Shown here in pieces: positions 1 through 64,000 of a DNA stretch of 64,000 nt. The DNA comes from Tistrella mobilis (GTDB taxonomy: Bacteria > Pseudomonadota > Alphaproteobacteria > Tistrellales > Tistrellaceae): assembly GCF_039634785.1 (NCBI RefSeq), contig NZ_JBBIAB010000011.1:1-64000 (forward strand), in the 5' to 3' direction. The position numbers were made by a program, and so were the translations under genes. Below the pieces are notes generated by a model. The model saw only the letters and a program-made list of their open reading frames with translations, was not told the DNA's origin and did not search any database. The first letter of the stretch is position 1; every line of letters begins with the position of its first letter.

Positions 1-130
1 TGGGGGGGGCGCCCCCCCCCCCGCCCGCCCACCCGGGCGGGCCGGCCGGGCGGGGGTTTTTGTCCGGCCCCCGCCCCCCCCCGGGGGGGGGGGGGGGGGG
101 GCCGCCCCCCCCCCCCCCCCCCCCCCACGG
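1..130. other. Homopolymeric G/C tract, probable sequence artefact
   Basis: The first ~130 bases are almost only long runs of G or C, including a run of about 20 G followed by a run of more than 20 C. Nothing in the rest of the window looks like this. It sits at the edge, just before a normal ctaB gene, so the simplest reading is a contig-end or low-quality consensus artefact. The proline/glycine-rich open frame across it is not a gene. The upstream promoter and leader of ctaB cannot be judged because of it. Confidence 0.7.
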
Positions 131-291
131 CCCCGAAACCGCCCGGCCCCGTTCCGACCCGTCCGGTCGGACCGGCCGGGCAGGTGCCGGAACGGGTGGA
201 TCGGGATGCGACGGAAGATCCGTCCGACACGCAGCTCATCCAGGTCGGTGCCATCCCCCGCACCGCGTCCAGAAGACCAAGGCCCACGCCC

Positions 292-1224
292 GTGACCGAC
301 TCCGTCTACACCTCCACCGCCGTTGCCGCAGATGCCGCGTCCCCCGCGGCCGATCCGTCGGTGCGGGATTTCATCGCCCTTCTCAAGCCGCGCGTCATGT
401 CGCTGGTGGTGTTCACGGGCGCCGTCGGCATCTATCTGGCGCCCGGCCATCTGCATCCGGTGCTCGCCTTCGTGGCGCTGCTGTGCATCGCGGTCGGTGC
501 CGGGGCGTCGGGGGCGATCAACATGTGGTACGACCGCGACATCGACGCGGTCATGGCCCGCACCGTCGACCGGCCGATTCCGGCCGGGCGCATGGAGCCT
601 GAAACCGCGCTCGCCTTCGGCGTGGCGCTGGCGGTGGCCTCGGTGGTGGTGATGGGCCTTGCGGTCAATCCGGTGGCGGCGGCGCTGCTGGCGCTGACCA
701 TCGGCTTCTACGTCTTCATCTACACCATGTGGCTGAAGCGCAGCACGCCCCAGAACATCGTCATCGGCGGTGCCGCCGGCGCCTTCCCGCCCATGGTCGG
801 CTGGGCGGCGGTCAGCGGCGACGTGTCGCTGGGCGGTCTGGTGCTGTTCGCGCTGATCTTCATGTGGACCCCGCCGCATTTCTGGGCGCTGGCGCTCTAC
901 CGCGCCGGCGACTATGCGCGCGCGGGCGTGCCGATGCTGCCGGTCGTGGCCGGCCGGCGCGAAACCAAGAAGCAGATCCTGATCTACACCGTGGCGCTGA
1001 TCCCGCTGTCGGTGGTGCCCTGGGCGATGGGCCTGGCCAGCATCTGGTACGGCCTGGCGGCCGGCGGGCTCAGCCTGATCTTCCTCGGCCATGCGATCCG
1101 CGTGGCCAAGAGCGAAGGCGATCGGGCCCCCAAGGCGATGTTCGGTTTTTCGATCCTCTACCTGTTCGCGCTGTTCGCCCTGATGGTGGTGGACAAGGCG
1201 GCGGGGCTGGGGGGCTGGTCATGA
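292..1224 (+). CDS. ctaB: Protoheme IX farnesyltransferase (haem O synthase)
   Basis: A membrane prenyltransferase of the UbiA superfamily that adds farnesyl to haem B to make haem O, the first step to haem A for aa3 oxidases. From a GTG start at 292 the protein is 310 residues. The Asp-rich motif NMWYDRDID begins at residue 77 and is followed by VMARTVDRP; later come [16 protein letters not shown] and [14 protein letters not shown], all typical of CtaB/CyoE. Hydrophobic segments run through the whole chain. The frame stays open upstream to 184, but that part is Pro/Arg-rich and unlike the family, so the GTG was chosen; no strong ribosome site supports it. The stop overlaps the next start. 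It is the first visible gene of a cytochrome oxidase biogenesis operon; subunits I and II are presumably upstream. Confidence 0.93.
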
Positions 1225-1436
1225 CGCCTGCCGATACCCGCAACGGTCCCGTCGATCACCATGACGCGGCGGAATACGATCCGCAGCGCGCCGAGGTGGA
1301 AGAGCGGATCGACCCCGCCTCGGCCGAGGCGAAGGATCGGATGCGGCGCATGCGGCAGCGCAACTGGGCGCTCTTTGCCCTGCTCTGGGCGATGGTGGCG
1401 CTGTTCTTCGCCATCACCATCGCGAAGATGAGCTGA
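1221..1436 (+). CDS. Small CoxF-like cytochrome oxidase operon protein
   Basis: A 71-residue protein whose ATG overlaps the ctaB stop (ATGA). The N-terminal 45 residues are charged and acidic, followed by [10 protein letters not shown] and one C-terminal transmembrane segment (about residues 49-68, [20 protein letters not shown]). Short single-span proteins of this kind sit between ctaB and ctaG in many alphaproteobacterial oxidase operons, where they are called CoxF; their role is not well established. The assignment rests on position, size and topology. A longer open frame beginning at 729 reaches the same stop but is only the shadow of ctaB. Confidence 0.75.
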
Positions 1437-1453
1437 CGAAGGGGTATCGGGTC

Positions 1454-2152
1454 GTGAGCGAGGCGGACGGACGGGAGGATATGGCGACCGAGCGGGCGCG
1501 GCGGCAGCGGCGCGGCAAGCTCGGCACCCTGATCGGCGTCGGCGTGCTGCTGGGCGGCATGACCGTGCTGACCTCGTATTCGACCACGATCTACAACCTG
1601 TTCTGCCAGGTCACCGGCTATGGCGGCACCACCCAGGTCGCGGATGCGACCGAGGTGCCGGTGCTCGACCGCGAGATGAAGGTCCGCTTCAACGCCGATA
1701 CCGCCCGCGGCATGCCCTGGGGCTTCTTCCCCGAGCAGCGCGAAATGGTGGTGAAGGTGGGCGAGCGCCATCTCGCCTTCTACAAGGCGGTCAACAACAG
1801 CGACCGTCCGGTGCTGGGCCAGGCCGCCTACAACGTGACGCCCCAGAAGATGGGGCTCTATTTCGACAAGATCGACTGCTTCTGCTTCACCGAGCAGCTG
1901 CTCATGCCGGGGCAGTCGATCGACATGCCGGTCAGCTTCTACATCGATCCGAAGATGGCGGAAGACGAGAATGTCGACGAGGTTCGTACCGTGACGCTCT
2001 CCTACACCTTCTTCGATCTGGGGGAAGAGGGGCTGCAGAGCTATCTGGAGCGGACCGGCCGGAAGCTTGAGGATTTTGCGACCGTAACGCCCGGCACCAT
2101 ACTGGCGGACGGCGCCCGAACCGGAGGCCAGACCCGCCCTGCGGGTGGTTGA
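1454..2152 (+). CDS. ctaG: Cytochrome c oxidase assembly protein CtaG/Cox11
   Basis: Copper chaperone that delivers Cu to the CuB site of oxidase subunit I on the periplasmic side. The 232-residue protein has a short cytoplasmic tail, one membrane anchor (about residues 23-42) and a periplasmic immunoglobulin-like domain. The copper-binding CFCF motif lies at residues 142-145 within [13 protein letters not shown], and a further conserved Cys is at residue 51 next to the membrane. GTG at 1454 is used; ATG at 1481 is an alternative. It follows the CoxF-like gene by 17 bases and precedes subunit III, the usual alphaproteobacterial order. Confidence 0.95.
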
Positions 2153-2325
2153 GGCCCCTGGTCGGAGACCGACAAAAGGGAAGGAAACGCCCGGACCATC
2201 CCTGCGGTCCGGTGCAGGGAAGCTGCCGGGGGCGGGGGTGCGCCCCGTCCCCGGGCCGACGGCCGACGCCGGACGAGGGCGACTGCCAGGGGTCATGCGG
2301 CATCGGCCTTGAGGAGGAGTGTAGA

Positions 2326-3135
2326 ATGAGCGAAGCACACGCCGCGCACACCAAAGTGCACGATTATCATCTCGTCGACCCGAGCCCGTGGCCCTTCCTG
2401 GGGGCCATGGCCGGCCTGCTGATGGCGGTCGGCGGGGTCATGTTCATGCACGACAACCCGGTGGGCTGGCTGGTCCTGCTGGTGGGCTTCCTCTGCGTGC
2501 TGGGCGTGATGGCCGGCTGGTGGCGGGACGTCATCAAGGAATCGGTGCAGCACAAGGCCCATACCGGCGTGGTCCAGATCGGCCTGCGCATGGGCATGGT
2601 GCTGTTCATCGCCTCGGAGGTGATGTTCTTCGTCGCCTTCTTCTGGGCCTATTTCAACGCCTCGCTGTTCCCGACCGCAGCGGTCGGCGGGGTCTGGCCG
2701 CCCGAGGGCATCGAGACCTTCGATCCCTGGCACCTGCCGCTGATGAACACCACCATCCTGCTGCTGTCGGGCACCACGGTGACTTGGGCCCATCATGCGC
2801 TGCGCGAGGGCGACAACCGCACCACCGTGCAGATGCTGGCGATCACGGTCGGCCTCGGCGTGTTCTTCTCCTGCGTCCAGGCCTATGAATACAGCCACGC
2901 CACCTTCGCCTTCACCGATGGCGTCTATGCCTCCACCTTCTACATGGCGACCGGTTTCCACGGCTTCCATGTGCTGGTCGGCACCATCTTCCTGGCCGTC
3001 TGCCTGCGCCGGGCGATCGCCCGCCAGTTCAGCCCCCAGAAGCATATCGGCTTCGAGGCGGCGGCCTGGTACTGGCACTTCGTCGACGTGGTCTGGCTGT
3101 TCCTGTTCGTCGCGATCTACGTCTGGGGCCGCTGA
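2326..3135 (+). CDS. ctaE: Cytochrome c oxidase subunit III
   Basis: Integral membrane subunit III of the aa3-type oxidase, 269 residues with seven predicted membrane spans. Hallmarks include the N-terminal [16 protein letters not shown], the central [17 protein letters not shown], and the C-terminal [16 protein letters not shown] and [15 protein letters not shown]. The ATG at 2326 has a strong ribosome site (GAGGAGGAG at 2311) and fixes the start, although the frame is open further upstream. About 170 bases separate it from ctaG; this gap is GC-rich and holds no gene. It overlaps the following DUF983 gene at its stop (TGATG). Confidence 0.96.
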
Positions 3136-3542
3136 TGACCGATCAGCAGGGCGGAGGCGGGGACTGGCCGGCGGTTAACCCGCTGGTCGCCGGCCTCCGC
3201 TGCCGCTGTCCACGCTGCGGCGAGGGGCGCCTGTTCCGGGGGCTTCTCGCCGTTCGTGATTCCTGCGACCGCTGCGGCCTGGACCTGCGGGACGTGGCGA
3301 GCGAGGACGGCCCGGCCGCTTTCGTGATCCTGATCGCCGGCTTCATCCTGATGGCGCTGGTGCTCTGGGTGGAACTCACCTGGGCGCCGCCGATCTGGTT
3401 GCATCTCGTGATCTGGCTGCCGCTGGCGGTGGTCCTGTCGATCGGCCTGCTCCGGCCGATGAAGGCATGGATGGTCGCCCAGCAATACCGCCACCGCATC
3501 CTCGGCCTCGGCCGGGATGCGGACGGCACCACCGGAGACTGA
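3135..3542 (+). CDS. DUF983 family membrane protein with zinc-ribbon-like N terminus
   Basis: 135 residues. The N-terminal third has two cysteine pairs, RCPRCGEG and SCDRCGLDL, spaced as in a zinc ribbon, followed by two hydrophobic segments (about residues 57-77 and 84-104). DUF983 proteins are found in alphaproteobacterial cytochrome oxidase clusters between subunit III and SURF1, exactly the position here. A role in oxidase assembly or quality control is inferred from context; no biochemical activity can be read from the sequence. The start overlaps the ctaE stop, implying translational coupling. Confidence 0.85.
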   Translation: MTDQQGGGGDWPAVNPLVAGLRCRCPRCGEGRLFRGLLAVRDSCDRCGLDLRDVASEDGPAAFVILIAGFILMALVLWVELTWAPPIWLHLVIWLPLAVVLSIGLLRPMKAWMVAQQYRHRILGLGRDADGTTGD

Positions 3543-3551
3543 CACCCCATC

Positions 3552-4337
3552 ATGCCCGCTGCCGATCCGTCGCCGTCCGGTTCCCCGCGTGCCGGCCGCG
3601 CCGGCCGCCCCGCCGACAGAAAGCCTGAACGGGCCGGACTTCTGCTCGTCCTCGTGGTGCTGGCCGTGGCGGCCATGCTCGGCCTCGGCACCTGGCAGGT
3701 GCAGCGCCTGGCCTGGAAGACCGACCTGATCGAGCAGCGTGCGGCAAGCCTCGCCGCCGATCCGGTCGCGCTCCCGGTCTTCGGCCCGGCCGCCACGCCC
3801 GAAGAGCTGGCCGAATGGTCTTTCCGCCGGGTGCGGATGACCGGCCATTTCCGCCACGACAAGGAACTCTATCAGGCGGCCAAATCGCTCAACGGCAATT
3901 CCGGCTACCATATCCTGACGCCGTTCGAGCGCACCGACCTGCCCGAGGGCACGGCGCAGACCGTTCTGGTCAGCCGCGGCTGGGTGCCGCTCGACCACAA
4001 GGATCCGGCCACCCGTGCCGCCGGCCAGATCCCGGGCGAGGTGACCGTCACCGGCGTCGCCCGTGTGCCCCGAACCACCGCCTGGGTGGTGCCCGACAAC
4101 CGGCCGTCCGAGAATTTCTGGTTCACCATCGACACCAAGGTGATGGGGGATTTCGTTGGCGAGACGCTGGCACCGGTCTATGTCGAGGCCGATGCGACCC
4201 CGATCCCGGGCGACCTGCCCAAGGGGGGCCAGACCCGGTCGGAGCTGCCCAACGACCATCTTCAGTACGCGATCACCTGGTATGCGCTGGCGATCTCGCT
4301 GATCGTGATCTATGTCGTCTACAGGCGGCGACGTTGA
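3552..4337 (+). CDS. SURF1 family oxidase assembly protein
   Basis: 261-residue SURF1/Shy1 homologue that helps insert haem a3 into oxidase subunit I. It has the family layout: a first transmembrane segment (about residues 32-50, ending GLGTWQVQRLAWK), a large periplasmic domain containing VLVSRGWVPLDHKD and ENFWFTIDTKVMGD, and a second span at the C terminus after NDHLQYAITWYALAISL, closed by basic residues. The HLQYAITWYALA signature is diagnostic. It lies 9 bases after the DUF983 gene and 77 bases before ctaA, consistent with one operon. Confidence 0.95.
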   Translation: MPAADPSPSGSPRAGRAGRPADRKPERAGLLLVLVVLAVAAMLGLGTWQVQRLAWKTDLIEQRAASLAADPVALPVFGPAATPEELAEWSFRRVRMTGHFRHDKELYQAAKSLNGNSGYHILTPFERTDLPEGTAQTVLVSRGWVPLDHKDPATRAAGQIPGEVTVTGVARVPRTTAWVVPDNRPSENFWFTIDTKVMGDFVGETLAPVYVEADATPIPGDLPKGGQTRSELPNDHLQYAITWYALAISLIVIYVVYRRRR

Positions 4338-4414
4338 TCCGCCCGCCTGCGGCCGATCGCCTGCCGCCTGCCGCCGCCTGATCGCTCTCTGACCCGAACC
4401 GTTACGGCCGTCCG

Positions 4415-5419
4415 ATGAAACCCTCTATCCGTCGCTTCCGTGCCGTCGCCGGCATCGCCATCGTCGCCACCTTCGTGCTGATCGTTCTGGGTGCCGTCAT
4501 CCGCGCGACCAATTCCGGGCTGTCCTGCCCCGACTGGCCGCATTGCTACGGCTTCTGGGTGCCGACGCCGGCCAAGCTCGCGACCGTGCCCGGGATCGAC
4601 TACACCTTCACCCAGGTGATGTATGAATGGGTGCACCGCTTCATCGCCGGCATCATCGTCGGGCCGCTGACCCTGATCCTGGCGATCTGGGCGCTGGTCA
4701 TGCGGCGTGAAAACCTGCGGCCGGCCCTGTTCGGCATCGCCGCCCTGGCGCTGCTGCTGGTGCAGGGCCTGCTCGGCGGATTGACGGTGCTGGACCGGAA
4801 CTCTCCGTGGAGCGTCGCGGTTCACCTCTCCAACGCCCAGCTGGTGCTGGCGATGCTGATCGGCATGTATGTCTCGGCCGGCCGTCCGGCACAGAGCGCG
4901 CTGGTCTGGACCGAGCCTGTCGCCCGCGGTGCCCGGCTCGCCGTTTTCGCGGTGGCCCTGCTTGCGCTCTCGACCATCGCCGCCGGGGCGATGATGGCCA
5001 AGAACGGTGCCTCGCTCGCCTGCTCGACCTGGCCGCTCTGCGATGGCGCGGTGGTGCCGCCGCTCGACGATCCGCTGATCGCACTGCACTTCACCCACCG
5101 GGTGCTGGCCGGCGTCACGGCGCTCGCCATCCTGGGCCTGTTCCTCTGGGCGCGCCGCACCCGGCGCCGGGCGCCGGGCTTTGCCCGCGACATGCACCGC
5201 ACCATGGGCCTGGTCGCGCTTCAGGTCGGTGTCGGCGCGGCGGTCATCTTCCTGCAGGTGCCGGTCTGGACGGCCGCCACCCATCAGGGCATGGGCGTGC
5301 TGGTGCTGGCCTCGCTGGTCGTGACCCTGCTGCATCTGGCCTTCGGCCCCGGCACCGCGGTGCCTCGCGGCCGGCCGGAGCCTGCCGCCGGCCAGGCCGT
5401 GCCTGCACGCGGCGCCTGA
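4415..5419 (+). CDS. ctaA: Haem A synthase (COX15/CtaA)
   Basis: 334-residue membrane enzyme that oxidises the haem O methyl group to a formyl group to yield haem A, completing the pathway begun by CtaB at the start of the operon. The protein has eight hydrophobic spans in two four-helix bundles. Conserved motifs are GAVIRATNSGLSCPDWPHC near the N terminus, EWVHRFIAG (haem-ligand His), SLACSTWPLCDG and HFTHRVLAG in the second half, and a last His in AATHQGMGVL. The presence of both CtaB and CtaA shows the oxidase uses haem A. Confidence 0.95.
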   Translation: MKPSIRRFRAVAGIAIVATFVLIVLGAVIRATNSGLSCPDWPHCYGFWVPTPAKLATVPGIDYTFTQVMYEWVHRFIAGIIVGPLTLILAIWALVMRRENLRPALFGIAALALLLVQGLLGGLTVLDRNSPWSVAVHLSNAQLVLAMLIGMYVSAGRPAQSALVWTEPVARGARLAVFAVALLALSTIAAGAMMAKNGASLACSTWPLCDGAVVPPLDDPLIALHFTHRVLAGVTALAILGLFLWARRTRRRAPGFARDMHRTMGLVALQVGVGAAVIFLQVPVWTAATHQGMGVLVLASLVVTLLHLAFGPGTAVPRGRPEPAAGQAVPARGA

Positions 5420-5454
5420 CCACCCCTGATCCGTTCACAAGGACGTCTCCGCCG

Positions 5455-6993
5455 ATGCCGGCCATGACCGAACTCGAGGCGCGCTTCCGCCGCCTGTCGC
5501 ATATCGAGGGCGCCGAGGGCGTGCTCAGCTGGGATTGGGCGGTGAACATGCCCAAGGGCGGTGCCACGGTGCGCGCGGCCCAGATGGCGACCCTGGCCGA
5601 GATCGGCCACGACATCCTGACCGCCCCGGATCTGCCGGCGCTGTTCGACGATGCCGCGGCCGAGCTGGCGGCGGCTGCCCCCGCCGATCAGGCGGCCGCC
5701 GATCGCCTGGGCTGGCAGCAGGCCAATCTGGCCGAGATGCGCCGCCGCCATGCCCATGCCACCGCCCTGCCGGCCGATCTGGTCCGGCGGCGGGCGGAAG
5801 CGGCCTCGACCTCCGAGATGATCTGGCGCGAGGCCCGGGCGGCCGATGATTTCGCCCGCTTTGCGCCGGCGCTCGCCCAGGTGCTGAAGCTGGAGCGCGA
5901 GGCCGCCGCCGCCAAGGGCGCCGCACTCGGCCTGCCGCCCTACGAGGCGCTGCTCGACGCCTATGATCCCGGCCGCCGCACGGCCGATATCGACCGGATC
6001 TTCGCGCGGCTGGAGGCGGAACTGCCGGTGATCCGCGACGCCGCACTCGCAGCCCAGGCCGCGCGTCCCCAGCCGGTCCGGCCGCAGGGGCCGTTCCCGG
6101 TGGCGGCGCAGCGCGCGCTCGGCATCCGGCTGATGACCATGGCGGGCTTTCCCTTCGATCATGGCCGGCTGGATGTCAGCCACCACCCGTTTTCGGGCGG
6201 CGTGCCCGATGATCTGCGCATCACCACCCGCTATGACGAGGCCGATTTCGCCGAAAGCGCCATGGCGGTTCTGCACGAAACCGGCCATGCGCTCTACGAG
6301 CACGGCCTGCCCCGCGACTGGCGCGACCAGCCGGTGGGGCTTGCCCGCGGCATGACCATTCATGAAAGCCAGTCGCTGCTGACCGAGATGCAGGCCAGCC
6401 GCAGCCGGCCCTTCATGACCGCCTTTGCCGCCGCGGCGCGCGAGGCCTTCGGTGCTGCGGCCGATGATCCGGCCTATGACGCCGACAATCTTCATGCGCT
6501 GATGGTGCGGGTGCGGCCGGGCTTCATCCGGGTCAATGCCGACGAGGTGACCTATCCCGGCCATGTCATGCTGCGCTACGGGCTGGAGCGGGCGATGATC
6601 GCCGGAGACCTCGCCGTCGACGACCTGCCCGGCGCCTGGCGCGAGGGCATGGCCCGGCTGGTCGGCGTGGTGCCCGATACCGATCGCGACGGCTGCCTGC
6701 AGGACATCCACTGGCCGAGCGGCGCCTTCGGCTATTTCCCGACCTATTCGCTGGGCGCGATGGCGGCGGCACAGCTGTTCCAGGCCGCCCGCCGGGCGCT
6801 GCCGGCGCTCGACGACGATCTGGCGCGCGGCGATTTCTCGGGCCTGCTCGGCTGGCTGCGCACCCATGTCCACGGCCAGGGCTGCCGCTGGTCGGCCGAC
6901 GAGCTGATCGAGCGGGCGACCGGCGCGCCGCTCTCTGCCGATGCCTTCCTCGGTCATCTGCGCCGCCGCTATCTGGGCGACGGCCCGGCCTGA
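5455..6993 (+). CDS. M32 family metallocarboxypeptidase (carboxypeptidase Taq type)
   Basis: Zinc carboxypeptidase of family M32, 512 residues, the usual length. The zinc-binding HEXXH is HETGH at residues 274-278 within VLHETGHALYEHG; the third ligand region is MTIHESQSLLTE. Other family stretches are WQQANLAEMRRRHA, RITTRYDEADF, HVMLRYGLERAMIAGDL and SGAFGYFPTYSLGAMAAAQLF. It is expected to act as a cytoplasmic peptidase trimming C-terminal residues. ATG 5455 or 5464 are both possible. No functional link to its neighbours is evident. Confidence 0.93.
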   Translation: MPAMTELEARFRRLSHIEGAEGVLSWDWAVNMPKGGATVRAAQMATLAEIGHDILTAPDLPALFDDAAAELAAAAPADQAAADRLGWQQANLAEMRRRHAHATALPADLVRRRAEAASTSEMIWREARAADDFARFAPALAQVLKLEREAAAAKGAALGLPPYEALLDAYDPGRRTADIDRIFARLEAELPVIRDAALAAQAARPQPVRPQGPFPVAAQRALGIRLMTMAGFPFDHGRLDVSHHPFSGGVPDDLRITTRYDEADFAESAMAVLHETGHALYEHGLPRDWRDQPVGLARGMTIHESQSLLTEMQASRSRPFMTAFAAAAREAFGAAADDPAYDADNLHALMVRVRPGFIRVNADEVTYPGHVMLRYGLERAMIAGDLAVDDLPGAWREGMARLVGVVPDTDRDGCLQDIHWPSGAFGYFPTYSLGAMAAAQLFQAARRALPALDDDLARGDFSGLLGWLRTHVHGQGCRWSADELIERATGAPLSADAFLGHLRRRYLGDGPA

Positions 6994-7162
6994 CCACGGT
7001 CCCGGCGCCGGGGCGGACAGGTCCACATGGCTGACCGGCGGCGCTGGTCGATTGATCGGGCGCGCCGGTCCCGGTAGTCTCGGCGCGTCCAGGCTTTTCC
7101 GGCCGGTCGCGCCCCCTCTTCTGCCCCCCCTCTTCTGCCTCCCACGACGAAGGTTGACCTCC

Positions 7163-8566
7163 GTGCAGTACATCAGCACCCGCGGCCGCGCGCCGCGGCT
7201 CGATTTCGGTCAGGTTCTCCTCGACGGTCTCGCCCGCGACGGCGGCCTCTATCTGCCCGAGAGCTGGCCCCGGGTCGAGCCGGCCACCATGCGGGCCTGG
7301 CGGGGGCTGGACTATGCGGGCCTTGCGAAGCAGGTGATGCGGCTTTTCGTCGGCACGACCATTGCGCCGGCCGATCTGGACCGGATGATCGACGACACCT
7401 ATGCCGGCTTCGGCCACAGGGCGGTGGCGCCGCTGAAGCAGCTGGGCGCCAATGAATGGGTGATGGAGCTGTTCCACGGCCCGACCCTCGCCTTCAAGGA
7501 TTTCGCCCTGCAGCTGCTGGGCCGGCTGTTCGATCATGCGCTGGACCGGTCCGACCGGCGCGGCGTGATCCTGGGCGCCACCTCGGGCGATACCGGCTCG
7601 GCGGCGATCGAGGCCTGCCGCGACCGCGCGCGGCTGGACGTGTTCATCCTGCATCCCCTGGGCCGCACCTCCGAGGTGCAGCGCCGGCAGATGACCACCG
7701 TGCTTTCGCCCAATGTCCACAACATCGCCATCCGCGGCACCTTCGACGATGCCCAGGACATGGTGAAGGCGGCTTTCGGTGACGAGGCCTTCCGCGACCA
7801 GGTCGGGCTGACCGCGATCAACTCGATCAACTGGGCCCGCATCGCCGCGCAGGTGGTCTATTACTTCCATGCGGCTCTGGCCCTTGGGGCGCCCGATCGC
7901 GAGGTCGCCTTCGCCGTGCCGACGGGCAATTTCGGCGATGTCTATGCCGGCTATATCGCGGCCTCGATGGGCCTGCCGGTGGCGAAGCTGATCGTGGCCA
8001 CCAACGAGAACGACATCCTGGCGCGGTTCTTCCGCAATGGCGACTATTCCTCGGCCGGCGTGCGGCCGACCTGGAGCCCGTCGATGGACATCCAGGTCGC
8101 CAGCAATTTCGAGCGGCTGCTCTTCGATCTGAAGGGCCGCGACGGCGAGGCCACCGCGGCTGCGATCCGCACCTTCCGCGAAACCGGCAGCCTGCCGGTC
8201 AGCGATGCCGAAATCGCCAAGGCCCGGCTGCTCTTCGATGCCGGTGCGGCCGACGACGCCCGCACCATCGACACTATCGCCCGTGTCTTCGCCGAGACCG
8301 GCGAGATCCTGGATCCGCACACCGCCGTGGGCGTGGCGGTGGCCCGCGACCGCCGCGAGGGCGTGCCGGCCGGCACGCCGGTGGTGGTGCTGGCGACCGC
8401 CCATCCGGCCAAGTTCCCGGATGCGGTGGAAAAGGCGATCGGCCGTCGTCCGGCCCTGCCTGCGCGCATGGCAGACCTGATGGAGCGGCCGGAGCGATAT
8501 GACACGCTGGAGGCTGACGTTTCGGTCCTGACCTCCCATATCCTGTCGCACCGCCGCAACGTCTGA
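7163..8566 (+). CDS. thrC: Threonine synthase
   Basis: PLP enzyme converting O-phosphohomoserine to threonine. The 467-residue protein starts at GTG 7163 giving MQYISTRGRAPRLDFGQVL, the family's typical N terminus; a TTG at 7154 also lies in frame. The PLP lysine is K112 in TLAFKDFALQLLG, followed by the phosphate-binding GATSGDTGSAAIEA. AVPTGNFGDVYAGY and WSPSMDIQVASNFERLL are further signatures of the long proteobacterial type. Its substrate is made by the homoserine kinase encoded at 17.5-18.4 kb in this window, but the two genes are not in one operon. Confidence 0.95.
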   Translation: MQYISTRGRAPRLDFGQVLLDGLARDGGLYLPESWPRVEPATMRAWRGLDYAGLAKQVMRLFVGTTIAPADLDRMIDDTYAGFGHRAVAPLKQLGANEWVMELFHGPTLAFKDFALQLLGRLFDHALDRSDRRGVILGATSGDTGSAAIEACRDRARLDVFILHPLGRTSEVQRRQMTTVLSPNVHNIAIRGTFDDAQDMVKAAFGDEAFRDQVGLTAINSINWARIAAQVVYYFHAALALGAPDREVAFAVPTGNFGDVYAGYIAASMGLPVAKLIVATNENDILARFFRNGDYSSAGVRPTWSPSMDIQVASNFERLLFDLKGRDGEATAAAIRTFRETGSLPVSDAEIAKARLLFDAGAADDARTIDTIARVFAETGEILDPHTAVGVAVARDRREGVPAGTPVVVLATAHPAKFPDAVEKAIGRRPALPARMADLMERPERYDTLEADVSVLTSHILSHRRNV

Positions 8567-8627
8567 CCGCTCCGGTCGGGCACGATCCGCCGGTTACATC
8601 TCCGACAGAAGGGCAGAAGACGCCATC

Positions 8628-9905
8628 ATGAGTCTCGACGGTTCCAGCATCCGCATCACCACCCTGCCCAACGGCATGCGTGTGGCCACCGACAGCATGG
8701 CCCATGTCGAGACCGTGACCGTGGGGGTCTGGGTGCATGCGGGCACACGCCACGAGCCGGCGGAGATCAACGGCGTCTCGCATCTGCTCGAGCATATGGC
8801 CTTCAAGGGCACCGAGCGGCGCACCGCCCAGGGCCTGGCCGAAGAGGTCGAGGCGGTGGGCGGCTATATGAACGCCTATACCTCGCGCGAGCAGACGGTC
8901 TATTACCTGAAGCTGATGGCCGATGATCTGGAGCTGGGCGTCGACGTACTCGCCGACATCCTGCAGCATTCGGTCTTCGACCCGGACGAGCTGGAGCGCG
9001 AGCGCTCGGTGGTGGTGCAGGAGATCCTGTCGGCCGACGACATGCCGGAAGACGTGGTCTTCGACCATTTCCAGATCGCAGCCTACCCCGATCAGGGGCT
9101 GGGCCGGCCGATCCTGGGCCCGGTCGACATCGTGCGCGGCATGCCGCGCCAGGCCATCGCCGGCTATATGCGCCGCCAGTATGCCGCCGGCCGCATGGTG
9201 CTGGCGGCGGCGGGCAAGGTGGATCACGACCGGCTGGTCGATCTGGCGACCCGCTTCTTCGACGCCCTGCCCGCGACCGAGCCGCGCGACATCGACCCCG
9301 CCGCCTATGTCGGCGGCGATCTGCGCCGGCGCAAGGATCATCTGGGCCAGGTGCATCTGACGCTGGGCTTCCCCGGCATCGGCTATGCCCACGAGGACTA
9401 TCACGCCTCGCAGCTGCTGGCCACGCTGCTGGGCGGCGGCATGTCCTCGCGCCTGTTCCAGGAGGTGCGCGAGAAGCGCGGCCTCTGCTACAACGTCTAT
9501 TCCTTCGCAAGCCCGTTCGAGGATCACGGCCTGTTCGGCATCTATGTCGCGGCCGCCGAGGACGAGATCGCCGAGGCGATGCCGGTGATCGTGGACGAGA
9601 CCCTGGGCGTTGCCGACCGGGTGGGCGAGGAAGAGCTTCGCCGCTCGTTCGCGCAGCTGAAGGCCGGGCTGCTGATGGGGCTGGAAAGCACCACCGCGCG
9701 CGCCGAACGCCTTGCCCAGTCGCTGATCATCCACGGCCGGGCGCAGTCGGTGGCCGAAACGGTGGCCGAGCTGCAGATGGTGACGCCCGATCAGGTGTCG
9801 CGGCTGGCGGCCCGGCTGCTGGGCGGCGGGGCGCCGACCCTGGCGGCGCTGGGGCCGATCGCCCGGGTGCAATCCTACGACGATCTCCGCCGTCGCTTCG
9901 GCTGA
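8628..9905 (+). CDS. M16 family zinc peptidase (processing-peptidase-like)
   Basis: 425-residue pitrilysin-family protein with one active copy of the inverted zinc motif: HLLEH at residues 52-56 in GVSHLLEHMAFKGT. The downstream Glu region (LAEEVEAVGGYMNAYTSREQT) and the C-terminal half motif GGGMSSRLFQEVREKRGLCYNVYSF are also present. The protein resembles mitochondrial processing peptidase beta and bacterial homologues found directly after thrC in many alphaproteobacteria. No signal peptide is seen, so it is probably cytoplasmic; the natural substrate is unknown. Confidence 0.93.
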   Translation: MSLDGSSIRITTLPNGMRVATDSMAHVETVTVGVWVHAGTRHEPAEINGVSHLLEHMAFKGTERRTAQGLAEEVEAVGGYMNAYTSREQTVYYLKLMADDLELGVDVLADILQHSVFDPDELERERSVVVQEILSADDMPEDVVFDHFQIAAYPDQGLGRPILGPVDIVRGMPRQAIAGYMRRQYAAGRMVLAAAGKVDHDRLVDLATRFFDALPATEPRDIDPAAYVGGDLRRRKDHLGQVHLTLGFPGIGYAHEDYHASQLLATLLGGGMSSRLFQEVREKRGLCYNVYSFASPFEDHGLFGIYVAAAEDEIAEAMPVIVDETLGVADRVGEEELRRSFAQLKAGLLMGLESTTARAERLAQSLIIHGRAQSVAETVAELQMVTPDQVSRLAARLLGGGAPTLAALGPIARVQSYDDLRRRFG

Positions 9906-9943
9906 CGGCAGGGCCCAGGATCCGACCGCAGGCAGGAGACGGC

Positions 9944-10252
9944 ATGACGGCAGGACGAAGCATGCAGGCGGGCGCCACCGGGGCGGGAGAGCCGCAGATC
10001 CCAGGCAATCCCGACGAGCCGGTCGCCCTGGTGGTCGATGCCGAGGGGCTGGTCTGCCCCTGGCCGGTGCTGAAGGCCCGCAAGGCGCTGAACACCCTGG
10101 CCGCCGGTGCGGTGATCGAGGTGATCGCCACCGATCCCGCCTCCTATATCGACATTCCGGCCTTCTGCGACACTGGCGGCCATGTCCTGCTCGACCAGCG
10201 CCGCGACGGTCCCCGTTTCGTCTACCGCGTCCGCAAGGGCGCGGGCGACTGA
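9944..10252 (+). CDS. TusA-like sulfurtransferase (SirA/YedF family)
   Basis: 102 residues with the CPxP signature (CPWPVLKARKAL, catalytic Cys at residue 38) and the two-layer alpha/beta TusA fold pattern. TusA-type proteins relay persulfide sulfur for tRNA thiolation, molybdenum cofactor or other sulfur pathways; the exact acceptor cannot be told. The N-terminal 25 residues are low in conservation and a later start is possible, but the ATG at 9944 follows a purine-rich GCAGGAGACGGC ribosome site. The gene lies 38 bases after the M16 peptidase gene and 28 before the GNAT gene, so co-transcription is likely. Confidence 0.88.
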   Translation: MTAGRSMQAGATGAGEPQIPGNPDEPVALVVDAEGLVCPWPVLKARKALNTLAAGAVIEVIATDPASYIDIPAFCDTGGHVLLDQRRDGPRFVYRVRKGAGD

Positions 10253-10280
10253 CCGGCCGGCGGACGGGGAGGCATCCGGA

Positions 10281-10931
10281 ATGTGGCCTTTTGCCTCGAT
10301 GGATGGCGGCGACCGGCCGCGGATCATCACGCCGCGGGTGGTGATGCGGCCGGCGCGCCTGGTCGACTATCGCGAATGGGCAGAGGTGCGCGAGGCTTCG
10401 CGGGAGTTTCTGGAGCGCTGGGAGCCGTCCTGGGGCAATGATCCCTTGAGCCGCGGGGCCTATCGCCGCCGGGTCGGCCACTATCGCATGATCGCCCGCC
10501 GGGGCATGGGGCTCGCCTTCCACATCTTCGTCCGTGACGCGGGCGACGGCCGCAGCGAAGGGCGCGAGGCGTTGAGTCTGGCCGGCGGGCTCACCCTCAA
10601 CAACATCCGCTATGGCGTGGTCCAGTCGTGCAATGTCGGCTACTGGATCGGCGCGCATGTCGCGCGCAAGGGCTATATGACCGAGGCCCTGGCCGGGGCT
10701 GCCGATTTCGTCTTCGACACGCTGGGGCTGCACCGGCTGGAAGCGGCCTGCCTGCCTGAAAACCATCGCAGTATCGGCCTGCTGGAAAAGCTCGGTTTCG
10801 AATCCGAAGGCTATGCGCGGGAATATCTGCTGATCGACGGCCGCTGGACCGATCATCGCCTGTTCGGCCTGATCGCGACCGACTGGCGCCGCCGCCGGCC
10901 GCTGCCACCGGCGGTGATCGACGCCGGCTGA
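10281..10931 (+). CDS. GNAT N-acetyltransferase, RimJ/RimL type
   Basis: 216-residue acetyltransferase. The acetyl-CoA-binding region is VGYWIGAHVARKGYMTEAL and the RimJ-type C terminus is HRLEAACLPENHRSIGLLEKLGFESEGYAREYL. RimJ and RimL acetylate N termini of ribosomal proteins S5 and L7/L12; whether this protein does that or acetylates another amine is not decided by sequence. ATG 10281 sits after GGGGAGGCATCCGGA and gives the normal family N terminus (RPRIITPRVVMRPARLVDY). Confidence 0.88.
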   Translation: MWPFASMDGGDRPRIITPRVVMRPARLVDYREWAEVREASREFLERWEPSWGNDPLSRGAYRRRVGHYRMIARRGMGLAFHIFVRDAGDGRSEGREALSLAGGLTLNNIRYGVVQSCNVGYWIGAHVARKGYMTEALAGAADFVFDTLGLHRLEAACLPENHRSIGLLEKLGFESEGYAREYLLIDGRWTDHRLFGLIATDWRRRRPLPPAVIDAG

Positions 10932-10989
10932 ACCCGCCGCCCCCCTTCTGCTACTCTGAAGCGAACCGCGCTTCGCAGAAGGGGAGGGC

Positions 10990-11820
10990 ATGATGACGAT
11001 CGAGACGCAGGAAACGGCCGGTCCACGACCGGTGGTGGTCTATCCGAACGGCAGCCTGCCCGCCCCCGACACGGCGGCGCTGGAGGCGGCGCGGGCGGGG
11101 ATGGAGAAGATCGATGAGTTGGTCGTGCCGCCCCGCGACGGGCGGGCCTTCCGGGTGCCCCGGGGCCATTTCTTCCGCATCCTCTCGATCGAGGGGCCGC
11201 AGGTCGGCGATCTCAATCTCTGGAATGCCCACGACCTGTCGGAGCGCTTCTTCAGCGGCAAGACAAGGGCGCTGCACGCCACCCATGTCACCACCGGCCA
11301 TCGGCTGTGGAGCACGCTGCCGGCCCTGCGGCCGATGGCGACCATCAGCCACGACACCCTCGGCTGGTATGGCTGGGATGCCGATGGCGGCGGGGTGCAC
11401 GACGTGATCGGCACGCGCTGCGACCCCTATACCAACCGGCTGCTGACCGGCACCGATTATCACCACTGCTGCCATTCCAATCTCTGCCGCGCGCTCGCCG
11501 CGGCTGCCGGCCTCAGCCCGCGGGCGGCGCAGCCCCATGTCCACGACGTGCTCAACGTCTTCATGTGCACCGGCTTCACCCGCGACACGCACCAGTATTT
11601 CATGAAGGCGAGCCCGGTCCGCCCCGGCGACTTTCTGGAACTCTTCGCCGAGATCGATCTGCTGGCGGCGCTCTCCGCCTGTCCCGGCGGCGATTGCAGC
11701 GCCAGCCATTCAAGCGATGCGGCGCGCTGCTACCCGCTGAAGGTGGAGATCTTCCGGCCCGATCCCGCCCCGCTCGCCGCCTGGCCCTGGCCGGCGCCGA
11801 ACGGCTATGACGGGCTCTGA
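10990..11820 (+). CDS. DUF1989 / urea-carboxylase-associated family protein
   Basis: 276 residues. The core is recognisable as DUF1989: VPRGHFFRILSIEGPQVGDLN, NAHDLSERF, then TISHDTLGWYGWDADGGGVHDVIGTRCDPYTN, and PHVHDVLNVFMCTGFTRDT. These proteins often occur with urea carboxylase or allophanate hydrolase genes, but none is nearby, so the role here is open. Several conserved His, Cys and Asp residues suggest a metal site. The gene stands alone after the GNAT gene and reads towards the minus-strand elements at 11.85-12.0 kb. Confidence 0.8.
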   Translation: MMTIETQETAGPRPVVVYPNGSLPAPDTAALEAARAGMEKIDELVVPPRDGRAFRVPRGHFFRILSIEGPQVGDLNLWNAHDLSERFFSGKTRALHATHVTTGHRLWSTLPALRPMATISHDTLGWYGWDADGGGVHDVIGTRCDPYTNRLLTGTDYHHCCHSNLCRALAAAAGLSPRAAQPHVHDVLNVFMCTGFTRDTHQYFMKASPVRPGDFLELFAEIDLLAALSACPGGDCSASHSSDAARCYPLKVEIFRPDPAPLAAWPWPAPNGYDGL

Positions 11821-11853
11821 GCCGCCCCCCGCGCGGCCCCGGGAGTTGCCCCG

Positions 11854-11941
11854 AAAAAAAATGCCGGCCAGGGAGTGCCTGGCCGGCAAAGTCGCGTGTG
11901 TGAGGACGAGTCGTGCGAAACGGGAATGAAACGTTTGCACG
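11854..11941 (-). ncRNA. Candidate Fur-regulated small RNA (RyhB-like in organisation)
   Basis: On the minus strand a sigma70-like promoter (TTGCGA at 11975-11970, 16-bp spacer, TATTAT at 11953-11948) predicts a start near 11941. About 50 bases later the transcript enters a perfect 10-bp GC hairpin followed by eight T residues (11861-11854), a textbook intrinsic terminator. The predicted RNA is about 85-90 nt, contains no ribosome site or credible ORF, and has CU-rich stretches (CGUCCUCACAC, CAUUCCC). A 15-bp Fur-box-like palindrome lies inside the promoter spacer. Size, Fur-type control and terminator match the layout of iron-responsive sRNAs such as RyhB; no sequence homology to RyhB is claimed. 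Expression is inferred. Confidence 0.6.
11862..11888 (-). terminator. Intrinsic terminator of the candidate small RNA
   Basis: Perfect inverted repeat TGCCGGCCAG (11862-11871) with CTGGCCGGCA (11879-11888), loop of 7 bases, followed on the minus strand by eight T (11861-11854). On the plus strand there is no T tract after the hairpin, so it serves minus-strand transcription. It could also end read-through from algH, whose stop is 230 bases upstream on that strand. Confidence 0.85.
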
Positions 11942-11947
11942 CCGTTG

Positions 11948-11975
11948 ATAATATGAGATTGAGAATGATTCGCAA
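11948..11975 (-). promoter_or_regulatory. Promoter with embedded Fur-box-like operator
   Basis: Minus-strand -35 TTGCGA and -10 TATTAT are 16 bp apart. Between and over them lies TGCGAATCATTCTCA (11974-11960), which matches the 7-1-7 Fur inverted repeat TGAtAATnATTaTCA at 11 of 14 positions. A bound repressor would block the promoter, giving transcription under iron limitation. The site also resembles boxes upstream of hemP-type genes, but no such gene is present here. Confidence 0.6.
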
Positions 11976-12123
11976 TAGTGAATCGACAGAGACCCCGAAG
12001 TTTTTTCCGACCCGTTCCTCGCCTTTCGAAAAATCAATGGGTTGCGCCCGGGCGGGCGCAGCCCTGCGGCGGGGCGGGCCGCGGCGCAACATGCCCCCGC
12101 ATCGCAACCCCGGGTGATTGCGG

Positions 12124-12744
12124 TCAGGCGTGGCCGCCTTCGCCGGAAAGATGGCCGAGGTCCACGCCCAGGCGGCCGATCGCCTCGCGCCACTTGCCCT
12201 CGACATCGCCCTCGAACAGCAGTTCGGCATCGGCGTCGACCACCAGCCAGCTGTTGCTCTGGATCTCGGTCTCCAGCTGACCGGGGCCCCAGCCGGCATA
12301 GCCGAGGGCGACGAGCGTGCGATCGGGGCCGTGGCCCTCGGTCATCGCCTTCAGCACGTCGAGCGTGGCGGTCAGCGCCACGCCGTCATCGATGCGCAGA
12401 CTGGTGGCGAGCACGTAATCGGTCGAATGCAGCACGAAGCCGCGGCCGGTTTCGACCGGCCCGCCGAAATGGACCTTCACCGTCGCCGCTTCGGGGCTGC
12501 AATCCAGGCCGAGCTGCGACAGAAGTTCGGGGAAGTCGACCGTGTCGAGCACCCGGTTGACCACCAGCCCCATGGCGCCGTCGTCGGAATGGGCGCAAAG
12601 ATAGATCACCGTCTTGGTGAACCACGGATCCTCCAGCCGGGGCATCGCGATCAGCACCTTGCCGGTCAGGCCCTCGGGGCCCGACATCTCGAAAGGCGTG
12701 GTGGTTGCTGCCGCCATGGGGCGGTCTGCCCGCATCCCTGCCAT
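12124..12744 (-). CDS. AlgH/YqgE family protein (UPF0301)
   Basis: A single-domain protein of about 206 residues from the ATG at 12744; the frame is open to 12819 but that extra N terminus is Arg-rich and unlike the family. Core signatures are LTGKVLIAMPRLEDPWFTKTVIYLCAH, GAMGLVVNRVL, HFGGPVETGRGFVLHS, and the C-terminal LVALGYAGWGPGQLETEIQSNSW. AlgH was named for an effect on alginate gene expression in Pseudomonas; the biochemical function of the family remains unclear. The start chosen is preceded by GAGAAGG; ATG 12717 is an alternative. It is a lone minus-strand gene. Confidence 0.9.
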   Translation of the reverse strand: MAGMRADRPMAAATTTPFEMSGPEGLTGKVLIAMPRLEDPWFTKTVIYLCAHSDDGAMGLVVNRVLDTVDFPELLSQLGLDCSPEAATVKVHFGGPVETGRGFVLHSTDYVLATSLRIDDGVALTATLDVLKAMTEGHGPDRTLVALGYAGWGPGQLETEIQSNSWLVVDADAELLFEGDVEGKWREAIGRLGVDLGHLSGEGGHA

Positions 12745-12988
12745 TGCCCGACTACCTTCTCGCCCGTGTTGTCGCGGTCGCCCGCTGTGGGGAAGCGCAC
12801 GAAGGATCATCACAATCACGTGGTCGCCGCCACATGACGCCCTGTCGCATGTCCTTCCGGCGCCATGCCGCCTATAGTTACGTCTGGATTAGGTAGGCTG
12901 GCGCCGGAGCATGCGCAAGGGCACATCTGTTCGCCCCGCGAGCGGCCGGCCGCTGCCGCCCCAGCCCGGGAACCCATGGGACCGCCGC

Positions 12989-15250
12989 ATGCATATCCGC
13001 CGCACAGACCGCCAGACCCTCCGGCAGAAGGCCATAACCGCCTTCGGTTCGGGCATCATGCTGGCCTTCGCCTGTCTGACGATGATGGCGCCCGCTCTGG
13101 CGGCAGAGGTGCCGCGCGGCTGGATCGGCCCCTGGGCGGAGGGGCAGCGCTCGGCGGTGCGGCTGGTGGCGGCGCCGCAGACCCCGAATGAGGCGGCGCG
13201 GGGGGAGCTGTCGCTCGGCCTCGATTTCCGGATGGAGCCGGGGTGGAAGCTCTACTGGCGCTCGCCCGGCGATGCGGGCCTGCCGCCCGCGATCGATGGG
13301 GCCAGCCCCTCCATCGCCGACGGGCAGATCGCCGCCACGCAGATCCACTGGCCGCTGCCCGGGCGTTTCACCGCCTTCGAGACCATCCACACCTATGCCT
13401 ATGCCGACCATGTCCTGCTGCCGGTGACGGCGCAGCTGGCCCCGGAGGCGGCCTCCCCGCCCGGCAGCGTGACCGGCCCCGTCCGGCTCAAGCCCGTCCG
13501 TCTCAAGGTCGACTATCAGGTCTGCGAGGCGCTGTGCATTCCGGTGACCGCCGATCTGGCGCTCGACGTGCCGGCGGGGCCGGCCGATCCGCTCGACCGC
13601 ACCGCGGCCGAGGCCGAAGCCGCGATCAACACTGCCCGGGCAGCGGTGCCGGCGGTCGTCTCAGACCCCGCCGCCGCCCCCTTTGCGGCGGTCTCGGCCG
13701 GCTGGATTGCGGCCGAGGGCGACGGTCCCGCCCGGCTGGTGGTGGAGGCGAAGAGCGATGCGCCCTTCGGCCCCGCGGCCGATGTCTTCATCGAGGGGCC
13801 GGACGGCTTCGCCTTCTCGCCGCCCGATGCCCGGCGGCTCGACGACGGACGGCGGATCCGCTTCGTCGCCGATGTGGCCCCCCCCACCGCCGATGCCCGG
13901 CTTCTGGGAGAGGCGGTGCGGCTCACGCTGGTCGATGATGCGCCGGGTGCGGGGCTGCGTGCGGTAGAGACCACCGCCCAGGTGGTGCCGGCGCCGGCAA
14001 CCCTGCTCGGCCCCGAAGGCGGGCTGGTTGCCGCCCTGCTGATCGGCCTGCTCGGCGGGCTGATCCTGAACGTCATGCCCTGCGTGCTGCCGGTGCTGTC
14101 GATCAAGCTGATGGGGCTGGTTGCGACCCGCGGCCTCGGCCGCGGCGATGTCAGGGCCAGCCTGCTGGCGACGGCCGCCGGCATTCTGTTGTCCTTCCTG
14201 GCGCTGGCGCTGGCGGCGGCCGGGCTGAAACTGGCCGGGGTCGCGGTCGGCTGGGGTATCCAGTTCCAGCAGCCGGCCTTCATCGGCGTGATGATCGTGA
14301 TCATGGCGCTGTTCGCGGCCTCGCAGCTTGGGGTGTTCACCATCCGGGCCCCCGTGCTGTCGGGCGGGCTCGCCCGCGATGCGGTGCCCGAGGCGGGCGG
14401 GCGGCCGAAGCTCGGCCGCGCGCTGATGAGCGGCGTGGTGGCGACCCTGCTCGCCACCCCCTGTTCGGCGCCCTTCGTCGGCACGGCGCTGGGCTTCGCG
14501 CTCGCCGGCGGCACGGCCGACATCCTGGCGGTCTTCGCCGCCATGGGGCTGGGTATGGCGCTGCCCTATCTGGCGATCGCGGCGGTGCCCTCGGCGATCC
14601 GTCTGCTGCCCCGGCCGGGGCGCTGGATGGTCTGGGTCAAGGTCGCGATGGGCCTGGCGCTGGCGGGGACCGCGCTCTGGCTCACTCTGGTGCTCAGCCG
14701 CCTGGTCCAGCCGGGTGCGGCCGCGGCGGTGGCGGTGCTGGCGGCGCTCGCCGCCCTGCTGCCGCTGGTCATCACCAAGGCCCGGCTGCTGCGCTGGGCC
14801 GGTGTCGGCGGTCTGGCGGTGGCGGCGGTCGCAACCGCGGTTCTGGCCTCGCCGCCGTCCGGCCGCGGCCTGCAGGCGATTGCGGCCGAGGGGCCCTGGA
14901 CGCCGTTCGAGGCCGGGGCGATCGCCGCCGAGGTGGCGAAGGGCCGGGTGGTGTTCGTCGACGTCACCGCCAGCTGGTGCGTCACCTGCATCGTGAACGA
15001 GGAACGGGTGCTGGCGGTGGATCCGGTGGCGGGCCGCCTGGCCACGCCCGATGTGGTGGCGATGAAGGCCGACTGGACCCGGCCCGATCCGGCGATCGCC
15101 GACTATCTGGCGGGCTTCGGCCGCTATGGCATTCCGTTCAACGTGGTCTACGGGCCGGCGGCGCCGCAGGGGCTGGTGCTGCCCGAACTGCTGACCGCCG
15201 ATGCCGTGACCCGGGCGCTGGATCAGGCGCGCGGCAACGGCGCCGGCTGA
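12989..15250 (+). CDS. DsbD-like thiol:disulfide interchange protein (ScsB/DsbD family)
   Basis: 753-residue membrane protein that carries electrons from cytoplasmic thioredoxin to periplasmic thiol proteins. From ATG 12989 a signal peptide (about residues 14-38, ending ALAAE) precedes a large periplasmic N-terminal domain with a cysteine pair at 179 and 183 (YQVCEALCIPV). Then come eight spans with LNVMPCVLPVLSIKLMGL and LATPCSAPFVGTALGFAL, the membrane redox cysteines, and a C-terminal thioredoxin-like domain with VTASWCVTC (Cys 664 and 667). The large N-terminal domain is the ScsB type rather than E. coli DsbD. The frame is open upstream to 12911 but lacks a good start. Confidence 0.9.
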   Translation: MHIRRTDRQTLRQKAITAFGSGIMLAFACLTMMAPALAAEVPRGWIGPWAEGQRSAVRLVAAPQTPNEAARGELSLGLDFRMEPGWKLYWRSPGDAGLPPAIDGASPSIADGQIAATQIHWPLPGRFTAFETIHTYAYADHVLLPVTAQLAPEAASPPGSVTGPVRLKPVRLKVDYQVCEALCIPVTADLALDVPAGPADPLDRTAAEAEAAINTARAAVPAVVSDPAAAPFAAVSAGWIAAEGDGPARLVVEAKSDAPFGPAADVFIEGPDGFAFSPPDARRLDDGRRIRFVADVAPPTADARLLGEAVRLTLVDDAPGAGLRAVETTAQVVPAPATLLGPEGGLVAALLIGLLGGLILNVMPCVLPVLSIKLMGLVATRGLGRGDVRASLLATAAGILLSFLALALAAAGLKLAGVAVGWGIQFQQPAFIGVMIVIMALFAASQLGVFTIRAPVLSGGLARDAVPEAGGRPKLGRALMSGVVATLLATPCSAPFVGTALGFALAGGTADILAVFAAMGLGMALPYLAIAAVPSAIRLLPRPGRWMVWVKVAMGLALAGTALWLTLVLSRLVQPGAAAAVAVLAALAALLPLVITKARLLRWAGVGGLAVAAVATAVLASPPSGRGLQAIAAEGPWTPFEAGAIAAEVAKGRVVFVDVTASWCVTCIVNEERVLAVDPVAGRLATPDVVAMKADWTRPDPAIADYLAGFGRYGIPFNVVYGPAAPQGLVLPELLTADAVTRALDQARGNGAG

Positions 15251-15399
15251 GGGCGCGCCTTCCGCGCGAAAACCCGCGCCCGCGGACTTGCGCCCGTCAC
15301 CGGAACCGGCCTTAAATGGCGGCGATCCGGAGGGCCGGCCACACCGACAGGGCTGCCCCCGCAGACGAGACGCGAGTTCCGAGCCAGGAGAGCGAGATC

Positions 15400-15882
15400 A
15401 TGACCATTTCCATCGGCGACAAGATTCCGGCAGCCACCCTGGTCGAGATGACCGCGGACGGCCCGAACAAGGTGTCCACCGACGAGCTGTTCGCCGGCCG
15501 CACCGTGGCGGTCTTCGCCGTGCCCGGCGCCTTCACCCCCACCTGCTCGGCCCGTCATCTGCCGGGCTTCGTTGAGCAGGCCGATCAGATCGCCGCCAAG
15601 GGCGTCGACGAGATCGTCTGCATCTCGGTCAACGACGCCTTCGTGATGGGCGCCTGGGGCAAGGCCCAGGGCGTCGACGGCAAGGTCCGCCTGCTGGCCG
15701 ACGGCAATGGCGACCTGACCAAGGCGCTGGGCCTGACGCTCGACGGCACGGGCTTCGGCATGGGCCTGCGCTCGCAGCGTTATTCGATGCTGGTCAAGGA
15801 CGGCGTCGTCACCCAGCTGAACGTCGAAAAGCCCGGCGCTTTCGAGGTGAGCGACGCCGGCACCCTGCTCGGCCAGCTCTGA
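15400..15882 (+). CDS. Peroxiredoxin, Prx5 type
   Basis: 160-residue peroxiredoxin. The peroxidatic Cys is residue 49 in VPGAFTPTCSARHLPGF, the Prx5/type II signature, and CISVNDAFVMGAWGKAQ and NGDLTKALGLTLDGTGFGMGLRSQRYS follow. It reduces hydrogen and organic peroxides using thiol or glutathione/glutaredoxin systems. ATG 15400 has CCAGGAGAGCGAG upstream; the open frame extends to 15316 but is not supported. A stable hairpin lies between it and upp. Confidence 0.94.
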   Translation: MTISIGDKIPAATLVEMTADGPNKVSTDELFAGRTVAVFAVPGAFTPTCSARHLPGFVEQADQIAAKGVDEIVCISVNDAFVMGAWGKAQGVDGKVRLLADGNGDLTKALGLTLDGTGFGMGLRSQRYSMLVKDGVVTQLNVEKPGAFEVSDAGTLLGQL

Positions 15883-15919
15883 TTTCGTCGCGGAGCCTCA
15901 GGGCTCCCGCCGCCGCATC

Positions 15920-15963
15920 GGCCGCACGGCCGGCACCCCCCCAGGGATGCCGGCCGTGCGGCC
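15920..15963 (+). terminator. Perfect 16-bp hairpin after peroxiredoxin gene
   Basis: Inverted repeat of 16 bp (15920-15935 with 15948-15963) with a 12-base C-rich loop, beginning about 37 bases after the peroxiredoxin stop. There is no T tract on either strand, so if it terminates transcription it does so as a hairpin-only or rho-assisted site; it could instead protect the mRNA 3' end. Confidence 0.55.
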
Positions 15964-16008
15964 ATGCCGGGATATCCCCAACGCCCGCCCAGCCATCGCG
16001 GAGCCGAC

Positions 16009-16683
16009 ATGACCCAGACCACCACCGACCACCGCGACCTGGCCGCGCGTTTCCCCAACCTGCATGTGCTCGACCATCCGCTGATCCTGCACAAGCTCAG
16101 CCATATGCGGAACCAGGCGACCTCGACCAAGACCTTCCGCCAGCTGCTGCGCGAAATCGCCCTGCTGATGGGCTACGAGATCACCCGCAGCCTGCCGATC
16201 ACCCATGAAGAGCTGGAGACGCCGCTCGAACGCGTGGCGGTGCCGGTGATCGAGGGCAAGAAGGTCGCGGTGGTGCCGATCCTGCGTGCCGGCCTCGGCA
16301 TGGCCGACGGCCTGACCGAGCTGATGCCCTCGGCCCGCATCGGCCATGTCGGCCTCTATCGCGACGAAGAGACCAAAGAGCCGGTCGAGTATCTGGTGAA
16401 GCTGCCCAAGGCCGATGGCCGGACCTTCATCCTGGTCGACCCGATGCTTGCCACCGGCAATTCGGCGGTGCATGCGGTCGACGTGCTGAACCGCTATGGG
16501 GTCGCCGACGACCAGATCCGCTTCATGGCCCTGATCGCGGCCCCCGAAGGCCTGGAGGTCTTCACCCGCGCCCATCCGCAGGTGAAGGTCTATGTCGCCG
16601 CCGTCGACCGCTGCCTCGACGAAAACGCCTATATCCGCCCGGGCCTGGGCGATGCCGGCGACCGGCTGTTCGGGACGCGGTGA
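16009..16683 (+). CDS. upp: Uracil phosphoribosyltransferase
   Basis: 224-residue pyrimidine salvage enzyme converting uracil and PRPP to UMP. Signatures: the N-terminal [32 protein letters not shown], the PRPP-binding [19 protein letters not shown], and the uracil-binding C terminus [23 protein letters not shown] 16009 with GCGGAGCCGAC upstream gives the usual length. It is followed 40 bases later by a broken antitoxin-like gene, with no sign of a functional link. Confidence 0.96.
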
Positions 16684-16722
16684 TCTCGCCGCCTCTCGCG
16701 ACCTGACATAAGGGACCCTGCA

Positions 16723-16988
16723 GTGACGAAGACCTACCGCAGTGAGGCCCTGGCCGCGATCCACGAGACGGCGTCGGATCTGCACGATGTGGGCCTGCTC
16801 GACAAACAGACCATCCGCCAGTTCGACGCCCTTGCCCTGGCACCGGTGGCGCCTGAGCGTTCGGATGCCATCCCGACGTGACCACCGGCCTTATCAGCCA
16901 GTGGGAGCGGGGCGAGAAACGACCGGCGGGTGCGTCGCTCAAACTTCTGTCATTGGTTGAACGTCACGGCCTGGGCGTGCTGGCTTGA
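16723..16988 (+). pseudogene. Disrupted XRE-type antitoxin-like regulator (HigA-like)
   Basis: From GTG 16723 the reading VTKTYRSEALAAIHETASDL and then IRQFDALALAPVAP resembles the N terminus of HigA-type antitoxins. The frame then shifts and ends at TGA 16879-16881. In the +2 frame from 16878 the helix-turn-helix end appears at once, TTGLISQWERGEKRPAGASL and LKLLSLVERHGLGVLA, stopping at 16986-16988. The missing part corresponds to roughly 30 residues holding the first half of the helix-turn-helix, so an internal deletion with frameshift is the simplest explanation. No HigB-like toxin gene is next to it. Sequencing error cannot be ruled out but would not explain the missing segment. Confidence 0.75.
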
Positions 16989-17009
16989 TGTGAGGTTCCG
17001 GCGTCCCTC

Positions 17010-17465
17010 TCAGCCCCGCTTCGGAATCCCGGCGCGGGCCAGCGCGTCGGCGCGTTCGTTTTCGGGGTGGCCGGCATGGCCGCGGACCCATTCCCATTCC
17101 ACCGTATGGCCGCGGACCAGCCCGTCCAGTTCCTGCCAGAGATCGGCGTTCTTGACCGGATCCTTGGATGCGGTCTTCCAGCCGTTGCGCTTCCAGCCAT
17201 GGATCCATTTGGTGATGCCGTCGCGCACATAGGTGCTGTCGGTGCAGATCCGGATCGTGGTCGGGCGTTTCAGCGCGCGCAGCGCCTCGATCGCCGCGGT
17301 CAGCTCCATGCGGTTGTTGGTGGTGAGCGGCTCGCCGCCGCTCATCTCGCGTTCCAGCTCTCCCCAGCGCAGCAGCACGCCCCAGCCGCCGGGGCCGGGA
17401 TTGCCCGAACAGGCGCCGTCGGTGAAGGCTTCGACGATCTTCTTCGGTGCGTCAGTCGAGGCCAT
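17010..17465 (-). CDS. rnhA: Ribonuclease HI
   Basis: 151-residue type I RNase H that degrades the RNA strand of RNA-DNA hybrids. Catalytic acidic residues are visible: D16 in [18 protein letters not shown]54 in [14 protein letters not shown]76 in CTDSTYV, and the C-terminal Asp in [12 protein letters not shown]. The basic handle region is [20 protein letters not shown]. Its start overlaps the end of thrB by 14 bases, so the two are an operon, a pairing common in alphaproteobacteria. Confidence 0.97.
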
Positions 17466-18417
17466 AGGCGCCCGGTCCCGTAACGCTGCGATGGAAGCGC
17501 AGCCTGTGGAGGTATTCGAGCGGATCCTTGGGCTTCACCAGCGCCCCTTCCACCCGGTTCAGCCAGTCATAGGCGCGGGTGAGCAGGAAGCGCAGCGCCG
17601 CCCCTTCGCAGAGCAGCGGCAGGGCCGCCAGCTCGGCGTCGGAGAACGGCCGGACCTTGCGATAGGCGCCCAGCATCAGCCGGGCCTTGGTCACGTTGAA
17701 CTGCCCGTCCGGCTCGAAGCACCAGGCATTGATGCAGATCGCGATTTCGTAGGCGAAGGCGTCGGAGCAGGCGAAGTAGAAATCGATCAGCCCCGACACC
17801 CGGTCCGGCCGCTCGTAGAACACATTGTCGGGGAAGAGATCGGCATGGATCGTGCCCGCGGGCAGATCGGCCGGCCAGGCCGTGGCCAGCCGGTCCAGCG
17901 TGTCGGCGATCTCGGCGGCAAGGCCCGGCACGATCTCGTCGGCGCGGCCGCCGATGCGGGCGGCGAGCCCCTGCCAGCCGGGCAGGGCCAGCGCATTGGG
18001 GCGCCGGCCGGTGAAATCCGCGGTCGCGAGATGCAGTTCGGCCAGCGCCGTGCCCAGCGCCCGGCAATGGGCGGGCAGGATCCGGCCGGGGCCGCGGCCG
18101 GGCAGGAAGGTGAAGATCGCCGCCGGCTTGCCGGCCAGTTCCACCAGCGCCCGGCCCGACCGGTCGTGCACCGGTTCCGGGCAGCGGATGCCGCGCCGGG
18201 TGAGGTGCTCCATGAGGTTCAGGAAATAGGGCAGGTCCGCGGGGTCGACCCGCTTCTCATAGACCGTCAGCACATAGCGCCGGCCGCCGGCGTCGAGAAA
18301 CCAGTTGGAGTTCTCCACCCCCTGCTGGATGCCCTGCAACCGCTCGAAGGGGCCGATATCATAGCCGCTGAGCAGTGCGCGCATGTCGTCGTCGTCGACC
18401 GCCGTATAGACCGCCAT
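17452..18417 (-). CDS. thrB: Homoserine kinase (ThrB, aminoglycoside-phosphotransferase fold)
   Basis: 321-residue kinase phosphorylating homoserine for threonine synthesis. It belongs to the APH-like type used by alphaproteobacteria and pseudomonads, not the GHMP type. Motifs: [12 protein letters not shown] near the N terminus, the catalytic loop [14 protein letters not shown] (HxDxxxxN) and the metal-binding [12 protein letters not shown]. Its product is the substrate of the threonine synthase encoded at 7.2-8.6 kb. It sits between ispH and rnhA on the minus strand. Confidence 0.95.
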
Positions 18418-18498
18418 TCCGGTCGATGCCTCCTGTTGCGCCCGGGCGGATCCCGTGGCGCGTCTCCTCTGGTTGCGGGGGGTGGTCCGGGGAACCGC

Positions 18499-19479
18499 TC
18501 AGTGATTGAGTTCGGGCGGCAGCTTGAACACCACCCGTTCCTCGGCCGTGGTCACCCGTTCGATCGAGACCGGGCCGCGGGCGCGGAAGGCCGCGATGAC
18601 CTCGTCCACCAGCACTTCGGGGGCAGAGGCGCCGGCGGTGATGCCGATCCGGGTCACCCCTTCCAGCCGCGACCAGTCGATCTCGGCCGCGGTCTGGATC
18701 AGCCGGGCATTGGCGCAGCCCGCCACCGCCGCCGTCTCGACCAGCCGGCGGGAGTTCGAGGAATTCGGCGCCCCGATCACCAGCACCGCCTGAACCTCGG
18801 CCGCGATGCGGGCGACGGCCTCCTGGCGGTTGGTGGTGGCATAGCAGATATCCTCGCGCCGGGGGCCGGCAATCTCGGGAAAGCGGCGGCGCAGCACCTC
18901 GATGATGCCCGAGGTATCGGCCACCGACAGGGTGGTCTGGGTCGCGAAGGCAAGCTCCAGCCCGGGCCGCGGCGGCTGATAGGCCTCGGCATCGGCGATG
19001 CTCTCGATCAGGTCGACGGCGCCCTCGGGCAGCTGGCCCATGGTGCCGATCACCTCGGGGTGGCCGGCATGGCCGATCAGCAGCACATGGCGCCCCTCGC
19101 CGTGATGGCGCTCTGCCTCTCGATGAACCTTGGAGACCAGCGGACAGGTGGCGTCGATCGCGTGCAGCTCCCGCCGTGCGGCCTCGGCCGGCACCGATTT
19201 GGGCACGCCATGGGCTGAAAAGATCACCGGCACCCCGTCCGGCACCTCGTCCAGCTCCTCCACGAACACCGCGCCCTTGGCCGCCAGATCCTGCACCACG
19301 GTCTTGTTGTGGACGATCTCGTGGCGGACATAGACCGGCGCGCCGAAGCGTTCGATCGCCCTCTCGACGATCTGGATCGCCCGGTCGACCCCGGCGCAGA
19401 AACCGCGGGGTTCGGCCAGCACGATGGTGACCGCGGCAGGGGATGCCGCTTCTGGGGAGGTCGGGGCCGCCTTGGTCAT
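18499..19479 (-). CDS. ispH: 4-hydroxy-3-methylbut-2-enyl diphosphate reductase
   Basis: 326-residue [4Fe-4S] enzyme of the last step of the MEP isoprenoid pathway, giving IPP and DMAPP. The three cluster cysteines are in [26 protein letters not shown] and [12 protein letters not shown]; substrate residues occur in [32 protein letters not shown] and [13 protein letters not shown]. The start at 19479 was chosen because upstream codons in the same frame (open to 20079) do not resemble the family. It precedes thrB with an 81-base gap. Confidence 0.96.
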
Positions 19480-19773
19480 CGCGTCGGCTCTCCGGGCTGA
19501 AGGATCCGGCAGGCGGATCCGGGGAGGGTGGCTCGCATAGGGTGCGGTATGGCACGGGCAGCGCCCGAGTTCAACACCGGGCGCACGCATCCCGTTGCCT
19601 TGAAAGAACGATCCCGGCCCTTGCCCGCGGCGATTCCCCGCCACTACACTCATGGATGCCTGTTCCGGAAATAAAGCAATCAAGGCGCGCATTGCGCCGA
19701 CGGGGCGGCACCGAGGCACGAGTTGATGACCGATCGGCCGATCCGGCCGGCAAGAGACGGGAAGGGTCAGGAC

Positions 19774-20043
19774 ATGACGATGGAAAACGACGCCACGCCG
19801 CCGGCCGCGGCACCGGTGGTGGCACAGGCGGAGCCCTTCGAGGTGGCGGTGAAGGCGGGGCGGACCTATTGGTGGTGCTCCTGCGGGCTGAGCACGAAAC
19901 AGCCTTTCTGCGACGGCACCCACAAAGGCACCGGGCTCAGCCCCCAGGCCTGGAAGGCCGAAGAGGACGGCACGGTCTGGTTCTGCGGCTGCAAGCAGAC
20001 CGGCGCGGGCCCCATGTGTGACGGCAGTCACGAAAGATTGTGA
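19774..20043 (+). CDS. Protein with two CDGSH iron-sulfur domains
   Basis: 89-residue protein with two CDGSH-type motifs: [20 protein letters not shown] (about residues 34-53) and [19 protein letters not shown] at the C terminus. Each supplies the three Cys and one His that bind a [2Fe-2S] cluster in mitoNEET-type proteins. The tandem arrangement is the CISD3/MiNT class. A redox or Fe-S transfer role is known for relatives; the partner here is unknown. ATG 19774 follows GGGAAGGGTCAGGAC; an earlier ATG at 19723 or 19726 is possible. It is divergent from ispH, itself a [4Fe-4S] enzyme. Confidence 0.88.
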
Positions 20044-20233
20044 CCCGGGGGACGCGGCCCCAGGAGGTGACACGGACACGCGCGGGCGGCGGCATTGCGT
20101 GCCCGCGCGCCATCGCTATAAAGTGGCGCTTGTCTCAGCCGGCCGCCCGGTCCCCCGGGCGATCCGGCGATAAACGATCACGGAGCGCTTCGTCGTGGCA
20201 CAGTCCCATTCCGCGTCCGGTCCCGAAACGGCA

Positions 20234-20800
20234 ATGAACAGGACGGCGACGCGGGCGGCCCTGCGCCGCCGGGCGGCCCTGGCCCTGGCCGCGTCGGGTG
20301 TGGCGCTCGTCGTCTCCGGCTGCGGCGCTTTCTCGCGCGCCGAGCCGCCGGTCTGCCCCCGCGTGGTGGTGCTGCGCGACACCGCCCAGGCGGTGCAGAT
20401 CGAACCGGGTGCGAAGGACGTGACCGGCGTGCGTTTCCTGGGCCGGATCGCCGATGCCCAGTGGACCTGCGATGCCGATACCGACGACGGCAAGCGCTAT
20501 CTGGATGTGGCGCTGACCGTGGTGATCGATGCCGAACGCGGCCCGGCCGCCCCCGATGCCACCGCAACCGCCTTCGACTATTACGTGGCGGTGGCCGATC
20601 GGCAGCAGACCATTCTGAACAAGCAGGTCTTCCGGTCGGATCTGCCCTTCCCGGCCAGCCGGCTGAAGGCCGGGTCGAAGGAAGAGCTCAGCATCCGCGT
20701 GCCGCTGCCCGGCACCAGCACCGGTGCCGACTATGCCCTGCTGATCGGCTTCCAGCTCGATCGCGAGCAGCTGGAGTTCCAGCGCGGCCACAGCCGGTAA
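20234..20800 (+). CDS. Putative outer-membrane or periplasmic lipoprotein, function unknown
   Basis: 188 residues from ATG 20234. An Arg-rich N region, a hydrophobic stretch and the lipobox-like VSGC (Cys 30) indicate a lipoprotein signal; VSGC is a slightly weak lipobox. The mature part has an all-beta look with repeated charged/hydrophobic alternation (VTGVRFLGRIADAQWTCD, KRYLDVALTVVIDAE) and a PCP-like conserved Cys pair. Small lipoproteins of this kind are common in Rhodospirillales without an assigned role. The frame opens at 20195, but the ATG at 20234 directly precedes the basic signal-peptide start. Confidence 0.72.
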   Translation: MNRTATRAALRRRAALALAASGVALVVSGCGAFSRAEPPVCPRVVVLRDTAQAVQIEPGAKDVTGVRFLGRIADAQWTCDADTDDGKRYLDVALTVVIDAERGPAAPDATATAFDYYVAVADRQQTILNKQVFRSDLPFPASRLKAGSKEELSIRVPLPGTSTGADYALLIGFQLDREQLEFQRGHSR

Positions 20801-20868
20801 GAGCACAGCAGGACCCGGGGGGGACGCGCTGCCCGGGCCGGAACCGTCCCGGTCCGGATCGTGATCCG

Positions 20869-20912
20869 TCGACGCGAGAGGGCTGCGGGCCGGATTGTGC
20901 CCTGCGGCCCTC
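20869..20912 (+). terminator. Imperfect GC hairpin between lipoprotein gene and gcv leader
   Basis: An imperfect stem pairs GCGAGAGGGCTGCGGGC with the opposing GCCCTGCGGCCCTCTCG around a short loop. It has no T tract. It probably ends lipoprotein transcription, and it overlaps the -35 region of the predicted gcv promoter. Confidence 0.4.
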
Positions 20913-20923
20913 TCGTGTATCCT
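20895..20923 (+). promoter_or_regulatory. Predicted promoter of the gcv operon
   Basis: TTGTGC (20895-20900), 17-bp spacer, TATCCT (20918-20923). The implied start near 20930 lies just upstream of the first glycine aptamer, which supports the call. No activator site was recognised. Confidence 0.5.
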
Positions 20924-20949
20924 GGCCGCGCTCGGAGGCTACGTGACAG

Positions 20950-21215
20950 ACGAACCCTGTGGGAGAGCGCGCTGCGCGACACCCGGCCGGTCGACGGCCG
21001 GGAGACAGTCGAGGCAGTGCCGCCGAAGGAGCAACCGGCCCCGGTAAACTCTCAGGCACCAGGGACCGCAGGGGAATGTCACTCTGGAAAGCAGGCGGCG
21101 CGGAAGATCGCGGCGTCTCACCGAAGGGGTAAGTGCGACGGCGGCCACCGCATCCGCGGGGGCATGGCGGCGCACAATCTTTCAGGTCCGAAGACAGAGC
21201 GGGGCCATCTCCGGG
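20950..21215 (+). promoter_or_regulatory. Tandem glycine riboswitch
   Basis: Two consecutive glycine aptamers precede gcvT. The first contains GGGAGAGCG, GCCGCCGAAGGAGCAA, AAACTCTCAGGCACCAGGGA and CTCTGGAAAGC (about 20958-21091). The second contains CACCGAAGGGGTAAG and CAATCTTTCAGGTCCGAAGA followed by CAGAGCGGGG (about 21092-21205). These are the conserved cores of the class. In most bacteria the tandem form switches on the glycine cleavage operon when glycine is abundant; the gene order here fits this. About 80 bases separate the second aptamer from gcvT; the expression platform was not resolved. Confidence 0.92.
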
Positions 21216-21292
21216 GACGGAACGTCGGATCGACCGGCGGCGCCGGACCTGGGAGATGCGCGGCCGCAATCCTGTTTTCTCGGAGCGACCCG

Positions 21293-22432
21293 ATGTCCGG
21301 TCCGGACCAGCCGACCCAGGGCGGTACCCCCGCCGATCTTCTCAAGACCCCGCTTTACGATCTGCATCTGGCGCAGGGCGGCAAGATGGTGCCCTTTGCG
21401 GGCTATCTGATGCCGGTCCAGTATCCCATGGGCATCAAGGGCGAGCATCTGCACACCCGCACCCATGTGGGGCTGTTCGACGTCTCGCATATGGGCCAGG
21501 CACGGATCACCGGGCCGGATGCTGCGGCGGCGCTCGAAGCCCTGGTGCCGGGCGACATCACCGGCCTCGGCCTAGGCCGGATGCGCTATACCCAGCTCAC
21601 CACCGATGACGGCGGCATCCGCGACGACCTGATGGCGACGCGGTTCGACGGCCATGTCTTCCTGGTGGTGAACGCCGCCTGCAAGGCCGATGATTTCGCC
21701 CATATCGCGGCGCATCTGCCGGCCGGCCACAGCCTCGACATCCTGGATGATCGCGCCCTGCTGGCCCTGCAGGGGCCCGAGGCGGCAGCCGTGCTGGCGG
21801 CGCTGGCGCCCGCGGCGGCCGAGATGGCCTTCATGTCGATGCAGCCGCTCGACATCGCCGGCATTCCCTGCCTGGTCAGCCGGTCCGGCTATACCGGCGA
21901 GGACGGCTACGAGATTTCGGTCCCGGCCGATCAGGCGGAAAGCCTGGCCGGCAAGCTGCTGGCCGATCAGCGGGTGGCGCCGATCGGTCTCGGCGCCCGC
22001 GACAGCCTGCGCCTCGAAGCCGGGCTCTGCCTCTACGGCCACGATATCGACCTCTCGACCAATCCGGTCGAAGCGGGGCTCGGCTGGTCGATCGCGAAGC
22101 GCCGCCGCACCGCCGATGCCGGCTATCCCGGGGCGGCGGTGATCGCCGCCGCCTTTGCCGAGGGCCCGGCGCGCAAGCGCGTCGGCCTTGTTCCCGAGGG
22201 CAAGGTGATCGCGCGCGAAGGCACCGACGTGATCGACCCTGCAACCGGCGAGACCGTCGGCCGTGTCACCAGCGGCGGCTTCGGCCCCAGCGTCGACGGG
22301 CCGGTGGCCATGGCCTGGGTCCGCGCCGATCTGGCCGCCCCCGGCACCGCCCTTGCCCTCGACGTCCGCGGGAAATCCCGCCCGGCGACGGTCGCCCCCA
22401 TGCCTTTCGCGCCGCATCGCTACCGGCGCTGA
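21293..22432 (+). CDS. gcvT: Glycine cleavage system T protein (aminomethyltransferase)
   Basis: 379-residue tetrahydrofolate-dependent enzyme that takes the aminomethyl group from lipoylated GcvH, releasing ammonia and forming methylene-THF. Motifs: LYDLHLAQGGKMVPFAGYLM, GLFDVSHMGQARITGPDA, SRSGYTGEDGYEISVPAD, and LCLYGHDIDLSTNPVEAGL. The long frame is open from 20861 through the riboswitch, but ATG 21293 gives the family N terminus and follows CGGAGCGACC. It is the first gene of gcvT-gcvH-gcvPA-gcvPB. Confidence 0.96.
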   Translation: MSGPDQPTQGGTPADLLKTPLYDLHLAQGGKMVPFAGYLMPVQYPMGIKGEHLHTRTHVGLFDVSHMGQARITGPDAAAALEALVPGDITGLGLGRMRYTQLTTDDGGIRDDLMATRFDGHVFLVVNAACKADDFAHIAAHLPAGHSLDILDDRALLALQGPEAAAVLAALAPAAAEMAFMSMQPLDIAGIPCLVSRSGYTGEDGYEISVPADQAESLAGKLLADQRVAPIGLGARDSLRLEAGLCLYGHDIDLSTNPVEAGLGWSIAKRRRTADAGYPGAAVIAAAFAEGPARKRVGLVPEGKVIAREGTDVIDPATGETVGRVTSGGFGPSVDGPVAMAWVRADLAAPGTALALDVRGKSRPATVAPMPFAPHRYRR

Positions 22433-22474
22433 CCTGCAACACTCCCGCCCCATCAGGGAACAGCGAGCTTCCTC

Positions 22475-22852
22475 ATGAGCACTCTGCGTTTCACCAAAGA
22501 CCATGAATGGATCGACCTCGACGGCGAGGTTGCAACCGTCGGCATCACCGATTACGCCCAGGGACAGCTGGGCGATGTGGTGTTCGTCGAACTGCCCGAG
22601 GTCGGGCGGTCTCTGGCCGCCGGCGACGATGCCGCGGTGGTCGAATCGGTCAAGGCCGCGAGCGACGTTTATGCGCCGATCGACGGCGAGGTGGTCGAAG
22701 CCAATCAGGCGGTGGTCGACGACCCGAGCCTGGTCAACAGCGACCCTGCGGGCGAGGGCTGGTTCTTCAAGGTCCGCGTCACCGATGCCGGTCAGCTCGA
22801 CGAGCTGATGGACGAGGACGCCTATGCGTCCTACATCGCGGAGCTGGAGTGA
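22475..22852 (+). CDS. gcvH: Glycine cleavage system H protein
   Basis: 125-residue lipoyl carrier that shuttles the aminomethyl group from P protein to T protein. The lipoylated Lys is residue 60 in [19 protein letters not shown]. It begins with the usual [20 protein letters not shown] and ends within the normal family length. It is 42 bases after gcvT and 7 bases before gcvPA. Confidence 0.97.
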
Positions 22853-22859
22853 TCTTATC

Positions 22860-24224
22860 ATGCGTTATCTGCCCCTGACGGGTGAGGACCGCGCGGAGAT
22901 GCTCCGCGTGATCGGGGCCCCGTCGATCGATGCCCTGTATTCCGACGTGCCGGCCGACCTGCTTCACGGCCCCGAAGCCTTCCAGGCCGTGGCGCCGGGC
23001 AAGAGCGAGCTTCAGGTCGAGCGCGAGATGGCCGCCTATGCCCGCGCCAGCCGGGCCGCCGGTGACGGACCGTTCTTCGTGGGCGGCGGGCTCTACCGCC
23101 ACCATGTGCCGGCCGCCGTCGACCATCTGATCCAGCGGTCCGAATTCCTGACCGCCTACACCCCCTATCAGCCGGAAATCGCCCAGGGCACCTTGCAGAC
23201 CCTGTTCGAGTTCCAGACCCAGGTGGCCCTGCTGACCGGCATGGACGTGGCCAATGCCTCGCTCTATGACGGCTCTACCGCCGCGGCCGAAGCGGGCATG
23301 ATGGCGGTGCGGATCACCCGCCGGAACAAGGTGGTGGTGGCCGGATCCGTCCATCCCCATTACCGCGCCGTGGTGCAGAACCAGCTGGGCTTCGCCGGTA
23401 TCGAGGTCGACCTCGCCCCGGCCGATCCGACGGCGGAAGACGATGTCGCGGCCCGGGTCGATGCCGGCACCGCGGCGGTGATCGTGCAGAACCCCGGCTT
23501 CTTCGGCCAGGTCCGCGACCTGACGGCGCTGGCCCAGGCGGTGCATGCCAAGGGCGCGCTGCTGATCGTGGCGGTGACCGAGGCGGTGTCGCTGGGGGCG
23601 GTCGAAAGCCCCGGCGCCATGGGCGCCGATATCGTGGTCGGCGAGGGCCAGAGCTTCGGCAATGCGCTCACCTTCGGCGGGCCGACCGTGGGGCTCTTCG
23701 CCACCCGGTCGAAATTCCTCCGCCAGATGCCGGGCCGGCTCTGCGGCGAGACCGTGGATGCCGATGGCCGCCGCGGTTTCGTGCTGACGCTGTCGACCCG
23801 CGAGCAGCACATCCGCCGCGACAAGGCGACCAGCAACATCTGCACCTCGGCCGGTCTCTGCGCCTCGGCCTTCACCATTCATCTGGCGATGCTGGGTGAG
23901 CAGGGGCTGACCCATCTGGCGGCGCTGAACCATGCGCTGGCGGGTCGTGCCGCCGATCGTCTGGCGGCGGTGCCGGGTCTCAGTCTGGTCAACGACACCT
24001 TCTTCAACGAGTTCACCCTCGATCTGGGGCGGCCGGCGGCACCGGTGGTGGAGCGGCTGGCGGCGCGCGGCATTCTGGCCGGCATCGCGCCGGCGGTGCT
24101 CGACGGCGTCGAGGCCGATGCGGCGGCGCTGCAGAACCTGCTGGTGGTGGCGGTGACCGAACTCGTCACCGACGAGGATGTCGAGGCGCTGGCCTCGGCG
24201 CTGACCGAGGAGCTTTCGGCATGA
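22860..24224 (+). CDS. gcvPA: Glycine dehydrogenase (decarboxylating) subunit 1
   Basis: 454-residue N-terminal half of the split P protein, which decarboxylates glycine with PLP. Signatures: RYLPLTGEDRAEMLRVIG, FFVGGGLYRHHVPAAVDHL, TAYTPYQPEIAQGTLQ, NASLYDGSTAAAEA and STREQHIRRDKATSNICT. This half lacks the PLP lysine, which is in subunit 2. ATG 22860 follows gcvH by 7 bases and its stop overlaps gcvPB, matching the alpha-beta split form. Confidence 0.96.
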   Translation: MRYLPLTGEDRAEMLRVIGAPSIDALYSDVPADLLHGPEAFQAVAPGKSELQVEREMAAYARASRAAGDGPFFVGGGLYRHHVPAAVDHLIQRSEFLTAYTPYQPEIAQGTLQTLFEFQTQVALLTGMDVANASLYDGSTAAAEAGMMAVRITRRNKVVVAGSVHPHYRAVVQNQLGFAGIEVDLAPADPTAEDDVAARVDAGTAAVIVQNPGFFGQVRDLTALAQAVHAKGALLIVAVTEAVSLGAVESPGAMGADIVVGEGQSFGNALTFGGPTVGLFATRSKFLRQMPGRLCGETVDADGRRGFVLTLSTREQHIRRDKATSNICTSAGLCASAFTIHLAMLGEQGLTHLAALNHALAGRAADRLAAVPGLSLVNDTFFNEFTLDLGRPAAPVVERLAARGILAGIAPAVLDGVEADAAALQNLLVVAVTELVTDEDVEALASALTEELSA

Positions 24225-25786
24225 CCGCGATGGACCGTTCCCAGGGCCGGGTCTCGCGCGACGAGACGCCGGAGATCTCGATGATCCCCGAAACCGCGAC
24301 CGGCAATCGCGGCCTGCAGCTTGAAGAGCCGCTGATCTTCGAACAGGGCACCCCCGGCCGGATCGGCGTCGATCTGGCGCCGGTGCCCGAGACGAAGAGC
24401 CGGCTGGGCGGTGTGGTGCGCAAGGGCCCGGTCGGCCTGCCCGACCTGGCCGAGCCGCAGGTGGTGCGCCATTTCGTGCGCCTGTCGCAGAAGAACTACT
24501 CGATCGATTCGGGGCTCTTCCCGCTCGGCTCGTGCACCATGAAGTACAATCCGCGCCTGAACGAAAAGGTGGCGCGGATGCCCGGCTTCGCCGATCTGCA
24601 CCCGCTGCAGCCGGTCTCCACCATCCAGGGCGCGCTCGGCATGATGCACGAGCTGGGCACCTGGCTGACCGAGCTGACCGGCATGACCGAGGTGACGCTG
24701 GCCCCTGCCGCCGGCGCCCATGGCGAGCTGGCCGGGCTGATGGCGATCCGTGCCGCCCATGTCGCCCGCGGCGATGCCCGCAGGCGCGTGATCGTGCCCG
24801 ACAGCGCCCATGGCACCAACCCCGCCTCGGCCGTGCTCTGCGGCTATACCGTGCAGAGCATTCCGGGCACCGATGACGGCCGGGTCGATGTGGCGGCGCT
24901 GAAGGCGGCGCTCGGCCCCGATGTCGCGGCGGTGATGCTGACCAACCCCAACACCTGCGGCCTGTTCGAACGGGACGTGAAGGTGATCGCCGATGCGGTG
25001 CACGAGGTGGGCGCCTATTTCTACGGCGACGGCGCCAATTTCAACGCCATCGTCGGGCGGGTGAAGCCGGCCGAACTCGGCTTCGACTGCATGCACATCA
25101 ACCTGCACAAGACCTTCTCCACCCCGCATGGCGGCGGCGGCCCGGGCTCGGGCCCGGTGGTCTTCGCCGAAAGCCTGGCCCATGTGGCGCCGGGTCCGCG
25201 GATCCGCCGGCAGGACGATGGCAGCTACACGGTCGAAGCCGTGCCGGGCGGCCCGGCGGTCGGCCGGCTCAAGGCCTTCTTCGGCCAGGCGGGCATGTTC
25301 ACCCGGGCGCTCGCCTATATGAAGAGCCTGGGCCGCGACGGCCTGCATGCGGCTTCGGGCGATGCGGTGCTGGCGGCCAACTATCTGATGGCCCGGCTCT
25401 CGGAAGAGATGACCCCGGCCTTCCCCGGCCCCGCCATGCATGAATGCCTGTTCGACGACGGCTTCCTCGAAGGCACCGGGGTCAGCACGCTCGACTTCGC
25501 CAAGGCGATGATCGACGAGGGCTTCCACCCGATGACCATGTACTTCCCGCTGGTGGTGCATGGCGCGATGCTGATCGAGCCGACCGAGACCGAATCGAAG
25601 CAGGCGCTGGACCAGCTGGTCGACGCGCTGCTCTCGCTCGCCCGCCGCGCCAAGGCGGGGGAGGCGGAAGCCTTCCATGCCGCCCCGCGCTATGCGCCGC
25701 GCCGGCGTCTCGACGAGACGCTCGCCGCCCGCAAGCCGGTGCTGCGCTGGACCCCGCCGGCAGAGGCCCGTGCCGCGGCCGAGTGA
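24221..25786 (+). CDS. gcvPB: Glycine dehydrogenase (decarboxylating) subunit 2
   Basis: 521-residue C-terminal half of P protein, carrying the PLP lysine K297 in MHINLHKTFSTPHGGGGPG. LTNPNTCGLFER, LGSCTMKYNPRLNE and AGAHGELAGLMAIRAAH are typical. The start (ATGA) overlaps the gcvPA stop by 4 bases, suggesting coupled 1:1 translation. A strong hairpin terminator lies 30 bases after the stop, so the operon likely ends here; the lpd (L protein) gene is not in the window. Confidence 0.96.
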   Translation: MTAMDRSQGRVSRDETPEISMIPETATGNRGLQLEEPLIFEQGTPGRIGVDLAPVPETKSRLGGVVRKGPVGLPDLAEPQVVRHFVRLSQKNYSIDSGLFPLGSCTMKYNPRLNEKVARMPGFADLHPLQPVSTIQGALGMMHELGTWLTELTGMTEVTLAPAAGAHGELAGLMAIRAAHVARGDARRRVIVPDSAHGTNPASAVLCGYTVQSIPGTDDGRVDVAALKAALGPDVAAVMLTNPNTCGLFERDVKVIADAVHEVGAYFYGDGANFNAIVGRVKPAELGFDCMHINLHKTFSTPHGGGGPGSGPVVFAESLAHVAPGPRIRRQDDGSYTVEAVPGGPAVGRLKAFFGQAGMFTRALAYMKSLGRDGLHAASGDAVLAANYLMARLSEEMTPAFPGPAMHECLFDDGFLEGTGVSTLDFAKAMIDEGFHPMTMYFPLVVHGAMLIEPTETESKQALDQLVDALLSLARRAKAGEAEAFHAAPRYAPRRRLDETLAARKPVLRWTPPAEARAAAE

Positions 25787-25815
25787 CCACGGCGAGGCCC
25801 GTTACGGACAAGTCT

Positions 25816-25846
25816 ACCGCCCCGGTAGCATCGCTACCGGGGCGGT
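25816..25846 (+). terminator. Terminator hairpin of the gcv operon
   Basis: Perfect 14-bp inverted repeat ACCGCCCCGGTAGC / GCTACCGGGGCGGT with a 3-base loop, 30 bases downstream of gcvPB, followed by TCGCGTTTCGG. The T tract is poor but the stem is very stable. Confidence 0.7.
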
Positions 25847-26007
25847 TCGCGTTTCGGTCGGCAAATCCCGCGATGCGGCATATGGGCGTCAATCCGGGTT
25901 GACCTGGGCACAGGAAGCGCGGGCCAAAATCGATACATCCGGGTAGGATGCGGGGAATCCGGCCCCCTTTGGTGGGGATGGTCCTGCATAGCGGAAAATC
26001 ACTTTCC

Positions 26008-28395
26008 ATGAGCCTCGCCACCCGGGCCCGCGGGCCGATCTTCCGTCTCACCCTTGCCCTGGCGCTGCTGCTGCCGGTGTGCATGGGCATTGCCGGCTTC
26101 CTGAACCTCACCGCGCTGAAGCGTGTCGATGCCGAGGCGACCGTCAGCGAGGTGACCGCGATCGGCGGCAAATGGGCCGACCGGTTGCAGGTCGCCGTGC
26201 GCTACGGCAAGCCGATCGAGAAATTCTCGGGCCTCGACGACCTGCTCGACGATGTCCGCCAGGACATTCCGCTGGCCGGTCAGGCTGCGGTGGTCGATGT
26301 GAAGGGCCATGTGCTGGGCAGCCGCGGCGAAGAGGCGGCGGTGCCGGTGGTGGGCGCGGATCAGGGCGGCCAGGTGGTGGAACGCGTCAATGCCGGCCGC
26401 CGCTGGGTGCTGTTCCCGATCCGCGATGCCGGTGGCGCGGTGGTCGCCCACCTGGGCGTGGCGCTGCCCGAAGAGGCCCATACCGCCGAAATCGGCCGCA
26501 CCGTTCAGGCGATGGTGGCCGCGGCGGCCGCCGCCACCATTCTGGGCGTTCTGGTCACGCTGGGGCTGGGCGTCGTCTCGGCCCGCGGCCGGGCGGCAGA
26601 TGCGGTGCGGCTGAAGCGGATGCGGGTGGCCGGTATTGCGGTGGTGGTTCTGGCCCAGGCGGGGTTTGCCGCCTATGCGATCGGCGAGTTTCGCAGCGCC
26701 GTCGAAACGGCGGCCGCGCGCCAGGGCGAACGCCTGGCCGCCTCGGTCGCCAATGATCTCGACCAGCTGATCAACAAGGGCATCGCGCTCCGCTTCATGG
26801 GCCGGATCGAGGACAATTTCGCCCGGTTGATCGATCAGGTGCCGCTGATCGGCGGTGCCGCCCTGGTCGGCCCCGACGGCACGCGCATCGCCGCCGCCGG
26901 CGTGACCGGTCCGGATGCCGGGCCGGTGGTGATCCGGGATCTGACCACGGTCGCCGGCAGCGGCGGCCGCCCCGCCGGGCGGATCGAGATCACCCTGTCG
27001 GGGGCCGCCATCGCCGACAGCGTCCAGTCCCGCGTGCTCGACGCCGTCACCCTGGCGCTGGTTTCGGCCATGATCGTGGGCGAGGGGCTGATCTTCGTCT
27101 TTGCCGCGGTCCGCGGCCGCGTGGGGGCGGGCGGCATCGCCGATTCGCGCTTTGCCCGGCCGATGGCCTTCCTGTTCCTGCTCGCCTGGTCGCTGCCGCT
27201 GTCCTTCGTGCCGCTGGCCATGCGCCTGCTGGCTGCGGGCGATGGCGCTGCGACCAGCGACATCATGATGGCCGCCCCGGTATCGGCCGAGATGATGTGT
27301 GCCCTGGTCACCGCGCTCATCGCGGGGCCGATGGCCGATCGCCGCGGCTGGCAGGTGCCGGTGCTGACCGGCTTCGGCCTCTGCGTGCTGGCCAACATGG
27401 TCTCGCTGGTGGTGATGGCGACCCAGACCCACCCCGCGGCCTTCATCGCCGCGCGCGCCCTGGGCGGGCTCGGCTATGGCTTCGCCTGGATGGGCATCCA
27501 GAGCCATCTCTACGCCACCACGCTGCCCGAGCGCCGGGCCAGTGCCACGGCCGGGCTGATCGCCGGCATCTTCGTGGGCCAGATGTGCGGCACCGCCATC
27601 GGGGCGATGCTGGCCGAGCAGCTGGGCTATGCCAATGTCTTCCTGGTCGCGGCCCTGTTCATGGTCATGCCGCTGGTGGTGGCGCTGGTCGCCGTCAGCG
27701 CCGGCCGCGAGCTTGTGGTCGAAACCGACGACAAGCCGGCCGCAGCCGCCCCCGCGCCCGCGCCGGCAGAGGCCGGCGGCGGCTGGCGCGGCCTGCTCAC
27801 CGATCGCACCTTCATGCTGGTGCTGGTCTGCAGCGTGATCCCGTTCTCGATCGCCCAGGTCGGCCTGCTCAATTTCGCGGTGCCGGTCTATCTGGCCGAA
27901 CAGGGCATCAACCAGTCCGATATCGGCCGCGTGCTGATGGTCAACGGTCTGGCGGTCATCCTGCTCGGCCCGCTGTTCGGTCGGTTGACCGACAAGGTGA
28001 CCGACAAGCGGCCCTTCATCGTGGCCGGTGCGCTGGCGGCCGCCGCCGCCCTGGTCGTCGCCAGCATTGGCGGCAATCTGATGGCGCTGGTCGCCGCCGT
28101 CTTCCTGATCGGCGTCTCGGGCAGCATCGCCGGTGGCGCGCAGAGCGCCCATGGCCTGCAGGGGGCCGGTGTCGCCCGCGCCGGCATCGGCCGGGCGGTC
28201 AGCATGAAGCGCTCGGCCGACAAGTTCGGCCAGATGCTGGGCCCGCTGATCGTGGGTGGCCTGTTCGCGGTGGTCGGCACCACGGCGGGGCTGGCGGCCA
28301 CGGCCGGGCTGATGCTGGCGGCCGGCCTGCTCTTCCTGCTGCTCGACCGTCGCCCCGCCCCGCCTGCGGCGGGGGAGGCGGAGGCCAGCTCATGA
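26008..28395 (+). CDS. MFS transporter with two N-terminal membrane-anchored sensor-like domains
   Basis: 795 residues from ATG 26008, about twice a normal MFS protein. Order: span 1 (about 12-34), a periplasmic domain (about 35-165, with VDVKGHVLGSRG and RRWVLFPIRDAGGAVVAHLGV, Cache-like), spans at about 168-190 and 207-226, a second periplasmic domain (about 227-345, ALVGPDGTRIAAAG, PAGRIEITLSG), a span at about 346-367, then a 12-span MFS unit from about 385 (MADRRGWQVPVLTGFGL, GPLFGRLTDKVTDKRPF, GRAVSMKRSADKFGQMLGP). The sensor-like reading comes from topology and weak Cache resemblance only. Its stop overlaps the following ligase gene. Substrate and direction are unknown. The frame is open upstream to 25948. 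Confidence 0.8.
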   Translation: MSLATRARGPIFRLTLALALLLPVCMGIAGFLNLTALKRVDAEATVSEVTAIGGKWADRLQVAVRYGKPIEKFSGLDDLLDDVRQDIPLAGQAAVVDVKGHVLGSRGEEAAVPVVGADQGGQVVERVNAGRRWVLFPIRDAGGAVVAHLGVALPEEAHTAEIGRTVQAMVAAAAAATILGVLVTLGLGVVSARGRAADAVRLKRMRVAGIAVVVLAQAGFAAYAIGEFRSAVETAAARQGERLAASVANDLDQLINKGIALRFMGRIEDNFARLIDQVPLIGGAALVGPDGTRIAAAGVTGPDAGPVVIRDLTTVAGSGGRPAGRIEITLSGAAIADSVQSRVLDAVTLALVSAMIVGEGLIFVFAAVRGRVGAGGIADSRFARPMAFLFLLAWSLPLSFVPLAMRLLAAGDGAATSDIMMAAPVSAEMMCALVTALIAGPMADRRGWQVPVLTGFGLCVLANMVSLVVMATQTHPAAFIAARALGGLGYGFAWMGIQSHLYATTLPERRASATAGLIAGIFVGQMCGTAIGAMLAEQLGYANVFLVAALFMVMPLVVALVAVSAGRELVVETDDKPAAAAPAPAPAEAGGGWRGLLTDRTFMLVLVCSVIPFSIAQVGLLNFAVPVYLAEQGINQSDIGRVLMVNGLAVILLGPLFGRLTDKVTDKRPFIVAGALAAAAALVVASIGGNLMALVAAVFLIGVSGSIAGGAQSAHGLQGAGVARAGIGRAVSMKRSADKFGQMLGPLIVGGLFAVVGTTAGLAATAGLMLAAGLLFLLLDRRPAPPAAGEAEASS

Positions 28396-29966
28396 CCGTC
28401 GAGCGCTTGCAGGTGCCGCGCCCGGTCAAGGTCGGGGTGGAGATCGAACTGCCGATCGCCTCGGCCGCGGACGCCACCAGCCTGGCGGTCCCCGACGTGT
28501 TCGACCGCCTGGTCGCCGATGGCGAGGCCGAGGGCCGGGCGCCGCAGCCGCTCTGCCTGGGCGGCCGGGTGGTCGGCCTGCGCGATGCCGCGGGCATGAT
28601 TTCGGTGGACAACGGGTTCAACAATCTCGAAGCCTCGCTCGGGCCGGTCACCGGTCTGGAGCAGCTCGACGACGAGGCGCGCGAGGCGCTGGACCGGGTG
28701 GGGGCCGCCGTGGCGGCCTCGGGCGGCATGCTGGTCAATCTGGCCGAGCATCCCTTCCAGCCGGTATCCAGGGCCTTCTATCACGCGACCCGGGCGCCCA
28801 AGCCGGTCTATGACTACTGGAACGAGGTGCGGGGCTGGGATCATTCGGCCGGCATCGATGCCAAGGCCCATAACAGCCCCTCGACCGATGTGCCCGTGGA
28901 TCGTGGCGCCGATGCGGTCAATCTGGTGCTGGGCTTCTCGGCGGCCTTCATCGCCCTCTTTGCCAACAGCCCCTACGAGAACGGCCGCGCGACCGGCTTT
29001 AAGGAAAACCGGCTGACCCTCTGGTCGCGGATGTGCGGCGGGGCCCATGCCGCCCGCGACCGCAGCTGTTTCGTGCCGCCGGCCGAGCCCTTTGCCGGGC
29101 TTGCCGCCTATATGCGCTGGGCGCTGGGGGTGGATGCGCCGCTGCCGGCCCTGCCGCACGGGCCCGCGGATCTGGCCCCCACCTCCAAGATCGGCGGCCT
29201 GGTAGAGGTCGAGGGCCAGCCGACCCTGCGGGAGTTCCTCGGCCACGGCCGCAGCTGGAGCGGCCGGCTGCGCGGCGACGACATGGTGGTGCAGATCCGC
29301 CCCTCCGCCACCCATTTCGCGGCGCTGCAATCGTCGAACTTCCTGGATGCCCGGCTGCGCTTCGCCTTCGCCCCCGGCCGCATGCCCGAACCGGCGACGC
29401 TGGCCGCGGTGGTCGACAGCGATGCGGCCCTGGCCCGGCTGATGGCCGAGACCACCTCGGCGGTCTATCTGGAAGGTCGCGCCCCCGGTGCCAATCTGCC
29501 CGATCAGGAGCTGATCGATCTGGGCGGCGATGCCGTGGCGGCCAGTGTGGTGAGTGCGGCCGGCGCCCTGCAGAAGGGGCTGCTGGCGGTGATGGACCGG
29601 GGCCTGGCGGTCATTGCCCGCCATGGCTGGGCGCGGCTGATGCTGCTGCGCGAACGCGCGATGCGCGACGGGCTGGCGGCCGAGGTCGACGGGCTGACGG
29701 CGGCCCGTCTGGCGGCGGAGCTGGTCGATCTGGCTGGGGCCGGGCTCGATGCGCGCGAGGCGCGCTTCCTTGCCTATCCGGCCTTCGTACTCAAGACGGG
29801 GCAGAGCGGCGCCGATCGGGCGATCGCGATGGTCGAAGCCGGCCATGGCGACATGGCCGCACGGCTGGCGCGGCTGGTCTTCGCCCGGCGGCATGTCGCG
29901 CTCGGCGGGGCGGCGCCCAAGGCGTCCGCCGCCGCCGGGCTCGGTCAGCGGTCGATCTTGCGGTAG
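28392..29966 (+). CDS. GCS2-type glutamate-cysteine ligase family / carboxylate-amine ligase
   Basis: 524 residues. The N-terminal VGVEIELPIASAAD, the acidic NGFNNLEASLGPV, HNSPSTDVPVDRGADAVNL, and the core FSAAFIALFANSPYENGR followed by TGFKENRLTLWSRMC match the glutamate-cysteine ligase type 2 superfamily, which couples ATP hydrolysis to forming an amide bond between a carboxylate and an amine. It is longer than YbdK-type proteins and the substrate cannot be inferred. The ATG overlaps the stop of the sensor-MFS gene (ATGA), so they are translated together; a pathway that makes and then moves a gamma-glutamyl-like compound is one reading. It converges with the next gene, overlapping 22 bases at the 3' ends. 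Confidence 0.65.
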   Translation: MTVERLQVPRPVKVGVEIELPIASAADATSLAVPDVFDRLVADGEAEGRAPQPLCLGGRVVGLRDAAGMISVDNGFNNLEASLGPVTGLEQLDDEAREALDRVGAAVAASGGMLVNLAEHPFQPVSRAFYHATRAPKPVYDYWNEVRGWDHSAGIDAKAHNSPSTDVPVDRGADAVNLVLGFSAAFIALFANSPYENGRATGFKENRLTLWSRMCGGAHAARDRSCFVPPAEPFAGLAAYMRWALGVDAPLPALPHGPADLAPTSKIGGLVEVEGQPTLREFLGHGRSWSGRLRGDDMVVQIRPSATHFAALQSSNFLDARLRFAFAPGRMPEPATLAAVVDSDAALARLMAETTSAVYLEGRAPGANLPDQELIDLGGDAVAASVVSAAGALQKGLLAVMDRGLAVIARHGWARLMLLRERAMRDGLAAEVDGLTAARLAAELVDLAGAGLDAREARFLAYPAFVLKTGQSGADRAIAMVEAGHGDMAARLARLVFARRHVALGGAAPKASAAAGLGQRSILR

Positions 29967-31171
29967 ATCTCGTCGGCGGCCAGCAGGATGTCGACCGGCG
30001 GGTTGAAGCCGATGATCTCCATGGTCTCCAGATTGAGCGCGATCTTGGCCGGCGCCACCCAGCGCTGATCCAGCGCCCAGGGCTCGGCACCGTTGAAGAT
30101 CCGGCCGATCACCTCGGCATGGAACAGCCCGACATACGAGAAATCGCCCTGGGCGATGCTCATCAGCACGCCCCGGCGCACGTCGCCCGATCCGGCCATC
30201 GAAAAGGTCGGCACGCCGGCATCCAGCGCCGCATCGACGATGGCGGCAAGGCTGCTGCTGGTCACGCCGCGATGGACGGTGATGTAAAGCGCGTCGACCT
30301 TGGGTGCCAGTTCCTTGTAGCAGCGCACCGCCTCGGCCTTCGCGACCTCTTCCGGCACGCCGTTGAAGGGCGCGAAACAGGTGACGAGGTCGAAGCCGCG
30401 GGCGGCCGAGACCGCCTCGACTTCCTCGATCGCGGCGAAGGTGCGGCCTTCCAGCGTGTTCTCGTAGACCACGCCCAGGCGTTTCGCCCGGACGATGTCG
30501 TCGAACAGCTCCACCTGGCGGCCATAGCGGCCGGGCTCGACCTTGGCATGCAGGTTGGGGCGGCCGGAATCATCCGGCGACGGAATGATCTTCGAGGCGA
30601 CGGGGTCCGAGGTGGAGGCGACGACGATCGGCGTGGTGACGGCGTCATTGGCCAGATCCTGGCCCGCCCAGGTGCCCATGGCGATCATCAGGTCGATATC
30701 CTGCCGGCCGGTCAGCCGCTCGATGATCTCGGGCCGGACCTGCTTGCGGCGCTCGGGGTCGAAATCGCCGGCGGTGTAATGGGCGTCGCCGACGAATTCG
30801 ACATGGCCGCCATTGGCATTGGCGACCAGGAACCGCCAGAGGGTGGCGGAATCCGGCACCTGATCCATCGGCGGCAGATCGATCTGCGGCACCCAGCCCA
30901 GCTGCATCAGCCCGCGGACGATGGCGGCCAGGATGATCTTGTAGTCGCCGTACTGGCCGCCTTCGTAATAGCCGATGCGGAAGCGCTTTTCGGGGGTTTC
31001 GGGCCCCGGCACCGCCGGGATCGCCTCTGCCGCGGCGCGGATCTCGGGCGAGGGCGGGGCGGCATGGGCCGAGGCGGGCACCAGGCCGATCAGCAGTCCG
31101 GCGAGCGCCAGGCCGATCAGCAGCGACAGCAGGACACGTCCGAACAGGGTCGCGGGCTTCCAGAGGGTCAT
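29945..31171 (-). CDS. ABC-type solute-binding protein (PF04392/TrpX-like) without ABC partners
   Basis: 408 residues with a signal or anchor segment (about 12-37, ending ASAHAAP). The type I periplasmic binding fold is visible in FRIGYYEGGQYGDYKIILAAI, DLMIAMGTWAGQDLANDAV, TPIVVASTSDPVASKII, LGVVYENTLEGRTFAAIEEV and LYITVHRGVTSSSLAAIVDA, as in the ABC_sub_bind family that includes TrpX. No permease or ATPase gene is nearby; instead it is directly coupled to a Cache-HAMP-PP2C phosphatase gene (its start overlaps that stop). It may present ligand to the phosphatase sensor rather than to a transporter; this is inference from context. Confidence 0.8.
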   Translation of the reverse strand: MTLWKPATLFGRVLLSLLIGLALAGLLIGLVPASAHAAPPSPEIRAAAEAIPAVPGPETPEKRFRIGYYEGGQYGDYKIILAAIVRGLMQLGWVPQIDLPPMDQVPDSATLWRFLVANANGGHVEFVGDAHYTAGDFDPERRKQVRPEIIERLTGRQDIDLMIAMGTWAGQDLANDAVTTPIVVASTSDPVASKIIPSPDDSGRPNLHAKVEPGRYGRQVELFDDIVRAKRLGVVYENTLEGRTFAAIEEVEAVSAARGFDLVTCFAPFNGVPEEVAKAEAVRCYKELAPKVDALYITVHRGVTSSSLAAIVDAALDAGVPTFSMAGSGDVRRGVLMSIAQGDFSYVGLFHAEVIGRIFNGAEPWALDQRWVAPAKIALNLETMEIIGFNPPVDILLAADEIYRKIDR

Positions 31172-33261
31172 CCGATGCTCCGTAGTGCCTCGGGGGCTGC
31201 GGTGGTGGCGTCGGCCCCGGGGCCGGCGTAGTGCAGGGCGAAGACGGTGATATCGTCCGACTGGTCGGCACCGGCAACGAAATCGTCGATGTCGTCGAAC
31301 AGCCGGTCGACGAAGCGCTTCGGATCGGCCGCCATGCCGCCGGCCGACACCCGGAGCAGCCGGTCGTCGCCGTAGAGCGCCTTGTCGGGGTTGTGGGCCT
31401 CGGTCACACCGTCGGTATAGACCAGCAGCTCGTCGCCGGCGCAGAGGTCCAGCGACATCGCCCGGTAGGGCATGTCTTCCATCACGCCCAGCGCCGGGCC
31501 GCAGACCGTGCTCAGGGCCTCGGGCGCCGCGGCGCCGCGGCGCAGCAGCAGCGGCGGGTTGTGGCCGGCATTGCAGTATTCCAGCTGCCCGGCCGCCAGA
31601 TCGATCCGGCCGCAGAACAGGGTGACGAACATGGTGTTCGGGTTGTCGCGCGCCAGCATGTCGTTCACCTCGGCCAGCATCTCGGCCGGGGTCAGGCCCT
31701 TTTCGGCCGAGGTCTTGAGCAGGGTGCGGGTGATCGCCATGAACAGCGCCGCCGGCACGCCCTTGCCCGAGACGTCGCCGACCACGAAGTAGAAATGGCG
31801 GCCTTCGGCGAAATAGAAGTCGAACAGGTCGCCGCCGACCTCCTTGGCCGGCACCAGGCGGGCATGGAGATTGATTTCGGGCCGGTCGGGGAAGGGCGGG
31901 AAGGTCTTGGGCAGCAGGCCTTCCTGAATGTCGCGGGCGGCGGCGAGTTCGCCTTCGATCCGCATGCGCTCTTCCGTCACCCGGATCAGTTCGCGGATCT
32001 TGGCGCGGAGCGTTTCGTCCATGAAGGCGAAGGCAGAGGCCAGCCGGCCGATCTCGTCGGCGCGATCGTCGATCATCCGCCGGAGCCCCGGATCGGGCGG
32101 CGCATCCTGGGTGAAATCCTGCGAGGCGAGGGCGCGGACCCGCACCTCCAGCCGGCGCAGCGGCCGCACCAGCCAGCCCGACAGCGGATAGGCCGCCAGG
32201 AACGACAGCACCAGCACGGAACCCAGCAGCAGTGCCTGATTGCGGGTGACCTCGTGCGCCGGGCCCAGAATGTCGTCGCGCGACAGCAGCATCGTCACCC
32301 GCCAGTCCAGCGGCTTGAACAGATGGGCGTAGAGCACGACGTCGTCGGCGCCGGCCGGCGGCGGCACCGCAATCGTGTCCTGGCGGGGCAGGTCCTGCGG
32401 CAGCATGGCGAAGGCGTCGGCGCAGCTGTCGACCGCGGTGCTGATCGCCGCACAGGCGGCATCGCCGCCCTGGGGCGGGATCACCAGCCGGCCCTGGCCG
32501 TCGAAGATCATCGCCCGGCCGCGATCCCCCAGGCGGAGGGCATGGACGCTGTTGGTCAGGTCCCGGATCATCTGCGCCATCTGGGCATCGGCCGCGCGCT
32601 GCACGTCCTCGGCATCGGCGATCACCGCCACCGTCCAGCCCCAGGGCTCGAAATTCCGGAAATAGCCGAATTTCAGCCGGGTCTCGGTGGCGTCCAGGCT
32701 CTGCCAGGGGAAGGTGGAGAAGGTGTCGCCATACTGAAGGACATCTTCCTGCGCCGCCTTGAAGGCCGGGCGGCCCTTCATGTCGCGGCCGTCGATCAGC
32801 GTCTGGCCCAGCAGCGATGCATCCGGGTGGATCAGCACCCGCATCTCGCCGTCATAGACGATGACATAGCGGGCCTCGCTGCGCGGCTGGTCCGACAGCC
32901 ATTGCAGGGCGGTGTTGCGGGCGGCGGTCTCGCTCATCCCGCCATTGGCGGCCAGGCGGCGAAGGGCCGAGAGCACCGAGACCACCTGGTCGCCCTGGTC
33001 GCGCAGCGCCGTCTTGCGCTGTTCGACGGCGTCGACCTTCTGGCGGATCAGCGACTGGAAACGCTCGCGCAGGCTGGTGGCGAAAAGATCGATGGTGTTG
33101 GTCGCCTCGCGCTCGCGTTCCGAGACGAAGCTCCGCTCCAGCAGGGCGGTGGTCGATGGCAGGATCACGGCGGCGGTGACGCCCAGGATGGCGGCCACGC
33201 CCAGAAACACCGCCACTCTCAGTGATCGAAACTGCCGCACGTCCTGTCCCCGTCGCCACAT
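31168..33261 (-). CDS. Membrane PP2C (SpoIIE-type) phosphatase with periplasmic Cache sensor and HAMP
   Basis: About 697 residues from ATG 33261; GTG 33240 is an alternative, and the frame is open to 33417 over non-conserved codons. Order: span 1 (about 15-35), periplasmic dCache-like region (about 40-315, with YVIVYDGEMRVLIHPDASLLGQ and LGDRGRAMIFDGQGRLVIPP, two tandem units), span 2 (about 320-342), HAMP (WLVRPLRRLEVRVRAL to LASAFAFMDETLRAK), coiled linker (EGELAAARDIQEGLLP), and a PP2C domain with VGGDLFDFYF, VVGDVSGKGVPAALFM, YCNAGHNPPLLL and DELLVYTDGVTEA, so the metal-binding Asp residues are kept. It should dephosphorylate Ser/Thr residues in response to a periplasmic ligand. No anti-sigma or STAS partner gene is adjacent. 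Confidence 0.88.
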   Translation of the reverse strand: MWRRGQDVRQFRSLRVAVFLGVAAILGVTAAVILPSTTALLERSFVSEREREATNTIDLFATSLRERFQSLIRQKVDAVEQRKTALRDQGDQVVSVLSALRRLAANGGMSETAARNTALQWLSDQPRSEARYVIVYDGEMRVLIHPDASLLGQTLIDGRDMKGRPAFKAAQEDVLQYGDTFSTFPWQSLDATETRLKFGYFRNFEPWGWTVAVIADAEDVQRAADAQMAQMIRDLTNSVHALRLGDRGRAMIFDGQGRLVIPPQGGDAACAAISTAVDSCADAFAMLPQDLPRQDTIAVPPPAGADDVVLYAHLFKPLDWRVTMLLSRDDILGPAHEVTRNQALLLGSVLVLSFLAAYPLSGWLVRPLRRLEVRVRALASQDFTQDAPPDPGLRRMIDDRADEIGRLASAFAFMDETLRAKIRELIRVTEERMRIEGELAAARDIQEGLLPKTFPPFPDRPEINLHARLVPAKEVGGDLFDFYFAEGRHFYFVVGDVSGKGVPAALFMAITRTLLKTSAEKGLTPAEMLAEVNDMLARDNPNTMFVTLFCGRIDLAAGQLEYCNAGHNPPLLLRRGAAAPEALSTVCGPALGVMEDMPYRAMSLDLCAGDELLVYTDGVTEAHNPDKALYGDDRLLRVSAGGMAADPKRFVDRLFDDIDDFVAGADQSDDITVFALHYAGPGADATTAAPEALRSIG

Positions 33262-33383
33262 GCCCCGGCCGTCCGGCAGGTCTTCGCCCGGCCGGCCGTC
33301 ATTTCTCCCGCCGGTGCATCCTGCCTGATCACCGGCCACATGGCGAGCCTCCAGACGCACCGGGTCAACGGTGGGCCACATCG

Positions 33384-33486
33384 GTGACGAAACATTACAT
33401 CGACGCCGGATGATCATTCCGGTGACATGACATTACATCGACATCGATATATCTGATCAGTGACGCAGCATTATATTGACGCCGGA
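33384..33486. repeat. Three imperfect direct repeats with exact 38-bp period
   Basis: Copies begin with GTGAC at 33384, 33422 and 33460. The conserved core is GTGAC followed by four variable bases, CATTAYATYGAC and then RYCG, about 25 bp in all, with divergent spacers. A 38-bp period is close to 3.6 helical turns. They lie between the phosphatase gene start (33261, minus) and the F0 operon terminator, the only long non-coding stretch near the sensor-MFS/phosphatase module, so they may be regulator-binding sites for the phosphatase operon. No known motif was recognised. Confidence 0.7.
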
Positions 33487-33513
33487 GTACCTTCGGGGGC
33501 CGGTCCCGAAACG

Positions 33514-33550
33514 CGAAACGCCCCGCCGGCAAAACCGGCGGGGCGTTTCG
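33514..33550 (-). terminator. Terminator of the F0 ATP synthase operon
   Basis: Perfect 16-bp inverted repeat (33514-33529 and 33535-33550) with a 5-base loop CAAAA, 28 bases beyond the atpF stop on the minus strand. The stem ends in GTTTCG and is followed by CGTTTCGG. It could act in both directions. Confidence 0.8.
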
Positions 33551-33578
33551 GAACTGCCCGGATCGCGGGAGACGCGGA

Positions 33579-34061
33579 TCAGTGCAGGGTCTTGAGGCCG
33601 GCGATGGTGTCGTCCACCAGCTTGGCCTGACGGTCGGCCGAAAGCTGGGTGCGCAGCACCTGCTCGGTCGCCGCCATCGCCACATCGACCGCGGTCGCAC
33701 GGACCTCGGCGATCGCATCGGCTTCCGCCTGGGCGATCTTGGTGGCGGCCATGCGCTCGCGACGCTCGATCGACTGGGCCAGCTGGGTCTGGCCCATTTC
33801 GACGATGCGCTTCGCTTCGGTGCGCGCATGGGCGACCATCTGCTCGGCTTCCTGCATCGCCTCGCGCTGCTTGCGCTGATACTGGGCGAGGAGCGCCTGG
33901 GCGTCCTCACGCAGCTTCTGCGCGGCATCGAGTTCGGCGCGGATCGCGGCTGCACGGGCGTCGAGCATGCCCCCGATGGCCTTGTGGACCTTCAGGAAGC
34001 CAAGCCCGGCGATGCAGAGGACGAAGGCGACGGCGACCCAGAAAGTGGGATCGGAGAACAT
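33579..34061 (-). CDS. atpF: F0F1 ATP synthase subunit b
   Basis: 160 residues from ATG 34061: one N-terminal span (FWVAVAFVLCIAGLGFLKV, about 7-26) and a long amphipathic helix rich in Ala, Glu, Arg and Gln that forms the peripheral stalk with b'. ATG 34061 is preceded by AAGGAGTGAGGCCG; the GTG at 34070 that overlaps the upstream stop lies on top of the ribosome site and is less likely. It is the last gene of the operon atpI-B-E-X-F. Confidence 0.94.
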   Translation of the reverse strand: MFSDPTFWVAVAFVLCIAGLGFLKVHKAIGGMLDARAAAIRAELDAAQKLREDAQALLAQYQRKQREAMQEAEQMVAHARTEAKRIVEMGQTQLAQSIERRERMAATKIAQAEADAIAEVRATAVDVAMAATEQVLRTQLSADRQAKLVDDTIAGLKTLH

Positions 34062-34066
34062 CGGCC

Positions 34067-34570
34067 TCACTCCTTCCGCGACGAGGTGGCGGCCAGGGCG
34101 GCATCGACGGCGCTGCGGACCGCAGCACCATCGACCGGCGCACCGGCCAGCTTCGCGGTGGCCGCCTCGGCGGTCTCGGTCGCGAGCGACGCGAGATCGG
34201 CCATGGCGTCCGCCTTGGCGGCGGCAACGGCGGCTTCGGCCTCGCGGACCTTGGCGGCCAGACGCTCGTCGAGCGCGTCGAGCTGCCGCTGGGCCTCGGC
34301 CTGGGCCTGCTCGCCGGCCTGCTCCAGAAGCTTCTGGGCTTCGGCGCGGGCATTGGCGAGCGCCGCTTCATAGGCCGCACGCGCCTCTTCGGCCTCGCGC
34401 TTCAGCGCTTCGGCACGATCGAGATCGGCGGCGATACGGTCCTGGCGCACCTCGAGGATATCGGCGATGCGCGGGAGCGCGATCTTCGACATCAGCAGAT
34501 AGAGCAGGCCGAAGGACACCACCAGCCAGAAGATCTGCGACGCGAATGTGCTCGGTTCGAACTGAGGCAT
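34067..34570 (-). CDS. atpX: F0F1 ATP synthase subunit b'
   Basis: 167-residue second b-type stator subunit, as in photosynthetic and other alphaproteobacteria. The span is FASQIFWLVVSFGLLYLLMSKIALPRI, followed by a charged coiled-coil (RAEALKREAEEARAAYEAAL onward). It lies 219 bases after atpE, separated by a stable hairpin, and overlaps the region of the atpF ribosome site. Confidence 0.93.
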   Translation of the reverse strand: MPQFEPSTFASQIFWLVVSFGLLYLLMSKIALPRIADILEVRQDRIAADLDRAEALKREAEEARAAYEAALANARAEAQKLLEQAGEQAQAEAQRQLDALDERLAAKVREAEAAVAAAKADAMADLASLATETAEAATAKLAGAPVDGAAVRSAVDAALAATSSRKE

Positions 34571-34725
34571 GGGTCTCCCGGGGCATTTCGTGGACGGGGC
34601 CCGGATATGGGCCGTCCGTCATGGCGAAAGTCTGGCGTGGACGGAGGATCGTGCCGTTGCCCGAAGCGGTGCCCCTGGAAGGGTGTCGCCCGGCGGCCGT
34701 CTGCCGTCCCCGCCCTCACGAACGC

Positions 34726-34756
34726 GCCCGAGGCGGTGTTTTCACACCCCTCGGGC
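34726..34756 (-). terminator. Intercistronic hairpin between atpE and atpX
   Basis: Stem of 8 bp (GCCCGAGG/CCTCGGGC) plus 5 bp (GGTGT/ACACC) with a single bulged C at 34734 and a 4-base loop TTTC, 34 bases beyond the atpE stop. It has no T tract. A partial terminator or mRNA-stabilising stem here would raise expression of the c subunit relative to b' and b, matching its much higher copy number in F0. Confidence 0.6.
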
Positions 34757-34789
34757 CCGCTCGGTACCGGTTCCCGGCCGTCGTGCTGA

Positions 34790-35017
34790 TCAGAACACGA
34801 AGAGGATGATCAGCGCGATCAGCAGGGCGAAGAGGCCGACCGCCTCGACCAGCGCGAAGCCGAGCATCGCGAGGGGGAACACGGTGGTGCGGACCGAGGG
34901 GTTCCGCGCCAGCGAGCTGACCAGCGAGGAGAAGATGTTGCCGATACCGATACCGACGCCGAACAGCGCAAGCACCGCGAGGCCGGCACCGATCATCTTT
35001 GCGGCTTCCAGTTCCAT
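34790..35017 (-). CDS. atpE: F0F1 ATP synthase subunit c
   Basis: 75-residue proteolipid forming the rotor ring. Two hydrophobic helices flank the polar loop LARNPSVR; the ion-carrying carboxylate is the Glu in [18 protein letters not shown] of helix 2. The Gly-rich helix 1 (GVGIGIGN) is typical. No Na+-binding signature is evident, so H+ coupling is expected. Confidence 0.97.
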
Positions 35018-35136
35018 CGCTCAACTTCCTTATCTTGACAAAGGGACTGGTTTTCAGAGAGGCGATCGCCTGATACCTGCCCGCGACCGGGGACCGGCCG
35101 GCGACATCGCCGGTCGGTCGGATCCGGTCCCGGATC

Positions 35137-35868
35137 TCAGTGCAGGTGCAGCGCGTCGTTGAGGTAGATGCAGGTCAGGATCGCGAAGACATAGGCCTGC
35201 AGCGCGGCGATGAAGAGTTCGAGGGCGGTAAGGCCCACGACCACCACGAGAGGCGCAACACCCGCGATACCGAGCGCGACGATGAAGCCGGCCAGCACCT
35301 TCAGCATCGTGTGCCCGGCAACCATGTTCGCGAACAGTCGCACCGAAAGGCTGATCGGACGCGACAGATAGGAGATGATCTCGATCGGCACCACCAGCGG
35401 CATCATCCACAGGGGCACGCCCTGGGGGACGAAGAAGCTGAAGAAGTGGCCGCCATGCTTCACCAGACCGATCACGGTGGTCAGGATCCAGACGAACAGC
35501 GCCATCGCAAAGGTGACGACGATGTGGCTGGTGGTGGTGAAGCTGTAGGGGAGCATGCCCGCCAGGTTGGCGAACAGGATGAACATGAACAGCGTGAAGA
35601 TGAAGGGGAAGTACTTCCGGCCTTCCGACCCCACGTTGTCTCGAAGCATGTTCGCGACAAACTCGTAGGACATCTCCGCCATCGACTGTCCGCGGCCCGG
35701 AACGAGGGCGCGACTGCGCGAGCCCAGCGTCAGGAACAGCGTAACGGCCGCGATGGCGATGAACATCCACAGCGACGAGTTGGTGAAGGAGATGTCGACG
35801 CCGCCGATCTGGAGGTCGACCAGACGCTTGATGTGGAACTGCTCAAGCGGGCTATGTGCTTCCGCCAC
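35137..35868 (-). CDS. atpB: F0F1 ATP synthase subunit a
   Basis: 243-residue membrane subunit providing the proton half-channels. The essential Arg occurs in SLSVRLFANMVAGHTMLKVL; the C-terminal helix is AALQAYVFAILTCIYLNDALHLH. The N terminus HSPLEQFHIKRLVDLQIGGVD is of the alphaproteobacterial type. It follows atpI by 133 bases and precedes atpE by 119 bases. Confidence 0.97.
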   Translation of the reverse strand: MAEAHSPLEQFHIKRLVDLQIGGVDISFTNSSLWMFIAIAAVTLFLTLGSRSRALVPGRGQSMAEMSYEFVANMLRDNVGSEGRKYFPFIFTLFMFILFANLAGMLPYSFTTTSHIVVTFAMALFVWILTTVIGLVKHGGHFFSFFVPQGVPLWMMPLVVPIEIISYLSRPISLSVRLFANMVAGHTMLKVLAGFIVALGIAGVAPLVVVVGLTALELFIAALQAYVFAILTCIYLNDALHLH

Positions 35869-36001
35869 CGTGGCCCTCGCTCTTCGTTAAGAACTCAACC
35901 CTGGCCGGAGCCGTCGGCACCGGGGAGTTCCCGCATGCCGGCCACCTTCCGCACCCTTGCCCGCGGTCGACCCGCAGACCCGTCAATCTTCCCGTCCGGC
36001 G

Positions 36002-36415
36002 TCACCGGCCCTGGCCGGTGTCATCCCGCCGTGCCGGATCATCCCGTCGTCCCGAACCATCCCCTTCCGGGGGTGCGGCCGGGCCGTTGCCCTGCGTTTC
36101 ACCTTCATCGATCTCGTCCATCGTCCGTTTGGCGAAGGCATAGGCATTGCGTATGCCGGCCGCCGCACCAAATAGAAAGAAGACGAGCATTCCGAAGGGC
36201 GCCGTGCCGAGCCAGCGGTCGATGAACCAGCCAAGCCCGAGCCCGACGACGAGAGCCGCCAGGATATCCGTCCCGACGCGAGCGGCGAACCCGATGCCCT
36301 TCACCGGCTCACGCGAATTCCCCGGACCGTCGCCCGTGCGGCGGCCGGTGGAGGATCGTGCCTGCTTCAGTCGGGCTTCAAGCTCTTTCAGTCCCGAGTC
36401 GTCCCGGTCATCCAT
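36002..36415 (-). CDS. atpI: AtpI-like F0 accessory protein
   Basis: 137 residues from ATG 36415. A polar N-terminal tail rich in Lys and Arg precedes two spans (IGFAARVGTDILAALVVGLGLGWFID and FGMLVFFLFGAAAGIRNAYAF), the AtpI/AtpR layout; the C-terminal tail is acidic then Arg/Asp-rich. AtpI proteins help assemble the c-ring or supply Mg2+. ATG 36415 gives the typical short N-terminal tail and aligns with the predicted promoter about 145 bases upstream. The frame is open to 36592 but runs through the promoter. Confidence 0.85.
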   Translation of the reverse strand: MDDRDDSGLKELEARLKQARSSTGRRTGDGPGNSREPVKGIGFAARVGTDILAALVVGLGLGWFIDRWLGTAPFGMLVFFLFGAAAGIRNAYAFAKRTMDEIDEGETQGNGPAAPPEGDGSGRRDDPARRDDTGQGR

Positions 36416-36563
36416 GAGCGTGGGCCCGCCTTGAGCATCCGGTCGGTGGAAGGCGCCTCTGGATTTCCGGCGCCAGGCGGACCGCATTTCTGCTGCCGCA
36501 CCTTGGCATCCGGCCATCCGGGCACGCCGGCCGCGCCGCAACAGCGCTGCCGAAGGCGCGTGA

Positions 36564-36592
36564 ACCATACGGGGAAGCCCTATGCGTGTCAA
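36564..36592 (-). promoter_or_regulatory. Predicted sigma70 promoter of the F0 operon
   Basis: On the minus strand TTGACA (36592-36587), 17-bp spacer, TATGGT (36569-36564). A perfect -35 and optimal spacing in a GC-rich genome make this one of the clearest promoters in the window. The predicted start is near 36557, 140 bases before atpI. Confidence 0.75.
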
Positions 36593-36602
36593 GAATGAAA
36601 AC

Positions 36603-36683
36603 CCCTTGCTTTACAAGGGATTGGCTTAGCCAACCCATTGATTTTTCAGCACTCGCCTTTCAGGCTCGTGCCCGCCCGGGCAC
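36603..36683. repeat. Cluster of short palindromes with a 17-base motif shared with 12028-12044
   Basis: In 80 bases: a hairpin CCCTTG/CAAGGG (36603-36619), a palindrome TTGGCTTAGCCAA (36621-36633), the 17-mer CAACCCATTGATTTTTC (36631-36647) and a palindrome GTGCCCGCCCGGGCAC (36668-36683). The same 17-mer occurs in inverse orientation at 12028-12044 next to the similar palindrome TGCGCCCGGGCGGGCGCA (12043-12060). This suggests a dispersed intergenic repeat family, function unknown. Confidence 0.55.
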
Positions 36684-37147
36684 CCTGTGCCCCGGTGTCG
36701 CAGGTGCGGGCGGTGCAACCTCAGGGTATCCGGCGCGGGCATCTGCAGCATGGTGGGGGACAGAGTTCGATGCCCCGGGATGCGTGACGGGACGAATTCT
36801 CCCCTGTTGATTGAAAATCGGCGAGGTGTTGCATCCTTCGCGCGGTTGACGCATGGTGGTTGCACAAGGCCGGCCCGATGCGGGACCGGCCACCACGCCC
36901 CGGGACGCCAGACGCGACGGGGCTTCGCGGGCGGAATGATCGCCGGCGGACGGGCGGATCCTGGATGGAAGCCCGCGTGGACGATCGCGATGGCATCGCC
37001 GCCTGCACCCCGCCGGCGGCGGCGGTTTTCTGCTGCCACGCGACGCCGACGCAGCGCGCTTCCTCTCGGTTTATATATTTATATATATGCCCCTCGTCCA
37101 TCGGCCGCTTCCGCACCGACAGCAGTGTGACGGAGGGACGGAACGCG
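36684..37147. other. Intergenic region upstream of cbiX
   Basis: Between the F0 operon promoter and cbiX there are about 460 bases with no convincing gene. I looked for a cobalamin riboswitch on both strands and found no B12-box-like core. The only striking element is an A+T-only stretch (about 37070-37088, TTTATATATTTATATATATG) in otherwise very GC-rich DNA, 60 bases upstream of cbiX, which may hold its promoter or an operator. Confidence 0.5.
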
Positions 37148-38326
37148 ATGTTCGGGCTTGGAGCCGGTCAGGGGTTGATGATCTGCGGCCATGGCAGCCG
37201 CGATCAGGGGGCGGTCGACGAATTCGCCGAGCTGGCCATAGAGCTGCGCCGCCGCTTTGCCCCGGTGCCCGTCGAATACGGCTATCTGGAATTCGCCCGC
37301 CCGATCATCCGCGACGGCCTGGACCGGCTGCGGGCCCAGGGGGTGCGCGAGGTTCTGGCCGTGCCGGGCATGCTGTTCGCGGCCGGCCATGCCAAGAACG
37401 ACATCCCGTCGGTGCTGAACACCTATCAGGAAAGCGTGCGCAGCGGCGGTGAGATGGCCGGCGGCCGGGCCGATCCCGGCTTCACCATCCGCTATGGCCG
37501 TGAACTGGGCATCGACCCGCGGATGCTGAAGGCGGCGGGAGAGCGGGTAGAGGCGGCCATCGCCCGTGCCGATGCCGCCCGCCCGGCCACCGACCCCATC
37601 CCGCGCCACGACACCCTGCTGGTGGTGGTGGGCCGCGGCGCATCCGACCCCGACGCCAATTCCAATGTCGCCAAGGTCGGCCGCATGCTGTGGGAAGGGC
37701 TGGGCCTCGGCTGGGCCGAGACGGCCTATTCGGGCGTCACCTTCCCGCTGACCGAACCGGCACTTCGCCACGCGGTGCGGCTGGGCTTCCGGCGGGTCGT
37801 GGTGTTCCCGTATTTCCTGTTCACCGGCATTCTGGTCAACCGGATCTACGACGCCGTCGACCGGGTGGCGGCCGATTTCCCCGAGATCGAATTCGTGAAG
37901 GCCCGCTATCTGCGCGACCACCCGCAGGTGGTGGAAACCATGATCGACCGGGTGCAGGAAATCCTGCAGGGCACCGGCAACATGAACTGCCAGATGTGCA
38001 AATACCGCGTTCAGGTGCTGGGCTTCGAGGCCGAGCGCGGCCTGCCGCAGGAAAGCCACCACCATCATGTGGAGGGCATCGGCACCGGTGCCGCGGGGCA
38101 TGATCACGGGCATGACCATCATCACCATGATCACGCCCATGACCACGATCACCATCATGATCATGATCATCAGCACGGGCACGGCCACGACCATGGGCAC
38201 CACCACCATGGGGCCGGCCATGATCACGGCCATCACCACCACCCCTATCCCCATGCCGACCATCCGCTTGGCCCATCCAGCCTGAACAGGGAAGCGTCCA
38301 GTCTGAAGAAGGCATCGGGTGGATGA
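37148..38326 (+). CDS. cbiX: Sirohydrochlorin cobaltochelatase, long form with His-rich tail
   Basis: 392 residues from ATG 37148, preceded by GGAGGGACGG. Two chelatase repeats are visible: LMICGHGSRDQGAVDEF with the metal-binding His, and TLLVVVGRGASDPDANSNV in the second half, then VVVFPYFLFTGILVNRIYD. Near residue 280 an MNCQMCKYR motif offers two Cys of the type that hold an Fe-S centre in long CbiX proteins. The last 110 residues are His/Asp-rich (runs such as HDHGHDHHHHDHAHDHDHHH), probably a cobalt or nickel store. It inserts Co2+ into sirohydrochlorin, the early-cobalt route. The frame is open upstream to 36860. Its stop overlaps cobH. Confidence 0.92.
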   Translation: MFGLGAGQGLMICGHGSRDQGAVDEFAELAIELRRRFAPVPVEYGYLEFARPIIRDGLDRLRAQGVREVLAVPGMLFAAGHAKNDIPSVLNTYQESVRSGGEMAGGRADPGFTIRYGRELGIDPRMLKAAGERVEAAIARADAARPATDPIPRHDTLLVVVGRGASDPDANSNVAKVGRMLWEGLGLGWAETAYSGVTFPLTEPALRHAVRLGFRRVVVFPYFLFTGILVNRIYDAVDRVAADFPEIEFVKARYLRDHPQVVETMIDRVQEILQGTGNMNCQMCKYRVQVLGFEAERGLPQESHHHHVEGIGTGAAGHDHGHDHHHHDHAHDHDHHHDHDHQHGHGHDHGHHHHGAGHDHGHHHHPYPHADHPLGPSSLNREASSLKKASGG

Positions 38327-38964
38327 GCGCCGCCTGGCTGCGTGTGCCCGACCAGATCTATGCCCGATCCTTCGCCATCATCCGGGCCGAGGCGGAGCTT
38401 GACCGGCTGCCGCCGGCCCTGGTGCCGCTGGCGCTCAGGGTCGTGCATGCCTGCGGCGTGGTCGAGGTCGCCGCAAATCTGGCCTGGCAGGGGGATCCGG
38501 CCGCGGCCGGCCGTGCCGCGCTGGCTGCGGGGCGGCCGGTGATCGCCGATTGCCGCATGGTCGCCTCGGGCATCATCCGCCGCCGGCTGCCGGCCGGCAC
38601 CGACATTCTCTGCGGGCTGGACTGCGACGAGACCGCGGCGATCGCGGCGCGCGACGGCACCACCCGCTCGGCCGCGGCGCTCGACGCGCTGGGCGACCGG
38701 CTGGCCGGCGCCGTGGTCGCGATCGGCAACGCGCCCACGGCCCTGTTCCGCCTGCTGGAGATCATCGCCGCCGGCGGCCCGCGCCCGGCGGCGATCCTGG
38801 CCTTCCCGGTCGGCTTCGTGGGGGCCGCCGAAAGCAAGCAGGCGCTGGTCGAGGCCGGTTGCGGCGTGCCCTTCCTCACCCTGCCGGGGCGGATGGGCGG
38901 CAGTGCCATGGCCTCGGCCGCGGTCAACGCCCTCTGGGCCCCCAATGAGGAAGGGGCGGGATGA
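38323..38964 (+). CDS. cobH: Precorrin-8X / cobalt-precorrin-8 methylmutase
   Basis: 213 residues. CobH/CbiC moves the C11 methyl to C12 to give (hydrogeno/cobyrinic) acid. Signatures: IYARSFAIIRAEAEL, VVHACGVVEVAANL (catalytic His), IADCRMVASGIIRR, AIGNAPTALFRLLEI and LAFPVGFVGAAESKQAL. Start overlaps cbiX (ATGA), stop overlaps cobL. Either cobalt-free or cobalt-containing substrate is possible from sequence. Confidence 0.95.
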   Translation: MSAAWLRVPDQIYARSFAIIRAEAELDRLPPALVPLALRVVHACGVVEVAANLAWQGDPAAAGRAALAAGRPVIADCRMVASGIIRRRLPAGTDILCGLDCDETAAIAARDGTTRSAAALDALGDRLAGAVVAIGNAPTALFRLLEIIAAGGPRPAAILAFPVGFVGAAESKQALVEAGCGVPFLTLPGRMGGSAMASAAVNALWAPNEEGAG

Positions 38965-40199
38965 TGGACGGCGCCACCCTGACCACCGCAACCGCCCCCT
39001 GGATCACCATCATCGGCATCGGCGAGGATGGCCTGGCCGGTCTCGGCACCGAGGCCCGGGCCGAGGTGGCTGCGGCGGAGCTGCTGATCGGCGGCGACCG
39101 CCATCTGGCGATGCTGCCTGCGGAAGACCGGCGCCCGCGCCTGGCCTGGCCCAGCCCGCTCAAGGATCTGCGGCCGGCGATCGCGGCCGCGCGCGGCCGC
39201 CGCCTGGTGGTGCTGGCCAGCGGCGACCCCTTCTGCTGGGGTGTCGGCACCACGCTTGCCCGCTGGTTCGGGGCCGATGCGCTGAACGTGCACCCGGCCC
39301 CCTCGGCCGCAAGCCTGGTCTGTGCCCGGCTGGGCTGGCCGCTGCCCGAGGTGCGGATCATCACCCTGCACGGCCGGCCGTTGGCGCTGCTCGACCGCCA
39401 TCTTCAGCCCGGCGCGCGTCTCGTTATATATACCGACGACGGCGCGGCCCCGGCGGCGATCGCCGCCCGTCTGGCCGAACGCGGTTTCGGGGCCAGCCCG
39501 ATGGTCGTGCTCGAATGCCTGGGCGGCCCGCGCGAAGCCCTGCGCCGCGGGACGGCCGGCGACTGGGATCCGCGCCCGGCGGCCGATCTGAACACGGTCG
39601 CGGTCGAACTGGTGGCGGCACCCGCGACCGATTGGCTGCCGACCCTCGCCGGGCTCGATGACGATGCCTTCGGTCATGACGGCCAGCTGACCAAGCGAGA
39701 GGTGCGGGCGATCACCCTGGCCCGGCTGATGCCGGCGCCGGGGGCGCTGCTCTGGGATCTGGGCGCCGGCAATGGTTCGGTCGCGATCGAATGGCTGCGG
39801 GCCGAGCCGACCGCCCGGGCAATCGGTATCGAACAGCGGCCCGACCGGCTGGATCGGGCGCGGGCCAATGCGCGCAGGCTGGGCGTGCCGGGGCTTAAGC
39901 TGATCGAGGGCCATCTGCCCGAGGCGCTGGCCGGGTTGCCGGTTCCGGATGCGATCTTCCTGGGCGGCGCCGTGGCGCAGGCGGGGCTGATCGACCATCT
40001 GGTCACTCTGCTGCCGCCGGGCGGCCGGCTGGTCGCCAATGCCGTGACCCTGTCGGGAGAGGCGGCGCTGATCGAGGCTCAGGCCCGCCATGGCGGCGAT
40101 CTGACCCGCATCCAGATCGCCCGCGCCGAACCGGTCGGGCCGCATCTGGGCTGGCGGGCGGCGATGCCGGTCACCCAATGGGCCTGGCGGCGCGCATGA
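38961..40199 (+). CDS. cobL: Precorrin-6Y C5,15-methyltransferase (decarboxylating)
   Basis: 412-residue two-domain enzyme: an N-terminal tetrapyrrole methylase (IIGIGEDGLAGLGTEARAEV, VVLASGDPFCWGVGTTLA; CbiE-like) and a C-terminal SAM domain (KREVRAITLARLMPAPGALL, WDLGAGNGSVAIEW; CbiT-like). It methylates C5 and C15 and removes the C12 acetate carboxyl. A short A+T stretch TTATATATA occurs inside at about 39424. The stop overlaps the next gene's start region by a few bases. Confidence 0.95.
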   Translation: MMDGATLTTATAPWITIIGIGEDGLAGLGTEARAEVAAAELLIGGDRHLAMLPAEDRRPRLAWPSPLKDLRPAIAAARGRRLVVLASGDPFCWGVGTTLARWFGADALNVHPAPSAASLVCARLGWPLPEVRIITLHGRPLALLDRHLQPGARLVIYTDDGAAPAAIAARLAERGFGASPMVVLECLGGPREALRRGTAGDWDPRPAADLNTVAVELVAAPATDWLPTLAGLDDDAFGHDGQLTKREVRAITLARLMPAPGALLWDLGAGNGSVAIEWLRAEPTARAIGIEQRPDRLDRARANARRLGVPGLKLIEGHLPEALAGLPVPDAIFLGGAVAQAGLIDHLVTLLPPGGRLVANAVTLSGEAALIEAQARHGGDLTRIQIARAEPVGPHLGWRAAMPVTQWAWRRA

Positions 40200-40921
40200 G
40201 CGGGGCAGGTTCGACGACCGGTCGGCTCATTGGTCTCGGCCTCGGGCCGGGCGATCCGGAGCTGATCACGCTGAAGGCCGCCCGGCTGCTCGGCAGCCTG
40301 GGGGTGATCGCCCATATTCGCGCGGCCGGCGCCGCCCGGGGGATGGCGCTCAGCATCGCGGGCGGGCTGATCGCGCCCGGGGCGGTGCTGGTCGAGATCG
40401 AGATGCCGATGCGCGACGACCGCAGCCCCGGGGCCGCCGCCTATGATGCCGGCGCCGCGGCCATCGCCGCCCATCTGGCGGAGGGTCGCGATGTCGGCCT
40501 CTTGTGCGAGGGCGACCCGCTCACCTTCGGCTCGTTCATGTATCTGGCCGCCCGCCTCCAGGGGCGCTTTCCGGTCGAGGTGGTGCCGGGCATCACCTCA
40601 ATGGCCGGGGCGGCGGCGCGGATCGGCCTGCCGCTCGCCGCCCGCACCGACTGTCTGGCGATGATCCCGGCGACCCTGCCCGCGCCCGAGCTTGCGACGC
40701 GGATCGCCGCGGCCGACGGCATGGCCTTCCTCAAGGTCGGCCGGCATCTGCCCAAGCTGCGCCGGGTGCTGGAGGAGGCAGGCCTCCTGGCCCGGGCCTG
40801 GTATGTCGAGCGCGCCACCTGGCCGGGGGAGCGCATCCTGAAGCTTGCCGACCTCCCCGACGAGGCGGCGCCCTATTTCAGCCTGATCCTGGTTCACCGG
40901 CGCGGCGAGGCGACAGCATGA
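40196..40921 (+). CDS. cobI: Precorrin-2 / cobalt-factor-II C20-methyltransferase
   Basis: 241-residue SAM-dependent methylase. Signatures: LIGLGLGPGDPELITLKAARLL, GLLCEGDPLTFGSFMYLA and VVPGITSMAGAAARIGLPLA. The start at ATG 40196 overlaps the cobL stop; a longer version from 40178 is less likely. CobI acts on precorrin-2, CbiL on the cobalt form; they are not separable by eye. Confidence 0.94.
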   Translation: MSGAGSTTGRLIGLGLGPGDPELITLKAARLLGSLGVIAHIRAAGAARGMALSIAGGLIAPGAVLVEIEMPMRDDRSPGAAAYDAGAAAIAAHLAEGRDVGLLCEGDPLTFGSFMYLAARLQGRFPVEVVPGITSMAGAAARIGLPLAARTDCLAMIPATLPAPELATRIAAADGMAFLKVGRHLPKLRRVLEEAGLLARAWYVERATWPGERILKLADLPDEAAPYFSLILVHRRGEATA

Positions 40922-42804
40922 CCGACATTCCTTCCACCGCCGCTCCGGCCGTTCTGATCCTGGGGCCGTCGGGGCTGCCGCTGGCCCGGCGGGTTCAGGC
41001 ACTGCTGCCCGGCGCCGTGATCACCGGCCCCCATGCCCGGCTTGCGGCCGATGATCGCGCCCTGGTCCAGCCGCTCGACCCCGTGGCCGAGGGGCTGCGC
41101 GGCCTGTTCCTGGCCGGCCGGCCGATCCTGGGCATTGCCGCTGCCGGCGCGCTGATCCGCATGCTCGCCCCGGTCCTGGCCGACAAGACGGCCGAGCCGC
41201 CGGTGCTGGCACTCGCCGAGGACGGCAGCGCGGTCGTGCCGCTTCTGGGCGGCCATCACGGCGCCAATGATCTGGCCCGACAGCTGGCGACGGCGCTGGG
41301 GGCGGTGGCCGCCGTCACGACCGCGGGCGATCTGCGCTTCGGCGTCGCGCTCGACGACCCGCCGGTCGGCTGGCGGCTGGCGGCGGGGCTGGATCCGAAA
41401 CCCGCCATGGCGGCGCTGGTCGCCGGGGCCTCGGTGCGGGTCGAGGAGGATCTTCCCGACTGGCTTGCCCCCCTGCCGCAGGCGGCAGACGGCAGCGTGC
41501 CGCTGGTGATCGATCACCGGCTTCGGGAGGTGCCGGCGGGCGGGCTGCTCTATCATCCGGCCCGCCTTGCCGTCGGCATCGGCTGCGAACGCGGTGCCGG
41601 GGCCGAGGAGATCGGCGGGCTGATCGACGAGACCCTGGCCGGTGCCGGTCTGGCGCCCGGGGCCGTGGCCCTGATCGCGACCATCGACATCAAGGCCGAC
41701 GAGGCCGGGATCGCCGCCGCGGCCGCCGCGCGCGGCCTGCCGGTGCGGGTTTTCCCCGCCGCGCGGCTTGCCGAGGAAACCCCGCGGCTTGCAACGCCGT
41801 CCGATTATGTCAGGGCGACGGTGGGGGTGGCGGGCGTCGCCGAGGCGGCGGCCCTGGCGGCGGCGGGCCCCGCGGGGGAGCTGATCGTGGCCAAACGCAA
41901 ATCGCCGCGCGCGACCTGTGCGGTGGCGCTCGCCCCGGCGCCGATCATGGCGGGCGGGGTCGGGCGCGCGCCGGGCATGCTCTATGTCGTCGGCATCGGC
42001 CCCGGCCGGCCCGACTGGCGCACCCCCGAGGTCGACCGCATGGTCGCAGAGGCGACCGACCTGGTCGGCTATGGCCTCTATCTGGACCTGCTGGGCCCGG
42101 CGGCGGCCGGCAAGCGCCGCCATGGCTATGAGCTGGGCGAAGAGGAACGCCGCGTCGCCGCGGCACTCGATCTGGCGGCGGAGGGGCGGAGCGTGGCGCT
42201 GGTCTGTTCGGGCGATGCCGGCATCTATGCCATGGCGGCGCTGGTCTACGAGCTGATCGAGCGCGGCGAGGATCTGGGCGAGCCCCGCCCCGGCTGGGCC
42301 CATGTGCCGGTGCAGGTCTCGCCGGGGATTTCGGCGCTGCAGGCCGCGGCGGCACGGGCGGGCGCGCCGCTCGGCCATGATTTCTGCACCATCTCGCTGT
42401 CCGATCTGATGACGCCGTTCACGGTGATCGAACGCCGGATCCGGGCCGCGGCCGCCGGTGATTTCGTGGTCGCCTTCTACAACCCGGTCTCGCGCCGCCG
42501 ACGCCATCAGCTGGCCCGCGCCCGCGAGATCCTGATCGAGGCGCGCGGCGGCGCCACCCCGGTGATCCTGGCCCGCAATCTGGGCCGGCCCGACGAGACG
42601 GTGACCATCACCGATCTGGACGGGCTGGCGGTCGATGCGGTGGACATGCTGACCCTGGTGATGGTCGGCGCCCGGGGTAGCCGGCGGCTGGAACTGGGGC
42701 AGGGCAGCCGGGTCTACACCCCCCGCGGCTATGGCAGCCGCGGCGAAGACAGTTTTGCAGATGCCGGTTTCGGCCGGACCGGATCAGGGGAGGCCGTGGC
42801 ATGA
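40918..42804 (+). CDS. CbiG-CobJ fusion: cobalt-precorrin-5A hydrolase / precorrin-3B C17-methyltransferase
   Basis: 628 residues. The N-terminal part (about 1-345) is CbiG: a first domain with LFLAGRPILGIAAAGALIRM, GHHGANDLARQLATALG, and a C-terminal CbiG domain GIGCERGAGAEEIGGLIDE, IDIKADEAGIAAAAAARGL. CbiG opens the lactone ring and releases acetaldehyde in the anaerobic route. The C-terminal part (about 355-600) is CobJ/Cbi[80 protein letters not shown]. The reading frame is continuous. ATGA overlap with cobI upstream and cobM downstream indicates one operon. Confidence 0.93.
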   Translation: MTDIPSTAAPAVLILGPSGLPLARRVQALLPGAVITGPHARLAADDRALVQPLDPVAEGLRGLFLAGRPILGIAAAGALIRMLAPVLADKTAEPPVLALAEDGSAVVPLLGGHHGANDLARQLATALGAVAAVTTAGDLRFGVALDDPPVGWRLAAGLDPKPAMAALVAGASVRVEEDLPDWLAPLPQAADGSVPLVIDHRLREVPAGGLLYHPARLAVGIGCERGAGAEEIGGLIDETLAGAGLAPGAVALIATIDIKADEAGIAAAAAARGLPVRVFPAARLAEETPRLATPSDYVRATVGVAGVAEAAALAAAGPAGELIVAKRKSPRATCAVALAPAPIMAGGVGRAPGMLYVVGIGPGRPDWRTPEVDRMVAEATDLVGYGLYLDLLGPAAAGKRRHGYELGEEERRVAAALDLAAEGRSVALVCSGDAGIYAMAALVYELIERGEDLGEPRPGWAHVPVQVSPGISALQAAAARAGAPLGHDFCTISLSDLMTPFTVIERRIRAAAAGDFVVAFYNPVSRRRRHQLARAREILIEARGGATPVILARNLGRPDETVTITDLDGLAVDAVDMLTLVMVGARGSRRLELGQGSRVYTPRGYGSRGEDSFADAGFGRTGSGEAVA

Positions 42805-43646
42805 CGGTTCATTTCATCGGTGCCGGCCCCGGTGCGGCCGATCTGATCACCATCCGCGGCCGCGACCTGATCGCCGCCGCTCCGGTCTGCCTCTATGCCG
42901 GCTCTCTGGTGCCGGCCGAGGTGGTGGCCTGGGCACCGCAGGGCGCCCGGGTGGTCGACACCGCCCCGCTCACCCTCGACGAGATCGTGGACGAGATGCG
43001 GGCGGCGCATGAACGGGGCGAGGATGTCGCCCGGGTCCATTCCGGTGATCCCTCGATCTATGGGGCGACGGCCGAGCAGATGCGCCGGCTGAAGGCGCTG
43101 GGCATCCCCTTCGACGTGACGCCGGGCGTGCCCGCCTTTGCCGGTGCCGCCGCGGCGCTGCAAAGCGAGCTGACCCTGCCCGGCATCTCGCAGACGGTGA
43201 TCGTGACCCGCACCGGCCATGCCTCGTCGCCCATGCCCGAAGGCGAGACGCTGGAAGAGCTGGGCCGGTCGCGGGCGACGCTGGCCATCCACCTGTCGAT
43301 CCGCTTCCTGCCCCAGATCCACCGGACTCTGGCGCCCCATTACGGCGACGACTGCCCGGTGGTGGTGGTCTATCGGGCGACCTGGCCCGACCAGATGATC
43401 ATCCGCGGCACGCTGGCCGATATCGCCGCACGGGTGCGTGCGGCCAAGATCACCCGCACCGCGCTGATCCTGGTCGGCCGGGTCTTCGAGCCCGGCGACT
43501 TCGCCGACAGTGCGCTTTATGATCCGGGACATGCGCATGTGCTGCGGCCGGTCCGGGCCGCCCCGAAACGTCCCCGGGGCAGCCTGCCCGATCCCGTGGC
43601 CGGCGCTGCCCCCCGCGTCGGGGACGCCGATATCCTCTCCCGCTGA
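42801..43646 (+). CDS. cobM: Precorrin-4 C11-methyltransferase
   Basis: 281-residue methylase of the cobalamin ring. VHFIGAGPGAADLITIRGRDLI, LYAGSLVPAEVV, RVHSGDPSIYGATAEQM and FDVTPGVPAFAGAAAALQSELTLP are characteristic of CobM/CbiF. The start overlaps the CbiG-CobJ stop. The C-terminal 30 residues after RVFEPGDFADSALYD are poorly conserved. Confidence 0.95.
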   Translation: MTVHFIGAGPGAADLITIRGRDLIAAAPVCLYAGSLVPAEVVAWAPQGARVVDTAPLTLDEIVDEMRAAHERGEDVARVHSGDPSIYGATAEQMRRLKALGIPFDVTPGVPAFAGAAAALQSELTLPGISQTVIVTRTGHASSPMPEGETLEELGRSRATLAIHLSIRFLPQIHRTLAPHYGDDCPVVVVYRATWPDQMIIRGTLADIAARVRAAKITRTALILVGRVFEPGDFADSALYDPGHAHVLRPVRAAPKRPRGSLPDPVAGAAPRVGDADILSR

Positions 43647-43736
43647 GTGTCTGTTTCCCACCGGCTCTGGCGCCCCCTCAGATCCCTTCCCGAACCCTGT
43701 CCGCACCGGACGTCCCGACGACGGAGACACGATCCC

Positions 43737-44318
43737 ATGTTCCGACGCAGCCTGATCCTGCCGCTGACCGCCGCCGCCGCCCTGGTGGCCGGCCCGGCCT
43801 TTGCCCATACCGGCCACGAGGTTGCCGGTTTCATGAGCGGCTTCGCCCATCCGATCGGTGGTCTCGACCATGTTCTGGCCATGCTGGCGGTCGGCTTCTG
43901 GGCCGGGCAGACCGGTGGCCGCATGATCTGGGCGGCGCCGCTCGGCTTCATGGCGCTGATGATCGCCGGCGGCGCGCTCGGCATGGCCGGGATCGGCCTG
44001 CCGGGGGTGGAGCTGGGTATCGTCGCCTCGATCGTGGTCTTCGGCCTGATGATCGCCTTCGCCTTCCGCCCGAACCCGGTGGCGGCGGCCGCCATCGCCG
44101 GCGTCTTCGCCCTGTTCCACGGCCATGCCCATGGCACCGAGATGGCGGGCGACGGTTCGGCGGCGCTTTATGCGCTGGGCTTCCTGGCGGCGACCGGCCT
44201 GCTGCATCTGGCCGGCATCGGCATCGCCATGGGGCTGCAGAAGCTGCAGGTGGCCAGGGTCGAGCGTCTGATCGGCGCCGGCATCGCCGCCGCCGGTCTG
44301 GTGCTCATGGTCGGCTGA
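43737..44318 (+). CDS. hupE: HupE/UreJ-type nickel/cobalt permease
   Basis: 193 residues with a signal peptide (to about residue 23, PAFAH) and six spans. The metal-binding family motifs HTGHEVAGFMSGFAHPIGGLDHVLAMLAVGFWA and FALFHGHAHGTEM are present. HupE transports Ni2+ or Co2+; its position inside the cobalamin cluster, 90 bases after cobM, argues for cobalt import here. Its 3' end overlaps cobK, read in the opposite direction, by 14 bases. Confidence 0.9.
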   Translation: MFRRSLILPLTAAAALVAGPAFAHTGHEVAGFMSGFAHPIGGLDHVLAMLAVGFWAGQTGGRMIWAAPLGFMALMIAGGALGMAGIGLPGVELGIVASIVVFGLMIAFAFRPNPVAAAAIAGVFALFHGHAHGTEMAGDGSAALYALGFLAATGLLHLAGIGIAMGLQKLQVARVERLIGAGIAAAGLVLMVG

Positions 44319-45099
44319 CCGGGGGGAGCGCCTGGTCTTCCGCCACCGGCCGGGCCAGCCAGTCGACCACCTCGTCGACCCAGCTGGCCCAGAGGCCCGG
44401 CGGCGAGGGGGGACGGTCGATCATGAGCACGGCGATGTGGCATTCGCGCGCGACCTGGATCTTGGCCTCGGCACCGGTGCCGCCGGCATTCTTGGCGATC
44501 ACCGCCGAGACCGCGTGTTCGGTGAAGAAGCCGCGTTCGGCGGCAAGGTCGAAGGGGCCGCGATCGCGGACCAGCGTGACGTCGACCCCGGGCGGCAGTA
44601 CCGCCACCGGCTCGATCGTGCGGACCACGAAACTGTATTCAGGCCGCGCCGCCAGCAGGTTCAGACCGCGCCGGCCGGTGGCGACGAAGACCCGCCCGTC
44701 TTCGGGCGCCGCCGCGCGCGGCAGGGTCTCCAGCGCCTCGGCCAGATCCGCCACACCGTACCAGCGGTCGCCGATGCCGGCGGTCCAGGGCGGGCGGCGG
44801 AGCGTGATCCGCGGCACGCCTGCGCGCAGCGCCGCTTCGACCGCATTGGTCGAGATCGTCTCGGCGAAGGGATGGGTGGCATCGACCAGCCGGTCGAAGC
44901 CCTCTCCGGTCAGCAGCCGGGTCAGCCCGTCGATGCCGCCGAGCGGGCCTGAAACCAGCCGGCCGGCCGGGCGCCGCGGTGCATGGGTGGCGCCGGCGAG
45001 CGAGGTCCAGACCTCGTGGCCGGCGGCGGTGGCGGCCTCGGCCAGGGCGGCGGCTTCGGCCGTGCCGCCGAGGATCAGAAGCTTGAGCGGTTCGACCAT
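44305..45099 (-). CDS. cobK: Precorrin-6A / cobalt-precorrin-6A reductase
   Basis: 264-residue NAD(P)H-dependent reductase acting before CobL. LKLLILGGTAEAAALAEAATAAGHEV, the VDATHPFAETISTNAVEAAL motif, RVFVATGRRGLNLLAA and AVIAKNAGGTGAEAKIQVAREC identify CobK/CbiJ. It is 4 bases after cbiD on the minus strand, so the two are an operon divergent from cobA-cobB. Confidence 0.94.
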   Translation of the reverse strand: MVEPLKLLILGGTAEAAALAEAATAAGHEVWTSLAGATHAPRRPAGRLVSGPLGGIDGLTRLLTGEGFDRLVDATHPFAETISTNAVEAALRAGVPRITLRRPPWTAGIGDRWYGVADLAEALETLPRAAAPEDGRVFVATGRRGLNLLAARPEYSFVVRTIEPVAVLPPGVDVTLVRDRGPFDLAAERGFFTEHAVSAVIAKNAGGTGAEAKIQVARECHIAVLMIDRPPSPPGLWASWVDEVVDWLARPVAEDQALPPVSRP

Positions 45100-45103
45100 C
45101 GGC

Positions 45104-46285
45104 TCAGATCCGGATCCCGGCAGTGGCGGCGACGGGCTTGCCCGCCCGGTCGGCGACCACCACGTCTATCGCCACGGCGGCGGGTGCGACCGCGGCGGCG
45201 AGCGTCGCGACTGCCGCCTCGGCCACCGGCCGCGCGATGTCGAGCCCGGCGGCACTGCAGAGGTCGAGCACCTGTTTGGCGGTGTTGGCGGCCGCAATCG
45301 CGGCGGTCAGCTCCGCCCCGGCGCCGATGCCGGCGGCAAGGCCCGCAAGACGGCCGAAATCCACCGTCGAGCGGCTGGAATGGAGGTCGAGCGCCCCCTG
45401 GGCCAGCTTGACCAGCTTGGCGAAGCCGCCGGCCACCACCAGGCGCGGGACCGGGTGGTGGCGCAGATATTTGGCGAGTGCGCCCGCGAAATCGCCCATG
45501 TCGATCAGGGCATGATCGGGCAGATCGGGCAACAGCCGGCGCAGCATGGCCTCCGAGGTCGATCCGGTGCAGCCGGCGACCATGTCGAGGCCGGCGGCGC
45601 GGGCGACATCGACGCCGCGATGGATCGAATGGATCCAGGCGGCACAGGAATAGGGCACCACCACGCCGGTGGTGCCCAGGATCGAGATCCCGCCCAGGAT
45701 GCCCAGGCGCGGGTTCCAGGTCCGCTCGGCAAGGGCCGCGCCGCCCGGCACCGAGATGGTGACGACGACATCGCCCGGATGGTCGAGCAGGGATGCGAGT
45801 TCGGCCACGGTCTCGGTCATCATCCGCCGCGGCACCGGGTTGATCGCCGGTTCCCCGGGCGGGATCGGCAGGCCGGGCCGCGTGACGGTGCCGACGCCGG
45901 CGCCGGCGCGGAAGGTGACACCCGTTCCCCGGGGGCCCGGGTGCAGCGTCGCCAGGATCAGCGCGCCATGGGTGACGTCGGGGTCGTCGCCGGCATCCTT
46001 GACGATGCCGGCGGTCATGGCGCCGTCGGGCTCCACCCGGCGCTCGGCGACATCGAAAACCGGGCGTTGCCCCGTGCGGAGGGTGGCCCTGGGCAGGGTG
46101 ATCTCCACCCGCTCGGGGAAGCGGCCGGTGGCAAGCGCGGTGAAGGCGGCGGCGGTGGCCGCGGTGGCGCAGGCACCGGTGGTCCAGCCCGAGCGGAGCC
46201 GAGGCGCAGCCGGCCCGCCCCCAGGCTTGCGGCCGGAGGTCTGATTGCCGGGCAGGGTTTCCGGTATGGCGCGGGTCGTGGTCAT
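45104..46285 (-). CDS. cbiD: Cobalt-precorrin-5B C1-methyltransferase
   Basis: 393 residues. RSGWTTGACATAATAAAFTALATG, AGAGVGTVTRPGLPIPPGEPAINP, ILGTTGVVVPYSCAAWIHSI and the Gly/Thr-rich GCTGSTSEAMLRR are CbiD hallmarks. CbiD methylates C1 in the early-cobalt (anaerobic-type) route, replacing CobF of the aerobic route; no cobF was seen in this window. Divergent from cobA with a 68-base gap that must hold both promoters. Confidence 0.94.
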   Translation of the reverse strand: MTTTRAIPETLPGNQTSGRKPGGGPAAPRLRSGWTTGACATAATAAAFTALATGRFPERVEITLPRATLRTGQRPVFDVAERRVEPDGAMTAGIVKDAGDDPDVTHGALILATLHPGPRGTGVTFRAGAGVGTVTRPGLPIPPGEPAINPVPRRMMTETVAELASLLDHPGDVVVTISVPGGAALAERTWNPRLGILGGISILGTTGVVVPYSCAAWIHSIHRGVDVARAAGLDMVAGCTGSTSEAMLRRLLPDLPDHALIDMGDFAGALAKYLRHHPVPRLVVAGGFAKLVKLAQGALDLHSSRSTVDFGRLAGLAAGIGAGAELTAAIAAANTAKQVLDLCSAAGLDIARPVAEAAVATLAAAVAPAAVAIDVVVADRAGKPVAATAGIRI

Positions 46286-46353
46286 GGCGCGACGATATCA
46301 TCAAGCGGCGGAAGGGTCATGGGCCCGGCCGTGACAAACGGAGGAACGGCGCG

Positions 46354-47253
46354 ATGAGCGAGGCAGAGGGCAAGGAGATGCCGGGGGCGACCCCGGGTGG
46401 TGCCGGCATGGTGCTGCCCGGCCTGCTGGGCCTGCCTGCCTTCGCGCCCGGCCAGGTCTGGCTGGTGGGGGCGGGGCCGGGCGATCCGGCGCTGCTGACG
46501 CTGGGGGCGGCCCATGCCATCGCCTCGGCCGATGTCATCGTCTACGACGCCCTGGTGGATGAGCGGATCCTGGCCCTGGCCGGGCCCCATGTGCGGCTTG
46601 AATATGCCGGCAAGCGCGGCGGCCGCCCCTCGCCCAAACAGGCCGACATCACGCTCAGGATCATCGCGCTTGCGCGTGAGGGGCTGCGGGTGCTCAGGCT
46701 GAAGGGCGGCGACCCCTTCGTCTTCGGCCGCGGCGGCGAGGAAGGGCTGGCGCTGGTCGAGGCCGGCATTCCCTTCCGGGTGATCCCGGGCGTCACCGCC
46801 GGGATCGGCGGCTCGGCCTATGCCGGCATTCCGGTCACTCATCGCGACACCAATCATGTGGTCAGCTTCATCACCGGCCACGACACCACCGGCGGTGTTA
46901 CCGGCAGCATCGACTGGGCGGCGCTGGCCAGGGGCTCGCCGGTGATCGTGCTCTATATGGGGCTCAAGCATCTGGGCGAGATCTCCAGCCGGCTGATCGC
47001 CGGCGGCCGCGACGCAGAAGAGCCGGTGGCGGTGATCAGCCGGGCCACCACCCCGCATCAGCGGGTGCTGGAAACCACGCTCGCCCGCGCCCATGACGAT
47101 GTGGTGGCGGCCGGGCTTGAAGCGCCGTCGATCGTGGTGATGGGGCCGGTGGTCCGGCTGCGCGCCGCGCTCGACTGGATGGGGGTGCTGGACGGCAGCC
47201 GCACGCCCAAGGCCGACCCGCTCGGCACCCGCGGACACAAGGCCGCCTCGTGA
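46354..47253 (+). CDS. cobA: Uroporphyrinogen-III C-methyltransferase
   Basis: 299-residue SUMT making precorrin-2, the entry to cobalamin and sirohaem. VWLVGAGPGDPALLTLGAAHAI, DALVDERILAL, YAGKRGGRPSPKQADIT, LKGGDPFVFGRGGEEGLAL and VIPGVTAGIGGSAYAGIPVTHRD are all present. There is no CysG-type dehydrogenase/ferrochelatase domain. The stop overlaps cobB (GTGA). Confidence 0.96.
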   Translation: MSEAEGKEMPGATPGGAGMVLPGLLGLPAFAPGQVWLVGAGPGDPALLTLGAAHAIASADVIVYDALVDERILALAGPHVRLEYAGKRGGRPSPKQADITLRIIALAREGLRVLRLKGGDPFVFGRGGEEGLALVEAGIPFRVIPGVTAGIGGSAYAGIPVTHRDTNHVVSFITGHDTTGGVTGSIDWAALARGSPVIVLYMGLKHLGEISSRLIAGGRDAEEPVAVISRATTPHQRVLETTLARAHDDVVAAGLEAPSIVVMGPVVRLRAALDWMGVLDGSRTPKADPLGTRGHKAAS

Positions 47254-48590
47254 CCCCGCCGCCGGCGCTGATCCTGACGGCCCCCGCCTCTTCGGGCGGC
47301 AAAACCACCATGACGCTGGGCCTGCTTCGCGCCTTCCGGCGCCGTGGCCTCGACCCCGTTGCGGCCAAGATCGGGCCCGATTATATCGACCCGGCCTTTC
47401 ACGAGGTCGCCGCGGGCCGGCCGTCGGTCAATCTCGACGGCTGGGCGATGGCGCCCGGGCGGCTGGCCCGCCTGATCGAGATGCAGGCGCCTGCCGGGCT
47501 GCTCGCCATCGAAGGGGTCATGGGGCTGTTCGACGGCGCGCCGGCACCCGGGGCCAGTGGCGACGGGTCGGCGGCGGCGCTGGCGCGCATGTTCAGCCTG
47601 CCGGTTCTGCTGGTGGTCGATGCCGGGGCCCAGGCGCGATCGGCGGCGGCGCTGATCCACGGTTTCCGCAGCTTCGATCCGGCGGTTCAGGTGGCGGCGG
47701 TGATCTTCAACCGGGTCGGCGGCCCCGGCCATCGGCGCGTGCTGGCGGCGGCTGCCGCCGAGGCGGGGGTGCCGGCGCTGGGCTTCGTGCCCCGCCGGGC
47801 CGATATCGCCCTGCCGTCGCGCCATCTGGGGCTGGTGCAGGCCTGCGAGACCACGGATCTGGAGGCGCTGCTCGACCGGCTGGCCGATCTGGTGGCGGCC
47901 CATGTCGATCTGGATGCCGTGGCCGCGCTGGCCCGGCCGCCGGTTTTCGGGGCCCGGCTGGTGGCGGCGGAACCCGGGCCGGCGGTGCCGCCGCCGGGCG
48001 GCCGTATCGCCCTTGCCCGCGACGATGCCTTTGCCTTCATCTATCCGCATCTGCTGGCGGACTGGCACGCGGCCGGGGCCGAGGTGCTGCCCTTCTCGCC
48101 GCTGGCGGGCCAGGCACCGGACCCGTCGGCCGATGCCGTCTGGCTGCCCGGCGGCTATCCTGAGCTGCATGCCGGCCGGCTTGCGACCGATCGCGCCTGG
48201 GTGCGCGGGCTGGTCGCGGCCCGCGACCGGGGTGCGGTGATCTTCGGCGAATGCGGCGGCTATATGGCGCTGGGCCAGGGGCTGACCGATGCCGATGGCC
48301 GCGACTGGCCGATGGCCGGGCTGCTGGGGCTTTCCACCAGCTTTGCCGCGCGGCGGCTGCATCTCGGCTATCGCCTGGGCCGGATGGTCGCGGGGCCGCT
48401 GGAGGGCAGGCTCTGGCGCGGCCATGAATTCCACTATGCCACCATCACCGCCGAGCGGGGCGATCCGCTCTGGTCGTCGGTGGAGGATGCGACCGGGGCC
48501 GCGGTCGAAGGGGCGCAGGGCTTGCGCGCCGGACGGGTCGCCGGTTCGTTCCTGCACCTGATCGCGGCCGGTCAGTCGGTTGCCGGCTGA
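47250..48590 (+). CDS. cobB: Cobyrinate / hydrogenobyrinate a,c-diamide synthase
   Basis: 446 residues. The N-terminal P-loop domain has ILTAPASSGGKTTMTLGLLRA and AAKIGPDYIDPAFHEVAAG, then IEGVMGLFDGAPA; the C-terminal glutamine amidotransferase domain has the nucleophile Cys in VIFGECGGYMALGQGL and the partner His in WRGHEFHYAT. It amidates the a and c carboxyls using glutamine and ATP. It begins at GTG 47250 overlapping cobA and converges with the exporter gene, overlapping 19 bases. Confidence 0.95.
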   Translation: MTPPPALILTAPASSGGKTTMTLGLLRAFRRRGLDPVAAKIGPDYIDPAFHEVAAGRPSVNLDGWAMAPGRLARLIEMQAPAGLLAIEGVMGLFDGAPAPGASGDGSAAALARMFSLPVLLVVDAGAQARSAAALIHGFRSFDPAVQVAAVIFNRVGGPGHRRVLAAAAAEAGVPALGFVPRRADIALPSRHLGLVQACETTDLEALLDRLADLVAAHVDLDAVAALARPPVFGARLVAAEPGPAVPPPGGRIALARDDAFAFIYPHLLADWHAAGAEVLPFSPLAGQAPDPSADAVWLPGGYPELHAGRLATDRAWVRGLVAARDRGAVIFGECGGYMALGQGLTDADGRDWPMAGLLGLSTSFAARRLHLGYRLGRMVAGPLEGRLWRGHEFHYATITAERGDPLWSSVEDATGAAVEGAQGLRAGRVAGSFLHLIAAGQSVAG

Positions 48591-49468
48591 ACCGGGGCAG
48601 GGGCGGGGGCGGCCTCGCGCCTGGCGGTCAGCGTGGTGCCGGCCGAGGCCGAAATGATCGCGCCGATCGCCAGCCATTGCAGGCCCGACAGCTGCTCGCC
48701 CATGAAGACCAGGCCCGACAGCGCGGCCATGGCCGGCTCGACGCTCATCAGAATGCCGAAGGTGCGGGTCGGCAGGCGGGTCAGCGCCATCATTTCCAGC
48801 GAATAGGGCAGGGCGGTCGACAGCACCGCCACCACCAGCGCCACCGGCAGGACCGCGGGGTCGATGAGGCCGGTGCCGGCATGCAGAATGCCGAAGGGCA
48901 TCACCAGCGCCGCCGCGATCAGCGCGCCATAGGCCGAGGTCTGCATGCCGTGGGTGGCGCCCGCCTTCTGGCCGAACAGAATATAGAGCGCCCAGCAGAC
49001 GCCGGCCCCCAGCGCATAGCCGGCCCCCAGCGGATCGACGCCGTTTTCGAGCCCGCCCACCGGCAGGAGCAGCAGCAGCCCCGCCACCGCCAGCGCCACC
49101 CAGACGAAATCCATCGGCCGGCGGGCACCGACCAGCGCCACGACCAGCGGGCCGGTGAATTCCAGCGCCACCGCCACGCCCAGCGGCACGGTGCGTAGCG
49201 CCATATAGAAGGAGAGGTTCATACCCCCCAGCGCCAGGCCGTAGATCGCGACGGATTTGAGCGCCGAGGTGGTGAAGCGCACCCGCCAGGGCCGGAACAC
49301 CGCCATCAGCAGCATCGCGGCGAAGACCAGCCTGAGCGTCACCGCCCCTTGAGCCCCGATCGCGGGGAACAGCGTCTTGGCGAGCGAGGCGCCGCTCTGG
49401 ATGGACGCGATCGCGATCAGCAGCAGCCCGACGGGCAGCAGGATCGACCCCTGATGACGGGAGGACAT
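48572..49468 (-). CDS. RhtA/EamA-type amino-acid exporter (drug/metabolite transporter)
   Basis: 298 residues from ATG 49468, ten predicted spans in two EamA repeats. SIQSGASLAKTLFPAIGAQGAVTLRLVFAA, GLALGGMNLSFYMALRTVPLGVAVALEFTGPL and FGILMSVEPAMAALSGLVFMGEQLS resemble RhtA, the threonine/homoserine exporter. The frame is open to 49540, but those residues are Pro-rich and would place the start inside the divergent promoter region. The XRE-cupin regulator gene next to it, read the other way, probably controls it. Confidence 0.87.
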   Translation of the reverse strand: MSSRHQGSILLPVGLLLIAIASIQSGASLAKTLFPAIGAQGAVTLRLVFAAMLLMAVFRPWRVRFTTSALKSVAIYGLALGGMNLSFYMALRTVPLGVAVALEFTGPLVVALVGARRPMDFVWVALAVAGLLLLLPVGGLENGVDPLGAGYALGAGVCWALYILFGQKAGATHGMQTSAYGALIAAALVMPFGILHAGTGLIDPAVLPVALVVAVLSTALPYSLEMMALTRLPTRTFGILMSVEPAMAALSGLVFMGEQLSGLQWLAIGAIISASAGTTLTARREAAPAPAPVQPATD

Positions 49469-49545
49469 GGTCGGCAGGCTTTCGGGCGGGGACGGGGGAG
49501 GGGGCAGATGCGGCGGAGGGGCTTCCGAGGAACGGAGCATGGTGT

Positions 49546-49553
49546 AGTATACT
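49546..49553. promoter_or_regulatory. Palindromic candidate operator between exporter and XRE-cupin genes
   Basis: AGTATACT, part of GTAGTATACTGC, sits in the short gap between the two divergent genes and is the only A+T palindrome there. A TATAAT hexamer lies at 49578-49583. A regulator-binding role is inferred from position only. Confidence 0.4.
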
Positions 49554-49581
49554 GCTCAGAGCGGAGGATATGGGCAATATA

Positions 49582-50148
49582 ATGCACAGTCAAGACGGGG
49601 ACCGTCCGCCGATCCTGGAACATGTCGCGGGCAATCTGCGCCGGCTGCGCCAGGAGGCGGGGTTGAGCCAGGAAGCGCTGGCCGTGCGCGCCGGGGTCAG
49701 CCGGCGGATGCTGGTGAACATCGAACGCGGCGACGCGAATGTCAGCCTCGCCACCCTCGACCGGCTGGCGGCGGCGCTGGCCGTGCTGTTCGTCGACCTG
49801 GTCCGCAGCCCCGACCCGGCGGCGGATCGCGGCCGCATCGCCGCCCTCGCCTGGGCCGGTGCAGCACCCGAAAGCCGCGGCACGCTGCTGACCGGCGTGG
49901 CGGCAGCCCAGGCGGCCGAACTCTGGCTCTGGTCGCTCGGCCCCGGCGACCGCTATGCCTCGGGCCCCGACCCCACCGGCTGGCAGGATATGGTCTATGT
50001 GCTGGAAGGCCGCCTGACCGTGGAGGTCGACGGCACCACCCGCCTCGTCGAGGCCGGCGATTTCCACGCCTTCCCCACCGACCGCCCCTTCGCCTATGTC
50101 AACCAGGGCCCGGACCTGCTGCGCTTTCTGCGCAACGTCGTCTATTGA
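49582..50148 (+). CDS. XRE-family regulator with C-terminal cupin domain
   Basis: 188 residues from ATG 49582 (192 from ATG 49570; the GGAGG at 49563 is too close to the first and rather far from the second). The N-terminal helix-turn-helix is NLRRLRQEAGLSQEALAVRAGVSRRMLVNIERGDANVSL; the C-terminal cupin barrel has MVYVLEGRLTVEVDGTTRLVEAGDFHAFP. Such regulators bind a small ligand in the cupin and often control an adjacent transporter, here the divergent RhtA-type exporter. Confidence 0.9.
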   Translation: MHSQDGDRPPILEHVAGNLRRLRQEAGLSQEALAVRAGVSRRMLVNIERGDANVSLATLDRLAAALAVLFVDLVRSPDPAADRGRIAALAWAGAAPESRGTLLTGVAAAQAAELWLWSLGPGDRYASGPDPTGWQDMVYVLEGRLTVEVDGTTRLVEAGDFHAFPTDRPFAYVNQGPDLLRFLRNVVY

Positions 50149-50174
50149 GCCGGCCCCGCCGGCCGAGGGGCTGG

Positions 50175-50250
50175 CCCCACGCTTATTTAAGGCGTTTAAT
50201 CAGCCGGCGGGCTTATTAAAGAAAATCGCGAAAATTTAAATAAGAGGTCT
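50175..50250 (+). promoter_or_regulatory. A+T-rich promoter/operator region of the Fic gene
   Basis: A 70-base A+T-rich island in GC-rich DNA. It has CTTATTTAA (50182-50190) and its inverted copy TTAAATAAG (50236-50244), plus a third partial copy CTTATTAAA (50212-50220). This pattern suggests binding sites for an autoregulator; the Fic protein itself carries a C-terminal winged-helix-like domain. Confidence 0.5.
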
Positions 50251-50257
50251 GGCGGGC

Positions 50258-51424
50258 ATGGTGGTCGATCCGAGGCGCCTGGGAGAGCGGGTTCCGATCG
50301 TCGTGATGAACGAGCGGGTGTCGGCGTTTATCCCGCCGGCCCTGCCGCCGGTTCCAGCCGTCGATCCGGTTCCCTTCATGGCCCTGCTCGGCCGGGCGGA
50401 TCGGGCGCTTGGGCGCCTGGACGGCATCGTGTCGATGCTGCCCCGGCGGGAACTCTTTCTCTACCTCTATGTCCGCAAGGAAGCGCTGCTGTCTTCGCAG
50501 ATCGAGGGCACCCAATCCACGCTGACCGACCTGCTCCGCTTTGAAGCCGCAGCAGAAGCGGGCATGCCGATCGATGACGTGCGAGAGGTTTCCAACTACG
50601 TCGACGCGCTCATCTATGGCGTGGAGCGCCTGCGGGATCTGCCGCTCTCGCTCAGGCTGGTGCGCGAACTGCATGCCCGCCTGCTCAGAAGCGGCCGGGG
50701 CGAGGCTGCGGCGCCCGGTGAATTCCGGCGGACGCAGAACCAGATCGGCGGACTGCGACCGTCGGATGCCATGTTCGTGCCGCCGCCCGTCGACAGGATG
50801 CATGCCTGTCTGGATGCGCTGGAGCGCTTCATTCACGCCGACGACAACCTGCCGCCGCTCATCCGCGCCGCCATGCTTCATGTGCAGTTCGAGACGATCC
50901 ATCCCTTCCTGGACGGCAATGGCCGCGTCGGGCGTCTGCTGGTCATCCTGTATCTGCTGCAGGCCGAAGTCCTTGCCCAGCCGCTGCTCTATCTGAGCCT
51001 GTATCTCAAGACCCATCGACGGGCCTATTACGACCATCTCCAGGCTGTGCGGGAAGCCGGCGACTGGGAAGGCTGGATCGCCTTCTTTCTCGAAGGCGTC
51101 GCGCAGACCGCAGAACAGGCCTATGGCGCTGCCCAGCGGATTCTCGACCTGCACCGGAACGATCGCGATCGGGTGATGTCCGGGCTGTCGAACCCGAATT
51201 CGGCGCTGAGGGTTCTGGAGGTTCTGCGACAGACGCCGTTCGTGACGGCAGCCGGCCTGGCGGCGACGACGGGGCTGTCCGCTCCCACCGTAAACGCGGC
51301 TCTTGGCCAGCTCGAGACACTTGGAATCGTGCGCGAAGTGACCGGGCGCAAGCGTGGGCGGGTGTTCGCCTATGATGCCCTCATGACGATCCTGTCTGAA
51401 GGCACCGAACCTCTGCCCCGATGA
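50258..51424 (+). CDS. Fic family protein with N-terminal inhibitory motif and C-terminal winged helix
   Basis: 388 residues. The catalytic motif HPFLDGNGRVGR (about 221-232) fits the HPFx(D/E)GNGRxxR consensus for AMP transfer. An inhibitory-helix motif SSQIEGTQST is near residues 77-86 (S-x-x-x-E-G), so this is a class II, self-inhibited Fic. The C-terminal 90 residues (SALRVLEVLRQTPFVTAAGL, SAPTVNAALGQLETLGIV) look like a winged helix. Relatives (Fic/DUF4172 or SoFic type) AMPylate themselves or other proteins. Gene isolation and A+T-rich promoter suggest horizontal acquisition. Confidence 0.9.
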   Translation: MVVDPRRLGERVPIVVMNERVSAFIPPALPPVPAVDPVPFMALLGRADRALGRLDGIVSMLPRRELFLYLYVRKEALLSSQIEGTQSTLTDLLRFEAAAEAGMPIDDVREVSNYVDALIYGVERLRDLPLSLRLVRELHARLLRSGRGEAAAPGEFRRTQNQIGGLRPSDAMFVPPPVDRMHACLDALERFIHADDNLPPLIRAAMLHVQFETIHPFLDGNGRVGRLLVILYLLQAEVLAQPLLYLSLYLKTHRRAYYDHLQAVREAGDWEGWIAFFLEGVAQTAEQAYGAAQRILDLHRNDRDRVMSGLSNPNSALRVLEVLRQTPFVTAAGLAATTGLSAPTVNAALGQLETLGIVREVTGRKRGRVFAYDALMTILSEGTEPLPR

Positions 51425-51901
51425 TCAGCGGCTGCCGGTTATCGCCGGCAGCCGCTCGCCCCGGCGGAGCATGCGGCCGCGGCCGGCGGCGATGCCGAGT
51501 TCCAGGCTGGCGGCGACCCGTTCGGCCTTGTCGATCAGCAGGGCGGCACCCGCGGGGGTGCAGAGTTCGGTGGCGGTCTCGCGGAAGAGGTTGAGCCAGC
51601 GGTCGAAATCGGCGCCCGAGACCGGCAGCGGCAGATGGGCCTGCATCGGCCGGCCGTGATAATCGCCGGTCATCAGGGCGAGGGACGCCCAGAAGCGCTT
51701 CATCTTCGCCAGATGCGGCCCCCAATCCGCATCCGACAGCCGGGCGGCGAAGAGCGGCGCCAGCACCGGATCGGCCCGCACCCGGTCGTAGAAGCGGTCG
51801 ACCACCAGACCGATCATCGTGTCGTCAAGACCGGTTGCCGCCATCACCTCGCGGGTCAGCGCCTCGCGGCGGGCGGGCCCGCCTTCGGGATGTGCGGTCA
51901 T
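51425..51901 (-). CDS. Group III truncated haemoglobin
   Basis: 158 residues from ATG 51901, which has an ideal GGAGGCAG ribosome site; the open frame reaches 51961. MIGLVVDRFYDRVRADPVLAPLF, HLAKMKRFWASLALMTGDYHGRPMQAH (with the proximal His in MQAHLPLP) and DFDRWLNLFRETATEL match group III truncated globins. They bind oxygen or NO; a protective role against NO is plausible. A candidate NsrR-like site overlaps its leader. It converges with the Fic gene; their stops abut. Confidence 0.9.
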   Translation of the reverse strand: MTAHPEGGPARREALTREVMAATGLDDTMIGLVVDRFYDRVRADPVLAPLFAARLSDADWGPHLAKMKRFWASLALMTGDYHGRPMQAHLPLPVSGADFDRWLNLFRETATELCTPAGAALLIDKAERVAASLELGIAAGRGRMLRRGERLPAITGSR

Positions 51902-51912
51902 CTCTGCCTCCA

Positions 51913-51937
51913 TAGATGCATTTTCAGGGAATGTTAT
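51913..51937 (-). promoter_or_regulatory. NsrR-like inverted repeat upstream of haemoglobin gene
   Basis: TAGATGCATTTTC followed by a poorer inverted half GGGAATGTTAT. The left half matches the NsrR half-site AGATGCATTT well; the right half only partly. It lies 12-36 bases before the ATG. NsrR control would fit a NO-binding globin, but no nsrR gene is in the window. Confidence 0.35.
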
Positions 51938-52066
51938 GGGCCGGCCGGATGACGCTGACAAGCGCCGGATCTGCGGCGGATCGGCGCGCCCGGGCGGGTG
52001 CGTCCCGCCTCTGGGGACCCACGCGAAATCTGGTCAGGACAGTTCGTTTGCGGCACAGTTCCGGAT

Positions 52067-52140
52067 GCCACCTGACCTGTCACGGATCGGGCGGTCCTGC
52101 CGATGCGGAGCACCGGCCGTCAGGGGCCACCTGACCTGTC
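52067..52140 (+). repeat. Pair of identical 15-base direct repeats before the GGDEF gene
   Basis: GCCACCTGACCTGTC occurs at 52067-52081 and again at 52126-52140, 59 bp apart, the second directly abutting the GTG start. A related inverted segment TGGTCAGGACAG lies at 52031-52042. They may be regulator sites or a small local duplication. Confidence 0.6.
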
Positions 52141-53568
52141 GTGGAGATCGACCAGCCGATGGGCAAGCTGCGGGCGCCGATTGTGATCCGGGCCGGACGG
52201 GGGGCGCTGATGGTCGGCGTGACCATGTTCCTCGCCGCCCTGTTCGGCATCCTGACCCGCGAGCCCGGTTTTCTGGCGGCGTTCTGGCCCGCCAACGCCC
52301 TGATGCTCGGCCTGATGATCCGCTGGCCATGGCTGGGGGGGCCGATGGGCTGGCTGGGCGGGATTGCGGGATTCCTGGCGGCCGATCTGGTGACCGGCAG
52401 CGATCCGGCCACGTCCCTGCTGCTGACGGCGGCCAATCTTTCGGGTATCTGCACCGGCTATCTGGCCGCGCGGCATCTGGACATCGCCGATCGCAGCCTG
52501 CGCCGGCCGTCATCGGTGATCCGGATGATCCTGGTGATCTTCCTGGCCGCCGCCGCGGCCGGCTGTGGCGGTGCCATCGCCAATGCGATCCTGTTCGATC
52601 AGCCGCCGGTGACCGGCTGGGTGATCTGGTTTGCGACCGAGCTGATCAATTACATCGCCATCCTGCCCGTGGTTCTGACCATTCCCACCCGCGACGGGCT
52701 GCGGTGGCACGGGCGTCTGCGTGCGCGGATGCTGGCCCCGCTGGGCGCGCTTGCGGCATCGGCGGCGATTGCCGCGCTGATCGGCGGGCCGGGGGCGATC
52801 GCCTTTCCGGTGCCGGCCCTGCTGTGGTGCGCGGTGCGCTATGGCCTGTTCGTGAACGCCCTGATCGCCTTTGGTGTCAGCGCCATGATGCTGATCGGCG
52901 TCGCGACCGGTGTGATCGCGCTGGGCTCGGAGCTTGCCGGGCAGCATGCGCTGATGTCGCTGCGCATCGGCGTGACGCTGATCGCGCTGACGCCGATCGC
53001 GATCTCCAGCGTCATGACCGATCGGGCGGTGATGATGCAGCGCCTGCACGACATGGCCACCCGCGACCAGCTGACCGGGGTCGCCAACCGGCGGCAATTC
53101 GACCGCGAGGCCCGCAAGGCCATGGGCCGGGCCGCTGCCGCCGGACATCCGGTGGCGGCGATGATGCTCGACATCGACCGGTTCAAGGCGATCAACGACA
53201 ATCACGGCCATGCCACGGGCGACGAGGTGTTGCGGGTGTTTGCCCGCAAGGCATCCGCGATGCTGCGCCCGGGGGATCTCTTCGCCCGGGTGGGGGGCGA
53301 GGAATTTGCCGCCATCCTGCCGGCCATGGCGGCGGACGAGGCCGTGGCCCTGGCCGAGCGGGTGCGACGGGCCATTGCCGACCAGGCGATGGATCTGCCG
53401 GATGGTCGGCTGCTATGCGTGACCGTCAGCATCGGCGTTGCGGTGACGACGGATTGCGGCGCCGGGCCCTCCCCCCTGCTGATCGAGGCGGACCGGGCGC
53501 TCTACGACGCCAAGGACGCCGGCCGGGACCGCGTCGCACACCGGCTGGTGCTGGACGGCCTCCCCTGA
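52141..53568 (+). CDS. Membrane diguanylate cyclase (MASE1-like sensor plus GGDEF)
   Basis: 475 residues from GTG 52141, or 469 from ATG 52159. The N-terminal ~290 residues form about eight to nine spans with MASE1 features (FLAAFWPANALMLGLMIRWP, AANLSGICTGYLAARHL). The GGDEF domain follows MQRLHDMATRDQLTGVANRRQFD and has LDIDRFKAINDNHGHATGDEVL, the active GGEEF (FARVGGEEFAAILP) and an I-site RPGD five residues upstream. It should make c-di-GMP and be subject to product inhibition. Convergent with btuF. Confidence 0.92.
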   Translation: MEIDQPMGKLRAPIVIRAGRGALMVGVTMFLAALFGILTREPGFLAAFWPANALMLGLMIRWPWLGGPMGWLGGIAGFLAADLVTGSDPATSLLLTAANLSGICTGYLAARHLDIADRSLRRPSSVIRMILVIFLAAAAAGCGGAIANAILFDQPPVTGWVIWFATELINYIAILPVVLTIPTRDGLRWHGRLRARMLAPLGALAASAAIAALIGGPGAIAFPVPALLWCAVRYGLFVNALIAFGVSAMMLIGVATGVIALGSELAGQHALMSLRIGVTLIALTPIAISSVMTDRAVMMQRLHDMATRDQLTGVANRRQFDREARKAMGRAAAAGHPVAAMMLDIDRFKAINDNHGHATGDEVLRVFARKASAMLRPGDLFARVGGEEFAAILPAMAADEAVALAERVRRAIADQAMDLPDGRLLCVTVSIGVAVTTDCGAGPSPLLIEADRALYDAKDAGRDRVAHRLVLDGLP

Positions 53569-53571
53569 TGC

Positions 53572-54489
53572 CTACCCGCCGGGGCGGGTTGCAGCCAGGA
53601 TCCGTGCCAGATGGCGGGCGGCCAGGCCGGTGCGGATGCCGGCGACGGTTTCGGAAAAGGCGAGGGTCGCGACCTGGCCCGTCTGCAGGGCATGCAGACC
53701 GGCCAGGGCGGGATCGGCGCGGAGCCGCCGCTCTTTCAGGGGTGCCGGGTCGGCGGCGGTGTCGACCAGCAGGATCAGATCCGGATCCCGGGCGAGCACG
53801 GCTTCCCACGACACCGTCGCCCAGCGGCCGGGCGTGTCGTCGAAGGCGTTGCGCGCACCGGCACGGGCGAGCAGGCGGGTGAGCAGGCCGTCGCGACCGA
53901 CGGTATAGGGGGTCTTCTCGCCGCCGTCATAGATGAAGACGGTCACGGCCGGCCCGGGCGTCAGGGCCGCCAGCCCGGCCTCGATCTCCGCCACGAGCGC
54001 ATCGGCCCTTTGCCGCCGATCGAACAGCGCACCCATCTGCCGGATATCGGCGATGGCGGTTGCGACCGGATCATCGCCTGCGGTCATGCAGCCCGAGGCG
54101 AGCACATGGGTCGGCATGCCGAGCCCCGCGAAGGTTTCGCGCGGGCCCAGCCCGCCGATGCCGAAAGCCGCGGCGAAGCCGCCGAGCACGAGATCCGGCA
54201 GCAGGCCCACCACCGCTTCGGTGGCGAGATAACGGTCGAATCTGACCGGGATGCGGTCGAAGCCGGCCTGAAGATCAGGCGGCAGGGCATCGTCGAGATA
54301 GCCGGCGGCGACGATCCGGTCGGTGACGCCGAGCGCGAGCAGGATTTCGATCGCGTGCTGATGCGCCACCACCACCCGCTCTGGCGGGCTGTCGGGCAGG
54401 GGCGGGTTGCCGCAGGCATCCGCCGCCCGGGCCGGACCGGCCATGACGCCCAGGCAGAGCAGCAGCAGGGCGGCGGCCAGCCGCGTCAC
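53572..54489 (-). CDS. btuF: Cobalamin/siderophore-type ABC solute-binding protein (BtuF-like)
   Basis: 305 residues from GTG 54489, overlapping the upstream stop (GTGA). A signal peptide ends at about residue 22 (GPARAAD). Fold signatures: PERVVVAHQHAIEILLALGVTDRIVAAGYLDD, GLLPDLVLGGFAAAFG, VTVFIYDGGEKTPYTVGRDGLLTRLLARAGARNAFD and RWATVSWEAVLARDPDLILLVD. Placement after the riboswitch-controlled btuB argues for vitamin B12 or a corrinoid, though family members also bind iron complexes. The btuC and btuD genes are not in the window. Confidence 0.85.
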   Translation of the reverse strand: MTRLAAALLLLCLGVMAGPARAADACGNPPLPDSPPERVVVAHQHAIEILLALGVTDRIVAAGYLDDALPPDLQAGFDRIPVRFDRYLATEAVVGLLPDLVLGGFAAAFGIGGLGPRETFAGLGMPTHVLASGCMTAGDDPVATAIADIRQMGALFDRRQRADALVAEIEAGLAALTPGPAVTVFIYDGGEKTPYTVGRDGLLTRLLARAGARNAFDDTPGRWATVSWEAVLARDPDLILLVDTAADPAPLKERRLRADPALAGLHALQTGQVATLAFSETVAGIRTGLAARHLARILAATRPGG

Positions 54490-55247
54490 CTGCCACCCTC
54501 CCGGAACAGCAGATCGGCCACCGGCCGGCCGTTCTTCAGATGCTCGACCGCGATCCGGCGGGCGGCCTCGGCATCGGGGACCGCATACCAGAAACCGCCC
54601 GGATGCAGCGTCGCCACCGGCCCGCGATTGCAGGGATAAAGGCAGCGGGTGCGCGTGACCATCACCCGCTCCGCCGTCTTGCCGCGCAGCCCCGCCTCTT
54701 CCAGCGCCGCCAGCATCGCCGCCCAGACGGCGCCCGATCCGCGATGGGCGCAGCGCGGCCCGTCGCAGGCGAAGAGATGGACGGCATGGTCCGGCGGGTC
54801 GTTCCAGGACGGCCGGCTGTCGGTGGCGGGGCTCTGGCGGACATCTTCCGCCGCCCCGCCGGTGATCCGCGAGACCACCGCCGAGACGAAGGCGGGGTCG
54901 CCGTCCACCGGGTCCGAAAAGGCGATGTCGAGTGCGACGCCCCGGCGGTTGGCCCAGTCGTGCAGCGCGCCGGGCAGCCAGCCCCGCAGGCTCATATCCG
55001 CAGGCACGATCAGATCGACCACCAGCACCCGGATCCTGCCCCGATCGGCGAACATGTCCAGGGCGTCCGAGACCGACGGGACGGCCAGTTCGGCAAACCC
55101 CAGCACCACCGGTCCGGAAAAGCCGGTCTCGCCGGCCAGACGTTCCGCCACCGCCGCCCGCAGCGTTTCCAGCCGCCGCGGGCTGCCATAGCCGCGGCGG
55201 ACCAGCAGGAGGACCAGATCGGGGGATCGCTCAGAAACTGTAGCCAT
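54486..55247 (-). CDS. Fusion of CbiX-like chelatase domain and thioredoxin-like [2Fe-2S] ferredoxin
   Basis: 253 residues from ATG 55247. The N-terminal half (about 1-130; DLVLLLVRRGYGSPRRLETLR, VVLGFAELAVPSVSDALDMF, IRVLVVDLIVPADMSLRGWLP) follows the CbiX/sirohydrochlorin chelatase pattern but lacks the usual HGS His. The C-terminal half has the four-Cys thioredoxin-like ferredoxin pattern CDGPRCAHRGS ... TRCLYPCNRGPVATLHPGGFWY. Such (2Fe-2S) proteins occur in cobalamin clusters. It overlaps btuB by 17 bases and btuF by 4, so all three are under the cobalamin riboswitch. Function unproven; a reductase for cobalt or a metal-handling partner is possible. Confidence 0.78.
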   Translation of the reverse strand: MATVSERSPDLVLLLVRRGYGSPRRLETLRAAVAERLAGETGFSGPVVLGFAELAVPSVSDALDMFADRGRIRVLVVDLIVPADMSLRGWLPGALHDWANRRGVALDIAFSDPVDGDPAFVSAVVSRITGGAAEDVRQSPATDSRPSWNDPPDHAVHLFACDGPRCAHRGSGAVWAAMLAALEEAGLRGKTAERVMVTRTRCLYPCNRGPVATLHPGGFWYAVPDAEAARRIAVEHLKNGRPVADLLFREGGR

Positions 55248-57204
55248 AGCGCAGCTCTGCGGTGAGCGGCCGGCCCAGCTGATCGACAGAACGGCCGGGC
55301 GTGCCGGTTCCGGCGCGGCCGGTGGCATAGTCGCGGTCGAAGAGGTTTTCGACCGTCAGGGTCAGCCGATGTGCGCCTTTCGGGCCGAAGGCATAGAAGC
55401 CCGAGGCATCGAAGACGACATAGTCGCCATAGTCGACCCCGCGGGCGCGGACATTGCCGACATGGCGGGCATAGAGATCGCCACCCCAACTGTCGCCCGG
55501 CGCAAAGCCCCGCGTGTCATCCGGCGTCTCATAGCCGATCCGGACGAAGCCGTGGCGGGTCGGGATGTTGTCGAGCTGCAGCCCGGTGTCCCGGCGCTCG
55601 GTCGAGACGAAGGTGACCCCGGCCCCGGTCGACCAGCCCCGGGCGAAATCGAGCCCGGCCTCCAGCTCCACGCCTTCCGAGAGCACGCCTTCGGAAACGT
55701 TGACGAAGCGGTCGCCGGAGCCGTCGATCATGTCGTCGATCTCGCGGCGGAAGGCCGTGGCTTCCAGGGTGAGCCGGGCATCGCGGCCGAGATCGAATTC
55801 GACGCCGCCGCCCAGCTCCACCTCGCGGCTGGTCTCGGGATCGAGGCCCGGATTGCCCCTGGCGCAGCAATCGTCGTTGGCGTAGAGCTGCTCAGCGGTG
55901 GGCAGGCGGAAGGAGGTGCCGGCAAGCGCGCGGATGAAGGCCGGGCCGAAACCCTGGCGGATGCTGGCCGACCAGACCAGGGCCTCGGCGCCGTCGGCCG
56001 TCCAGTTGTAGCGGGTGCCGATCGACAGATCGGTTTCGGGCAGGGCATCCAGATGCGGCCGGAACTGGGTGAACAGCCCATAGGCCTCACCCGTCTGCCT
56101 GCCGATGACCAGAACGTCATCGGCGCCCCGGTAGAACTGGCTGTCGGCCCCGAACAGCAGTTCCTGTCCGGCGAACCGCCAGCGGCCCTGAGCCTTCAGG
56201 CCGTAATCCTTGAAGCCCCAATAGTCGCCGTCATTGACTGTGGTCGTGCCGCCGCCGTCCAGGTTGTGGATGCGGGTATAGTCCGTGTCCCAGACGTTCA
56301 GATGGGCGCGGAGCGCATAGTCGAAGGCGGCGCTCGGCGCATGCTCGAAACTGGCGGTGGCGATGTGCTGGGTGCGGTCGTTAAAGACGTCGCGGTTGGC
56401 ATAGGGTTTGGCGAAGTCCAGCTTGCCCGCGGCATACTGGTAGAACAGATCCGCGCGTGCGGTATCGCCCAGATGCTGGGTGGCGCGAAAGCCCAGATTG
56501 GCGACGCGATAGGACCGGCGGCGGTCGCTGACCGTGGCCTCGATATCCTCGCTGCGATAGGGGATGTAGCCGTTGCTCTGGTCGTGGGAGCCGAAGACCA
56601 TCAGATCCAGGGCGCCGAGTGCGTTCGGGAAGCGGTCCCCCGCCCGGCCGTCGAGATGGCGGGCGCCGTCGGTGGCGAGCCCGGCCGAGATTGCGCCCTC
56701 CGGGTCGTCGCCGGTCACCCGGCGGGTGACGATGTTGATCACCCCGGCGACCGCCTCGGTGCCGAAGATCAGCCCCTGGGCGCCTTTCACCACCTCGATT
56801 CGCTCGATCGCGGCGGTCGATATCGTGTCGATGTAAAGCCCGCCATAGAGCCGGTTGTTGAGCCGCACCCCGTCGAGCAGGATCAGGATATCCGCCGATC
56901 TGGAGCCGCGCAGCGAATAGGTCGCGTAGTCGAAGGGGCCCGTCTTGGGGGCGACGTAGAGCCCCGGCACATAGCGCTGCAGCACCCGGGTGACGTCGGC
57001 GGACGGGCCGGCCCGCTCGATCTGCTCGCGGGTCACCACCTCCATCTCCCAGCCCAGGCGCGCGAGGTCTGACGTCGCCGTCTCCTCGATGCCCGGCGCT
57101 TCAACCGCCAGGGGGTCGAGACGGGTTTCCGCCGCCCCGGCCAGACCTGCGCCGAGGAGGGGTGGCAGGGCTGCAAGCCCCTGAATCCAATAGGTCAAAC
57201 GCAT
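55231..57204 (-). CDS. btuB: TonB-dependent vitamin B12 receptor
   Basis: 657-residue outer-membrane receptor. Signal peptide (to about residue 24, LAGAAE), plug domain with EVVTREQIERAGPSADVTRVL, SLRGSRSADILILLDGVRLNN and RIEVVKGAQGLIFGTEAVAGVINIVTRR, then a 22-strand barrel ending with Phe (ELRYGYSF). The preceding cobalamin riboswitch makes a corrinoid receptor the best call, and it is operonic with the CbiX-ferredoxin fusion and btuF. Confidence 0.92.
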   Translation of the reverse strand: MRLTYWIQGLAALPPLLGAGLAGAAETRLDPLAVEAPGIEETATSDLARLGWEMEVVTREQIERAGPSADVTRVLQRYVPGLYVAPKTGPFDYATYSLRGSRSADILILLDGVRLNNRLYGGLYIDTISTAAIERIEVVKGAQGLIFGTEAVAGVINIVTRRVTGDDPEGAISAGLATDGARHLDGRAGDRFPNALGALDLMVFGSHDQSNGYIPYRSEDIEATVSDRRRSYRVANLGFRATQHLGDTARADLFYQYAAGKLDFAKPYANRDVFNDRTQHIATASFEHAPSAAFDYALRAHLNVWDTDYTRIHNLDGGGTTTVNDGDYWGFKDYGLKAQGRWRFAGQELLFGADSQFYRGADDVLVIGRQTGEAYGLFTQFRPHLDALPETDLSIGTRYNWTADGAEALVWSASIRQGFGPAFIRALAGTSFRLPTAEQLYANDDCCARGNPGLDPETSREVELGGGVEFDLGRDARLTLEATAFRREIDDMIDGSGDRFVNVSEGVLSEGVELEAGLDFARGWSTGAGVTFVSTERRDTGLQLDNIPTRHGFVRIGYETPDDTRGFAPGDSWGGDLYARHVGNVRARGVDYGDYVVFDASGFYAFGPKGAHRLTLTVENLFDRDYATGRAGTGTPGRSVDQLGRPLTAELRYGYSF

Positions 57205-57344
57205 AAACAGGGTCGCATCCTCGTCGACGGAACGGGACAGCGACCGCAGCTAACTGGTCTGTAAACGGATCCGGAACGGGGGCGGATGACGGCCGGACCG
57301 CAGGTCCGCAAGGGGGCCCCCTGGATCAGCGCTCACCGCCCACC

Positions 57345-57570
57345 GCGGCCTGCCGGTCATGTCACGGGCTGGTATCCGGGCTCGGAAGCCGGACCGGAGA
57401 TCCGGGCCGGGGGCCGTCCCTTCCCAGGTCTTCCGACCCAGTGGTTTCGACGGCCTTAAGCTTCCACACCGTTGCGGGGGCAGCAGCGGCTTTGCGGGGC
57501 TATGAGCCTTCCGCGTACCGCTTTCCCAATTCTCCACCCCCTCCGCCTGGATCGGGGTGGCACCACGTGC
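57345..57570 (-). promoter_or_regulatory. Cobalamin riboswitch controlling btuB
   Basis: On the minus strand the element starts with GGTGCC (57564-57559) and AGAATTGGGAAAGCGG, continues through the core TGCCCCCGCAACGGT (around 57483-57469), CCACTGGG (57444-57437), AAGACCTGGGAAGG and GGCTTCCGAGCCCGGATACC, ending near 57350. These are the conserved blocks of adenosylcobalamin riboswitches. It represses the receptor operon when cobalamin is plentiful. The expression platform is not certain: a CGGACC/GGTCCG hairpin lies 140 bases before the btuB start. Confidence 0.95.
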
Positions 57571-57577
57571 GGGCACG

Positions 57578-57606
57578 ATGCTAGCGGCCCGATCCGGCGC
57601 GCGCAA
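57578..57606 (-). promoter_or_regulatory. Predicted promoter of the btuB riboswitch transcript
   Basis: Minus strand TTGCGC (57606-57601), 17-bp spacer, TAGCAT (57583-57578). Its implied start near 57571 coincides with the 5' end of the cobalamin aptamer, which is strong positional support. Confidence 0.6.
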
Positions 57607-57708
57607 CGTGATTTCGCAGCCCGGACCGGCTGTCAGAGAGTGGATTGACGGCGCGGCCATTCGACCTCTACCGTTGCCGCGATCGGATCGAACCAACGCG
57701 AGGCGCGC

Positions 57709-58761
57709 ATGAGCACCCGGGCGAAAATACCTGCGACGATCGTCACCGGCTTCCTGGGCGCGGGCAAGACCACGCTGATCCGGCATCTGATCGAGAATGC
57801 CGGCGGGCGTCGTCTGGCCCTGATCGTCAACGAATTCGGCGATGTCGGCATCGACGGCGACCTGCTGAAGGGTTGCGGTATAGACACGTGCCCAGATGAA
57901 AACGTGATCGAGCTGGCGAATGGCTGTATCTGCTGCACCGTCGCCGACGACTTCCTGCCGACCATGGAAGCCCTGCTCGCCCGCGAGCCGCGGCCCGATC
58001 ACATCATCATCGAAACCAGCGGTCTGGCCCTGCCCAAGCCGCTGGTCCAGGCCTTCGCCTGGCCGGGGGTGAAGACCCGCGCCACCGTCGACGGCGTGAT
58101 CGCGGTGGTCGACGGCGCCGCCCTGGCCGAGGGCCGGGTCGCCAACGACCCCGAGGCGCTGGACCGCCAGCGCGCCGCCGACCAGACCCTGGATCACGAG
58201 GCCGAGGTCGACGAGCTGTTCGAGGATCAGCTGGCCTGCGCCGACATGGTGGTGGTGACCAAGGCCGACATGCTGGACGCCGATGGCATGGCCCGGGCCC
58301 GGGCCGCGATCGCGCCCGAGCTTCGCCCCGCCACCCGGGTGGTGGAGGCCGCGCGCGGCATGGTCGACCCGGCCGTGCTGCTGGGCCTGGGGGCGGCGGT
58401 CGAGGACGATCTTGCCGCCCGCCCCAGCCATCACGACGGCGAGAGCGAGGAAGAGCACGGCCACGACGCCTTTGCGAGCTTCGTGGTCGAACTGCCGGAG
58501 GGCGTGGATCACGAGGCCCTGCCGGGCCGCATCGGGGCCGCGGTCGAGGCGCACCCGATCTATCGCGTGAAGGGCTTCGTGGCCGTGCCGGGCAAGGCCA
58601 TGCGCCTGCTGGTTCAGGGCGTGGGCCCGCGGCTGCAGCAGCAGTTCGACCGGCCCTGGCAGCCGGGCGAGGCCCGCCGCTCGCGCCTGGTGGTGATCGG
58701 GGCCCAGGGGCTGGATCCCGCCGCGGTGGCCGAAGCCCTCGGCGGCCGTCCGGCAAGCTGA
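57709..58761 (+). CDS. cobW: CobW-type metal chaperone GTPase
   Basis: 350 residues of the COG0523 family. The P-loop is VTGFLGAGKTTLIRH (about 12-26), the metal-binding CxCC is GCICC (Cys 73, 75, 76), then TSGLALPKPLV and the guanine-specific VVVTKADMLD. A His/Glu linker (HHDGESEEEHGHD) precedes the CobW C-terminal domain (YRVKGFVAVPGKAMRLLVQGVG). CobW is thought to deliver Co2+ to the late cobaltochelatase, and it lies 13 bases before cobN. A TTGACG element at 57646 may be its -35. Confidence 0.94.
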   Translation: MSTRAKIPATIVTGFLGAGKTTLIRHLIENAGGRRLALIVNEFGDVGIDGDLLKGCGIDTCPDENVIELANGCICCTVADDFLPTMEALLAREPRPDHIIIETSGLALPKPLVQAFAWPGVKTRATVDGVIAVVDGAALAEGRVANDPEALDRQRAADQTLDHEAEVDELFEDQLACADMVVVTKADMLDADGMARARAAIAPELRPATRVVEAARGMVDPAVLLGLGAAVEDDLAARPSHHDGESEEEHGHDAFASFVVELPEGVDHEALPGRIGAAVEAHPIYRVKGFVAVPGKAMRLLVQGVGPRLQQQFDRPWQPGEARRSRLVVIGAQGLDPAAVAEALGGRPAS

Positions 58762-58774
58762 GGGTACCGGCGTC

Positions 58775-61700
58775 ATGCATCTGCTTGCAGCCGAACCCGG
58801 CCGGATCGACGATGGCGACGAGGCGATCGACCTCCGCCAGAGCCCGGCAGAGATGGTCGTGGTCACGGCTGCGGATACCGAACTCGCCTGCCTTTCGGCC
58901 GCGAAGGCCCGGCTGGGCGCCGATGCGCCCGATCTTCGGCTGGTCAACCTTCAGCGGCTGAAGCACCCGATGTCGGTCGATCTCTGGGTCGACCGCACGC
59001 TGGCCCGCGCCCGGCTGGTGATCGTGCGCCTGCTGGGCGGCGCCGCCTACTGGTCCTATGGGCTGGAGCGGCTGACGGCGCTGGCCCGCAGCCGCTCGAT
59101 CGCACTGGTGGTCATTCCCGGCGACGACCGGCCGGACAGTTCGCTCGACGGCCTGTCGACCGTCTCGGCGCGGGAGCGGGCGCTGATCTGGTCCTATTTC
59201 AACGGCTATGGCATCGACAATGCCGCCGGTCTGCTGATCCATGCGCAGCATCTGCTGGGCCGGCGGGATGTGCCCGGCCCCGCACCCGTCAGGCTGCCGC
59301 CGGCGGGGCTGCATCCGGCGACCACCGGCGCCGTCCCGGCCGATGCCGGGCTGACCGGGGCGGATCTGGCGCGCATCGACGCCCTGGCGGCGGGCGGCCG
59401 GCCGGTGGCGGCGATCGTCTTCTACCGCTCTCTGGCGCTCGGCGGCCAGACGGCGGCGGTGGAGGCGCTGGCCTCGGGGCTGGAGGCGCGCGGTCTGGCG
59501 CCGCTGATGGTCCACGCCCAAAGCCTGAAAGACCCCGCGGCGGCCGCTTTCGTGCGCGCGGCGCTGGAGCGGGCGAAGGCCGCGATCGTGCTGAACACCA
59601 CCGCTTTCGCGCTGGGCGATGCCAATGGCCGGGGCGCGGCGCGCACCCCCTTCGACGGCCTGCCCGGCCCGGTGCTGCAGGTGGTGCTGTCCGGCGCGTC
59701 CGAGGCGGCCTGGGCCGGCAGCAGCCGGGGGCTGGGCCCGTCGGACCTGGCCATGCATGTCGCCCTGCCCGAAATCGACGGCCGGGTGCTGACCCGCGCC
59801 GTCGCCTTCAAGGCCGAGGCGCGCTGGGACGAGGCGACCGAATGCCCGATCCTGGTTCAGGCGCCCCGGCCCGACCGGATCGACCATGTGGCGGCGCTGG
59901 CCGCCGCCTGGGTGCGGCTTGCGCGCACGGCGGCGGCCGACCGCCGGGTGCTGCTGGTCATCGCCAATTATCCCAACCGCGATGGCCGGCTGGGCAACGG
60001 CGTCGGGCTCGACACGCCCGAGAGTGTGGTCCGGATCCTGGCGGCGCTGAAGGATGCGGGCTATGACACCGGCGATGCACCCACTGAGGGTGCCGCGCTG
60101 ATGGCCCGCCTGCTGGCCGGGCCGACCAATGATCTGACCCGCGATCGTCAGGGCGGCATCGCCTGGAGCATCGACAGCTACCGGTCACATTTTAAGACGC
60201 TGTCACCCGGCGCGGCCGCCCGGATCGGGGATCGCTGGGGCGCGCCCGAGGCCGACCCCTTCGTGGCCGAGGGCGCCTTCCGCCTGCCGGTGCACCTGTT
60301 CGGCAAGGTCGCGGTCGCCGTGCAGCCGGCGCGCGGCTACAACATCGATCCGTCCGAGAGCTATCACGACCCGGCCCTGCCGCCGCCCCATGGCTATGTC
60401 GCCTTTTATGGCTGGGCGCGGCGGGATTTCGATGCCCATGCGATCGTCCATGTCGGCAAGCACGGCAATCTGGAATGGCTGCCGGGCAAGGCGCTGGCGC
60501 TTTCGGCCGATTGCCTGCCCGAGGCGGTGCTGGGCCCCGTGCCCAATCTCTATCCCTTCATCGTCAATGATCCGGGCGAGGGCTCGCAGGCCAAGCGCCG
60601 GATCGGCGCGGTGGTGGTCGACCACCTGACCCCGCCGCTGACCCGCGCCGGCACCTATGGCCCGCTCGGCCGGCTTGAGGCGCTGGTCGACGAATATTAC
60701 GAGGCGGCGGGCATGGATCCGCGCCGCCTGCCCGAGCTTGGCCGCGGCATCGTCGCCGAGGCGGCGAGGCTGGGGCTGGACCGGGATTGCGGCGTGGAAA
60801 CCGGCATGGCCGAAGAGGCGGCGCTGGCCCGGATCGACGCCCATCTCTGCGACCTGAAGGAACTTCAGATCCGCGACGGGCTGCACATCTTCGGCGAAAG
60901 CCCCGATGCGGCCCGGCGCCTGGATCTGCTGGTCGCCATTCTGCGCAGCCCCCGCCATGCGGGCGAGGGCGGCGATGCCTCGATCCTGCGGGCGCTCGCC
61001 CGCGATCTGGGGCTGATGGCCGACGGTTTCGACCCGCTGTCGCGCGATTTCGCCGCCCCCTGGACGGGGCCGCGCCCGGCGGTGCTGGGGCCCTCCGCCG
61101 GCTGGCGCAGCCTGGGCGATACGGTCGAGCGGCTGGAGACCCTGGCGCGCGCGCTGGTGGCGGGAGAGATCGCCTGCGACCCCGCCTGGACGGACACCGC
61201 GGCCGTGCTGAAGACGGCGGAGACGGTGATCGGCCCCGCGCTCGATGCCTGCGGGGGCGCCGAGATGGCCGCGCTGCTCGCCGGGCTCGACGGCCGGTTC
61301 GTGCCCCCGGGCCCCTCGGGGGCACCGACCCGCGGCCGGCCCGAAGTGCTGCCCACCGGGCGCAATTTCTTCTCGGTCGACAGCCGGGCACTGCCCACGC
61401 CGGCCGCCTGGGCGCTGGGTTGGAAATCGGCCGGCATGCTGGTCGATGCCCATGTTCAGGAACAGGGCGACTGGCCGCGGCGGATGGTGCTGACCGCCTG
61501 GGGCACCGCCAATATGCGCACCGGCGGCGACGACATCGCCCAGGCGCTGGCCCTGATCGGGGCCCGGCCGCGCTGGGACGACGCCTCGGGCCGGGTGATC
61601 GGCTTCGAAGTGCTGCCGGCGGGGGTTCTGGGCCGGCCGCGGGTGGATGTCGTGCTCCGCGTCTCGGGCTTCTTCCGCGATGCCTTCCCGGCCCAGATCG

Positions 61701-62569
61701 ACCTCTTCGACAGCGCGGTGCGGGCCGTCGCGGCGCTCGACGACGAGGATGACGAGACCAACCCGATCGCGGCTGCAATGCGCGACCAGGAAGCGGGCTT
61801 TGTGGCCGACGGCATGGAACCCGGCCTCGCCCGGCGTGCCGCCGGCTTCCGGATCTTCGGCTCGGCCCCCGGCGCCTATGGTGCCGGGCTTCAGGCGCTG
61901 ATCGACGAGGGCGGCTGGTCCGGCCGGGCCGATCTGGCCGAGGCCTATCTCACCTGGGGCGGCCATGCCTATGGTGCCGGCGCCGAGGGCGAGGGCGCCA
62001 GGGCGCTGTTCGAGGCGGCGCTGTCGCGCGCCGATGCCGTGGTCCAGAACCAGGACAATCGCGAGCACGACCTGCTCGACAGCGACGACTATTACCAGTT
62101 CGAAGGCGGCGCCGCCGCTGCGGTCGAAGCGCTGTCGGGCAAGGCGCCCGCGGTCTGGCACCCCGATCACAGCCGGCCCGAGCTGCCGGTGATCCGCAGC
62201 CTGGATGCTGAAATCGGCCGGGTGGTGCGCGGCCGTGCCGCCAACCCGAAATGGATCGAGGGCGTGATGCGCCACGGCTACAAGGGCGCCTTCGAGATGG
62301 CGGCGACGGTCGACTATCTCTTCGCCTTCGCCGCCACCACCGATGCGGTGAAGGGCCATCATTTCGATCAGCTCTACGACGCCTATCTGGGCGATCCGCG
62401 GGTGCGCGACTTCATCGCCGACGCCAACCGCCCGGCGCTGGACGAAATGGCCGCCCGTTTTGCCGAGGCGATCGAGCGCGGGCTCTGGCAGCCCGCCCGC
62501 AATGCCGTTCAGGACGAACTCGCCCAACTCCGCGCCGAGGCGCGCGCCACCAGGGAGACCACCCCGTGA
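58775..62569 (+). CDS. cobN: Aerobic cobaltochelatase large subunit
   Basis: 1264 residues, the normal CobN length. It inserts cobalt into hydrogenobyrinic acid a,c-diamide with CobS and CobT, which are not in the window. Signatures include NYPNRDGRLGNGVGLDTPES, HVGKHGNLEWLPGKALALS, PNLYPFIVNDPGEGSQAKRR, IGTRYNWT-free body, VLRVSGFFRDAFPAQIDLFD, and QNQDNREHDLLDSDDYYQFEGG near the C terminus, ending with GYKGAFEMAATVDYLFAFAAT. The call is cobalt rather than magnesium (BchH) or the CobN-like nickel type because of cobW and cobO on either side. It overlaps cobO at the stop. Confidence 0.94.
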   Translation: MHLLAAEPGRIDDGDEAIDLRQSPAEMVVVTAADTELACLSAAKARLGADAPDLRLVNLQRLKHPMSVDLWVDRTLARARLVIVRLLGGAAYWSYGLERLTALARSRSIALVVIPGDDRPDSSLDGLSTVSARERALIWSYFNGYGIDNAAGLLIHAQHLLGRRDVPGPAPVRLPPAGLHPATTGAVPADAGLTGADLARIDALAAGGRPVAAIVFYRSLALGGQTAAVEALASGLEARGLAPLMVHAQSLKDPAAAAFVRAALERAKAAIVLNTTAFALGDANGRGAARTPFDGLPGPVLQVVLSGASEAAWAGSSRGLGPSDLAMHVALPEIDGRVLTRAVAFKAEARWDEATECPILVQAPRPDRIDHVAALAAAWVRLARTAAADRRVLLVIANYPNRDGRLGNGVGLDTPESVVRILAALKDAGYDTGDAPTEGAALMARLLAGPTNDLTRDRQGGIAWSIDSYRSHFKTLSPGAAARIGDRWGAPEADPFVAEGAFRLPVHLFGKVAVAVQPARGYNIDPSESYHDPALPPPHGYVAFYGWARRDFDAHAIVHVGKHGNLEWLPGKALALSADCLPEAVLGPVPNLYPFIVNDPGEGSQAKRRIGAVVVDHLTPPLTRAGTYGPLGRLEALVDEYYEAAGMDPRRLPELGRGIVAEAARLGLDRDCGVETGMAEEAALARIDAHLCDLKELQIRDGLHIFGESPDAARRLDLLVAILRSPRHAGEGGDASILRALARDLGLMADGFDPLSRDFAAPWTGPRPAVLGPSAGWRSLGDTVERLETLARALVAGEIACDPAWTDTAAVLKTAETVIGPALDACGGAEMAALLAGLDGRFVPPGPSGAPTRGRPEVLPTGRNFFSVDSRALPTPAAWALGWKSAGMLVDAHVQEQGDWPRRMVLTAWGTANMRTGGDDIAQALALIGARPRWDDASGRVIGFEVLPAGVLGRPRVDVVLRVSGFFRDAFPAQIDLFDSAVRAVAALDDEDDETNPIAAAMRDQEAGFVADGMEPGLARRAAGFRIFGSAPGAYGAGLQALIDEGGWSGRADLAEAYLTWGGHAYGAGAEGEGARALFEAALSRADAVVQNQDNREHDLLDSDDYYQFEGGAAAAVEALSGKAPAVWHPDHSRPELPVIRSLDAEIGRVVRGRAANPKWIEGVMRHGYKGAFEMAATVDYLFAFAATTDAVKGHHFDQLYDAYLGDPRVRDFIADANRPALDEMAARFAEAIERGLWQPARNAVQDELAQLRAEARATRETTP

Positions 62570-63228
62570 CCGAGGCTTCCGAGACCCCCCCCGCCACCGC
62601 TGCCCCCACCGCTGCCGACGCACTGCCCGAGGATCAGGACCGCCGCCATGCCGAGAAGATGGCGAAGAAGAAGGCGGTGCGCGACAAGATCGTCGCCGGC
62701 AAGACCATCGAGAAGGGGCTGCTGATCGTCCATACCGGCAAGGGCAAGGGCAAGTCGACCGCCGCCTTCGGCATGGTGCTGCGCGCGATCGGCCACGGCT
62801 TCAAGGTGGGGATCGTCCAGTACGTCAAGGGCGCCTGGGACACCGGCGAGCGCACGGTGCTGGAGCGCTTTCCCGACCAGGTGACGATCAAGGCACTTGG
62901 CGAAGGCTTCACCTGGGAAACCCAGGACCGCGCCCGCGACATCGCCGCCGCCCGCGCCGCCTGGGATGCGACGCTGGAGATGCTGGCCGATCCGTCTTAT
63001 CGCATGGTGCTGATGGACGAGATCAACATCGTGCTCCGCTATGGCTATCTGCCGGTCGAAGAGGTGGTCGAGGGCCTGTCGCGCCGCCACCCGGACACCC
63101 ATGTCATCGCCACCGGCCGCAATGCCCCCGATGCGCTGATCGAGGCCGCCGATCTGGTGACCGAAATGACCATGATCAAGCATCCCTTCCGCGACGGCGT
63201 GAAGGCGCAGGCGGGCGTTGAGTTCTGA
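62566..63228 (+). CDS. cobO: Corrinoid (cob(I)yrinic acid a,c-diamide) adenosyltransferase
   Basis: 220 residues from GTG 62566 (overlaps the cobN stop). The P-loop is LIVHTGKGKGKSTAAFGMVLRA; GFKVGIVQYVKGAWDTGE, MLADPSYRMVLMDEINIVLRYGYL and HVIATGRNAPDALIEAADLVTEM are typical CobA/BtuR/CobO. It attaches the adenosyl group to cobalt. The N-terminal 45 residues are Ala/Pro-rich and then basic. Last gene of the cobalamin block. Confidence 0.96.
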   Translation: MTEASETPPATAAPTAADALPEDQDRRHAEKMAKKKAVRDKIVAGKTIEKGLLIVHTGKGKGKSTAAFGMVLRAIGHGFKVGIVQYVKGAWDTGERTVLERFPDQVTIKALGEGFTWETQDRARDIAAARAAWDATLEMLADPSYRMVLMDEINIVLRYGYLPVEEVVEGLSRRHPDTHVIATGRNAPDALIEAADLVTEMTMIKHPFRDGVKAQAGVEF

Positions 63229-63376
63229 GGCTGTGGCCGGGATCAACCGTTGTAAACGTCATGGATGCCGTCTCTTTCCCTTGACGCGGGTGGCGTCTGA
63301 TCACGAAATGTTCCGGTAACGGGGGGCGTCAACCTCCGACGCCTCGTGACGGCGCACTTGTGATGGAGACTGCATC

Positions 63377-63604
63377 ATGACTCTTTCACTCAGGAGGATC
63401 TGCGGCATATCGGGCATGGACCGTTCTTCAGGCCCCGTGACGGGTGATGATGACGACCGGCCATCCAGGTCGTTGTTCGTGCTGGTACGTGGGCATAACG
63501 GTGCACTCAGACGGAGCCTGCGGGCGGACGTCATGGAACGTGCGGTCGCTGCCGCTCGTACATCGCTCGCAACGACGGCTGCGGCCCGGAGGCGGAATGC
63601 CTGA
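63377..63604 (+). CDS. Small unrecognised ORF upstream of a membrane-anchored protein
   Basis: 75 residues from ATG 63376/63377 region with GATGGAGACTGCATC upstream. The translation (MTLSLRRICGISGMDRSSG start, central SLFVLVRGHNGALRRSLRAD, Arg/Ala-rich end) shows no known domain. The stop overlaps the next ORF's start by 8 bases, which supports co-translation but does not prove it is a gene; codon use is less GC-biased than the cobalamin genes. Could be a leader or a chance frame. Confidence 0.35.
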   Translation: MTLSLRRICGISGMDRSSGPVTGDDDDRPSRSLFVLVRGHNGALRRSLRADVMERAVAAARTSLATTAAARRRNA

Positions 63605-64000
63605 TATCGCAGCGGGTGGTGATCATGAGGATCTGGCATTCGAGCGTCTGCTCCGAAAGGATCAGAGCAATATCGTCAGGTTGGTGGCCTATGCTCTGCA
63701 TCGACTGGATGAACGCGATCACATTTATGCAAGATATAATGAAGGACGTGATTCGAGCCCCATGGCGCTCGCTGAATGGCGTCGGAGCCTGCCAGCCCGC
63801 CATTGGGCGACGCTGGTCGACAATGCACAATCCTCACTCGATGCATTTGCTGAACAGGTTGTTGAGGCTGATCGGTCCGCGCGCGGTCGGAACGGTGAAA
63901 GATTCTGGTCTGCTGTGCTGACTGGCGTCGTGTCGAATCTCGTTTTCCTGGTACTGTTCGCTCTCCTCTACGGCCTCCTGGTGCTGTTCGGCGTCCCGAT
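63597..64000 (+). CDS. Unrecognised membrane-anchored protein, truncated by window end
   Basis: At least 134 residues, open at the right edge. ATG 63597 has an excellent ribosome site (GGAGG at 63587). The polar N-terminal part (MPDIAAGGDHEDLAFERLL, LVAYALHRLDERDHIYARY, SLDAFAEQVVEADRSARG) is followed by a strongly hydrophobic segment beginning about residue 107 (FWSAVLTGVVSNLVFLVLFA). This resembles small phage- or accessory-type proteins with a soluble head and C-terminal anchor, but I do not recognise a family. GC content is visibly lower than upstream. Confidence 0.6.
   Translation, partial: MPDIAAGGDHEDLAFERLLRKDQSNIVRLVAYALHRLDERDHIYARYNEGRDSSPMALAEWRRSLPARHWATLVDNAQSSLDAFAEQVVEADRSARGRNGERFWSAVLTGVVSNLVFLVLFALLYGLLVLFGVP

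Follow-up and report, generated by a model that had tools for sequence, protein, structure and literature searches.

Among the iron-sparing small RNAs under Fur control, RyhB of Escherichia coli and other enterobacteria is about 90 nt long, carries a Fur box across its promoter, ends at a Rho-independent terminator with a U-run, occurs in genomes encoding Hfq, and has sodB, sdh and bfr among its targets. E. coli RyhB has been described as pairing at iscS, which leaves iscR intact (PMC6956336). PrrF, NrrF, BrrF, FsrA and IsrR also combine Fur control with anti-Shine-Dalgarno pairing to iron-protein mRNAs and have independent sequence origins, and none of them is alphaproteobacterial. A Fur- or RirA-controlled counterpart of RyhB is reported as not found in Sinorhizobium, where a RyhB homologue was termed an open task (PMC3484140), or in Caulobacter (PMC6120978, PMC11005374), where several small RNAs increase in iron limitation and a conserved Fur box stands upstream of none of them (PMC6120978). 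RusT of Caulobacter crescentus is a 118-nt, Hfq-bound, iron-starvation-induced RNA from the lolA-xth locus which is controlled by NtrYX and not by Fur, with mostly outer-membrane transporters as targets, and its authors state that no small RNA is known in the Caulobacter Fur regulon (PMC11005374). In the open-licence literature, no experimentally shown alphaproteobacterial RyhB-like RNA and no report on a Tistrella small RNA was found, and priority is not asserted since the search was limited to such papers.

The element described here lies on the minus strand of a 64,000-nt stretch of Tistrella mobilis DNA (the window) and is predicted, with a probability of about 0.8, to encode a trans-acting, Fur-repressed, RyhB-like iron-sparing small RNA whose sequence is unrelated to RyhB. 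Of the features of RyhB listed above, the Fur box across the promoter, the U-run terminator and Hfq in the genome are present, the predicted length agrees, and the predicted targets likewise include sodB, bfr and an sdh gene. The Tistrella RNA differs from RyhB in having no RyhB-family Rfam match, in belonging to another class of bacteria, and in its sites, with sufB rather than iscS as the Fe-S operon site and sdhB as the site in the sdh operon. Fur control and anti-Shine-Dalgarno pairing, both predicted in Tistrella, would be shared with the PrrF to IsrR group, whereas the seed and genomic context are unlike those of any member; with RusT the class of origin is shared and the regulator is not. 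Judged by sequence features that can be tested, the element matches the functional class formed by Fur-controlled iron-sparing small RNAs; no known sequence family includes it.

The promoter consists of the -35 hexamer TTGCGA (11975-11970, minus strand) and the -10 hexamer TATTAT (11953-11948, minus strand) separated by a 16-nt spacer; both hexamers are identical in 3/3 Tistrella genomes, and the pair is the sole sigma70-like match within 2 kb (0.1 in shuffled sequence). The A-tract GGAAAAAACTT (11998..12008, minus strand), 5' of the -35 hexamer, may act as an UP element and is unchanged in the three Tistrella genomes amid intergenic DNA that has otherwise diverged. With a start placed 6 nt past the -10 hexamer, the predicted RNA is about 89 nt long (11854..11942, minus strand) and folds in the order of a 5' stem-loop with loop UUUCAUUCC (11912..11941), an unpaired pyrimidine-rich stretch containing the seed CUCGUCCUCAC (11900..11910), and an intrinsic terminator hairpin (11888-11862) of 11 bp with nine G-C pairs and a 5-nt loop, all on the minus strand. 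The terminator tail is a U8 tract (11854..11861, minus strand), read as T8 in the sequence, which is a possible Hfq site. The hairpin is clearly the best of five terminator-like matches in 2 kb (0.8 in shuffles), and the predicted fold of the whole RNA reaches -36.1 kcal/mol compared with -19.3 kcal/mol for shuffled sequence (z = -6.4).

This anatomy and fold are compatible with a short non-coding transcript ending at an intrinsic terminator. No credible coding sequence lies within the RNA, and coding potential was rejected; the single frame opening inside it, a GTG frame at 11940-11710, reads through the terminator and has no Shine-Dalgarno sequence. On one side the element is flanked by algH (PF02622, 2.7e-51), whose protein is 99% identical to AlgH of T. 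mobilis KA081020-065, and on the other by a convergent DUF1989 gene (PF09347, 7.4e-53); the terminator stands about 240 nt past the algH stop codon, on the algH strand. The preliminary description, made from the sequence alone, was right on each of these anatomical points, namely the promoter pair with 16-bp spacing, the perfect terminator with eight T some 85-90 nt after the start, the lack of a credible reading frame, and the position between the DUF1989 gene and algH. It was probably right on function as well, and its interpretation now has more support than the sequence alone could give.

The Fur box TGAGAATGATTCGCA, a 7-1-7 palindrome without strand at 11960..11974, overlaps the -35 hexamer and the spacer, a placement that permits repression, and its motif is common to iron-uptake promoters. 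It fits 13 of the 14 specified positions of the palindrome TGAGAATnATTCTCA, where 11 of 14 had been claimed before, and is identical in the three Tistrella genomes. Genome-wide, TGAGAATnATTCTCA with at most two mismatches occurs at 17 places versus none for a reversed control pattern, and the box of the small RNA is among the four best. Many of the 17 places precede iron-uptake or iron-storage genes; the flanking genes, named by eye from translations, include those for TonB-dependent receptors, FecI-type sigma factors, bfd-bfr and a MATE-type transporter, as well as a ZnuA-type operon, possibly one controlled by Zur. The genome encodes three Fur-family proteins, Fur (L285), an Irr-like protein labelled by eye (L286) and Zur (L287), and also an Hfq homologue. 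The Fur homologue is 46% identical to E. coli Fur, and its top NCBIfam match is the ferric iron uptake regulator, yet under the cut-off of that model. The motif enrichment and the presence of a genuine Fur homologue support the reading of the 15-mer as a Fur box, at which Fur is predicted to bind.

At G000:C7:97984-98517 (L004), bfd stands between a Fur box and a second Fur-like box, TGACAATCACTCTCA, and bfr with a site complementary to the small RNA comes next, a predicted two-layered iron control. Upstream of the ZnuA-type operon (G000:C11:90225-90289, L012-L014) lie three overlapping or neighbouring Fur/Zur-like palindromes, one of which, TTAGAATTATTCTTA, looks like an Irr-type box.

To compare the element with its surroundings, the window was aligned with T. 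mobilis KA081020-065 (G162) and a second Tistrella species (G001), all three being close relatives. In the transcript 87/89 positions are invariant, and the two variable positions are one base of the terminator loop and one base right after the stem. The promoter and Fur-box region is invariant at 45/48 positions, compared with 55/134 in the intergenic DNA from the algH stop to the promoter, 3/33 past the terminator, and 134/199 at third codon positions of algH. Pairwise identity between the genomes is 16-64% in the intergenic flanks versus 91-94% in the algH coding sequence. In G001 the DNA directly 3' of the terminator is unrelated, with the element itself intact. A near-invariant element between diverged flanks indicates a unit selected in its own right and not a by-product of algH or a neighbour. 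The preliminary description had named a loss of promoter and terminator beside conserved flanking genes as a refuting observation, and the comparison came out in its favour, with both conserved in the three genomes; the conserved pairing does not amount to covariation, since the genomes are closely related. Further on in G001, DUF1989-like sequence resumes, which marks DNA inserted directly after the terminator.

The Shine-Dalgarno regions of six genes, namely sodB, sufB, bfr, the cytochrome c' gene, the CO-dehydrogenase-like coxL and sdhB, show complementarity of 9-11 nt to CUCGUCCUCA in the central unpaired part of the RNA, and the seed is the complement of GTGAGGACGAG at the ribosome-binding sites. 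The preliminary description had noted that CU-rich unpaired stretches could pair with ribosome sites, and this proved specific, with the complement lying on the ribosome-binding sites of these six genes. Perfect complements were sought in a window of -40..+30 around 2088 called gene starts in 2.4 Mb of T. mobilis chromosome (61% of one chromosome), and a list of iron genes, drawn from E. coli before the pairing was examined, has 20 homologues in the scanned DNA. The longest complement among the 2088 starts belongs to coxL (11 nt, GUGAGGACGAG), followed by sodB (10 nt, UGAGGACGAG), sufB (10 nt, GAGGACGAGU), a small membrane protein gene (10 nt, to another part of the RNA), and the flgJ-like, bfr, cytochrome c' and Sua5-like genes (9 nt each).

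Three of these eight best complements are listed iron genes (hypergeometric P = 4e-5 for 20 listed genes in 2088 starts). Three listed genes were reached by 0/600 dinucleotide shuffles of the RNA, and by 7/600 when the anti-Shine-Dalgarno UCCUC was held fixed, so that the complementarity to iron-gene translation starts exceeds chance. Among the 256 words GAGGANNNN at gene starts, only GAGGACGAG matches three listed genes (three of its five), and its remaining two are the gene of cytochrome c' (PF01322) and coxL, the large subunit gene of a molybdenum CO-dehydrogenase-like enzyme; the gene next to coxL on its upstream side corresponds in position and size to the Fe-S small subunit and probably encodes it. 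The value for the 9-mer alone (P = 7e-6) is too generous because the sodB match was noticed before the test, whereas P = 4e-5 covers the whole unpaired region and is free of this bias. Opening the 11-nt seed, which is accessible in the predicted fold, costs 2.1 kcal/mol, and duplexes with the six leaders are predicted at -20 to -28 kcal/mol. A ranking by duplex energy alone is weaker and noisy, with three listed genes in the top 20, equalled by 1/200 and 2/200 shuffles.

The identities of the targets were confirmed by Pfam and NCBIfam, and the sdhB target (L209) has 2Fe-2S and 4Fe-4S domains. In a search for the pattern GAGGACGAG-N0-11-ATG, the same sites recur across the three Tistrella genomes. 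The second species gave directly read leaders for sodB, bfr and coxL, and the genome of the window gave them for sufB, bfr, coxL, cytochrome c' and sdhB; the other second-species sites, at sufB, cytochrome c' and sdhB, are based on an identical matching string at one place only. At G000:C32:28473-29069 and G001:C4:874997-875593 lies another Fe/Mn superoxide dismutase gene, which shares 57% identity with SodB and is a possible stand-in if SodB is shut off.

A Fur site in the promoter together with an exposed complement to iron-gene ribosome-binding sites suggests that the RNA is probably the counterpart of the iron-saving RyhB in the Tistrella lineage. When iron is plentiful, Fe-Fur on the box across the -35 hexamer and spacer would stop transcription, as judged from the position of the box, and when iron is scarce the RNA of about 89 nt would be produced. 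Its exposed CUCGUCCUCA, probably aided by Hfq at the 3' U-tract, would then pair across the Shine-Dalgarno sites of messages that encode proteins using or storing iron, and would block translation of sodB, sufB, bfr, cytochrome c', coxL, sdhB and some further genes, thereby sparing iron. From these features we infer transcription, iron control, Hfq dependence and target repression.

The position of two pairing sites on the downstream gene means that one operon could be regulated in two ways. In the genome of the window the order is Fur box, bfd (PF04324) and bfr, with the pairing site at bfr, so that Bfd would be kept and Bfr lowered; in T. mobilis, sufB with its 10-nt match lies 126 nt after iscR (g99), with a hairpin just before the site, so that IscR would be kept and SufB lowered. 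As with RyhB on iscS (PMC6956336), the site is at the Fe-S assembly gene directly behind iscR, and the arrangement would by analogy repeat the iscR-iscS logic on the SUF operon. On balance we lean towards the bolder proposal of a first alphaproteobacterial RyhB-like iron-sparing RNA under Fur control, of independent origin in Tistrella, which would split bfd from bfr and iscR from sufB. If the RNA works as predicted, the Alphaproteobacteria do have a RyhB counterpart, of other sequence origin and with the same target logic, and this would stand as a strong example of convergent evolution. With the RNA, its seed and its targets specified, the prediction can be tested, and the result suggests looking in other lineages that retain a true Fur.

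The iron-sparing role was weighed against other readings of the same element. Irr boxes have the form TTTAGAA-n3-TTCTAAA and so resemble Fur boxes, and with an Irr-like protein encoded in the genome, the box could be read by Irr, or by Fur and Irr together, which would tie an iron-responsive RNA to haem status. This is improbable, because the half-sites read TGAGAAT/ATTCGCA, a form found also at TonB-receptor and sigma-factor promoters, and not TTAGAA/TTCTAA, and the box spans the -35 hexamer and spacer, which is the position of a repressor. It is also unlikely that the RNA, though iron-regulated, has another main task such as envelope or transporter control, with the iron-gene matches as by-products of an anti-Shine-Dalgarno seed. 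The seed does include UCCUC, the complement of common Shine-Dalgarno sequences, and some matches of the 9-mer are generic since it overlaps the Shine-Dalgarno core: cysS, ubiE, addA and a DUF849 gene, with no obvious iron link, appear to bear it in all three genomes, and a pirin gene and an HD-domain gene bear it in one or two. RusT, moreover, chiefly represses outer-membrane transporters (PMC11005374). Against such by-products, however, iron genes are over-represented both relative to all 256 Shine-Dalgarno-core words and relative to the shuffles that keep UCCUC.

That no separate RNA exists, the hairpin being the algH terminator on the same strand and the promoter-like sequence a chance match, is very doubtful: from the algH stop to the promoter the intergenic DNA shows poor conservation, whereas the promoter, Fur box and RNA body are nearly invariant, including loops and unpaired parts. 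Scarcely tenable is a divergent member of the suhB/MmgR family (RF00519), the best Rfam match to an alphaproteobacterial small RNA, which covers the full length and shares the GACUUU-terminator 3' module. At 17.7 bits the match falls far short of the gathering score of 41 bits, differences extend to the promoter, the 5' half and the seed, and three tandem true members (60-68 bits) stand elsewhere in the genome of the window; membership was rejected on account of the score and these copies. The tandem copies are located at G000:C7:54432-55030 (L070, L077, L082) and G162:C1:743793-744391, with a weaker fourth copy on another replicon (G162:C4:125847; G000:C22:20662).

The distribution of the element, confined to Tistrella in the genomes searched, counts against the preferred reading, a Fur-repressed iron-sparing RNA of the Tistrella lineage. 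A covariance model of the RNA (R1) scores 120-122 bits in all three Tistrella genomes. No homologue outside Tistrella was found by BLASTN in 58 genomes or by R1 in 385 alphaproteobacterial genomes of more than 170 families, a collection that represents the order by Tistrella only, and the composite pattern of Fur box, CYYC and T6 had no proper match outside Tistrella in the 385 genomes of the class. The non-Tistrella matches were terminator hairpins or chance-like and had no proper promoter-Fur box layout, four composite-pattern matches being judged from the matched strings only. A search of the genome collection with AlgH for neighbourhood comparison returned T. mobilis only. Rfam gave no above-threshold match for the element, and the RyhB covariance model had no match in the window at the gathering threshold or in permissive scans of the element. 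A second R1 match in the genome is weak, at 31-35 bits (G000:C21:3214, G162:C1:1758170), and corresponds to a simple G+C hairpin that lacks a Fur box. Elsewhere in the window, a cobalamin riboswitch aptamer was detected at 57350-57583 (-) with 80.9 bits, and tandem glycine riboswitch aptamers at 20950-21203 (+) with 53.3 and 32.3 bits.
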